Shown: positions 1 through 40,985 of the stretch, piece by piece
Layout of the letters: each line of letters starts with the position of its first letter
Position numbering within the stretch: the stretch's first letter is position 1
Source: an uncultured Phycisphaera sp.
Lineage (GTDB): Bacteria; Planctomycetota; Phycisphaerae; Phycisphaerales; SM1A02
Assembly (NCBI GenBank): GCA_937919685.1
Contig: CALFOM010000200.1
Coordinates: forward strand, 1 to 40,985
Reading direction: 5' to 3'
Length of the DNA stretch: 40,985 nt
Translations under genes and position numbers: made by a program
The notes under the pieces: generated by a model
Told to the model about the DNA's origin: nothing
What the model saw: only the letters and a program-made list of their open reading frames with translations
The model's database searches: none

Positions 1-63
1 TGGATCATCTGGATCATCTGGATCATCTGGATCATCTGGATCATCTGGATCATCTGGATCATC
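1..63 (+). repeat. 9-bp tandem repeat, seven copies
   Basis: Seven perfect head-to-tail copies of TGGATCATC start at the first base, so the array may extend further upstream. The unit is a multiple of three. Read in the frame of the following iron-sulfur subunit gene it encodes repeated Gly-Ser-Ser, so a change in copy number would lengthen or shorten the protein without shifting the frame. The copies have no spacers, so this is not a CRISPR array. Confidence 0.95.
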
Positions 64-712
64 TCGAAAGAGCAACGTCTCTCGTCGCCTCTTCCTGCAG
101 ACGATCGGTATCTCCGCCGCCACCGCCGCTGCCGAGCGCCAGGCGGCGAATGCCGATGCCGTCATGAACGGCGGAGGACCGACCATCATCGGTCCCCTGC
201 CTGCGAAGACCTCGCTTCAAGTCAATGGAAGGCAACTCGACTTCGTCGCCGAGCCCGCCACGACGCTGCTCGAGGCGCTCCGCGAGCAATGCGATGTCAC
301 AGGCCCGAAGGAAGTCTGCGACCGAGCCGCCTGCGGGGGATGCACGGTGTTGCTCGATGAACGACCGGTGGCGAGTTGCATGATGCTGGCACTCGATGCG
401 ACCGACAGGAAGATCACGACGGTAGAAGGCATCGGCTCGGTCGATGCTCCCGATCCGCTTCAAATGGCGATGGCGGAGTTTGACGCCATGCAGTGTGGCT
501 TCTGCACGCCGGGCGTGGTCACGGCGGCCAAAGCGCTACTGATACAAAACCCCCGACCGAACCTCGATGAGATTCGCGCCGCGTTATCGGGAAATCTCTG
601 CCGTTGCGGCACCTACCCGAACATCTTCAACGCGGTGCTCGTGGCCAGTGGGCAGGAGCCGGTCGAAGAGCCGACCGATCGCGGCCGCTCCGCTTCGGGA
701 GAACGAGCATGA
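1..712 (+). CDS. Tat-exported [2Fe-2S] subunit of a xanthine dehydrogenase-family (PaoA-like) molybdenum hydroxylase, 5' end missing
   Basis: This subunit passes electrons between the molybdenum and FAD subunits. The frame is open from the window edge, so the start lies upstream. It runs through a Gly-Ser-Ser repeat into a twin-arginine signal, SRRLFLQ (80-100), followed by an Ala-rich hydrophobic stretch, which predicts export of the folded, cofactor-loaded complex. Counting from the Met at 164, C52, C57, C60 and C72 are the plant-type ferredoxin cluster ligands. C111, C114, C146 and C148 (CGFC...CRC) are those of the C-terminal [2Fe-2S]-binding domain. The internal ATG at 164 would remove the Tat signal, so I reject it as the start. 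The stop overlaps the next start as ATGA, so translation is probably coupled. The family call is firm. The closer match to periplasmic PaoA rests on the Tat signal and the four-cysteine insert in the FAD subunit. Confidence 0.92.
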   Translation, partial: GSSGSSGSSGSSGSSGSSGSSRKSNVSRRLFLQTIGISAATAAAERQAANADAVMNGGGPTIIGPLPAKTSLQVNGRQLDFVAEPATTLLEALREQCDVTGPKEVCDRAACGGCTVLLDERPVASCMMLALDATDRKITTVEGIGSVDAPDPLQMAMAEFDAMQCGFCTPGVVTAAKALLIQNPRPNLDEIRAALSGNLCRCGTYPNIFNAVLVASGQEPVEEPTDRGRSASGERA

Positions 713-2847
713 GCCAACCACCACGAGATCTCCGAGCGATCAACGCAGGTCAGTCGGTCGCGGATCACGCGACCCGACTCGACGGCCTCGAGAAGGCGAC
801 CGGTGCCGCCCGATACGGACGGGACCAGATCAAGAAAGACATGCTCTGGGTGAGGTTGATTCGCTGCCCTTGGGGACGCGCCTCACTCGATTCACTTGAT
901 CGTGATGCGGCACTCGCCACGCCAGGTGTCGTCGAAGTCGTGGTATCCGGAGACGCGGGCGAATACCACGGCGATTCCATCGGATACGTCGTGGCCCGAA
1001 ATAGGCGAGCTCTGGAGCGAGGCCTCCAGGCGCTGGATGCGACGTGGACCCGTTTGGACTGCAAGACCGGAATACTCGACGACGAGAAGGCCCGAGCGCC
1101 GATGGGAGATCCATCCGCAGAGACCGCCAAGGCAATCGACGATGCAGCGTTCACCTTTGAAGCCACGTACTCGACGCCGGTGCAGACCCACTCCTCGCTA
1201 GAGACCCACGGTCTGATGATCGAACCTGACGGCGAAAATTCGATCGTCCATGCCTCCACCCAAGGCACCTTCGTCGTCGCCGATCAGATCGGCCGCTTCC
1301 TCGGCAAGCCGCGATCGAAGATCATCATCGACTGCGAACACGTTGGCGGCGGATTCGGCTCGAAGTTCCAGATCGGCAAGGAAGGTGCGGCCGGAGGGCT
1401 CGCCGCCAAGACTTCGGGCGAAGCTGTCTACTCCTTCTGCGATCGCGAGGAAGAACATCTGGATACCGGAAACCGCCCTTCGCTTCTCTGTAAGGTTCGC
1501 CTCGGCCACGATGCCGACGGCACGATTCGCGGCGCTCGCTTCGAAACGTTTGGCGGAACCGGCGTCTCACGACGCGGCGGCGGCGCCCGGGTTCCCAGTG
1601 GGCGATTCGAATTCGGAACCCTCGACAGCCCAAACCACCAGGATATCCAGTTCAACGCCGGAGGCCCCCGAGCGATGCGGGCCCCCGGATGCCCCCAAGG
1701 CGCCTTCGTCGAGGAACTCCTGATCGATGAGATCGCTCATCGGTGCGGGCTGGATCCCCTTGCCCTCCGACGTCGGCTTGACGACTCCGAGCGTCGCCAA
1801 CGAATGTACGACGTGGCGGCGGATCTGATCGGTTGGGAGAATCGGGCGGACACTGGATCCCAGACCGGCACGATGCGAACGGGATACGGCATCGGAACCT
1901 GCCACTGGGGCAAAGGCCGAGCGCCCGCCAAGATTGAAGTCGTCGTTCATCCCGATGGACATCTCGAAGTGAGGACCGGCACACAGGACATCGGAACCGG
2001 ACAACGGACGGCGATGGCCGCCCTCGTGGCCGCTCGCATCGGCGTTCCACTCGCGAACATCTCGGTTGCGATCGGCAATTCAATGCTTCCTGCCGGCCCG
2101 GCATCGGGCGGATCAGTCTGCACGCCAAGCACGGCACCCGCGGCAATGGCTGCGGCCGACCTCGCCCGCGAACGCATTCTGGCGGGGGTCGCGGAACGAG
2201 AGAAACTCGACGCCGACAGACTGACCATCGACGACGGCGTGATCATGGAAGGCGGCCGGAAAGTCATTCGTTGGGAAGACGCGTGCCGGCGACTCTCCGA
2301 ACCGGTCTCCGTGACCGGAGAATTCGATGGACAGGCGAGTGCACACTGGGGCGAGGGATCTTCTGAGGGCGTTCAAGCGGCTCGCGTCGAAGTCGACTGC
2401 GAGACCGGCCAGATCTTCGTCCGCGACGTGATCGCCATTCAGTCCTGCGGACTCCCTCTGGTCCGAAAGACTGCAGAGAGCCAGATCATGGGCGGGGTCA
2501 TTCAAGGAACGAGCTACGCGCTTTTCGAAGAACAGGTTCTCGACCCGGGCACCGGCGCCGTCCTGAACGCGAACTTCGAGAACTACAAAATCCTGGGATC
2601 CGAGGACTGCCCGCGAATCGTCCCGGTGCTTTGGCGAGATGATCAGACCGGCGTTCGCGCCCTCGGCGAACCTCCGGTGGTCCCCACCGCCGCGGCGATC
2701 GCGAATGCCGTCTTCAACGCAATCGGACGTCCCGTTCGCGACCTCCCGCTTCGACCGGATCGAGTGCTCGCCGCGCTCGCCGAACCGATGGCGGAGCGTG
2801 TGGTGGCCGCGGCACCCAGAAACGCCGACCTGGAGAATCGGGCATGA
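709..2847 (+). CDS. Molybdopterin-binding large subunit of a xanthine dehydrogenase-family (PaoC-like) oxidoreductase
   Basis: This is the catalytic subunit that binds the molybdenum cofactor and hydroxylates an aldehyde or N-heterocycle. The protein is 712 residues, normal for separate-subunit members of the family. The start at 709 overlaps the previous stop (ATGA) and follows GGGAG. An in-frame upstream ATG at 604 lies inside the previous gene and is unlikely. An aldehyde oxidase a/b hammerhead domain occupies about residues 18-135. The cofactor loop GGGFGSKF is at 213-220. The C-terminal GEPP, whose Glu (E654) sits where the family's catalytic base lies, is followed by the usual AAAIANAV helix. 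It has no signal of its own and would be carried out by the Tat signal of its partner. The substrate cannot be told from sequence: aldehydes, isoquinoline-type rings and others are possible. Confidence 0.92.
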   Translation: MSQPPRDLRAINAGQSVADHATRLDGLEKATGAARYGRDQIKKDMLWVRLIRCPWGRASLDSLDRDAALATPGVVEVVVSGDAGEYHGDSIGYVVARNRRALERGLQALDATWTRLDCKTGILDDEKARAPMGDPSAETAKAIDDAAFTFEATYSTPVQTHSSLETHGLMIEPDGENSIVHASTQGTFVVADQIGRFLGKPRSKIIIDCEHVGGGFGSKFQIGKEGAAGGLAAKTSGEAVYSFCDREEEHLDTGNRPSLLCKVRLGHDADGTIRGARFETFGGTGVSRRGGGARVPSGRFEFGTLDSPNHQDIQFNAGGPRAMRAPGCPQGAFVEELLIDEIAHRCGLDPLALRRRLDDSERRQRMYDVAADLIGWENRADTGSQTGTMRTGYGIGTCHWGKGRAPAKIEVVVHPDGHLEVRTGTQDIGTGQRTAMAALVAARIGVPLANISVAIGNSMLPAGPASGGSVCTPSTAPAAMAAADLARERILAGVAEREKLDADRLTIDDGVIMEGGRKVIRWEDACRRLSEPVSVTGEFDGQASAHWGEGSSEGVQAARVEVDCETGQIFVRDVIAIQSCGLPLVRKTAESQIMGGVIQGTSYALFEEQVLDPGTGAVLNANFENYKILGSEDCPRIVPVLWRDDQTGVRALGEPPVVPTAAAIANAVFNAIGRPVRDLPLRPDRVLAALAEPMAERVVAAAPRNADLENRA

Positions 2848-3842
2848 ACCCTTTCGCCTACACCAGTCCCAGAAACACGACCGACGCTTCCGCGCTTGCC
2901 GTACCGAACGGCGACTTTGCGTTGCCGGTCCTAAAAAGCGGCGGCATGGACCTGCTCGACCGGATGAAGGAGGGCCTCGAACGGCCCGATCTGGTCGTCG
3001 ATCTCACCCGTATCGATGATCCGACGCTTGATGCGATCGACGCCGGCCGAATCGGTGGAAGAGTCACCTTGGCCATGGTCGCGGAGTCCGAGGAACTCCG
3101 GAAGTCCGCGCCGATCCTTGGGGCCGCATCGGGCAGCGCTGCCACGCCTCAGGTTCGCAATGTCGCGACCGTCGCCGGAAATCTCCTGCAGGAAACCCGA
3201 TGCTGGTACTGGCGGATGTCGCAGTTCGACTGCCTGCGGAAGACCGGCGATGACTGCCCCGCCCGAGAAGGCGATCACCGATTTCATGTGATCTTTCAGG
3301 ACGGCCCTTGTCTCATGGTCCATCCTTCGAATCTTGCTCCAGCCCTATTCGTACTCGACGGAGAGGTGGAGGTCGTCGGAGGCGATCGAACTCGAATCCC
3401 GATCCGGGATCTGTACGCCGATCCGGCCGTCGACTGGCGTTCGGCCAGCGTGCTCTCGCCGGCCGAAATCATCACCGGCATTCGTTTCAAATCCGCTCCG
3501 AATTCGGCCTTCATTGCGTTGAAGCAGAAGCAATCCTTCGACTGGCCGATGGTCTCCGGTTATGCCGTTCTCGATCTCGACGGCGACGTGATCAAGTCTG
3601 CACGAACCTGTGCCGGCGCCGTGGCGCCTCGTCCGCATCCGCTGCCACAGGTCGATGCGGCATTGGCCGGACTCTCGATTCACGATGAAGCTCGAATCCG
3701 AGCCGCGTGCGAAATTTCGGTGGATGGCGCCGATCCCCTCCCGGGAACGGCCTACAAGATGACACTGCTCCCGGTGGCGATTCGACGGGCGGTAGCCGCC
3801 GCCGCACATTCTGCCGGTACGGCTCGAGGAGGTGACGCATGA
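2844..3842 (+). CDS. FAD-binding subunit with a four-cysteine ([4Fe-4S]-type) insert, PaoB-like
   Basis: This is the FAD subunit of the molybdenum hydroxylase (332 residues). It takes electrons from the iron-sulfur subunit and passes them to an acceptor. It has an FAD_binding_5 fold, with the flavin-pocket segment RNVATVAGNLLQ at 105-116, and a C-terminal CO dehydrogenase flavoprotein domain. Four cysteines, C120, C130, C138 and C156, sit in an insert directly after the flavin segment. The same region carries an extra [4Fe-4S] cluster in PaoB and in 4-hydroxybenzoyl-CoA reductase, so I infer one here. The gene order (Fe-S, Mo, FAD) differs from paoABC, which is Fe-S, FAD, Mo. ATGA overlaps at both ends fix the start and point to coupled translation. 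Confidence 0.9.
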   Translation: MNPFAYTSPRNTTDASALAVPNGDFALPVLKSGGMDLLDRMKEGLERPDLVVDLTRIDDPTLDAIDAGRIGGRVTLAMVAESEELRKSAPILGAASGSAATPQVRNVATVAGNLLQETRCWYWRMSQFDCLRKTGDDCPAREGDHRFHVIFQDGPCLMVHPSNLAPALFVLDGEVEVVGGDRTRIPIRDLYADPAVDWRSASVLSPAEIITGIRFKSAPNSAFIALKQKQSFDWPMVSGYAVLDLDGDVIKSARTCAGAVAPRPHPLPQVDAALAGLSIHDEARIRAACEISVDGADPLPGTAYKMTLLPVAIRRAVAAAAHSAGTARGGDA

Positions 3843-4075
3843 GTGATGCATCCACGGACGAACCGGTTCGACTGAACCTGATTGAGACCTGTGTGAACCT
3901 CCGACACAAGAACATGTATGTGATGACCGAGCACATGCACCGGGGGCTCGTCGATGATTCGAGCACCACCCGGTGTTTCTGGTGCGTACTGACTCAGGAT
4001 GAACTCGGACCGGATCGAAACGGCGTGACCCCCGACTCCTGCAGCGGTGGGCGCGGTTGTTTCGAGTCGGCGTGA
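3839..4075 (+). CDS. Small cysteine-containing protein of unknown function inside the molybdenum hydroxylase operon
   Basis: I do not recognise this 78-residue protein. It is held between the FAD subunit gene (ATGA overlap) and the mocA-like gene (GTGA overlap), which argues strongly that it is translated. Five cysteines, C18, C46, C49, C68 and C74, include a CFWC pair and a C-x5-C pair near the end. This arrangement could bind zinc or an iron-sulfur cluster. Histidines at 23, 32 and 35 could also bind metal. There is no signal peptide or membrane segment, so it is probably cytoplasmic. By position it could help mature the enzyme, for instance by inserting the cofactor or proof-reading before Tat export, a job done by XdhC/PaoD-type proteins elsewhere. 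No XdhC-like gene is present here. That role is inference only. Confidence 0.8.
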   Translation: MSDASTDEPVRLNLIETCVNLRHKNMYVMTEHMHRGLVDDSSTTRCFWCVLTQDELGPDRNGVTPDSCSGGRGCFESA

Positions 4076-4686
4076 CCACGCCGGACCAGCAGCCCGGAGT
4101 GGTCGGCGTTCTTCTCGCTGGAGGCCGCTCCGCCCGCATGGGACGCTGCAAGCAGACGCTCCCCTGGGTTCGCGATGGCCGACCAACCACGGTGGTGGCG
4201 GCGGCTCACGACACCATCTCTCGCCATGTGGGTTTGGTGTTCATCACGGTCGGACTCCATGCACCGGCCATCCGGAAGTCGCTTGGAGAACGGGCGGCAA
4301 CCTTCCTCGACGTGGATCCCGAAGGCTCGATGCTCGAATCCGCTCGCACCGGAATCGAGGCGGCACTCAATACCGGCGCTTCACGGATCCTCCTGCACCT
4401 CTCCGATCACCCGGCGGTTCGGGATATCACCATCGAGCGACTGCTTGATGAGGATGCGAGGCGATTTGATTTCGTTCACCCTCGAAGCGAAGGCCGTGGC
4501 GGACACCCGATCGTGCTCTCCTCGACCCTCGGCCGGCGGATCCTCGATGAACCACTCGCTGACGGGCTTCGATCCGCGCGTGAACTCCCGAATACCAGTG
4601 TCCTCGCGGTCGAGGTCGATGATCCTGGCATCCACCTGGATCTCGATACGCCGGAGTCATGGGGCGAGGGTCTGGGATCGATCTGA
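4072..4686 (+). CDS. mocA: Molybdenum cofactor cytidylyltransferase (MocA-like nucleotidyltransferase)
   Basis: It probably transfers CMP from CTP to molybdopterin to make the MCD form of the cofactor used by bacterial xanthine dehydrogenase-family enzymes. The protein is 204 residues with a MobA-like NTP transferase fold. The N-terminal signature LLAGGRSARMGRCK binds the nucleotide, and DHPAV is the likely metal-binding loop. The GTG start at 4072 overlaps the previous stop (GTGA). A TTG at 4057 in the same frame is possible but less likely. The operon context with three molybdenum hydroxylase subunits favours MocA (CTP) over MobA (GTP). The sequence alone does not prove the nucleotide preference. 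Confidence 0.85.
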   Translation: MTTPDQQPGVVGVLLAGGRSARMGRCKQTLPWVRDGRPTTVVAAAHDTISRHVGLVFITVGLHAPAIRKSLGERAATFLDVDPEGSMLESARTGIEAALNTGASRILLHLSDHPAVRDITIERLLDEDARRFDFVHPRSEGRGGHPIVLSSTLGRRILDEPLADGLRSARELPNTSVLAVEVDDPGIHLDLDTPESWGEGLGSI

Positions 4687-4753
4687 TCGACTTGAAGGAC
4701 GTCCCGTCACGCCTGCGAACGGGCAACGGAAGCAGTCTCGATGAAGGCCCGAC

Positions 4754-5542
4754 TCAGTCGCACAATGCAGCCACCTGGCTGCGAAGTCTTGGCCGAGTCT
4801 CGGTCAGGAATCGTTCCATCACCCGCTGCTGATTCGGATCGTCCATCGAGACATCGAAGGTATTGTCCTCTTCGAGCCACGACGCCGCCTTGCGAAGTTG
4901 CTCGCATTGCTCGGCCGTCGGCTTGATGTCCTCGCCGGACCGCGTCAGGTCGGTGAGCCCCCACCCGAAGCAATCTGCAGTGGCAAGTGTTGCGATCAGG
5001 CCGCGATCGGATCCGTCGTATCCGTGAGCGATCCGCGGAAGGTTCGCCATCACCACGATCACTTCCATCGCCCGCTCTTGATCGTCTTCAATAAGTGCCA
5101 ACCGCAGGTCGGCCCAGAGCGTCTTGCCGATGCCACGAATCGCCTGCGTTCGAATGGCGACCTCCTTCGGCGGAACCCCCCAGTCGCCGTTCAGTCCGGT
5201 CAACGGCATGTTGAATTTACGGAGATCCGTCAGCAGGATGACGACGCCCTCGTCGTCGGGCATCTGAGGCGCTCGGCGTGCGTCGAGCCACAAGTCGAAA
5301 CTCGAACGGATGATCGAGTCCCCCGCGACGAACTGAGAGTTGCCGTCCTTCGGCCAACGATTCAGCGAGTCAGCCCAGACCGATCCGGCCGCGGTCGATC
5401 CGCCCTGGGCCGCCGTTCCGGTGCCTGCCACGCCCGAACCGACACCCGCGACGATCCGAGTCGAACCATCATCACCGCACCCGGAAATGAGAGGGGCGAG
5501 AGAAGCCAGAATGCCGACGAGAATGGGTTTGATTTGGCGCAT
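4754..5542 (-). CDS. Predicted lipoprotein of unknown function
   Basis: The product is 262 residues. The start at 5542 was chosen because it puts a basic n-region (MRQIK) directly before a hydrophobic stretch and a lipobox LISGC with Cys22. A start nine codons upstream (5569) would add a Cys-containing extension. The Cys is followed by GDDGS and a Gly/Ser/Ala/Thr-rich linker, then a folded region of mixed helix rich in charged residues, with no motif I recognise. The Asp after the lipidated Cys is at position +3, so an inner-membrane retention signal of the +2 Asp type is not present. The gene converges with the molybdenum operon and stands 46 bp beyond the end of moaA, so it lies upstream-strand-wise of no obvious partner. 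Confidence 0.75.
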   Translation of the reverse strand: MRQIKPILVGILASLAPLISGCGDDGSTRIVAGVGSGVAGTGTAAQGGSTAAGSVWADSLNRWPKDGNSQFVAGDSIIRSSFDLWLDARRAPQMPDDEGVVILLTDLRKFNMPLTGLNGDWGVPPKEVAIRTQAIRGIGKTLWADLRLALIEDDQERAMEVIVVMANLPRIAHGYDGSDRGLIATLATADCFGWGLTDLTRSGEDIKPTAEQCEQLRKAASWLEEDNTFDVSMDDPNQQRVMERFLTETRPRLRSQVAALCD

Positions 5543-5588
5543 GCTTGTATTGCAACCGCCACGGAGCATGCTGTAAAGCGCCGAGCCT

Positions 5589-6650
5589 TCAGCCGCCGAT
5601 GCTGCTCATCGCCCGGCCGCCCCTCGAAGCATGAACATCCGGCTTCATGGCCGTGCATCGGGTGAATGCCTCAAAGAATGCTTTATCACTCGCGAGCTCG
5701 GAATCATGAGATTCATCGCGAAGTATCGGCAGGAGATCGACCTCTCCGCCGTCGAACAAGCAACTCCGAAGGATCCCGGAGGAGGTCAATCGAAGTCGGT
5801 TGCACGTTTCACAGAACGGTCGGCTCATCGCATGAATCAGTCCGATGCGACCACGTCCACCAGGCATCGCCAGCAGGCGAGCGGGACCGACCCCGGGATC
5901 GACCGCAGCATCGACGGGAGTGAGCGGACCGTGAACCGACTCGATCGCCGCAGTCACTTCATCAGCGGTGACCAGAAACTGATCCGGATCGCCGTCGGCA
6001 AGCACGCTCGAACCGAGCGGCATGAACTCGATGAATCGAACCGTCCAGTCTCGATCGCGGGCAAGTCCGGCGAAATCAGCGACTTCGTCATCGTTGACAC
6101 CTCGCATCACCACGACATTCAGCTTGACTGTTCCAAACACCTCTGCCGTCGCGTCGAGCCCTCGCTCGAAGAGATCGAAACGCCCGCCGCCGGTGATGTC
6201 GCGATAACGATCCGGCTGAAGGCTGTCGACCGAAAGCGTCACCCGATCGATGCCCGCTTCTTTCAATGGCCCAGCAAGCCGAGGCATCTGGAGACCGTTC
6301 GAGGTCATGGAGAGATCGGCGGAACCGAATGCCCGGATCCGCTGGATGATCTCGATCAGATCTCCGCGAACCGTGGGTTCGCCACCGGTGATCTTGAAGT
6401 GGCGCACGCCCAGCCGGTAGGCGAAACCTGAGATCCTGGCCAGGTCCTCCGGCGTCAGCAGGTCTTCCTTGGGCTGAAAAGACACACCACTCGCAGGCAT
6501 GCAATAGCCGCATCGAAGATTGCAGCGATCCGTGACCGAGATTCGGAGCATCCGCACCGACTCAAGTGATCGAGGCCCGTTGGCATAGATCGGACGGGAG
6601 GGACCGTTCTGCAGGACATTCAGCGGGATTTTTCGATCGATGGTCGTCAC
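5589..6650 (-). CDS. moaA: GTP 3',8-cyclase MoaA (molybdopterin biosynthesis)
   Basis: This radical-SAM enzyme starts molybdopterin synthesis by converting GTP to 3',8-cyclo-dihydro-GTP, the precursor handled by MoaC. The protein is 353 residues. The N-terminal SAM cluster is CNLRCGYC (C43, C47, C50). The C-terminal cluster that binds GTP is CETCNRLRLTSSGILRSC. The protein ends in GRAMSSIGG, whose terminal Gly-Gly tail is needed for activity in known MoaA. The GTG at 6650 is the only reasonable start after the response regulator stop, although GAGGA lies unusually close to it. The enzyme would feed the molybdenum hydroxylase operon encoded a few hundred bases away on the other strand. Confidence 0.95.
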   Translation of the reverse strand: MTTIDRKIPLNVLQNGPSRPIYANGPRSLESVRMLRISVTDRCNLRCGYCMPASGVSFQPKEDLLTPEDLARISGFAYRLGVRHFKITGGEPTVRGDLIEIIQRIRAFGSADLSMTSNGLQMPRLAGPLKEAGIDRVTLSVDSLQPDRYRDITGGGRFDLFERGLDATAEVFGTVKLNVVVMRGVNDDEVADFAGLARDRDWTVRFIEFMPLGSSVLADGDPDQFLVTADEVTAAIESVHGPLTPVDAAVDPGVGPARLLAMPGGRGRIGLIHAMSRPFCETCNRLRLTSSGILRSCLFDGGEVDLLPILRDESHDSELASDKAFFEAFTRCTAMKPDVHASRGGRAMSSIGG

Positions 6651-6708
6651 TCCTCGATGGTACCCCGTCAGAGGCGTCGATGACCTTACCGTTTTGGACG
6701 GCCCAGAT

Positions 6709-7128
6709 TCAGGCCGCCTCTCCCGCCTCGAAAAGCGTCTGGCCGGGCGCCAGGACCATTTGGATGTTCCGTTCGATGGCCTCCCGCAGATCCGCCGTCG
6801 CAAAGGGCTTCGTGAGTGTTTCAATGCCAGCGAGATCGGCGATGCCGCAAACGCTGAGACTGGCGGGTCCCAGCTCGGTGAGGAGGATGACCGGAGTACC
6901 GGAACAACTGCGAACACGGCGGGCGAGCACGGCACCATCACCGCCAGGCATGTTCAGATCGGTGACCACCAGATCGAACTTGAAACGTGAGAATTCCCGC
7001 CATGCCGTCGCCCCGGTGGTGGCGGTGACGCAGTTGTAGCCAAGTCCGTGGGCGACCTGCACAACCGAGAGCATGCTCTTGCGCTCGTCGTCAGCGACGA
7101 GCAGGGTCGGTCCGTTTCGAGTCCGCAT
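6709..7128 (-). CDS. Single-domain response regulator (CheY-like receiver)
   Basis: The protein is 139 residues and consists of one receiver domain. The acidic pocket D13/D14, the phosphoacceptor D57 (VVTDLNMPGGDG), T84 and K107 (TKPF) are all in place, so it should be phosphorylated. No output domain follows, only a roughly 20-residue tail. It may act by protein contact, as CheY does, or as a phosphate shuttle. No histidine kinase is nearby, so it is an orphan. It lies 58 bp upstream of moaA on the same strand and could be co-transcribed, but nothing in its sequence ties it to molybdenum. Confidence 0.9.
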   Translation of the reverse strand: MRTRNGPTLLVADDERKSMLSVVQVAHGLGYNCVTATTGATAWREFSRFKFDLVVTDLNMPGGDGAVLARRVRSCSGTPVILLTELGPASLSVCGIADLAGIETLTKPFATADLREAIERNIQMVLAPGQTLFEAGEAA

Positions 7129-7222
7129 ATCGGTCGACTCCTTTCCCGGTTACCACCCTATCGGGAGAGTGAATGAACATCGATGCCTCGTCGCCCGCAG
7201 CCCGTGCCGATTGCCATGAGGA

Positions 7223-7249
7223 TGATGAGGCTGATGAGCCTGATGAGGC
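7223..7249 (+). repeat. Three imperfect 9-bp tandem copies
   Basis: Three adjacent copies of TGATGAGSC (TGATGAGGC, TGATGAGCC, TGATGAGGC) lie in the 197-bp gap between the response regulator start and the PEGA lipoprotein end. The rest of this gap shows no gene I would trust. Confidence 0.75.
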
Positions 7250-7325
7250 GCATCTCTGGCATCGTCCCGGAACCGACCGTTGTTGAGTACTTTTGGGGTT
7301 TTCTGCGAGGAGCGGCGTTGCCGGC

Positions 7326-7940
7326 TCAGGCAGTGCCCGAAACCGGGTCGATCGACGGATCCTGTCCGGGATCGGGGACTTCCGGGAATGCCGGCTCAGC
7401 GACCGGGACCGGTGCAGGGGCACCTTCGACCGGAGCGCCGGGGCTCCCTGTTCCGTCTTCCGCTTTGACCTCGTCAGCCAGATCGGCCGACGTCACGGGC
7501 TTCGCGTCGGCCCTTTGTTTCGCATTCGCCGCGACCAGTTGATCCCGGGCGGTCTCCGCGCGAAGAAGAACCCGGTCCGGATCGTCATTCTCGACGACGA
7601 GATCGAAGTGCCAGACCGTTCGGCTTTCGAAATCCGCAGGCACGAGTTCGGCGATCAGATCGGGCCCCGGAAGATCCCAGATCGGAACATTCGCCGATCG
7701 CCCGGTCACCACCGGTTCGAAACCGGCCTTCTCGACCCGGACGTCATATTTTCCATAGTGAAGGATCTCGATTTCGCACGGCGTCGAGCCCACCTCCCGA
7801 TCGTTCATCCAGACCAATGCCCCATCCGGAGCGGAGGTGATCTGAACCACCCGTCGAACACATCCAGATGAGGCCGCCATCGCTCCGGCGAGAACAGAGA
7901 TCGTCCAAAGCGCGGGATTGTTCAGTCGAAGTCGAGACAT
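7326..7940 (-). CDS. PEGA-domain lipoprotein
   Basis: The product is 204 residues. The start at 7940 gives MSRLRLNN followed by a hydrophobic stretch and ASSGC with Cys27, a passable lipobox. Residues of about 30-75 form a PEGA domain: ITSAPDGALVWMNDREVG, then TPCEIEI and YDVRVEKAGF. PEGA domains are small beta-sandwich modules of surface or cell-wall proteins. The C-terminal third is rich in Pro, Ala, Glu and Asp and is probably disordered or spans the periplasm. The gene diverges from lptB with an 85-bp shared upstream region. This fits an envelope role, but no partner is evident. Confidence 0.85.
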   Translation of the reverse strand: MSRLRLNNPALWTISVLAGAMAASSGCVRRVVQITSAPDGALVWMNDREVGSTPCEIEILHYGKYDVRVEKAGFEPVVTGRSANVPIWDLPGPDLIAELVPADFESRTVWHFDLVVENDDPDRVLLRAETARDQLVAANAKQRADAKPVTSADLADEVKAEDGTGSPGAPVEGAPAPVPVAEPAFPEVPDPGQDPSIDPVSGTA

Positions 7941-8025
7941 CGAGGTCTTTTGTAGCCGGGGTCCGGGCTCCCCGCAACCTCGAATCTGGTGTCGTCGACC
8001 CATCCTCAGGTACCATTCCCGAACC

Positions 8026-8760
8026 ATGGCACTGCTTGAGGTTCAAGATCTTCAGAAGACCTACGCCGGACGCCGCGTCGTGGACGGCGTCAGCTTCACC
8101 GTCGAGGCTGGCGAGATCGTCGGCCTCTTGGGTCGCAACGGTGCTGGAAAGACGACATCCTTCCGCATGACCATCGGTATGCTGACCCCGGAGAAGGGTC
8201 AGGTCATATTCGACGGCCGGGACGTCACTTCCGAACCCATGTACAAGCATGCCAAATCGGGAATGGGCTACCTGAGCCAGGAACCGAGCGTCTTCCAGAA
8301 ACTCACCGTCGAGCAGAATGTCATGGCGATCCTCGAGACACGTGGCCTCGACCGCGCAGCCCGAGTTCGTCGTTGCGACGAACTGCTCAAGCAGTTCGGA
8401 CTCCAGCACAAGCGGAAGGAACAGGCCCGGACCTGCTCCGGCGGCGAGCGACGGCGGCTCGAAATCGCCCGATCCCTCGTGACCCGACCTCGCCTGATGT
8501 TGCTGGACGAGCCCTTTGCCGCAGTCGATCCGCACACCGTCGAGGAATTGCAGGCCGAGGTCCGGAAGCTTGCCGACGAAGGGATCGCAATGCTGGTCAC
8601 CGACCACAACGTCCAACAGACGATGAAGATCTGCGACCGCGCCTACATTATTCACGAGGGAAAGAACCTTCGAGACGGCGATCCGAGAACGATCATCAAC
8701 GATCCCGTGGTCAAGGAAGCGTATCTTGCGAGCACGTTCCGAGGCGATGAGTTCGATTGA
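8026..8760 (+). CDS. lptB: LptB, ATPase of the lipopolysaccharide export ABC transporter
   Basis: It powers extraction of lipopolysaccharide from the inner membrane with LptF, LptG and LptC. The protein is 244 residues (the usual length is about 240). Walker A is GRNGAGKTT (36-44), the Q-loop lies in YLSQEPSVF, the signature is CSGGERRRLEIAR, Walker B is LMLLDEP, and the switch is TDHNVQQT. The GERRR in the signature and TDHN-V are typical of LptB rather than LivF/LivG. The start MALLEVQ at 8026 matches the family's N-terminus. An upstream in-frame ATG at 7918 lies across the divergent promoter region and is rejected. Its presence supports an outer membrane with lipopolysaccharide. No lptA, lptC, lptF or lptG is adjacent. 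Confidence 0.93.
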   Translation: MALLEVQDLQKTYAGRRVVDGVSFTVEAGEIVGLLGRNGAGKTTSFRMTIGMLTPEKGQVIFDGRDVTSEPMYKHAKSGMGYLSQEPSVFQKLTVEQNVMAILETRGLDRAARVRRCDELLKQFGLQHKRKEQARTCSGGERRRLEIARSLVTRPRLMLLDEPFAAVDPHTVEELQAEVRKLADEGIAMLVTDHNVQQTMKICDRAYIIHEGKNLRDGDPRTIINDPVVKEAYLASTFRGDEFD

Positions 8761-8776
8761 GCCCGCTCGTCAGGAT

Positions 8777-9169
8777 TTAGGTGATAAGACGAATCACGAG
8801 TGGATAACGGAAGTACTCACTGTGACCGGCGGCGATCGCTCCGCGAATGGAATTCACGAGGAACACCGGCACCCACACGATCAACCCCGCCCACCCGATG
8901 ACCGGAATCACCACGAGTAGAAGTAACGTGAGCATGGCGTTCATCAACTCCCGCCCCTGATCATCGACAAGCGGAGATCGTTCCTTCCGAACACTCCAGA
9001 AGACGATGATCCCGATCCACAGCAGAGGCAGCGTTCCGGTCAGCACACCGATGAACGGCCAGAGATGACAGGCCACGAGTCCGAGTCGATCCGCGTCTTC
9101 TTCGCTTCCAGACCGCAGTCGCCCGGGGCGACCTGAGGCCGAACGTGAGAATTGGTCCGGAGACGACAT
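8777..9169 (-). CDS. DUF4870 (Tic20-like) small membrane protein
   Basis: The product is 130 residues. A polar N-terminus of about 35 residues precedes three hydrophobic segments, at about residues 33-60, 78-95 and 97-115. The segment DQGRELMNAMLTLLL resembles the family's HARQALNFQ-type loop. The start at 9169 was preferred because AAGGAA lies seven bases before it. The ATG six codons upstream has no ribosome site. No function is established for the family. It converges with lptB with a 16-bp gap. Confidence 0.8.
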   Translation of the reverse strand: MSSPDQFSRSASGRPGRLRSGSEEDADRLGLVACHLWPFIGVLTGTLPLLWIGIIVFWSVRKERSPLVDDQGRELMNAMLTLLLLVVIPVIGWAGLIVWVPVFLVNSIRGAIAAGHSEYFRYPLVIRLIT

Positions 9170-9231
9170 CGATTGGGTTCCTTCCATGACATCTCATTGG
9201 GAGGTCACTACTGGAAATTTCAAACGGCCGT

Positions 9232-9250
9232 GATCGGGTGCCGACCGATC
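9232..9250 (-). terminator. Weak hairpin after the CorC/HlyC gene
   Basis: GATCGG, seven loop bases, then CCGATC form a six-pair hairpin 11 bases past the stop of the CBS-domain gene on the minus strand. Only a loose T-rich stretch follows, so a role in termination is tentative. Confidence 0.3.
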
Positions 9251-9260
9251 GCCTCCCGGC

Positions 9261-10571
9261 TCACGCGTCGGTGGAGTCGGAATCCGCCGCCGGAACCACC
9301 CGCATCACCGAGACACGCTCGATCCGGGTCGGTTCAGCCTCCAGAACCTCGAATCGAATGCCCGCCGCCTCGACGACTTCTCCGACGACCGGAACCCGAC
9401 CCAGCCGTTCGAGCATAAAGCCGGCGACGGTGTCGAAGTCGTCGTCCTCGGGGATCTCCGTCTCCAGGAGTTCGTTCAGATCGTAGATCTGGAAGCGAGC
9501 ATCCATTTCCCATCGATCGTCATCCACGCGAGCGATCGCGGGAGGAAGTTCCTCTTCGGTGTCGTGCTCGTCCTGGATCTCACCGACGATCTCTTCAAGC
9601 ACGTCTTCGATCGTCACCAATCCGCTGGTGCCGCCGTACTCGTCGACCACGATCGCCATGTGGACCTCGCTCCGCTGGAAGTCTCGAAGGAGGTCCTTGA
9701 CGGGCTTGGTCTCCGGAACACGAATCGGTTGTCGCAGCAGTCGATCCAGACGAAAGTCCTCGGCATCTGTGCCGAGATAGGGAACCAGATCCTTGACGTA
9801 CAGGATGCCCTTGATGTCGTCGAGATGTTCGCCGTAGACCGGAATCCTAGAGTGGCCTGCTTCGATGATAATCGCTCGAATCGCCGAAAGATCGTCGGTG
9901 AACTGGATCCCCTCGATCTCCGTCCGCGGGGTCATCACCGTTCCGACTTCCGTGCTTGCAAAGTTCACCACATTCTCGAGCATCTCAGCCGCGGACTCAT
10001 CGAGTTCGCCCCCTCGCGTCGTGTCCTCGATCGACCGGCGGAGGCGCTCGCCGGCCTCACCCTCCCGAAGATTGGCGCCACTCAACCGCCGAATGGACTC
10101 ATCCATGACCGCGGTCACTCTGGCAAGCGGGCCGATGAGAAGATCTAGGAAACGGAGAATCGGAAACGCCCTCATAATGAGCGGAGTCTCGAGATATTTC
10201 GCCAATGCGCCGGCCACCACGCTCATCGAGATCCAGAGCGTGAAAACCGAAGCCAGGCCGGCCAGAAACAACGCCGAAGGCGCGGCTAGTCTGCCGGCCT
10301 CTCCACCAATGAAGAGTTCCACGAAGATCACCGTGACCGCGACGCTCAACGCCGTCCGGACGAAGGCGAACTCCGTGATCAGATGGAGCCGTCTCCGAAA
10401 AACCCAATCGACTCGTAGCCCGTGGACATCCTCGTGGGATCCACCATTTCGACGGCGCTGCCAGACCTCCAACTCGCTTCGACTCGGATCCTGAAGGGCG
10501 AGCCGAAGCGCACTGCACCATGTACCCACCAGGGTAAAAACGATCAGGCCGAGGATGAAGAGACTGTTCAT
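9261..10571 (-). CDS. CorC/HlyC-family (CNNM-type) CBS-domain membrane protein
   Basis: The product is 436 residues, a member of the family that includes CorC, YfjD and CNNM magnesium or cobalt efflux proteins. The N-terminal transmembrane (DUF21-like) region covers about residues 1-150. It is followed by a CBS pair, with [11 protein letters not shown] and HSRIPVYG in the first and [28 protein letters not shown] in the second (VVDEYGGT is the family hallmark). The C-terminal CorC_HlyC domain ends near residue 425. The start overlaps the end of ybeY by four bases. The ybeY-CorC pairing recurs in many bacteria, which supports both calls. The ion transported is not visible from sequence. Confidence 0.9.
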
Positions 10572-11152
10572 CGGGATTCCCCCTCGTTCGAATGCGACCG
10601 AAAGATCGGTCCGACACCGATCTTCGTGAGCAGTCGATCTTCCTCCGCATGCATCAACGCGTGCGCTTCCGGCTCGTGATCATCGTGCCCGATCGCATGC
10701 ATGAGCCCGTGGACCCCGTAGAGAAGAAGTTCCCGCCGAAGGTCGTGATCGAATTCAGCACAACGACGGGCCGCCTCATCGACGCAGGCCAAGAGATCGA
10801 TCTCGATTCCGGCTTCACTCTCCGTCGCGAAGGTCAACACATCGGTCGTGCCTTCGACGTCGCTGAAGCGTCGATGTGCGTCGCTCATTTCCGGATCGCC
10901 GACGATCCGAACCGAACATCGAATGATCCGACGATCAATCTCCGTTTCCACCAACGACACCACCAACTCGAGTCGATCCCGGATCCAGGCCGCATCGTCG
11001 AAGCCGACGCCCGGAGTCGCGATGTCGATCGTGACGCCGGCGGCGCACTCGCTGTTGCCGGACGTTCCCGGTTGTGGACCGGTTTCGGAGGATTTCGAGT
11101 CACGGGCCTTCTCGGCTGCCGAGCTTCCGGATGAGTCGCCGTCGGCGTTCAT
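10568..11152 (-). CDS. ybeY: Endoribonuclease YbeY
   Basis: YbeY is a zinc-dependent RNase involved in 16S rRNA 3'-end maturation and ribosome quality control. The product is 194 residues. The family fold starts near residue 40, after a Ser/Gly/Ala-rich N-terminal tail not seen in typical 150-residue YbeY. The zinc site is HGLMHAIGHDDH (H148, H152 and H159, or possibly H156). The last His is one residue further along than in the E. coli type H-x3-H-x5-H motif, an arrangement (GxDDH) found in several lineages. The motif GTTDVLTF precedes it. The start is 7 bp after the nuoF stop, so the gene may be read with the nuo genes. Confidence 0.92.
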   Translation of the reverse strand: MNADGDSSGSSAAEKARDSKSSETGPQPGTSGNSECAAGVTIDIATPGVGFDDAAWIRDRLELVVSLVETEIDRRIIRCSVRIVGDPEMSDAHRRFSDVEGTTDVLTFATESEAGIEIDLLACVDEAARRCAEFDHDLRRELLLYGVHGLMHAIGHDDHEPEAHALMHAEEDRLLTKIGVGPIFRSHSNEGESR

Positions 11153-11159
11153 GGATACC

Positions 11160-12503
11160 TCAACCTCCAGCGGTGATGGTGACCGGAATGAACTGAGGTT
11201 TCACTCTCGCTTCGAACTCGCCGCGATATTTGTTGACGATGGTTCGAACCGCCCAGTTATTGCCGTCGGCGAGCCCACAGATGGTGGTGCCAGGGGTGAG
11301 TCCCATGGAGCCAGCGACCTCGAGCAGGAGATCCAGGTCCTTCGTCGTGCCGGCACCGCGTTCGATCCGCATGAGGAGTTTGAGGATCCATCCTGAACCT
11401 TCGCGGCACGGCGTGCACTGACCGCAGGATTCGTTCTTGAAGAATCGAGCGATGTTCCTCGCCACCGCGACCATGTCGGTGTCTTCGTCGAAGATCGTCG
11501 GACAGGCGGTTCCCAGTCCGAGCACGTCGAATCGGCCGATGTCGAAATCCATCGGCGCATCGAACTGATCCGGCCCGAGGACGCCCATCGAGACACCGCC
11601 CGCGATCGCGCCCTTGAATTTCTTGCCTTTGCGCATGCCCCCGCAGTGGGTCTCGACGAGTTCCCGAAGGGGAATTCCCAGATCACACTCATAGACCCCC
11701 GGCCGCTCGACGTGACCGGAGACGCCCATCAACTTGGTGCCGTAACTCGGCGGCCCGCCGGTCACACTCTCGCAACCATGTCCCTTCCACCATTCGACGC
11801 CGTGTTCGATGATCGGAACCACGGCCGCCAGCGTTTCCACGTTGTTCACGATGGTCGGGCGTCCAAAGAGCCCCTTCACTGCGGGGAAGGGAGGCTTGAT
11901 TCGAGGCCAGCCTCGTTTCCCTTCGACCGCTTCGAGCAGTCCAGTCTCTTCGCCGCAGATGTACGCGCCGGCACCGCGATGGAGATAGCACTCGACCTTG
12001 AAGTCTGACTTGCCTTTGAGCAGTCCCTGCGTGCCGAAGATCCCATGGGCATAGGCCTCTTCGATCGCCCGCTGCATGACCTTTGCCTGGTGGTGATACT
12101 CCCCGCGAATGAAGAAGTACGCCGTGTCCAATCGACACGCATAGCAGGCGATCGCGATTCCTTCGAGCACGAGGTGCGGGTCGAAGTCGCAGAGCAGTCG
12201 ATCCTTGAACGTTCCGGGCTCGGCTTCGTCACAATTGATCGCGAGATACCGACGACCACCGTCGGGATCGGGAAGAAATGACCACTTCAATCCTGCGGGA
12301 AAACCGGCACCACCTCGTCCACGGAGCACCGCGGCCTTGACCTCGTCGACGATCTCCTCAGGCTTGCTCGCCAGCGCCTTTTCAAGGCTCTGGTAACCAC
12401 CCGTTCGGACGTATTCATCGATGTCGATGGTCCGTCGATCCTTAGGATCACCCCAGGGCGCGGTCGGGATTCGCTTCGTGAGGACTGGCTCGTTGATGGG
12501 CAT
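11160..12503 (-). CDS. nuoF: NADH-quinone oxidoreductase subunit F (complex I, NADH- and FMN-binding)
   Basis: This 447-residue subunit oxidises NADH through FMN and hands electrons to the N3 [4Fe-4S] cluster. The glycine-rich NADH/FMN segment is GRGGAGFPAGLKW, the second flavin region includes NCDEAEPGTFKDR, and the cluster ligands are in ESCGQCTPCREG with a further Cys in TTICGLADG. Its partner nuoE and a small unknown gene lie just upstream in the same direction, and nuoD before those. The usual neighbour nuoG is not here. ybeY follows instead. Confidence 0.96.
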   Translation of the reverse strand: MPINEPVLTKRIPTAPWGDPKDRRTIDIDEYVRTGGYQSLEKALASKPEEIVDEVKAAVLRGRGGAGFPAGLKWSFLPDPDGGRRYLAINCDEAEPGTFKDRLLCDFDPHLVLEGIAIACYACRLDTAYFFIRGEYHHQAKVMQRAIEEAYAHGIFGTQGLLKGKSDFKVECYLHRGAGAYICGEETGLLEAVEGKRGWPRIKPPFPAVKGLFGRPTIVNNVETLAAVVPIIEHGVEWWKGHGCESVTGGPPSYGTKLMGVSGHVERPGVYECDLGIPLRELVETHCGGMRKGKKFKGAIAGGVSMGVLGPDQFDAPMDFDIGRFDVLGLGTACPTIFDEDTDMVAVARNIARFFKNESCGQCTPCREGSGWILKLLMRIERGAGTTKDLDLLLEVAGSMGLTPGTTICGLADGNNWAVRTIVNKYRGEFEARVKPQFIPVTITAGG

Positions 12504-12565
12504 CTTGATGTGGCCTTGCGTGCGGTTCGGGTGACGACTGCGGATTCGAGTTCAGACGACTGGAT

Positions 12566-12793
12566 TCAGGCTTTCGGGGGCGACCCGCCGGCATTGTATT
12601 CCGACGGGTTTCGGAGTTCGACCTCGTCGATGGTGGTTCGTCGAAGAACCACGTCGCCGCGATCCTCCGTCTCGACCGATCGCCTGACCTCCTTGACCTC
12701 CGGTGCCGTCGGATCAGTCTTGATCCCTTTGACGACATACCCAACGAATTCGCCGAGCGAACGCATGATCGATTTCTCTTCGGAACCGGTCAT
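12566..12793 (-). CDS. Small hypothetical protein between nuoE and nuoF
   Basis: I do not recognise this 75-residue protein. The start at 12793 overlaps the nuoE stop as ATGA, which supports coupled translation. It opens with MTGSEEKSIMRSLGEFVGYVVKGI, a short amphipathic stretch. A highly charged region, EVKEVRRSVETEDRG, follows, then VVLRRTTIDEVELR. There are no cysteines and no signal peptide or clear membrane span, so it is probably soluble and cytoplasmic. Its fixed place between two subunits of the NADH-oxidising arm suggests an accessory or assembly role in complex I. That is inference from position only. Confidence 0.75.
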   Translation of the reverse strand: MTGSEEKSIMRSLGEFVGYVVKGIKTDPTAPEVKEVRRSVETEDRGDVVLRRTTIDEVELRNPSEYNAGGSPPKA

Positions 12794-13344
12794 CGGGTCT
12801 TGCTCGTGGTACCACTGGCCTGGCGAGCCTCGGCAATCAGGCGGTCGATGGTGGCGATGTCGAGGCCCTCGTAAAGCGTCTCGTTGAAGAGCGCGACGGG
12901 TGCCGTGTCGCAGGAACCGAGACACTCCATCGCAAGGAGGGTAAAGATCCCGTCCTCGGTGGTCTCATGCGGTTCGATTCCCAGTTCGTCGCGGACGTGA
13001 TCGAGCAACTTCTGGTGTCCGCAGACCTCACAGGCAATCGATTGGCAGATGCCGATCACGCACTTTCCGACTGGCTCGGTCGTGTATTCCTCGTAGAAGC
13101 TGACGGTATCGAGCACTTCCGCCGGCGGGAGCCCAAGGAAGGCGGCAATCTCGATCATCGCTTGATACGAGACGTGGCGATACTCGTGCTGCACGTCGTG
13201 CAGGATCGGCATCAGGGCGCCATGCTTCGTCTCGTAACGCGGAAGCGTACCCGCGGTCCATCGAGCCTTCATGGCATCGGTGCACCAGGGTTCTTCTCGA
13301 CGAGCGATCTCGGCGTTTCCGGAATCGACGACCTTCCAGGACAT
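12790..13344 (-). CDS. nuoE: NADH-quinone oxidoreductase subunit E (complex I)
   Basis: This 184-residue thioredoxin-like subunit carries the N1a [2Fe-2S] cluster beside NuoF. The ligands are C100 and C105 (CQSIAC) and C141 and C145 (CLGSC), the canonical C-x4-C and C-x3-C spacing. The N-terminal helical part, with AAFLGLPPAEVLDTVSFY, is also typical. It is read after nuoD (51-bp gap) and overlaps the small gene that follows. Confidence 0.95.
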   Translation of the reverse strand: MSWKVVDSGNAEIARREEPWCTDAMKARWTAGTLPRYETKHGALMPILHDVQHEYRHVSYQAMIEIAAFLGLPPAEVLDTVSFYEEYTTEPVGKCVIGICQSIACEVCGHQKLLDHVRDELGIEPHETTEDGIFTLLAMECLGSCDTAPVALFNETLYEGLDIATIDRLIAEARQASGTTSKTR

Positions 13345-13395
13345 CGTTTGATCTCGCGTTGGCCGGATGGTGATCCGGCGAAGGAAAGGGACTGA

Positions 13396-14685
13396 TCAGC
13401 GGTCGAGTTCGGCCGCGATGATGTTGAGAGAACCGAGCACGGCAACCACGTCACTGACCAGGTGGCCTTCGATCAGTTTGGGGAACACCGAATAGTTGAT
13501 GAACGATGGCGGCCGGGTCCGGACGCGGGTCGGGTACTTGGTCCCGTTGGCGACGATGTAATAGCCCAGTTCGCCGTTGGGGCTCTCGACCGCTCCGTAG
13601 ATTTCGCCGACCGGGGCGTCGACGCCTCGGTTGTGCATCAGAAGCTCGAAGAGCTGAATGGTGCCTTCGATCGACCCGTAGACCTCGCCCTTCTTGGGAA
13701 TACTGAGCTTGGAATCGGCGAGGGTGTCGATGGGCCCGCCCGGGATCTTGTCGATCAACTGATCGATGATCGACACCGACTGGTGGAGTTCTTCGAGACG
13801 GACGAGGTATCGAGAAAGCGAATCACCGTCGGTCGAGATCGGAACGTTGAACTTGACGGCCTCCGCCCCCTCGCCATCCCAATTGTCGGCATAACAGAGG
13901 TAAGGCTCAGACTTGCGGATGTCGCGGGTGATGCCGCTCGCCCGTCCCACTGGGCCAGAAAGGCTCCATGCAATCGCGTCTTCGCGACTGATCGTGCCGA
14001 CACCCTTGAGACGATCCACAAAGATTCGATTCCGGTTCAGACAAGATTCGAGATCTTTCTGGGCGCGAGGAAGACGAGTGTGGATGAAGTCCTTGATCAT
14101 CCGCTTGAAGACTTCATCGTCGTCGATGTCCCGCCAGGCGCCGCCGAGCCGGGTCCAGTCTGGATGGAATCGTTGCCCCGAGAGATACTCGACGATGTCG
14201 TAGATGAACTCGCGTTCGTTGAAGCCGTAGAGGAATCCCGTGAACGCACCGAGGTCCAATGCGGCGGCGCCGATCGACAGCAGGTGGTCTTGGATCCGAC
14301 CGAGCTCGTTCATGATCGTGCGAACGACCTTGCAGCGAGGCGTCACGTCGATGTCGAAGAGTCGCTCGCAGATTGTGTGCCACGCAATGTCGTTGGCGAT
14401 CGGGGAGACGTAGTTCATCCGACTCACGGTGCAGACGTACTGGTTGTAGTCGTGGTGCTCGCCGAGCTTTTCGAATCCGGAATGGAGGTAGCCGATGTGC
14501 GGCGTACAGCGGGCCACCCGTTCACCGTCGAGCTCAAGCACCAGCCGCAACGTGGTGTGCGTCGCCGGGTGCTGCGGACCGAAGTTCAGTACCCACCGGT
14601 CCGGGGCCTGGACATGGTCCTTGAGGTAGTCGGTGTTCTCGATATCGAGGCCGTAGACCTCGTCAGGCTTCATCGTGTAGGGCAT
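13396..14685 (-). CDS. nuoD: NADH-quinone oxidoreductase subunit D (complex I, 49-kDa type)
   Basis: This 429-residue subunit forms part of the quinone-binding site. Family features include the loop FGPQHPATHTTLRLVLELDGE, HIGYLHSGFEKLGE, and a C-terminal GELGYYIVANGTKYPTRVRTRPPSF segment ending in IIAAELDR. ATG codons at 14685 and four codons on are both possible starts, and neither has a strong ribosome site. It is the first gene of a nuoD-nuoE-small gene-nuoF group, so nuoA, B, C and the membrane-arm genes must be elsewhere in the genome. Confidence 0.96.
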   Translation of the reverse strand: MPYTMKPDEVYGLDIENTDYLKDHVQAPDRWVLNFGPQHPATHTTLRLVLELDGERVARCTPHIGYLHSGFEKLGEHHDYNQYVCTVSRMNYVSPIANDIAWHTICERLFDIDVTPRCKVVRTIMNELGRIQDHLLSIGAAALDLGAFTGFLYGFNEREFIYDIVEYLSGQRFHPDWTRLGGAWRDIDDDEVFKRMIKDFIHTRLPRAQKDLESCLNRNRIFVDRLKGVGTISREDAIAWSLSGPVGRASGITRDIRKSEPYLCYADNWDGEGAEAVKFNVPISTDGDSLSRYLVRLEELHQSVSIIDQLIDKIPGGPIDTLADSKLSIPKKGEVYGSIEGTIQLFELLMHNRGVDAPVGEIYGAVESPNGELGYYIVANGTKYPTRVRTRPPSFINYSVFPKLIEGHLVSDVVAVLGSLNIIAAELDR

Positions 14686-14908
14686 GGATCGGGCCCGAAA
14701 GGGGCGAGACCGCGAATGCGGCCCCGGAGAGGAGGTAAGGAAGGACGATCAGTATAGAACCCCCGACGGATCCAGCCCGGTCTTGCGGCCAGTTTCAGAC
14801 ATGAAGTCGGCCCGGAATCGATGGGATTCCCGGAACTCGTGCTCCGAAGCCCACCTCGCCCCACCGAATTTCGCTGCCAGATCCCGGGTCGAGCCCTGGA
14901 TGCCGCCA
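14686..14908. other. Gap before nuoD with an open, coding-like stretch
   Basis: This 223-bp region should hold the nuoD promoter, but I see no convincing boxes. On the minus strand an open frame with GC-rich third positions runs from inside the permease end to a stop at 14749. Its last roughly 47 codons read plausibly as protein (for example RDLAAKFGGARWASEHEF). It has no start codon or ribosome site after the permease stop. It may be chance or the tail of a decayed gene. Confidence 0.3.
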
Positions 14909-16705
14909 TCAAGCCCTGAAGACGGCTCCGAGTTTCTTCCCGAGCAGCAAACTGGCACCAGCCAGGGTGCACGCCAAGAGGAGCATCGCCCAGGTCCCCA
15001 TCGCCGAGGCGATACCGGGTCCGTCACCAAGACGCTCGAACAGCACGTAGATCGCCTTCGTGATCGGATAGTCGGCCTCTCGCTGGGCCAGAATGAGACT
15101 GTCGCTGACCTCCAGCATTGAGAAACTGAAGGCCAGGAGAGCGCCGGCCACCAGATTCGCCGCCACGAGTGGAAGCACCACTCGTCGAAGGACCGTCAAC
15201 TTGCCTGCGCCGAGCCCCTGGGCTGCCTCTTCAAGATCGACTGGCGTCTGCTCCAATCCTGCCACCGTCGCTCGGACCACGTACGGAAGGCGGCGAACGG
15301 CGTAGGCGACGATCAGGAGCGGAATCGGATTGGGATCGGCACCGAGCACGTTGGCGGCCCAGCCGAGCGGGCCGTCGTTGAGACTCGCAAAAGTCCCTTG
15401 GGGAAGTATCGGCGAGAAAAAGAACGCGAGCCAGCCGGGCATCGGTCCCTGAAAAGGCCACTCGAGCGTCATCGCGACGTACCCGAAGGCCATCACCAGC
15501 CCCGGCACCGCCAACGGGAGCATGCAGAGCGCGTCCAGAATCGCCCGGCCGCGGATCTTGGTTCGAACGATCAGCCGGGCGGCAATCACGCCGACCACCA
15601 GATCGAGGATCACCGCGATCGCGGCGAGGAAGAGGCTGATCCGAATCGATCCGATCGCCAGAGGGTGCGACAGGGCTTCGGTGTAGTTGTGAAGGGTGAA
15701 CGCTCGCGGCAGGATCGATTGGTACCACTGTCCTTCTACGGAAAGGCTCGCCAGAATCACCCCGACGTGCGGCATCGACGCGATTCCGATCACCGTGCCA
15801 AAGAGCAGCGCCGCCAAGATCCCGGCCACCGGCCCGAGTCGAACTGAGGAGTCGCCCCGAGAGGCCTTGGCGCTCGCGGCGACACCTTTGACACCCGGAA
15901 GCACTCGGCCGAGCACGTAGAAGAGCGTCGCGGTCGACAGCATCACCACGGTCAGGGCAAATGGTTCCGCGCTGGTCTCCATCTGCTTGAGACCGTCGAA
16001 GATCTGGACCGGCGTGACCTGCCGGAACTCGAACATCAGGGGCGTGCCCAGCTCGGTAAAACTCCAGATAAACGTGATGGTGCAGCCCGCGAACAAACCC
16101 GGCCGCACCAGCGGCAGGGTGATTCTTCGAAAGCGCATCCAAGCACCGGCCCCGGAGTCACGCGCCGCTTCGTCAAGCGCCGGGTCGAGGTTCGCCAGCG
16201 CCGCCAAGAGATTCAGATAGATGATCGGATAGAGATGCAACGCCTCGACCAGGATGACGCCGAACAATCCGCCGTCGCCGAGCAGATCCAGCGGCGCGTC
16301 GATCACCCCCAGATCCGCGAGCATCGCGTTTAGAGAGCCCGATCGGCCGAGGAGATGCCGGACTCCGATGGCGCCCACGAACGGAGGGAGGATCAGCGGA
16401 ATCAACACCAGGGCGCCGAAAAGCGTCTTCCCGGGGAACTCATGACGCGCCGCCACCATGGCCAGTGGCATCGAGATCACGATCGAAAGAAACGTCGTCA
16501 CCGTGGCGATGGTCAGCGCGTTGAAGAGCCCCCATCGAAGATTCTCGTCTCGAAAGACGTCTAGAACGTGGTAGAGGGTGTACCCCCCGTCCACGGACAT
16601 GAAACCACCGCGAACCGTCAACCAGATCGGGTAGATCAACACGACGCCAAGCAGCGCCATGATGCCGTAGAGCGTCAGGTATTTTCCAAACGAGGAGTTC
16701 CGCAT
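14909..16705 (-). CDS. Fused two-domain ABC transporter permease (iron(III)/FbpB type)
   Basis: The 598-residue protein has about 12 membrane segments in two homologous halves, each with a binding-protein-dependent permease domain. The EAA loops that dock the ATPase are EAARDSGAGAWMRFRRITLP in the first half and EEAAQGLGAGKLTVLRRVVLP in the second. Double permeases of this length are typical of iron(III), and some thiamine or 2-aminoethylphosphonate, uptake systems. Iron is the likeliest but unproven substrate. No ATPase or periplasmic binding protein is next to it, so the partners must be encoded elsewhere. Start ATG at 16705; its ribosome site is weak. Confidence 0.88.
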   Translation of the reverse strand: MRNSSFGKYLTLYGIMALLGVVLIYPIWLTVRGGFMSVDGGYTLYHVLDVFRDENLRWGLFNALTIATVTTFLSIVISMPLAMVAARHEFPGKTLFGALVLIPLILPPFVGAIGVRHLLGRSGSLNAMLADLGVIDAPLDLLGDGGLFGVILVEALHLYPIIYLNLLAALANLDPALDEAARDSGAGAWMRFRRITLPLVRPGLFAGCTITFIWSFTELGTPLMFEFRQVTPVQIFDGLKQMETSAEPFALTVVMLSTATLFYVLGRVLPGVKGVAASAKASRGDSSVRLGPVAGILAALLFGTVIGIASMPHVGVILASLSVEGQWYQSILPRAFTLHNYTEALSHPLAIGSIRISLFLAAIAVILDLVVGVIAARLIVRTKIRGRAILDALCMLPLAVPGLVMAFGYVAMTLEWPFQGPMPGWLAFFFSPILPQGTFASLNDGPLGWAANVLGADPNPIPLLIVAYAVRRLPYVVRATVAGLEQTPVDLEEAAQGLGAGKLTVLRRVVLPLVAANLVAGALLAFSFSMLEVSDSLILAQREADYPITKAIYVLFERLGDGPGIASAMGTWAMLLLACTLAGASLLLGKKLGAVFRA

Positions 16706-16788
16706 CCGGAGGAGAGTCTACCGGTTTCGAGGCCCGAATCCGGGCGTCCGCACTCGATGCCCCTCAAGAGCCCGCGCCATGACCGGGT

Positions 16789-18333
16789 TCAGCCGGTCCA
16801 TGCCGCCAACATCACCCCGATGTCACCCCCACCGACCTCGCCGTTGCCATCGAGATCAGCTTGGGGATCAGTCGTCCCCCAGAGCGAGAGGAGAATGCCG
16901 AAGTCTGCACCGTTGACCAGGCCATCGTGGTTCAGGTCGGCCGGAACGAAGGCGGTCGGCTCCGGGATCCACCAGGCGACCGCTGCCCGGGTCGACGCCG
17001 AATTCCCATCGATTCGAGTCAGTCGAACCGCATAATCACCGGCCGCAAGTCCCCGAAGGTGAACGAGCTCGACGCTGTCGACGCTGCTTTCGCTTCGCAC
17101 GTTGCCGGCCGCAAAGACTCCGGTGTCGGCGCCAACCAGCGACACGGCCAATCCATCTTCGATCCGGAAGAGTTCGAGATCCAGATCGGGATGGACTGCC
17201 GAATTGAAGTTGCTCGCGACGACCCGGTTCCAGGTCGCGAGAATTCCGATCTCGTCGGCCGTCTCCGAAAGCGAAAACCGATGCCAGAGGCTCTCACCGT
17301 TGGACATCAGTTCGAAATCCCAGCCCGGTCCGGCCATGGTCGGCGTCTCCGGGAGCGAAGATTCGCCGGACTGCTCGAGACCGGTATAGATCCGGTGGGC
17401 CCGATCAATCTCCACGACGCCGGCCCCAAAGACCTCGTCGAGCGGACGGGCGGTGCTGCCGCGATCGGCCCTGGAAGTCGAAGGATTGTTCGTCCAATCG
17501 TCATTGCGGGCCGCTCCCGCGAGCAGAACCGCCTTCAAGACCTGCGGGAGATCGGCGATGCTGTTGCCATCGAGTTCGGGCGTGGTGTTCGCGGTTTCGT
17601 AGAGCAGCGCGGCACATGCCGACACGATCGGCGTGGTGAAACTTGTAAAATCTCCGGGAGCAACAATCTCCGGCTTCATTCGGCCCTGGATTTCCGTACC
17701 CGGTCCGGTGTCGGAGGCGTCGTGCTCGCCATCACTCCGGCCGACGGAGATGCCATGATGCATTCCGGCGAGCAATGCGAAGGAATCACTCCCCGCGCCG
17801 TTGTTGACACCCATGATCCAGAGGGTCCCGAAGGTATTCGCGGCATAATCCGCACGACGAATGGCCGACACGTCGGATGAACTTCCTAGGGTGCCGATCC
17901 AACTGTGATTGAATATCTTCGCCCCCCCGGGCGGACTGGCTGGCAGGCTGCTCGAACCCAGTCGCAAATACCCCGAACCAATGAAATCATTGACGTCGTA
18001 GAGATTGACGGTCGAGATTCCCGGCGCCACGCTGTCCTGATTGCCGTAGAACTTGAATCCGACCTGGGACGCATGAAGACTCGGCTCGGTAGCCCCGCTC
18101 CGTTGGATGAACGTGATGCCGGAGAACTGACCGTTCCCCTGATGCGGCGAGTAACCCGGATTAGGTACCTCGACTTGGACCACACCCACGCCTGCACCGG
18201 TCGGCGCCGCGGCGCCGAGCCTCGTCACCAGTGCGTCGTATCCGATCTCCGAGAAGATGTCTGCGGAGCCCCCGCCCACAATCGCCAGAACCGGCGCAAT
18301 GATCACAAGGGCGTGGCAGGTACTGATCTTCAT
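16789..18333 (-). CDS. Secreted subtilisin-like (S8) protein with dockerin-type C-terminus
   Basis: The product is 514 residues. The start at 18333 gives MKISTCHALVIIAPVLAIVGGGSA, a Sec signal peptide. The peptidase-like part spans about residues 45-330. H87 (HASQVG) matches the family's catalytic His, N142 (NHSW) the oxyanion Asn and S231 (TSFTTP) the nucleophile. The catalytic Asp position holds Glu (E55, VVQVE), so activity is uncertain. A beta-rich domain, probably of pre-peptidase or PPC type, follows. The C-terminus (464-514) has two calcium-loop repeats, DLNHDGLVNGADFG and DLDGNGEVGGGDIG, of the dockerin type common in planctomycete exoproteins. It may be anchored or complexed outside the cell. 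No cohesin is nearby. Confidence 0.85.
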   Translation of the reverse strand: MKISTCHALVIIAPVLAIVGGGSADIFSEIGYDALVTRLGAAAPTGAGVGVVQVEVPNPGYSPHQGNGQFSGITFIQRSGATEPSLHASQVGFKFYGNQDSVAPGISTVNLYDVNDFIGSGYLRLGSSSLPASPPGGAKIFNHSWIGTLGSSSDVSAIRRADYAANTFGTLWIMGVNNGAGSDSFALLAGMHHGISVGRSDGEHDASDTGPGTEIQGRMKPEIVAPGDFTSFTTPIVSACAALLYETANTTPELDGNSIADLPQVLKAVLLAGAARNDDWTNNPSTSRADRGSTARPLDEVFGAGVVEIDRAHRIYTGLEQSGESSLPETPTMAGPGWDFELMSNGESLWHRFSLSETADEIGILATWNRVVASNFNSAVHPDLDLELFRIEDGLAVSLVGADTGVFAAGNVRSESSVDSVELVHLRGLAAGDYAVRLTRIDGNSASTRAAVAWWIPEPTAFVPADLNHDGLVNGADFGILLSLWGTTDPQADLDGNGEVGGGDIGVMLAAWTG

Positions 18334-18449
18334 ATCATTCGATCCCGTTGATGAGTTTGACCGCCCAGTGGTTCGGACGACACACTCCAACTGTATCCCT
18401 CACCAGCGACCGGTCCAGCAGAAAGTCCGAGAACCCTGCGAGGAATCCG

Positions 18450-18469
18450 CTCATCATGCGGGTGATGAG
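18450..18469 (-). other. Hairpin after motB
   Basis: CTCATCA, six bases, then TGATGAG form a seven-pair hairpin about 28 bases past the motB stop. It lacks a T-run on either strand, so it may be a processing site, part of the upstream region of the S8 gene, or chance. GTGAT and ATCAC at 18462-18480 form a second overlapping dyad. Confidence 0.35.
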
Positions 18470-18496
18470 GATTAGATCACGACTGGGAGACGAAAA

Positions 18497-19264
18497 TTAG
18501 GGAAGCGCCGCGTCACGCCGAACCAGAAGTTCGACTCTTGCGTCCTCGCTCGGCCGCGTATTCAGGCCGAGATGGTCGCGGCGTGGCTCGCTTGTGCCGC
18601 TGATCTGAACGCGGATGCGTGCCGGGGGAATGCCCGCGGCTTCGAGCCGTTTCACGACGACCTGCGCCCGAGCCCAGGCAATCTCGCGGCCTTCCTGCGG
18701 CCGATTGAACGCCTCAGGTTCCGACGCATGCCCACGAACTTCGATCACGTTTCGACGACCCGCCTGAGATTTCGCAAAGTCGGTGATGATCGACTCGGAC
18801 TGTGGCGTCATCGACAATGACTTGAACGCGAAGGGAACATCCGTTCCTTCCCCGAAGTAGTCAATATCACGCGGCGATCGGACATCTTGCTCACGACCTC
18901 GCACGCCCTTGGTACTGGCGTCGCCCGCGCCGCGGTGACGGATCGCCTGAAGTACGCGGGCATCTCGCGGATCATCTGGATTGAGGGGATTGTGGAACGC
19001 TCGTCGAACTGCTTCGATGAGTTCCGGATCGATCTCCTGAACCTCCATCGCCGCGCCTTCCGATTCCTCGCCGCCACCGCCGGCATTGCCGCCCTTGGGT
19101 TGTACGTTCAAGGCGAAGAGGATCACGAAGAAGCCCATCAAGAGCATCGCCATGTCGGCGAATGAGATCAGCCACTCCGGAGCCCCTGGCGCTTCCTCCT
19201 CGTGGCCGCAGCCACCGAATCCGATGCCGCGCCCACCTCGATACTTTTCCTGGTTGTCCGACAT
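18497..19264 (-). CDS. motB: Flagellar motor stator protein MotB
   Basis: The product is 255 residues. With MotA it forms the proton-driven stator that turns the flagellum. The single membrane span EWLISFADMAMLLMGFFVILFAL contains D37, the proton-carrying Asp of MotB. The C-terminal OmpA-like peptidoglycan-binding domain covers about residues 135-250 and includes IEVRGHASEPE and RAQVVVKRLEAAGI. The plug and linker between them are long and charged. Of two adjacent ATG codons the second (19264) is better spaced from GGGAG. It follows motA by 21 bp on the same strand. No other flagellar gene is in the window. Confidence 0.93.
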   Translation of the reverse strand: MSDNQEKYRGGRGIGFGGCGHEEEAPGAPEWLISFADMAMLLMGFFVILFALNVQPKGGNAGGGGEESEGAAMEVQEIDPELIEAVRRAFHNPLNPDDPRDARVLQAIRHRGAGDASTKGVRGREQDVRSPRDIDYFGEGTDVPFAFKSLSMTPQSESIITDFAKSQAGRRNVIEVRGHASEPEAFNRPQEGREIAWARAQVVVKRLEAAGIPPARIRVQISGTSEPRRDHLGLNTRPSEDARVELLVRRDAALP

Positions 19265-19285
19265 CATGATCTCCCTCGCGTCGGA

Positions 19286-20071
19286 TCAAGCCGCGAACTT
19301 GAGGCTGCTCCGTCCCGAGTGGGGGACGAAGGCGAGCATCTTTTCCGTAGTGGTTCTGGGGTTGTCGCCGGCCTGAATGCTCATGATTCCCTGAAGCATC
19401 ATCTCCTTGGCGAGAATTTCCTCGCCTGAGCGGAGCGACAATTTGTCACCGATCGGTCCGGCGATCGCATTCGCGAGCACGGTGCCATACATCGTCGCAG
19501 TCACGGCGACCGCGAGCATGCCACCGAGTTCCTCGATGCTGCCGCCAAGGGAACCGAACATTCCGATCTGTCCGATCAATGTGGCCGCGAGACCGTACCC
19601 CGGCCCATAGAGTTTGATGAGGTCGAAGAACTTCTTTCCTGCCTTGTGTCGTTCCTGGATCGCCATGACCTCAAGTCGAAGCGTCGTCTCGACAATCGCT
19701 TCGTCCGTGCCATCGACGGCCATTTTCAGACCCTGAGCGAGGAAGGGATCCTTGATGTTCTCGATTTCGCTTTCCAGTGCGAGTATTCCATCCCGACGCG
19801 CCTTGTCGCTGAGCGTGGCCATCAAGGTCACGGTTTCTGCGTTGGAGACCGAGGGCTCCCGCATGAACGCCTTGATGTATCCGGGCACTTGCTTCAACTT
19901 CTCCATCGGCATGGCCATGAAGAGCACGCTGATCGTGCCGCCGAAGACCATGATCGCGCCTTTCAATGACCAGAACATCATGATGTTCCCGCCGTGACTG
20001 AGCACGAGCATCATCGTTCCAACCAGAACGACGACCCCTAAGATGGTCCCGATGACACTGGCCTTGTCCAT
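19286..20071 (-). CDS. motA: Flagellar motor stator protein MotA
   Basis: The product is 261 residues with four membrane spans. It is the ring-forming stator subunit that couples proton flow to rotation of the FliG ring. The N-terminal span begins at MDKASVIGTILGVVVLVG. The cytoplasmic loop holds charged residues for FliG contact, and the conserved segment LIKLYGPGYGLAATLIGQIGMF covers the start of the third span. The start at 20071 follows GGGAGG at a slightly long spacing. The ATG 20 codons upstream would add a hydrophilic extension before the first span and is rejected. It is paired with motB. Confidence 0.94.
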   Translation of the reverse strand: MDKASVIGTILGVVVLVGTMMLVLSHGGNIMMFWSLKGAIMVFGGTISVLFMAMPMEKLKQVPGYIKAFMREPSVSNAETVTLMATLSDKARRDGILALESEIENIKDPFLAQGLKMAVDGTDEAIVETTLRLEVMAIQERHKAGKKFFDLIKLYGPGYGLAATLIGQIGMFGSLGGSIEELGGMLAVAVTATMYGTVLANAIAGPIGDKLSLRSGEEILAKEMMLQGIMSIQAGDNPRTTTEKMLAFVPHSGRSSLKFAA

Positions 20072-20313
20072 GATGCGATCGACCTCCCTGCCGCGATGGG
20101 GCTCGCCACCGAAAGAGTGGAAACCCGACACAGGAGAAGCGATCGACCAAAAAGCAAGGGTTCTTCACGCGAGTATCGACCTCCGCGGCACGAGCGTGCG
20201 AATCGTGCGGGATAGGCTGCTCAAATCACGGTGGAGGGACGTTTCTTATCGGAGACGTCGGAGCATCCGGAATGCGACGTCAGATCCTCGATACCCGATT
20301 CCTGAAAGGGCGA

Positions 20314-20592
20314 TCAAACCGTCTCGGTGACCCGCTTCAAGGCCGCGGCGGGACGGAAACCCACCGTGCTGCACGCGGGAATGATCAAAGACTCACCGGT
20401 TCGCGGATTCCGGCCCGATCGTTCGGCCCGATGCTTCCGTTCGAAGGACCCAAATCCCGCGATGGTCACCGATCCCTCCCGTTCAACACCCTCGAGAATC
20501 GCATCTAGAACCGCCTTGACCGCCTTTTCAGCATGGCTTCGGGGGCCGCCAAGGTCGGCGGTGACGAATTCGATGAGATCACTCTTATTCAT
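20314..20592 (-). CDS. HU/IHF-family DNA-binding protein
   Basis: This 92-residue nucleoid protein bends and compacts DNA. It starts at MNKSDLIEFV (GGAG six bases before the ATG at 20592) and has the full family pattern: the dimer helix, GFGSFERKHRAERSGRNPRTGE with the basic beta arm and its Pro, and a C-terminal FRPAAALKRVT helix. It is the length of HU rather than of the extended planctomycete or actinobacterial HU forms with Lys-rich tails. The upstream region carries a striking dyad and is shared with a divergent dehydrogenase gene. Confidence 0.93.
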   Translation of the reverse strand: MNKSDLIEFVTADLGGPRSHAEKAVKAVLDAILEGVEREGSVTIAGFGSFERKHRAERSGRNPRTGESLIIPACSTVGFRPAAALKRVTETV

Positions 20593-20640
20593 GCTCGGCT
20601 CCATTCGGGTTGTCGATCCTGCGGAAGATAACGACTCGAT

Positions 20641-20673
20641 CCCCGGGAGACCGATCGACGGTCTGTCCCGGGG
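20641..20673. promoter_or_regulatory. Long interrupted inverted repeat between HU and the dehydrogenase gene
   Basis: CCCCGGGA then GACCG pair with CGGTC then TCCCGGGG across a five-base loop (ATCGA), with a two-base TG bulge on the right arm. All 13 positions pair. It lies 49-81 bases upstream of the HU start. It could be a leader hairpin, an operator for autoregulation or a divider between the divergent promoters. No clear T-run follows, so termination is unlikely. Confidence 0.55.
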
Positions 20674-20779
20674 GATTGTCGGTGGACATTCGCTCCAAGT
20701 TGCAAAGTGAAGAGGAATCCGGGCGAACGGGCGGAGTCACCGGTTCAGGGGAACCAACGAGTGCTAGCATCCGTTTTCG

Positions 20780-21754
20780 ATGAACGATCAACCCAAGAAT
20801 CCGAATCCCCCGCTCGTTGTCCGAACCGAGCATCTGGATCCAGCCGCCGAAGCTTGGATCGCGGAACGCTGCGAATTCCTCGTGGCGTCACCGGGTGATG
20901 CGGCGTTCGAGTCCGTCGCGGCGCGAATCACCGGCTTGGTGGTTCGAACGTACACCGAGGTGAACGAGGCACTGCTGGATCGACTTCCATCATTGAAGGT
21001 CGTCGCCCGGGCTGGCGTCGGCGTCGACAACATTGACGTGGCCGCCTGTCGAAGACGCGGCATCGAAGTCGTACACACTCCTGACGCGAACACTCAGGCC
21101 GTCGTTGAATACGTCACCGCACTCTTGTGCGATGCGCTTCGGCCCAGGGTCTTCCTCTCGGAAGCCGTCGATCAGACCGCTTGGAACAAGATTCGCAGCG
21201 AGATCTGTGGTGGTTCGCAGATGAACGAACTGAGCCTCGGAATTCTCGGTTTCGGGCGAATCGGACGGCGAATCGCGGAGGTAGCGGGCGCAATCGGATT
21301 CACCGTCAGGTACCACGATCTACTCGACATCGACGCATCACATCGCGCAGGCGCCGAACCGGTCTCTCTGGAACGCCTCTTCGAGATGAGCGACGCGCTC
21401 ACGATCCACGTCGATGGACGAAAGACCAATCACGGTCTGATCAATACCGCCCTCCTGAGCCTGATGAAGAGCGACTCGATCCTGCTCAACACCAGCCGGG
21501 GCTTCGTCGTGGACGAGTCCGCGATCGCCGAGTGGCTGGCCGAACATCCTGCCGCACAGGCCGTGCTCGACGTCCACGAACAAGAACCATTCACCGACGA
21601 CAACCCACTGATCGAACTTCCCAACGCCCACCTCGCACCGCACCTCGCCAGTCGAACCACGACGGCGATGGCCAACATGAGCTGGGTGGTCAAGGATCTC
21701 TGGCGGGTCCTCGACGGTGAACGGCCGAAACATCCGGCGCCCGACCCCAGCTGA
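20780..21754 (+). CDS. D-2-hydroxyacid dehydrogenase, phosphoglycerate dehydrogenase-like
   Basis: The product is a 324-residue NAD-dependent dehydrogenase. The Rossmann motif is GILGFGRIG (154-162). The catalytic trio is R240 (NTSRG), E269 (HEQEP) and H288 (APHLA), with the N-terminal segment ARAGVGVDNIDV typical of 3-phosphoglycerate dehydrogenase. It lacks the C-terminal ACT regulatory domain, so it could be a short SerA or act on hydroxypyruvate, glyoxylate or another 2-oxoacid. Enolase lies downstream on the same strand, about 350 bp away, which hints at the glycerate branch, but the two are not obviously co-transcribed. Start ATG at 20780. Confidence 0.88.
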   Translation: MNDQPKNPNPPLVVRTEHLDPAAEAWIAERCEFLVASPGDAAFESVAARITGLVVRTYTEVNEALLDRLPSLKVVARAGVGVDNIDVAACRRRGIEVVHTPDANTQAVVEYVTALLCDALRPRVFLSEAVDQTAWNKIRSEICGGSQMNELSLGILGFGRIGRRIAEVAGAIGFTVRYHDLLDIDASHRAGAEPVSLERLFEMSDALTIHVDGRKTNHGLINTALLSLMKSDSILLNTSRGFVVDESAIAEWLAEHPAAQAVLDVHEQEPFTDDNPLIELPNAHLAPHLASRTTTAMANMSWVVKDLWRVLDGERPKHPAPDPS

Positions 21755-21874
21755 TAAGCATGGATCCGGACCGAAGAACGGCCGAGCGACCCAAAGGTCT
21801 TCTCCGGCGATCGCCGCCCCTGCGAAACCGAGCACCGGGGGCAACACGATCGTGATACCGAGAGCCTTCTTCAT
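21755..21874 (-). other. Start of a small secreted-protein gene, or its remnant, running into the antisense of the dehydrogenase gene
   Basis: An ATG at 21874 follows GGAG at seven bases and encodes MKKALGITIVLPPVLGFAGA then AIAGED, a convincing Sec signal peptide. After about 40 codons the frame passes into the antisense of the dehydrogenase gene and stays open to 21338 (178 residues in all), where the sequence no longer looks like protein. It may be a genuine overlapping gene, a gene truncated when its neighbours were brought together, or a short secreted peptide disrupted by a frameshift. I do not recognise the product. Confidence 0.35.
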
Positions 21875-21899
21875 TTCTTTTCTCCGCTGCGAGTTTTGC

Positions 21900-21929
21900 T
21901 CAATACCGTTCGTTCCCACGTTGGAACAA
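21900..21929 (-). promoter_or_regulatory. Candidate sigma-70 promoter
   Basis: On the minus strand TTGTTC (21929-21924), an 18-base spacer and TATTGA (21905-21900) resemble -35 and -10 boxes. Transcription would start near 21893, about 20 bases before the ATG at 21874. Confidence 0.4.
21912..21927. promoter_or_regulatory. Operator-like palindrome
   Basis: GTTCCCACGTTGGAAC is a 16-base dyad with one mismatched pair. It overlaps the spacer and the candidate -35 box on the minus strand, where a repressor would be expected to bind. It is also upstream of enolase on the plus strand. The regulator is unknown. The rest of the 352-bp gap between the dehydrogenase and enolase genes shows nothing further I can support. 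Confidence 0.45.
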
Positions 21930-22076
21930 AATGAAACTCTGCGGAGGATGGCGTCGAGAGAGGCCCCGAGACAAAAAAGAGGATTCTCAACGTTTTCGAG
22001 AGTTCGGTATCTCCGTTTGGAAGGACCGTCTCCAGCCGCAGAGGCGTCGATCGAATACGATCTCGGTCCACTCTGA

Positions 22077-23390
<1,314 letters not shown>

Positions 23391-23400
23391 GGCCACCTGA

Positions 23401-24597
23401 TCAGAAGAACGCCTGTATTCCGGTGAGTTCTCGACCAAGGACGAGCCGGTGGACGTCTCGGGTTCCTTCGTAGGTGGCGACGGACTCCAGATTGATCATG
23501 TGCCTCATGACACAGTGCTCGTCGAGAATGCCGACGCCGCCGAGAAGATCCCGACAGGTCCGCGCGACGACCTGCGCCGCATCCACCGTCGAACTCTTGG
23601 CGAGGGAGACCTGTGCGCCGGTCGCCTGCCCCTGTTCCTTCAAATCCGCAAGCCGGCTCGCGATCGCCGCAGCCTGAACGATCCGCGTGTGACAATCCGC
23701 CAACTTGTCCTGGGTGAGCTGAAAGGACGCGAGTTTTCTCCCGAAGACCTCCCGTTGACCGACATGCGCGAGTGCGTCGGAGAGACACGCCTCGGCGGCA
23801 CCGATGACCCCCCAGGCGATGCCGTACCGGGCCTGATCGAGACAGGTCAACGGCGATCTCAGACCATCGGTGTCCGGCAACAGGTCGTCGGCGTTGAGCG
23901 GAACGTCCTCAAGCCGAATCTTCGAGGTGCGGGCGACTCGAAGGCTCATCTTGTTTCGAATCAACGTGGTTTCGAATCCTGGCCGATCCGTGGGGACGAG
24001 AAAGCCCCGGATTGACCTCGCCGCTGTGGTCTCCACGCCTTCGATGCCCTCGGTCTTCGCCCAGATGATCGCCACATCGGCGACGTCGGCGTTCCCGATC
24101 CACATCTTTTCTCCCGACAGAAGCCATCCGTCGCCATCTTTCCGAGCGGTGGTCATCATCCCACCAGGATTCGAGCCGAAACCCGGCTCGGTGAGCCCGA
24201 AGCAACCCAGCGCCGCACCCGTTCGCATCTGGGGGAGCCAGTGATCACGTTGTGCGTCGGAACCGAAGTACCGAATCGCATTCATCGCCAGCGAACTCTG
24301 GACGCTCGCCATGGTTCGCAGCCCGCTGTCGCCTCGTTCGAGCTCTCGCATAATCATGCCGTTCGCCCGCGACGAGAGGCCGGGACAACCCCAGCCCTCG
24401 AGCGTCGCACCGAAACAGCCGAGCTCCCCCATCTCCGGTATGAGATCGGTCGGAAAATCATCCCGTTCCCAGTACTCGTTGACCACCGGAAGGAACCGAT
24501 TCTGGACGAACTCCCGAACACGATCTCGAAGTGCCCGCTCCTCGTCGGTGAGGAGGTCGTCGAAACGGTAGAGATCAAGATCTTCTGGGCTAAGCAT
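23401..24597 (-). CDS. gcdH: Glutaryl-CoA dehydrogenase
   Basis: This acyl-CoA dehydrogenase family flavoenzyme oxidises and decarboxylates glutaryl-CoA to crotonyl-CoA in lysine, hydroxylysine and tryptophan breakdown. The product is 398 residues. The pattern is close to known glutaryl-CoA dehydrogenases: SGLRTMASVQSSLAMNAI with the Arg that binds the substrate carboxylate, CFGLTEPGFGSNPGGM, SGEKMWIGNADVADV, ARYGIAWGVIGAAE and RHMINLESVATYEGTRD. E377 of the last motif is the catalytic base, and the protein ends in LTGIQAFF. The start at 24597 (MLSPEDLDLYRFDDLL) is preferred over a longer frame reaching into the divergent promoter region. It diverges from an acyl-CoA synthetase gene. Confidence 0.93.
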   Translation of the reverse strand: MLSPEDLDLYRFDDLLTDEERALRDRVREFVQNRFLPVVNEYWERDDFPTDLIPEMGELGCFGATLEGWGCPGLSSRANGMIMRELERGDSGLRTMASVQSSLAMNAIRYFGSDAQRDHWLPQMRTGAALGCFGLTEPGFGSNPGGMMTTARKDGDGWLLSGEKMWIGNADVADVAIIWAKTEGIEGVETTAARSIRGFLVPTDRPGFETTLIRNKMSLRVARTSKIRLEDVPLNADDLLPDTDGLRSPLTCLDQARYGIAWGVIGAAEACLSDALAHVGQREVFGRKLASFQLTQDKLADCHTRIVQAAAIASRLADLKEQGQATGAQVSLAKSSTVDAAQVVARTCRDLLGGVGILDEHCVMRHMINLESVATYEGTRDVHRLVLGRELTGIQAFF

Positions 24598-24809
24598 GGG
24601 AGGCAACCTGACAAGGCATTCGAAACATGAATACGAACAGCGAGACGATCCCGCACTCGATCGTGGCGGTTGTCGGGTTCGTCGCCAAGGACCCGCCCGA
24701 TGCACGCCACCTTCCGGATCGACCGTTCCGGCCGGTTATGATCCATTTTCCTCCGCATCGCTGTTGCGACTAGATGACGCGGGCGACTCCAAAGCCTACC
24801 GGATCAACC

Positions 24810-26435
24810 ATGAATCCTTCTCGAAGACTGCTACTCAAGCATCTGGCTTTTCGAGCCTCGGAAATCTCGCCTCAAGACGGATTGGTCTCGAGCCCCCCCG
24901 ACGGCGAGCGATTCGTCGCATGGCCGGAAGTCGCCGACCGCTCGAAGCGACTGGCGACGGCGTTGGTGGCTTGGGGCGTCAAGCCCGGGGATCGGGTCGC
25001 GACGCTCGCGTTCAACGACCATCGCCACATCGACGCGTACTTCGCCGTGCCTTGCCTCGGCGCCACGCTCCATCCGATCAACGTCCGCTGGAACCTCGAG
25101 GAGATGGCGTCGGTTCTCGCCCACACTCGGGATCGAATCGTATTCGTCGACGCGAGCCTGATGGACCGGGCGATCGCCTTGGCGGATCGATGCCCATGGA
25201 TCGAGCGTCTGGTCCGCATGGGCCCGTCGGAGACCGACGACGGTCCGTCGGCCGTTCGGGCCGGCGTCGATATCACCGACCACGACGAGCTCTTGGCGTC
25301 GAGCATGCCGATCACCGAGTGGCCGGATCTCGAAGAACACGACGTGATGGCGATGTGCTCGACCAGCGGCACCACGGGCATCCCCAAGACCGTCGCCTAC
25401 ACCCACCGAACGACCTGTCTCCAGACCATGGCCCTTGGCCTCACCGACTGCATGCGACTCTCGGGCCGCGACACGGTGCTCGCGATCGTGCCGATGTTCC
25501 ACGCGCTCGGCTGGTGCTTCCCCTACGCCTGCGGCATGCTCGGTTCGAGACTGGTGCTTCCGCATCGGGATCTCCGACCCGAACGGATTCTCGACCTCAT
25601 GGTCGAACATGAAGTCACCACTTCGGTCGCAGTGCCGACGGTGTGGAATGCGGTGCTGGCCGCACTCTCCGCGTCGCCGGGCCGCTGGGACCTCGACCGC
25701 CTGGAACGGATCGTCTCCGGCGGAGCCGCCCCAACCGCCTCGATGATCAAGGCGTTCCGCGACGAGCACGGCGTGGAAGTCATTCATTCCTGGGGCATGA
25801 CCGAGATCAACCCGGTCGGCACGATGTCACCGGCGGCCACGACGCGGGAGGAAGCCGCCCTCGACCCCGATCAACGGCTCCGACATCAACAAGTCGCGGG
25901 TCGACCGCTTCCTGGATTAAAACTTGAGATTGAAGATGAGGACGGCCAGCAAACGCCCCATGACGGCACCTCGACCGGGCGCCTTCTGGTCTCCGGCTGG
26001 TGGGTTGCCGAGACGTACGCGTTCGACCATCCAGACGGCGACCGATTCCGATCGGACGGCCGCCTCGATACCGGTGATGTCGCCTCGATCGACGATCGCG
26101 GCCGCATGGCGATCCGGGACCGCGCCAAGGACATGATCAAGTCGGGCGGCGAATGGATCTCCAGCCTCGCCCTTGAACGGGCCATTGGTGACTTTCCAGA
26201 AGTCGCGACGTGTGCCGTCGTCGCTCGCCCCGACGATCGCTGGGGAGAACGACCGATCGCGGTGATCTCGCTCGCACCCGCGGCATCACTCGACTTCACG
26301 TCCCTGCAGAACCGGCTTGCCGAAGACTTCGAGCGTTGGCAATGTCCGGATGATCTGGTGATCGTCGATTCGATTCCCCTGACTTCGACGGGCAAGATCG
26401 ACAAGAAGGCGCTTCGCGCCCGATTCCCCTCCTGA
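24810..26435 (+). CDS. Fatty acyl-CoA synthetase (AMP-forming, AlkK/FadD type)
   Basis: The product is a 541-residue adenylate-forming ligase that activates a carboxylic acid as its acyl-CoA through an acyl-AMP intermediate. The P-loop is STSGTTGIPKTVAYTH. The adenine-pocket motif is SWGMTEINPVG. Further family motifs are DGRLDTGDVASID and RAKDMIKSGGEWIS, and the C-terminal Lys is in STGKIDKKALR. The length and the pattern VPMFHALGW place it with medium- to long-chain synthetases such as AlkK. The exact acid is unknown. The start at 24810 has a weak ribosome site; an ATG 12 codons upstream (24774) is possible. It diverges from gcdH across about 210 bp and precedes the ABC exporter pair. Confidence 0.88.
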   Translation: MNPSRRLLLKHLAFRASEISPQDGLVSSPPDGERFVAWPEVADRSKRLATALVAWGVKPGDRVATLAFNDHRHIDAYFAVPCLGATLHPINVRWNLEEMASVLAHTRDRIVFVDASLMDRAIALADRCPWIERLVRMGPSETDDGPSAVRAGVDITDHDELLASSMPITEWPDLEEHDVMAMCSTSGTTGIPKTVAYTHRTTCLQTMALGLTDCMRLSGRDTVLAIVPMFHALGWCFPYACGMLGSRLVLPHRDLRPERILDLMVEHEVTTSVAVPTVWNAVLAALSASPGRWDLDRLERIVSGGAAPTASMIKAFRDEHGVEVIHSWGMTEINPVGTMSPAATTREEAALDPDQRLRHQQVAGRPLPGLKLEIEDEDGQQTPHDGTSTGRLLVSGWWVAETYAFDHPDGDRFRSDGRLDTGDVASIDDRGRMAIRDRAKDMIKSGGEWISSLALERAIGDFPEVATCAVVARPDDRWGERPIAVISLAPAASLDFTSLQNRLAEDFERWQCPDDLVIVDSIPLTSTGKIDKKALRARFPS

Positions 26436-26533
26436 CCGCGAAACCTCGTCGGATTCAACGAGTACCGTGACCTGTCCGGACTCGGCCGTATCGAGACCCC
26501 TCCAATTCGTCGCTGCGACACTCCAGACCTCAC

Positions 26534-28372
26534 GTGACTCAACGACCTGCCAAAATCGCCGGACTCTGGGAGATGATGCGGGCCGATCGGTGGCGATTCG
26601 GATACGCCATCGCATCGTTGGTCGTCGCGGCGTGCTTGCTGTACCTCATTCCGTTGATCCCGCAGGCGGTGATCGATGGGGTCCTCGGAGACCAGCCCGA
26701 TCGCGTGACCGCTACCACCCGCGGGATCATCGACCTGATGGGCGGCCGAGACCACGTGGCGGACCGGCTCTGGATCCCTCTCGTCTGGATCACCGTCATC
26801 GCGAGCCTGGCAGGCGTCGCCACCTACGGGCGGCAGCGTTGGTCGGCGGTGGCGAGCCAGAACACTGGCAAGCGAATCCGCGATCGACTGCAGAATCATG
26901 TCCAGCGAATCGAGATGAACCGATTCGACGAGCTCGACAGCGGAGACCTTCTGCAACGATGCACCTCCGACGTCGATACCACCCAGAACTTCCTGTCGAT
27001 GCAGGCCGTCGAAATCGGCCGTGCGATCATGATGTTCTTGGTTCCACTGCCGATCATGTTCGCAACCGACTGGCGTATGGCCATCGCGGCGATCTGGTTG
27101 ATCCCCGGCATCCTCTGGTTCTCCATCCATTACTTCGGCCGGGTTCGGTCGGTGTTCCGCGAAAAGGACGAAGCGGAAGGGCGGTTGACCTCGCGGGTCA
27201 CCGAGAATCTCGTCGGTATTCGCGTGGTCAGAGCGTTCAATCGGCAGAGCTTTGAGATCGATCGCTTCCGTCGCTTCAACGATGAACACCGCAATCTCGA
27301 CGAGCGTCTCTATCGAATCTTCGCACGTTTCTGGAGCGCTTCGGACCTCCTCTGTTTCATGCAGCAGGCGTCGGTGATCCTCGTCGGAGCATGGCTTCTC
27401 GCCAACGATCGAATCCTCGTCGGCGAGTTCTATTTCTTCTTCGCCGCGGTCGGCATGTTTCTCTGGCCGGTGCGAATGATGGGACGGATTCTCGCGGACC
27501 TCGGCAAGGCGACCGTGGCGGTCGAGCGACTCGACGAGATCCTCGCCCTGCCGATCGAGCAGGATCCCCCGACCACCGATGCGGCTCTCCCAAGCGGCGG
27601 GCGTCTGGAGATCCGCGATCTCGTCTTCAGCCACGCGGAGGATGCGCCCGTACTTCGTGGGATTAGCCTCGACATCGCGGCTGGCGAGACCATCGCGATC
27701 GTCGGTCCTTCGGGCGGCGGGAAGAGCACGCTGGTCAATCTGCTCCTTCGTTTCTACGACCGCGACGGTGGCTCGATACGTCTCGGCGGGGTCGACATCG
27801 AATCGATGCCGAGGCACGATCTCCGCTCGCGGATCGCCGCGGTACTGCAGCATCCCTTCCTCTTTAGCCGGACCATCCGTGAGAACATCCAGCTCTCGGC
27901 TCCGGCCGCGGATCAGGCGATGATCGAGGCGGCGACCGTCGATGCTTGTATTCACGAGTCAATCCAGCGATTCGAAGCGGGGTACGACACCAAAGTGGGT
28001 GAACGCGGCGTGACGCTCTCGGGCGGCCAACGGCAGCGCGTCGCGATCGCCCAGGCCCTGCTTCAGGATCCGGACGTACTCATCCTCGACGACGCCCTCT
28101 CCGCAGTCGACACCGGTACCGAACAGTCGATCCTCGAAGCAATTCGGGATCGCCGAGGGAGACACACCACGTTGATCATCGCCCACCGGCTTTCGACGCT
28201 GAAGGAAGCGGACCGCATCATCGTGCTGACCGAAGGGGTGATCGCGCAGGAAGGTACCCATCGATCGCTCCGGGACGCCCCCGGCCTCTACCGCCGACTC
28301 TGGGAGATTCAGGCCGCCGTCGAGACCGACGAGAATGATCCACAAGCCCCGAATACCGGAGGTGCCACTTGA
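26534..28372 (+). CDS. ABC exporter half-transporter with degenerate ATP site
   Basis: The product is 612 residues: a six-span type IV exporter membrane domain (about 1-330) followed by an ATPase domain. Walker A is GPSGGGKST (391-399) and the signature is LSGGQRQR. Walker B reads VLILDDALSAVD, with Asp (D520) where the catalytic Glu should be. The H-loop is IAHRLST. This matches the degenerate partner of heterodimeric exporters such as TM287/288, BmrCD and LmrCD. The GTG start at 26534 has only a weak ribosome site. The stop overlaps the next gene's TTG start, so the two subunits are coupled. The substrate (drug, lipid or peptide) is not predictable. Confidence 0.92.
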   Translation: MTQRPAKIAGLWEMMRADRWRFGYAIASLVVAACLLYLIPLIPQAVIDGVLGDQPDRVTATTRGIIDLMGGRDHVADRLWIPLVWITVIASLAGVATYGRQRWSAVASQNTGKRIRDRLQNHVQRIEMNRFDELDSGDLLQRCTSDVDTTQNFLSMQAVEIGRAIMMFLVPLPIMFATDWRMAIAAIWLIPGILWFSIHYFGRVRSVFREKDEAEGRLTSRVTENLVGIRVVRAFNRQSFEIDRFRRFNDEHRNLDERLYRIFARFWSASDLLCFMQQASVILVGAWLLANDRILVGEFYFFFAAVGMFLWPVRMMGRILADLGKATVAVERLDEILALPIEQDPPTTDAALPSGGRLEIRDLVFSHAEDAPVLRGISLDIAAGETIAIVGPSGGGKSTLVNLLLRFYDRDGGSIRLGGVDIESMPRHDLRSRIAAVLQHPFLFSRTIRENIQLSAPAADQAMIEAATVDACIHESIQRFEAGYDTKVGERGVTLSGGQRQRVAIAQALLQDPDVLILDDALSAVDTGTEQSILEAIRDRRGRHTTLIIAHRLSTLKEADRIIVLTEGVIAQEGTHRSLRDAPGLYRRLWEIQAAVETDENDPQAPNTGGAT

Positions 28373-30222
28373 GCGAGCACTTCCAAGAGGAGGAGAACGA
28401 CGCCGGCCGTCGCCACGTGGACTGGAGCCTCTGGCGTCGGGTCGCGGGGCACCTCCGGCCCTATCCATGGCCGGTCACCACGATGATCGGTTGCGGCCTG
28501 GTGCTCGCTGCCGTGGAAGTGATGCTTCCCTTGGTCACCGCCGCGATCATCGACGAGGCGATCGGTCAAGGCCGTGCCTCCCGCATCAGCATGCTCGGCG
28601 GACTCTACGCCGTCATGCTCGTGATCTTCTCGTTCCTGGTCTGGCGATTCATCATCGCGGCCGGCACCCTCGCAACCCGGGTCGCCTTCGACCTCCGAGG
28701 GGCCTCGTTCGCGCGACTTCAGTCTCTTCCCTTCGGTTACTTCGATGTTCGTTCGACGGGATGGCTGGTTGCCCGGGTCACCAGCGACGTCACCAAGGTG
28801 ACCGGACTTCTTCCCTGGTTCCTGTTCGACATCGGATGGGGCTCCGCGATGCTGGTCGGGATCTTCACCGCGATGATGCTGGTGGATCCGCAACTCGGGC
28901 TCGCGGTCTCCATGATCGTGCCGCCGATGGCGATCGCGACTTGGTGGTTCAAACGCCGGATGCTCGAATCGAGCCGTCGAATAAGACGATCAAACTCCCG
29001 CATCACCGCGTCGTACACCGAGACCATCGCCGGCGTGCGGACCACTCGCATGCTCGCGAGGGAGGAGGCGTCCGCCGCCGAGTTCGGCGAACTCTCCTCG
29101 GAGATGCGGCTCTGGACGATTCGAAACGCCGTTCAGTCGGCCACCTATCTTCCGATCGTGATGAGCCTCGGTTCGATTGGCGTGGGCATCGCGCTCTGGG
29201 CCGGCGGAATTCAGTTCCGCGAGCAGTCGGGGCTGAGCCTCGGCCTACTCATCGCTTTCATGCAGTACGCGGTGCTCTTCTCACAACCGATCCAGGAACT
29301 CGCTCAGCGGTTCGTCGATCTTCAAAGCGCCCAAGCCGCCGCGGAACGGGTGCAGGAACTGCTCGAGGAGACGCCGGCCATCCGTGACTCGCCGGAAGTC
29401 GAGGCCCGAATCGCCGCGGAAGTCGCCGCTCCGACGCCCGGCATCGCCGCCGACGGCGGCAAGATGACCATCGAAACCGTGACCTTCGAATCGGTCGGCC
29501 ATGCCTACGTGGGGGAAGAGCGAGTGCTCGACGACGTCTCCTTCGAGTTGAGCCGAGGGACCACGCTCGCCCTCGTCGGCGCGACCGGAAGTGGAAAAAC
29601 CACCGTTGCAGGCCTCCTTGCTCGGTGGTACGAACCCAGCGAAGGTCGGATCCTGGTCGATGGCGTCGACTATCGCGAACGGGGCCTCGACTGGTGGCAG
29701 TCGCAGTTTGGGGTGGTGCAGCAGGTTCCCCATCTCTTTTCCGGGACCGTTCGTGACAACGTCAGATACGGCCGGCTCGAGGCCGACGACGACGCCATCA
29801 ATGCGGCCCTGCAGCGGGTCCGCGCCCTCGACTTCGTGACTGGCCTGGAGGGCGGCCTCGACTTCGAGGTCGGCGAAGGTGGCGGCCATCTTTCCCAGGG
29901 ACAGCGTCAACTCATCTCGCTCGCCCGCGCGTTCCTCGCGGACCCTCAGATCTTCATCATGGATGAAGCGACCTCCTCGGTGGACGCCGAGACCGAGACG
30001 ACCATCCAGTCGGCCGTGGACGAGATCCTTCGGGATCGGATCGCCGTGGTGATCGCCCACCGGTTGTCGACGATCCGACGAGCCAACCTCATTCTGGTTC
30101 TGGATCAGGGCAAGGTGATCGAGCGTGGCTCACACGCGGAACTGATGCAGGCGAGGGGCCGCTATCGCCGGCTCTACCTCGATCAGTTCGTCAATGAAGA
30201 AGAAGCAAAGCTTCTCGGCTGA
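28369..30222 (+). CDS. ABC exporter half-transporter with intact ATP site
   Basis: The product is 617 residues and is the partner of the preceding gene. Six membrane spans occupy about residues 25-330. The ATPase domain has Walker A GATGSGKTT (about 404-412), the signature LSQGQRQL, Walker B IFIMDEATSSVD with the catalytic E533, and the H-loop IAHRLST. The LSQGQ signature with an intact Glu is the pattern of the active-site partner in heterodimeric exporters. The start is TTG at 28369, preceded by a strong GGAGGT and overlapping the previous stop (TTGA). A long linker between the two domains is rich in Ala and Glu. Confidence 0.92.
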   Translation: MSEHFQEEENDAGRRHVDWSLWRRVAGHLRPYPWPVTTMIGCGLVLAAVEVMLPLVTAAIIDEAIGQGRASRISMLGGLYAVMLVIFSFLVWRFIIAAGTLATRVAFDLRGASFARLQSLPFGYFDVRSTGWLVARVTSDVTKVTGLLPWFLFDIGWGSAMLVGIFTAMMLVDPQLGLAVSMIVPPMAIATWWFKRRMLESSRRIRRSNSRITASYTETIAGVRTTRMLAREEASAAEFGELSSEMRLWTIRNAVQSATYLPIVMSLGSIGVGIALWAGGIQFREQSGLSLGLLIAFMQYAVLFSQPIQELAQRFVDLQSAQAAAERVQELLEETPAIRDSPEVEARIAAEVAAPTPGIAADGGKMTIETVTFESVGHAYVGEERVLDDVSFELSRGTTLALVGATGSGKTTVAGLLARWYEPSEGRILVDGVDYRERGLDWWQSQFGVVQQVPHLFSGTVRDNVRYGRLEADDDAINAALQRVRALDFVTGLEGGLDFEVGEGGGHLSQGQRQLISLARAFLADPQIFIMDEATSSVDAETETTIQSAVDEILRDRIAVVIAHRLSTIRRANLILVLDQGKVIERGSHAELMQARGRYRRLYLDQFVNEEEAKLLG

Positions 30223-30237
30223 GCTCGATCGGCCGGA

Positions 30238-30582
30238 TCAATCGGTCTCGCCGACCACCAACGTGAGTAACGCCTCCGACTCGCCCATCGCACGTCCTAA
30301 GCCGACCAGTTCGGAGGGGTCTTCGCTTCCGAGGAAGCATGCGACCGATCGAAGGATCCGTTGGGAGTACGCCTCGCCAAGCGCTGGTCGGCCCTGAAGG
30401 GCCCATGTGTTTCGAGTCGACTGGGCGCCGGCCAGTGCGAAGATGAGCGTCCCGCGGGCGGTGCTGGTCACCGCCTTGACCTGCTCCTTGAGTTCCTTCT
30501 CATCAAGCGGGCCGAGCAGTTCCAAGTCGCATCGGACCAGTTCCACGGCCCGTTGCTCCGCCTTGTCGAGAACTTCCTGCAT
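30238..30582 (-). CDS. Hypothetical protein following the cytochrome c assembly genes
   Basis: I do not recognise this 114-residue protein. The ATG at 30582 follows GGAGAG at seven bases. An alternative GTG at 30612 overlaps the ccsA stop (GTGA) but has no good ribosome site. The first half is strongly helical and charged (LDKAEQRAVELV, LDEKELKEQVKAV). The second half is mostly alpha. There is no signal peptide or CXXC motif, so it is probably cytoplasmic. It follows resB and ccsA on the same strand within 30 bp and is probably co-transcribed. It converges with the ABC exporter pair, 15 bp away. Confidence 0.7.
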   Translation of the reverse strand: MQEVLDKAEQRAVELVRCDLELLGPLDEKELKEQVKAVTSTARGTLIFALAGAQSTRNTWALQGRPALGEAYSQRILRSVACFLGSEDPSELVGLGRAMGESEALLTLVVGETD

Positions 30583-30608
30583 TCGATGGCTCTCCGAAAT
30601 TCGTTGAA

Positions 30609-32375
30609 TCACGCGTAGGAATGGAGGCCCGAGATCACGAAGTTGATCACGATCCAGTTGAAGAGCATCACCCCGCAGCCGATCACCGCGAGGATCGCCG
30701 TCCAGAGCCCCTTGTCTCGGGCCTTGAGCCGGACATGCACGAGGATTGCGAAGATGACGAAGGTGTTCAGGGCGAACACCTCCTTGGGATCCCAGCCCCA
30801 CGGGCGCCCCCACGAGTGATCCGCCCAGATGGCGCCCATGACGAGGCCGGTCCAGAGAAGGACGAAGCTCAGTTCCATCAGCAGCATGGTGCTGCCATCG
30901 AGGATCTCGCCGAGGCGATCGCGTCGACGGGCCTCATCGAGACTGGCGAGGGTGTGACCGTCCGCACCCGCGAGGACCAGCGCCCCGGCACCACCCGCGC
31001 GAGCATAGACCGCCTTGCCACCGAACAGTCGATACGCCAGATAGAGCGTGGCCGTGACCGACGCCATGAAGATCAATGCATAGCTGAAGATAATCACGTT
31101 GGTATGGATATAGAGCCACACGTCGTGAAGCACCGGCATCATGTTGGAGATGTTGGGATTGAGATAGACCGGAAGAAAATTGGCGGTCATCAACGCCACC
31201 ATCGCGGTCGCTGCGGCGCCGAGCGGAATCAATCCGCGCAGCGCGGTGCGCCGCAGCCACACCATCTCGAGGAGCATGGCGCACAGCACGCCGAACCAAC
31301 TCGCGGTGGTCACCGCTTCAAACATGTTGGAGTTCGGCCACCGATCCGCGATCCACCACCGGAGTCCGAGCGCGAAGGTCTGCACGCCGAAGGCGGCGAA
31401 GAAGATCGCAAACCCTGTCCACATCGCCCACTTCCAGCGGTAGACCACGCCGAGCAGCAAGAAGATGATCGAGAACATGTAGAGGAGCCAGCCCCGAGTG
31501 AGCTGGTCTGCTTCGAAGTACCAGTTCTCCCAGCCCAGTCGGCTGGAAGATGGGTACGCCTCGGGATTCATCGCCCGCAGCGACGCAGAAAGACTGGTTG
31601 CCGCCGCATTGATGCCGACGGAATCCTGGGCGGACCAGGCGTTGACCAGGTCCCGCCAGGCCCCGGCTGCTTGACGCTGACCGGCCTCGTCGATCCCGGA
31701 GATCGGCGCCTGCTCCGGAAGGCCTTCTAGAGCGGCATCCGCAACGTCCGAATCCAGCGGGAGGAACATGACCTCGGAAAGGCCGTGCCACGCACCGTCG
31801 GAGTCGTCCTTGGACGGTGGGATAACGCGAAGACGATCCAGAAGAAACGACGGAGACATGACCGCTCGCGCCGCCTTGATCGCGTCAACCTGCTTGGCGG
31901 TGCGGATCAGATCCGACTCCATCCGCGAAAGGATCGGCGTCACTTCTGGACGTTCGAGCAATTCAGGCGAGATGAGGCCGGATGCCCTGAAGACCTCCAT
32001 GCGATCCGTCAAGCCGGGCTCGGCATTCTCAATCGCCGCCGCGATGACGTTGCGGACGAGTTTGTTCTTGATGTAGATGCAGTCCGCGTCCCGGTAGGCA
32101 TCCGGACGGAAGAGCATGTCGAGGTAGGTGAACATGGCCGACTGACCGGCGATCTCCCTCGGCCCGCTCACCGCATCCATCATCGCGTTCGCATGCGACG
32201 CAAGACTCTTGATCCGCCCTTGGACATGAACCGCCATCGCCCCCACCGGAGCGAGATCGACGTCATTCCGCCAGTCGTCGACGACCACGTCTGCGGCGAC
32301 GGGCCTGGCGAACGACCCTACCGACAGTACGAGGGTAAAGAGGAATACGAGAACGTTCGAGGTCGATCGGCTCAT
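30609..32375 (-). CDS. ccsA: Cytochrome c assembly protein CcsA (ResC) with large N-terminal domain
   Basis: With ResB it forms the System II synthase that carries haem across the membrane and attaches it to apocytochrome c. The protein is 588 residues. A signal-type segment (1-29) precedes a hydrophilic domain of about 265 residues, then the membrane domain begins near 295. Family marks are WPNSNMFEAVTTASW, LHDVWLYIHTNVIIFSYA with a conserved His, and the haem-handling WWD motif WADHSWGRPWGWDPKEV near the C-terminus. The core (about 290 residues) matches ordinary CcsA. The N-terminal domain is extra and not recognised. The start overlaps the resB stop by four bases. Confidence 0.92.
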   Translation of the reverse strand: MSRSTSNVLVFLFTLVLSVGSFARPVAADVVVDDWRNDVDLAPVGAMAVHVQGRIKSLASHANAMMDAVSGPREIAGQSAMFTYLDMLFRPDAYRDADCIYIKNKLVRNVIAAAIENAEPGLTDRMEVFRASGLISPELLERPEVTPILSRMESDLIRTAKQVDAIKAARAVMSPSFLLDRLRVIPPSKDDSDGAWHGLSEVMFLPLDSDVADAALEGLPEQAPISGIDEAGQRQAAGAWRDLVNAWSAQDSVGINAAATSLSASLRAMNPEAYPSSSRLGWENWYFEADQLTRGWLLYMFSIIFLLLGVVYRWKWAMWTGFAIFFAAFGVQTFALGLRWWIADRWPNSNMFEAVTTASWFGVLCAMLLEMVWLRRTALRGLIPLGAAATAMVALMTANFLPVYLNPNISNMMPVLHDVWLYIHTNVIIFSYALIFMASVTATLYLAYRLFGGKAVYARAGGAGALVLAGADGHTLASLDEARRRDRLGEILDGSTMLLMELSFVLLWTGLVMGAIWADHSWGRPWGWDPKEVFALNTFVIFAILVHVRLKARDKGLWTAILAVIGCGVMLFNWIVINFVISGLHSYA

Positions 32376-34864
32376 GCGGAAACCTCCGTGTCGGGGGATG
32401 CCATCCGGTCCATCCGGTCCATCCGGTCCATCCGGTCGTAGACCGCACGCCGCCGTCGCTGCTTGATGATCGGCTTGATATAGAACGCGTACACCATTCC
32501 TATGACCGCGATAATGCAGCCGAGGAGTTGAAGCACCACGCCGTTTCGATTGCCCACGCCGAGCACCGTGTAATTGAGCCCCTTGCTCGCCACGTCACCC
32601 TGGAATCGAGGTTGATCGGGCGGATCCCACTGGGCTTGGAAGTACCAAAAACCCTGGTGCTCCACGGGTTCGTTGACGCTGACCGGCACCGGCTCGCTCC
32701 ACGCCTCAGCGGGCGCATCTCGGAATCGGAGCATGCTGGTGTAGTTACGAATGTTCGAGGAGTCGCCGTCGAAGTCTCCGATGTGCGAGGTCAACACAAA
32801 CTCTTCGAGCGACACATCCGAAGGGAGCGGCATACGACGACGACTGAACATCAGTTCGATCGACCGCCCGTCGGGGAGACGAATCACACTCGGTTCGTAG
32901 ATGTGCCGCCGAAGCACCCATTCGGGCCCGTCGAATGGATACATGTGGAACCGCAGCCACGGGGATTGGCTCAGCCCTGGAATGTCGATCCGAAGCCGTG
33001 AAAAGAAATCCTTCGCATCGCGAGATCGCTGTTCGATCGGAACGATGAAGGGCTTGCGTTCGAATCTGGCTCGTGATTCGTACTGGGTGACTGCGATCTC
33101 GAGCCCCCCGGGGATTGCAATCGGCGTGCCGACGCTCAGTTCGATAATCTCCGGCTCCTCGACCCCGATCGTATTGGCGAGGCGGAGTCGACCCGGCTCG
33201 GGACCGGCCAGAACGCTCAACAGGGCGGCGCCGGTTCCCCGCTGATACGTGAAGACGATGGACTCGTCACCGATGATCGGCCCGGCGTGCTGATCACCTC
33301 GATCCATCGGCGAACCGTCCACGACGTCGCGAGTCAGGGCTGGGTCGTCGAAGACCCACCGTCGAAAGAGGCCCTTGGGGGTGGATATCTCGAGGATCGC
33401 GACGGAGACCTTGCCGCTGCCGATCGCCAGATCGTCCTGGACCGCGAGCACTCGATAGCCGTAGCCGGTCTCGCCGATCCGATTGAAATCGCCCTCTCCG
33501 TCGGCCGGAATCGTCTCGGCGATGGGCCGCTCGATCTCGATACCAAGGTCTGGAATCTCGAACCTCAGCGTCGGCTTCGTCGCCAGCGTCTGCAAATCGG
33601 ATTCCGACTCGAGCCAGCGGAAGACCAGCAGGCCGCCGTCAGCCACGCTTCGTTCCGGATCGAAGGCACGAAGCACGTAGTCGTTGCTCCGATCCATCGA
33701 CGGCGCCGCGATCCGCACCCAAGCCGTCGGATTGAGCGGGACGTCGTCGCCTCCGGGAACCGCCCGATCCCGCATCACCGCATATCGCAGAAAGCCGGTG
33801 GCCTGAATCACCAGGTCGGGAGCGGGATCATCCGGAGCGGTCGCGGGGATCGGCACATCGATCGGGTCGATCGGGAGCGTCGGCTCGCCGATCCCCCCCG
33901 GCCACACCCAGTCGCGGTCGGCGATGTAGTCGTTGTAGAGGAAGTCACCGTCGATCGGCCGCTCCGTCCATTCCAGATCACCAACCTCTCGAAGGTAGAG
34001 CGCCCAGTTCTTGGAGAGGTCGTTGCGGAGGAACAGATGATCGGTCGGCGCGAACTCAAGCCCGACCAATAGGCTCGGATCGAAGAGTCGCGTTCCGTTG
34101 ACCTTGATGTTCCGTTGAAAAGGTTGCGCCGGATCGGTTGAGAAGATCAGATCTTCGGTGTACTCGGGGTATCCGGCGATGACCTGGCGAATGAATCGCT
34201 CCCCGTCACCGCGCTGGACCATGAGGTTGACGCTGAAGGCCCGTTCACCGGCATCGTCGCCCGAGAGCAGTTCCCACTCGGGATCGATGCTCTGAATACT
34301 GACGTCGTACCGCTGCTCGCCCAGACCAAGGCTCGTCGCATTCCCCGGCATGGCGAGCAGGCTGCCGCGATCGATGACATCGCCGTTTGCGTCGTCCGCC
34401 ACCACCGCGATCGTGACCGCTCGTCGAGCGACCGGCGCATCGCCTTCGATCTTGGTCGTGAAGTAATAGACGCTCGCGAGGCAGAGGAGGATGATTCCGG
34501 TGTGGATCATCCAGACGCCGAGATTGATGATGTTGAGGGGAATCCGCCGGAGCGTGGTCACCGTCATGGTGAGGCACAGCAGTCCGATCAACAGGTTGAA
34601 CGGCCACCAGTGAAACCACTCGAACTCGGTCATCTCGAGTCCTCGCCACTGACGGATCTGGGCGTACTCCCAGGCCTCCGGATGGAAAATGTTGGGATGA
34701 ATCGGGTAGACGATTCCCGCCGATCCAATGCTCATAAAAATGAAGAGCAGCACCAAGAGCGCGATGCCCACGCTGACGTTGGAGAAAAGATCGAACAACC
34801 ACACCGCCGGATTCCGGCGGGGTCGAAGGACCTTGTTCGTGACTTCTGAACCGGTGGCGTTCAT
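32372..34864 (-). CDS. resB: Cytochrome c assembly protein ResB (Ccs1)
   Basis: This is the partner of CcsA in System II cytochrome c maturation and probably holds the apocytochrome. The protein is 829 residues, larger than typical ResB. Three membrane spans (about 31-51, 88-104 and 112-134) are followed by a periplasmic domain of some 640 residues and a last span GVVLQLLGCIIAVIGMVYAF. The tail is basic (KQRRRRAVYDRM) and contains a short tandem repeat of Asp-Arg-Met. The start at 34864 (MNATGSEVTNK) was chosen over an ATG 25 codons upstream because the extra residues read as non-coding Pro/Ser/Arg. It overlaps the ccsA start (ATGA). Confidence 0.9.
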   Translation of the reverse strand: MNATGSEVTNKVLRPRRNPAVWLFDLFSNVSVGIALLVLLFIFMSIGSAGIVYPIHPNIFHPEAWEYAQIRQWRGLEMTEFEWFHWWPFNLLIGLLCLTMTVTTLRRIPLNIINLGVWMIHTGIILLCLASVYYFTTKIEGDAPVARRAVTIAVVADDANGDVIDRGSLLAMPGNATSLGLGEQRYDVSIQSIDPEWELLSGDDAGERAFSVNLMVQRGDGERFIRQVIAGYPEYTEDLIFSTDPAQPFQRNIKVNGTRLFDPSLLVGLEFAPTDHLFLRNDLSKNWALYLREVGDLEWTERPIDGDFLYNDYIADRDWVWPGGIGEPTLPIDPIDVPIPATAPDDPAPDLVIQATGFLRYAVMRDRAVPGGDDVPLNPTAWVRIAAPSMDRSNDYVLRAFDPERSVADGGLLVFRWLESESDLQTLATKPTLRFEIPDLGIEIERPIAETIPADGEGDFNRIGETGYGYRVLAVQDDLAIGSGKVSVAILEISTPKGLFRRWVFDDPALTRDVVDGSPMDRGDQHAGPIIGDESIVFTYQRGTGAALLSVLAGPEPGRLRLANTIGVEEPEIIELSVGTPIAIPGGLEIAVTQYESRARFERKPFIVPIEQRSRDAKDFFSRLRIDIPGLSQSPWLRFHMYPFDGPEWVLRRHIYEPSVIRLPDGRSIELMFSRRRMPLPSDVSLEEFVLTSHIGDFDGDSSNIRNYTSMLRFRDAPAEAWSEPVPVSVNEPVEHQGFWYFQAQWDPPDQPRFQGDVASKGLNYTVLGVGNRNGVVLQLLGCIIAVIGMVYAFYIKPIIKQRRRRAVYDRMDRMDRMDRMASPDTEVSA
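32402..32437 (-). repeat. 9-bp tandem repeat, four copies, in the ResB tail
   Basis: Four perfect copies of CATCCGGTC (plus strand) encode four consecutive Asp-Arg-Met units on the minus strand, near the C-terminus of ResB and 27 bases from the ccsA start. The unit is a multiple of three, so copy number changes keep the frame and the ATGA overlap. Confidence 0.9.
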
Positions 34865-35312
34865 CGGGCGAAAACCGCTCCTGGGGGTCGAGGGACAGGA
34901 AGGCGAGACACTGGCGGAACTCCCTCGCAGAGGCGCCAATCGGGGGATCGTATGCCCCCGGAGCTCCCCAGATAGGGCGAGACCGTGAATAGTAGGGATT
35001 GACGCTCAAGCGGGATCCAAGGCGGTCCTCCGGATCGCCAAAAAACTCGAATTCTCCGACCAGTCCTTCGGGATCCTCCTCGAGAACGAGTCGAGGCCGA
35101 AAACCGCAGCATCGCGGTCTCCGTCTGGAATCCGCGTTCGATTTCGGCCCTCGATGAGATCCAAATGTTTTCCGCAGATTCCAAAACGCCCATGACAGAT
35201 GGCGCCAGATCACCCCTTCGTCTTCGGCTCCTCGTAAGATTCGTCCTCACTCGGTGACCGGAATCGAGCGCGCGTGCGTCTCTCCGTTCACCCCTTCGAA
35301 GGATCGCCCCCG
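34865..35312. other. Intergenic region between divergent resB and cyclophilin genes
   Basis: This 448-bp stretch holds no gene I can support. A plus-strand open stretch near 35000-35190 reads partly like protein (RIAKKLEFSDQSFGILLENE) but has no start codon or ribosome site and soon becomes Arg/Pro/Ser-rich. Promoters for both flanking genes must lie here, but I cannot place them confidently. No tRNA, riboswitch or strong hairpin is visible. Confidence 0.5.
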
Positions 35313-36017
35313 ATGCGTCATCTCGCCCCGCAAGTCCTCATCGTGTTCCTCGCCATCTTCGGTCTCAATCAGTTGGCGGCCGGGGATTACGCCACCATCA
35401 AGACCTCCGCCGGCACCATCGTCATCGAACTCGACAATGCCAAGGCACCGATCAGCGTTGCCAACTTCGAGCAGTATGCGAAGGAAGGCTACTACGACGG
35501 CACTCTGTTCCACCGCGTGATGCCCGGGTTCATGGTCCAGGGCGGCGGGTTCGACCATCACGGCGCCTACCCGCAGACGATGCACAAGAAACCAGGGGCC
35601 AGGGCAGGCATCAAGAACGAGTGGCAGAACGGCCTGAAGAATGGCAGAGGCACCCTCGCCATGGCCCGACTCGGCAATGAACCCGATTCCGGGACGAACC
35701 AGTTCTTCATCAACCTTGCCGCCAACGACTTCCTCGACCAGCCTCGGGACGGGGCGGGATATGCGGTATTCGCAAAAGTGATCGCCGGGATGGACGTGGT
35801 CGATCGGATCGGCGAGACCCCCACGACCCGTTTGCCCAACGGCATGGCCGACGTCCCCCAGAAGGCCGTGATGATCGAGTCCGTCACGATCCTCTCCAAG
35901 GACGCGGCGATGGGCGCGTTGGTGTCCGAGGCCGAAGCGAAAGTCAAAACCCTCGAGGCCGAACTGGCCGCGGCAAAGAAGGCCGTCGAAGCGTTGAAGA
36001 AAGGTGGCGGCGAGTGA
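35313..36017 (+). CDS. Secreted cyclophilin-type peptidyl-prolyl isomerase
   Basis: The product is 234 residues. It catalyses proline isomerisation during folding of exported proteins. The start at 35313 follows AAGGAT and gives the signal peptide [18 protein letters not shown] then NQLAAGD. The cyclophilin domain (about 26-190) has [27 protein letters not shown] with the catalytic Arg, [23 protein letters not shown] and [15 protein letters not shown]. The C-terminal 40 residues form an Ala/Glu/Lys coiled coil ([20 protein letters not shown]), absent from the minimal PpiA. This could mediate dimerisation or envelope contact. The stop overlaps the next gene's GTG start. Confidence 0.93.
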
Positions 36018-36727
36018 GCACACCTCCCTCATTCCGCGTTTACAAGGGTGATGGCGACCGATTGGTCGAAGCGAGCCGGGAGACGCAACGCCTCGTGGTC
36101 CTTCCAGCGGGCAATCCCCGAGCCGTCCGCACGGAGCGGCGCATCCGGATTCAATGGGGACAGCATCTCCTCAATGACATCGTTGATGGACGCTATCGAA
36201 CCGTGGTCTGCGGCGTGAACGACGAGAACAACGACCGGGGAATCCTCGGTGAACTGTTCAAGTTGATTCCGACTAGCCAGTGGACCCTTGCCAGCGCTAC
36301 CAGTTACGCAAAAATGTTCCGCGAGTCAGTTTCCGTTCACGCTCGCGAGGATCGAGAACCGTACATTCTGAAATTCGACCTCGACCAGATTCTGGTCCTC
36401 GCCCTGCTTCGTCCCGCAGGCCGTGATCACTTCACACTCGAGGACCTCTTCCGTGGATTCCGCACGGTTGCGAGCATGCTCGAAGGCCGTCGTGAACGCG
36501 GTCCGGTCGCGACCGTATCGTTCCTCGGGGCAAGATCAAATCGACTGATCGCCCACGAGAGTGGCGACGAATCGAGCCTCGAGTCGGTACTCGATGCGAT
36601 GCACAAGGCCGGCTTCGAAGGCGATCTGTATCCGCCGGTCTCCGCCTGGGACGTCGCACCGACCGGTGTCTTCGCGAGTTATCCGTTCCCCGAGAGCCTC
36701 GATCGAATGCGGGAAGGCAACTGCTGA
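36014..36727 (+). CDS. Hypothetical protein overlapping the cyclophilin gene
   Basis: I do not recognise this 237-residue protein. The GTG at 36014 overlaps the cyclophilin stop as GTGA, which fixes the start and suggests coupled translation. It has no signal peptide or membrane span, so unlike the cyclophilin it is probably cytoplasmic. Segments such as [40 protein letters not shown] and [17 protein letters not shown] suggest an alpha/beta fold. A strong terminator follows. Confidence 0.75.
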
Positions 36728-36761
36728 CCCCATCGTCGCGCACCCTGTGGGTGATCGAAAA

Positions 36762-36802
36762 AACGCCGCCCGAATCCCGGTATCCGGAATTCGGGCGGCG
36801 TT
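36762..36802. terminator. Strong bidirectional terminator
   Basis: AACGCCGCCCGAAT pairs perfectly with ATTCGGGCGGCGTT over 14 bases. After one mismatch, four more pairs (CCGG/CCGG) close on a three-base loop. An A-run precedes it (GAAAAAACG), giving a T-run on the minus strand, and TTCTCTT follows on the plus strand. It lies between convergent genes, 35 bases past the stop of one and 40 bases past the stop of the other, so it should end transcription both ways. Confidence 0.9.
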
Positions 36803-36841
36803 CTCTTGCCGGTGCCGCTCGGCGGCCAGCGGCCGACGAGC

Positions 36842-38410
36842 TCAGCCGAACGAGATCCCTTGGGCGAGCGGGAGGTCCGCACCCCAGTTGATCGTGCAGG
36901 TCTGACGCCGCATGTAGGCCTTCCAGGCATCCGAGCCGGATTCGCGTCCGCCGCCAGTGTCCTTCTCACCACCAAAGGCCCCGCCGATCTCCGCCCCGCT
37001 GGTCCCGATGTTCACATTCGCGATGCCACAGTCACTTCCCACATGCGAGAGAAACTTCTCGGCGCTGCGCACCGAGTCGGTGAAGATGGCACTTGAAAGA
37101 CCTTGATCGACGTCATTGTGAATTCGCATCGCCTCGTCGAGATCCTCGACGCTGAAGATGTAGAGCACCGGTGCGAAAGTCTCGTCCTTCGTCACCGCGG
37201 GCACGGACCCTCGAGGTACGCGGATGATGGTGGGTTCCACGAAATTCCCCGCGTCGGAAGCTCTGCGATCGATCCCCTCAATTCCGCCGCACACCACATC
37301 GCAACCTTCCGCGACGGCCTGTTCGATCGCGGACCGCATCGCGGTGACGGAATCTGGTGAGATCAACGGACCCATGAGCGTGCCGACGGCCAGTGGATCT
37401 CCGATCGGAACACTCGCGTAGGCCTGACGGAGTCGGTCGACCACGTCGTCGATGATCGAGTGATGACACAGAAGTCGTCGCGTCGAGGTGCAACGTTGAC
37501 CCGCGGTTCCGACCGCGCCGAAGAGCACCCCACGGATCGCCAGTTCGAGGTCGGCATCCGGCATGAGCACGATGGCGTTGTTGCCTCCCAGCTCGAGAAG
37601 GCTCCGGCCGAGCCGACCACCCACCACCTCGCCAACCCGACGTCCCATGCGGCATGAGCCGGTCGCGGAAATCAAGGGGAGACGACGATCGGCGATCATT
37701 GGTTCGCCGACTGCTTCGTCGGTACCAATCACCAGGCTGAAGATATCGCAGGGATCCCCGCCTTCCGGCGTAAAGAGATCCTGTTCCCGCATCACGCGGT
37801 GCGCCACTTCAGTCATCGCGATCGCGGTGATGGGCGTGACCAGACTGGGCTTCCAGATCATCGCATCGCCGCAGATCGCGGCGAGCATCGCATTCCAGGC
37901 CCAGACCGCCGCAGGGAAGTTGAACGCCGTGATGATCCCGATGGTTCCGATGGGATGCCACTGCTCGTACATTCGATGCTCATCACGTTCGCTATGCATC
38001 GTGTAGCCGTGTAGTTGCCGGGAGAGACCGACCGCAAAGTCGGCGATATCGACGCACTCCTGAATCTCGCCGACGCCTTCCGGCCGGATCTTCCCCATCT
38101 CGAGGGTCACCAGTTCGCCCAGCGGGCCGAGGTGTTCGCGGAAGGCATTTCCGATCCGCCGCACGAGCTCGCCTCGCTTCGGGGCCGGCAGCATCCGCCA
38201 CGAGGATTGCACCCGCATCGCCCGCTCGACCGCCCGCTCGTACTCATCCGTTCCGACGAGGCCGACCGAAGCCAGCGGACGTCCGTCGGTGGGATTGACA
38301 CTCACCACGGTCGCCCCTCCGGCATCCGCCGGAAGGATGGCGGGGTGATCAGCCATGCCGAGTTTTTCAAGGATCCCCGTGAGGGCCGGATGTTGATTGG
38401 CGGTGGTCAT
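36842..38410 (-). CDS. amaB: ALDH7-family aldehyde dehydrogenase (2-aminoadipate semialdehyde dehydrogenase-like)
   Basis: The product is 522 residues, an NAD-dependent aldehyde dehydrogenase of the antiquitin (ALDH7) group. That group oxidises 2-aminoadipate 6-semialdehyde to 2-aminoadipate in lysine breakdown and can also act on betaine aldehyde and lipid aldehydes. The NAD site includes GIITAFNFPAAVWAWN. The catalytic Glu is in LLELGGNNA and the nucleophile is C307 (GQRCTSTRR). The group-specific C-terminus has TSGAEIGGAFGGEKDTGG, RESGSDAWKAYMRRQTCTIN and the end LPLAQGISFG. Glutaryl-CoA dehydrogenase in the same window supports the lysine role but is in another transcription unit. It is probably monocistronic. 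Confidence 0.88.
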   Translation of the reverse strand: MTTANQHPALTGILEKLGMADHPAILPADAGGATVVSVNPTDGRPLASVGLVGTDEYERAVERAMRVQSSWRMLPAPKRGELVRRIGNAFREHLGPLGELVTLEMGKIRPEGVGEIQECVDIADFAVGLSRQLHGYTMHSERDEHRMYEQWHPIGTIGIITAFNFPAAVWAWNAMLAAICGDAMIWKPSLVTPITAIAMTEVAHRVMREQDLFTPEGGDPCDIFSLVIGTDEAVGEPMIADRRLPLISATGSCRMGRRVGEVVGGRLGRSLLELGGNNAIVLMPDADLELAIRGVLFGAVGTAGQRCTSTRRLLCHHSIIDDVVDRLRQAYASVPIGDPLAVGTLMGPLISPDSVTAMRSAIEQAVAEGCDVVCGGIEGIDRRASDAGNFVEPTIIRVPRGSVPAVTKDETFAPVLYIFSVEDLDEAMRIHNDVDQGLSSAIFTDSVRSAEKFLSHVGSDCGIANVNIGTSGAEIGGAFGGEKDTGGGRESGSDAWKAYMRRQTCTINWGADLPLAQGISFG

Positions 38411-38446
38411 CCCCAGAATCTAACAGGTGTCGGGCGGAGGAACGAT

Positions 38447-38474
38447 CACGGCCCGCGCCGAGGCGCGGGCCGTG
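38447..38474 (-). terminator. GC-rich hairpin upstream of the aldehyde dehydrogenase gene
   Basis: CACGGCCCGCGC pairs perfectly with GCGCGGGCCGTG around a CGAG tetraloop. It lies between the end of the PEP-CTERM-like gene and the start of the aldehyde dehydrogenase gene, 37 bases before the latter. No T-run follows, so it may be a back-up terminator or a structured leader. Confidence 0.5.
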
Positions 38475-38491
38475 AAGATCTCGCTGCTAAA

Positions 38492-38514
38492 ACCCGCCCT
38501 TTTGGAGAGCGGGT
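38492..38514 (-). terminator. Terminator of the PEP-CTERM-like gene
   Basis: On the minus strand ACCCGC, 11 bases, then GCGGGT form a six-pair stem followed by TTTAG, starting five bases after the gene's stop. The short stem with a T-tract fits a rho-independent terminator. Confidence 0.6.
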
Positions 38515-38519
38515 CGAAT

Positions 38520-39155
38520 TCAATCTCGTCGGCGACGACCGGCAAGGCCGGCCAGCCCGAGGAGAGCCAGCGCTCCGGGCGCGGGGACGACGTTGCGAAT
38601 ATCGATCGAAACCCCCTCGAGCGTACTCGGCCCGTCCAGCATGAAGAATCCGGCCCAGAACAGGTCGTCGCCCGAATAGTTGCTCACATCGAAGGTAAAG
38701 GCATCGGTGACTCGGAACACGCCGTCGCCGACATACTCGTCGAAGGTTCTCTCGGACGCGATGAAGTCGAAGTACTCGCCCCCCGCACCCGGTCCGAAGC
38801 CACCGACGAAGAACTGCACCGATTCGGGCGTGGTGTCGAAGGCGGTGTAGGTCAGATTCAGTACCACCTCGGACGTCGGTCTTCCTTCGCCGTAGACATG
38901 GACGTTGAGTCCACCGGGGCTGTAGATCGAGCCATCCACGATCTGGGCACCGCCGACAAAGTTGAAGACTTGCGAAGAAAAATCAAATGGTGGAAACGTC
39001 GGGAAATTTGGCGCCGCGAACGGGTCCGTGAAGGAATCCCATTGGTAGTACTGGCTGCCAGCCTCTCCTCGCCAATCTGGGATGCTTGGATCGGCGAGAT
39101 CAGCGAAGGTGACGGTGGTGGTAGCCAAGGCCAGGGCAAAGGCAAGGGACTTCAT
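38520..39155 (-). CDS. Secreted protein with PEP-CTERM-like sorting signal
   Basis: The product is 211 residues. The start at 39155 follows GGAGA and gives the signal peptide MKSLAFALALATTTVTFAD. The C-terminus, after VPAPGALALLGLAG, has a hydrophobic helix and ends in an Arg-rich tail. This is the Phycisphaerae variant of the PEP-CTERM signal (PAP in place of PEP), cut and anchored by an exosortase. The middle is rich in aromatic and acidic residues and Gly, probably beta-sheet, and it has no motif I know. It has no cysteine. No exosortase is in the window. Proteins of this kind are usually surface or matrix components. Confidence 0.85.
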   Translation of the reverse strand: MKSLAFALALATTTVTFADLADPSIPDWRGEAGSQYYQWDSFTDPFAAPNFPTFPPFDFSSQVFNFVGGAQIVDGSIYSPGGLNVHVYGEGRPTSEVVLNLTYTAFDTTPESVQFFVGGFGPGAGGEYFDFIASERTFDEYVGDGVFRVTDAFTFDVSNYSGDDLFWAGFFMLDGPSTLEGVSIDIRNVVPAPGALALLGLAGLAGRRRRD

Positions 39156-39318
39156 CTCGGGATTCTCCTGAAGGCTGACGGAATGGAACATGGTGAACGA
39201 AACTCGAAGAAAACAGCCTGATCACCTCATCAACTCCGGAATGGAGCCCGCGGCGAGGCCTTCAAGGCTAGCAGTCGACAAAGCCCGAATCAAGAACTCG
39301 GCTCGATTCGCCGGGAAT

Positions 39319-39348
39319 CTGACACGGCTTCAGCTTCCGTGCTAATTG
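39319..39348 (+). promoter_or_regulatory. Candidate sigma-70 promoter for the CoA-transferase gene
   Basis: CTGACA (39319-39324), an 18-base spacer and TAATTG (39343-39348), with TG just before the -10 box, resemble an extended -10 promoter. The start codon at 39436 is 80-90 bases downstream of the expected start point. The rest of the 280-bp gap, from the PEP-CTERM-like gene start to 39435, shows nothing else clear. Confidence 0.4.
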
Positions 39349-39435
39349 TCCAAAGGGATGCCGCAACCTCGATAGAATCTGGTGGCGTCCCGCGCCGCCG
39401 CCGTCCACCCCTTCTCGACCAACTCAGGATCGCCC

Positions 39436-40094
<659 letters not shown>

Positions 40095-40098
<4 letters not shown>

Positions 40099-40835
40099 AC
40101 CGAACCCCCAACGCCGTCTTCCCCGCCGCCCTTGCCGTGGCGGGCTCGCTCCTCGTGACCATCGCCGGCTGCAACCTGAACTTGCAGTCGCCCGAAGACC
40201 TCGGCTTCGTTTCGATCTTCAACGGCCGCGATTTCTCGGGCTGGAAAGTCGATGAAATCGCCGCGCAACACTGGGCGGTGAAGGACGACGTTCTCGATTT
40301 CGACGGGGTCAAGGGTGATCTCTGGACCATCGCGTCCTACGAAGACTTTGAACTGCTCGTTGACTGGCGATGGGAGGGTCCTTCGCAGGGGCCGATGCAG
40401 CGCCCGCTCATCGCTCCGGATGGCAGTGATGTGCTCGACGAATCGGGATCGCGGGTGACCATCGAGATCGAGGAACGCGACAGTGGGATCTACCTCCGTG
40501 GTAACTCCAAGAGCCAGGTCAACATCTGGGAATGGCCGGCAGGAAGCGGCGAGGTCTACGGCTACCGCACCGACGGAGCGATGCCCGCGGCGACCCGGGC
40601 CGCGGCGACTCCCCGGATGCGAGCAGATAAGCCGGTTGGCGAATGGAATCATCTCTGGATCCGGCTCGAGAATGAAACCCTCGACGTCTATCTGAATGGC
40701 GAACACGTTCTTGTCGATTGCATTCTGCCCGGCGTCCCCGCATCCGGACCGATCGGCCTCCAGGCACACGGCTCCGGCATCCAGTTTCGAAACCTCTACG
40801 TCCGAATCCAGCAGCCGGAACAAGTCTCCGACTGA
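40095..40835 (+). CDS. DUF1080 lipoprotein (3-keto-disaccharide hydrolase-like fold)
   Basis: The product is 246 residues. Its signal peptide ends in the lipobox TIAGC with Cys26, so it is probably lipid-anchored. The DUF1080 domain begins at FVSIFNGRDFSGW and continues with WAVKDDVLDFDGV, FELLVDWRW, SGIYLRGNSKSQVNIWEWP and a C-terminal IGLQAHGSGIQFRNLYV. The fold is a concanavalin-like beta-sandwich. Members are numerous in Planctomycetes, and some hydrolyse 3-keto-glycosides. The overlap with scoB is odd, since the two have no known link. Confidence 0.9.
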
Positions 40836-40968
40836 GCTGTCCTCGCAAGAGAAATCAAACATCTCGCGACCATCGTCTCGGACGAGACGAACCTCACCAT
40901 CGGTCTAAAGGACCATGCCGGTGTCCGACGTACCGAAATCGTCGATGCTCGAAACTCCGCGACTGGAT

Positions 40969-40985
40969 CCATGATTCCATGATTC
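40969..40985 (+). repeat. Short tandem repeat at the window end
   Basis: Two copies of CCATGATT and the first base of a third end the window, so the array may continue. The 133 bases before it, after the DUF1080 gene, hold no gene I can support. Confidence 0.5.

Follow-up and report, generated by a model that had tools for sequence, protein, structure and literature searches.

Xanthine oxidase-family enzymes are usually taken to be complete with their iron-sulfur (FeS), FAD and molybdenum (Mo) parts, plus XdhC for maturation. An operon for such an enzyme at the start of the window (the whole stretch of 40,985 nucleotides analysed, from an uncultured Phycisphaera sp.) raises the question of what a further protein of only 78 residues, with five cysteines, is doing among its genes. 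The features concerned are as follows.

2..712, + strand: iron-sulfur subunit with two [2Fe-2S] clusters (profile matches); 5' end cut by the contig
80-100, + strand: twin-arginine motif SRRLFLQ of the iron-sulfur subunit
709..2847, + strand: molybdenum-cofactor subunit, xanthine oxidase family (profile matches)
2844..3842, + strand: FAD subunit with PaoB/HcrB-type insert (profile matches)
3201 (C120), 3231 (C130), 3255 (C138) and 3309 (C156), + strand: cysteines of the FAD-subunit insert
3839..3842, + strand: ATGA overlap of the FAD-gene stop and the start of the 78-residue protein gene
3839..4075, + strand: gene of the 78-residue protein (open reading frame list, translation and homologue alignment)
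3890 (C18), 3983 (C49), 4040 (C68) and 4058 (C74), + strand: codons of its invariant cysteines (alignment)
3974, + strand: codon of C46, a lineage-specific cysteine
4072..4075, + strand: GTGA overlap of the stop of the 78-residue protein gene and the GTG start of the mocA-like gene
4072..4686, + strand: MocA-like nucleotidyltransferase, with a MobA-like NTP transferase domain (profile matches)
5589..6941, - strand: moaA (GTP 3',8-cyclase), longest open reading frame; the true start is probably nearer 6646

The length of the protein, its cysteines at positions 18, 46, 49, 68 and 74 and the overlaps with both neighbouring genes are exactly as the preliminary description of this DNA had given them, as is seen from the translation. 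The host operon encodes a molybdenum hydroxylase of the xanthine oxidase family (PF01799, PF02738, PF20256, PF00941 and PF03450), and its twin-arginine FeS subunit and four-cysteine FAD insert are those of a PaoABC-like, Tat-exported enzyme, with a different gene order. Its Mo subunit (709..2847) is the sole one of this family found in the genome, which is 97% complete in 254 contigs, and molybdenum-cofactor synthesis is represented nearby by moaA. The contig starts within a TGGATCATC tandem repeat (window 1-70). Its translation gives the FeS subunit an N-terminal (GSS)n run, immediately ahead of the Tat motif, and the repeat is probably the reason for the assembly break at this point.

The open reading frame at 3839-4075 is a real gene under tight constraint. 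This follows from the presence of homologues in all eight genomes of the genus (the other seven at 78-95% identity), from dN/dS values of 0.035-0.09 against those seven relatives by the Nei-Gojobori method, and from the alignment of 117 homologues from the phylum. The FAD and Mo genes alongside have similar dN/dS. It could be supposed, from its shortness and its overlap with both neighbours, that the frame is a chance or passenger one, kept only by lying across two essential genes; we regard this as refuted by the same dN/dS values, by residues that are invariant over the 117 sequences in many families, and by conservation of the gene where the mocA neighbour is absent. In the sequence check the product had neither a signal peptide nor a transmembrane stretch of its own. 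A weak second match in the same genome, on contig C97, lacks the motif of the family and was rejected as a paralogue. A search for genes in which the FAD subunit and the small protein are fused also found none, the long open frames being alternate frames in G+C-rich DNA.

The preliminary description had called the protein unrecognised, and the searches bear this out. When members of the family, singly and as a diverse set of 34, were scanned against Pfam, NCBIfam and PHROGs, only chance matches came out, and a profile search of PDB sequences with the family gave only antibody chains, by chance. Specifically, Pfam and NCBIfam detected no XdhC_CoxI or XdhC_C domain in the protein, and neither curated profiles nor fold comparison gave a match to a ferredoxin, a rubredoxin, a zinc ribbon or another cysteine family, weak folds being possible. 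AlphaFold2 models built on 37 and 34 homologues, with middling mean pLDDT values of 78.6 and 75.7, consist of short strands and one short helix, and neither matched a solved structure. A literature search, which most subscription journals lie outside, found no paper mentioning the family. As far as these searches reach, the protein is thus a member of a new, unrecognised family attached to a known kind of enzyme.

C18, K24, C49, C68, R72 and C74 are invariant in all 117 sequences of the phylum alignment, with G57 kept in 115, P58 in 110 and D59 in 109. Conservation had been suggested as a check on all five cysteines; it extends to four of them but not to C46, which is a cysteine in only 10 of the 117. 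The spacing is C-x(23-37)-C-x18-C-x(5-7)-C, in which the x18 interval is kept in 115 of 117 sequences and no CxxC spacing occurs among the invariant four. The protein therefore has the four invariant cysteines that are necessary, although not sufficient, for a metal or Fe-S protein, and, to judge from those residues, they probably serve as ligands of a metal or Fe-S centre, disulfides being the other possibility. After export the cysteines might pair as disulfides and bind no metal, and it is conceivable that the protein is a small exported structural subunit in which two disulfides stabilise the complex without any metal. The absence of CxxC spacing and the Tat export of the host enzyme speak for such a subunit. 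However, the invariant K24 and R72 and the GPD around the cysteines suggest that more than disulfides is involved, and we consider it improbable.

By profile search the family was found at 102 places, spread over 101 of the 392 Planctomycetota genomes sampled. All 101 places that could be judged lie within the operon of a single enzyme clade, the remaining one being cut by a contig end; the suggestion that the small protein is locked to Tat-type molybdenum hydroxylase operons has therefore stood up, in that no homologue was seen outside them among the judgeable places. At all 36 named loci, and at 79 of 80 further ones (the exception is at a contig end), the small gene is directly behind FeS-Mo-FAD on the same strand, and the coordinates of places that were not fetched agree with a position behind FAD. 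The four-base overlap with the FAD stop (-4) is the commonest arrangement (37 of 115), most of the others being within 15 bases. In genome G144 (L210), the only operon found with the two genes apart, the small gene follows FAD by 0.8 kb; between them lie an open reading frame at 7387-7761, which we take to resemble a GxxExxY-type protein, and other small open reading frames.

The converse is nearly as strict. A FAD-subunit profile sets apart one clade (111 matches with E below 1e-86) from weaker FAD subunits, and, counted by hand, the small gene is present in 100 of the 109 operons of this clade that can be judged and missing from nine; two more run off contig ends. On the FAD tree those without the gene are nested among carriers, with two or three changes needed, and for that reason they look like losses. 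Five operons without the gene (L206, L208, L209, L211 and L212, from one family) have behind FAD a conserved protein of about 120 residues and of unknown kind, which reads MxVRFxDPxxVxLLxHIFASILRRGLxDAxVA...; in another operon without it, L217, the Mo-subunit homology at 3920-5843 is in three pieces, owing either to a pseudogene or to an assembly error. Practically every operon with a readable start has a twin-arginine motif on the FeS subunit. None of five loci examined from the weaker FAD class (L218-L222) has the small gene. In four of these (L218-L220 and L222) the FAD insert is spaced differently and there is no convincing Tat signal (a motif flagged in L219 being unconvincing); the fifth, L221, is Tat-type with the PaoABC gene order.

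It should be noted that the sampled distribution is that of one phylum. An exact-peptide scan of 84,980 species genomes gave 36 loci, all titled planctomycetes, with two exact patterns taken from the nearest members, to which distant members are invisible; absence from other phyla is for this reason not proven. A search of 72,556 plasmids with three family members gave no homologue, although a homologous FAD subunit is present on 625 of the same plasmids. An extra linked protein in about a quarter of the sampled Planctomycetota means that models of assembly, export or electron output for these enzymes miss a component. Since the linkage is strict, the small gene also offers a useful way of recognising one clade of exported molybdenum hydroxylases in the genomes of planctomycetes, which are mostly uncultured.

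The preliminary description had noted that no XdhC/PaoD-type maturation factor accompanies the operon, and had proposed that the 78-residue protein is an accessory factor for cofactor insertion or quality control. The first point is right for the window but not for the genome, which has one XdhC gene on another contig, C252 (PF13478, E 2.8e-29). Of 50 genomes with the small protein, 48 have XdhC as well, in most cases not linked to the operon. The small protein thus adds to XdhC and does not replace it, and the notion that it fills the gap left by a missing XdhC has to be abandoned. Furthermore, linkage to the operon is seen for xdhC at only about six of 110 loci and for mocA at 11 of 100, so that the small protein travels with the structural and not with the maturation genes, which inclines us slightly towards a stoichiometric component over an accessory factor.

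The reading that we prefer, with the chances about evenly balanced, is that the small protein is a dedicated fourth component of the Tat-exported FeS-Mo-FAD molybdenum hydroxylase, preferably as an exported metal or Fe-S subunit. The linkage in both directions, the six invariant residues, dN/dS values that match those of the enzyme subunits, the Tat motif on the host FeS subunit and the lack of the small gene in the cytoplasmic-type relatives (L218-L220 and L222) are all in its favour. It is also known that the signal-less partners in E. coli PaoABC are exported with PaoA (PMC4273604). On the other side, the nine clade operons without the gene imply that the enzyme can work without it, which would suit a helper equally well, and the models are middling and matched no solved fold.

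Alternatively, and in amended form, the original suggestion may hold: the small protein could be a cytoplasmic assembly or quality-control factor, absent from the mature enzyme, which binds the apo-enzyme and either supplies or protects an Fe-S cluster or sulfur, or delays Tat export until the cofactors are in. We regard this as a serious but lesser possibility. Such a factor would be expected to be strictly linked, with coupled translation, to an enzyme that is Tat-exported and rich in cofactors, and to be small, without a signal of its own and losable. NapD and HybE are small, dedicated Tat proofreading chaperones encoded with Tat-exported metalloenzymes, and chaperones of this kind likewise stay beside structural genes, which weakens the argument from linkage; the 78-residue protein, in contrast, matches no Pfam or NCBIfam family. 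PaoD and HybE provide precedents, each being a factor with an exported enzyme as its client (PMC4273604), and PaoD is absent from the mature enzyme (PMC3958847; PMC2997495). Against an assembly factor, xdhC and mocA, which are known maturation genes, mostly lie away from the operon, as the small gene never does, and XdhC is present as well. The XdhC/PaoD chaperones serve the same enzyme family and sometimes adjoin the small gene (L028, L030, L032, L033 and L050), but at about 330 residues they have no sequence relation to the 78-residue protein and occur in addition to it.

A more specific proposal was that the small protein is tied to FAD subunits bearing the four-cysteine insert. In an alignment, the insert of the host operon falls on the [4Fe-4S] region of 4-hydroxybenzoyl-CoA reductase and of PaoB. 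The association with Tat-type operons holds, but 11 FAD subunits from operons with the small gene, all of one clade (L088, L099, L100, L108, L121, L126, L136, L145, L150, L164 and L210), have kept the insert without any of its four cysteine ligands for Fe-S. A further 18 or so have three of the four, the fourth cysteine being replaced by serine or some other residue, a loss that may change the cluster type. The small protein retains its own four cysteines in the ligand-free clade. Conversely, there are PaoB-like FAD subunits that have the insert but are not accompanied by the small gene, so the tie fails in that direction also. An obligate partnership with the insert is accordingly rejected, and the FAD-subunit cluster cannot be the sole client or site of the small protein, because the ligand-free clade keeps the gene; this counts against an assembly factor for that cluster alone. 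A comparison of subunit positions between operons with and without the small gene gave one weak lead. The glycine after CRC in the FeS subunit, next to the second cluster motif, is kept in 96 of 96 readable carrier operons and changed in five of six readable non-carriers. We claim no docking site from it, since the glycine is present in L203, which is without the small gene, and in E. coli PaoA.

Comparison with known systems emphasizes what is different in the planctomycetes. E. coli PaoABCD shares the Tat signal on the FeS subunit, the separate FeS, FAD and Mo subunits and the four-cysteine FAD insert, but its order is FeS-FAD-Mo-paoD and its operon has no gene like that for the 78-residue protein, whereas the window operon has the order FeS-Mo-FAD-small protein, with xdhC usually elsewhere in such genomes. 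E. coli does have a small gene near paoABCD, although not in the operon, for YkgJ, annotated as a putative metal-chelating domain protein; YkgJ-type Pfam models match no member of the small-protein family. In 4-hydroxybenzoyl-CoA reductase (HcrABC; PDB 1rm6), the FAD subunit with the [4Fe-4S] insert is homologous to that of the window, which scores 138 bits against the HcrB-type model TIGR03195, far under its curated cut-off of 404 bits. The planctomycete operons with HcrB-like insert spacing are those noted above as lacking both the small gene and a clear Tat signal.

If the small protein is a fourth component, the following scheme may be envisaged, in which its metal binding, complex membership, export and electron transfer are what we infer. 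It would be made in amounts coupled to those of the FAD subunit, via the ATGA overlap, would hold a metal or Fe-S centre with its four invariant cysteines and would bind the enzyme in the cytoplasm. In the preferred version it would then remain bound as a small subunit, leaving the cytoplasm by means of the FeS subunit's Tat signal, and once exported would either stabilise the complex or pass electrons to a periplasmic acceptor. The fullest form of this scheme, a stoichiometric fourth subunit from a small Fe-S or metal family that hitchhikes through Tat and gives electrons a further way out to a periplasmic acceptor, is rather doubtful; were it true, the extra exit would explain the persistence of the small protein in operons whose FAD subunit no longer has its cluster ligands.
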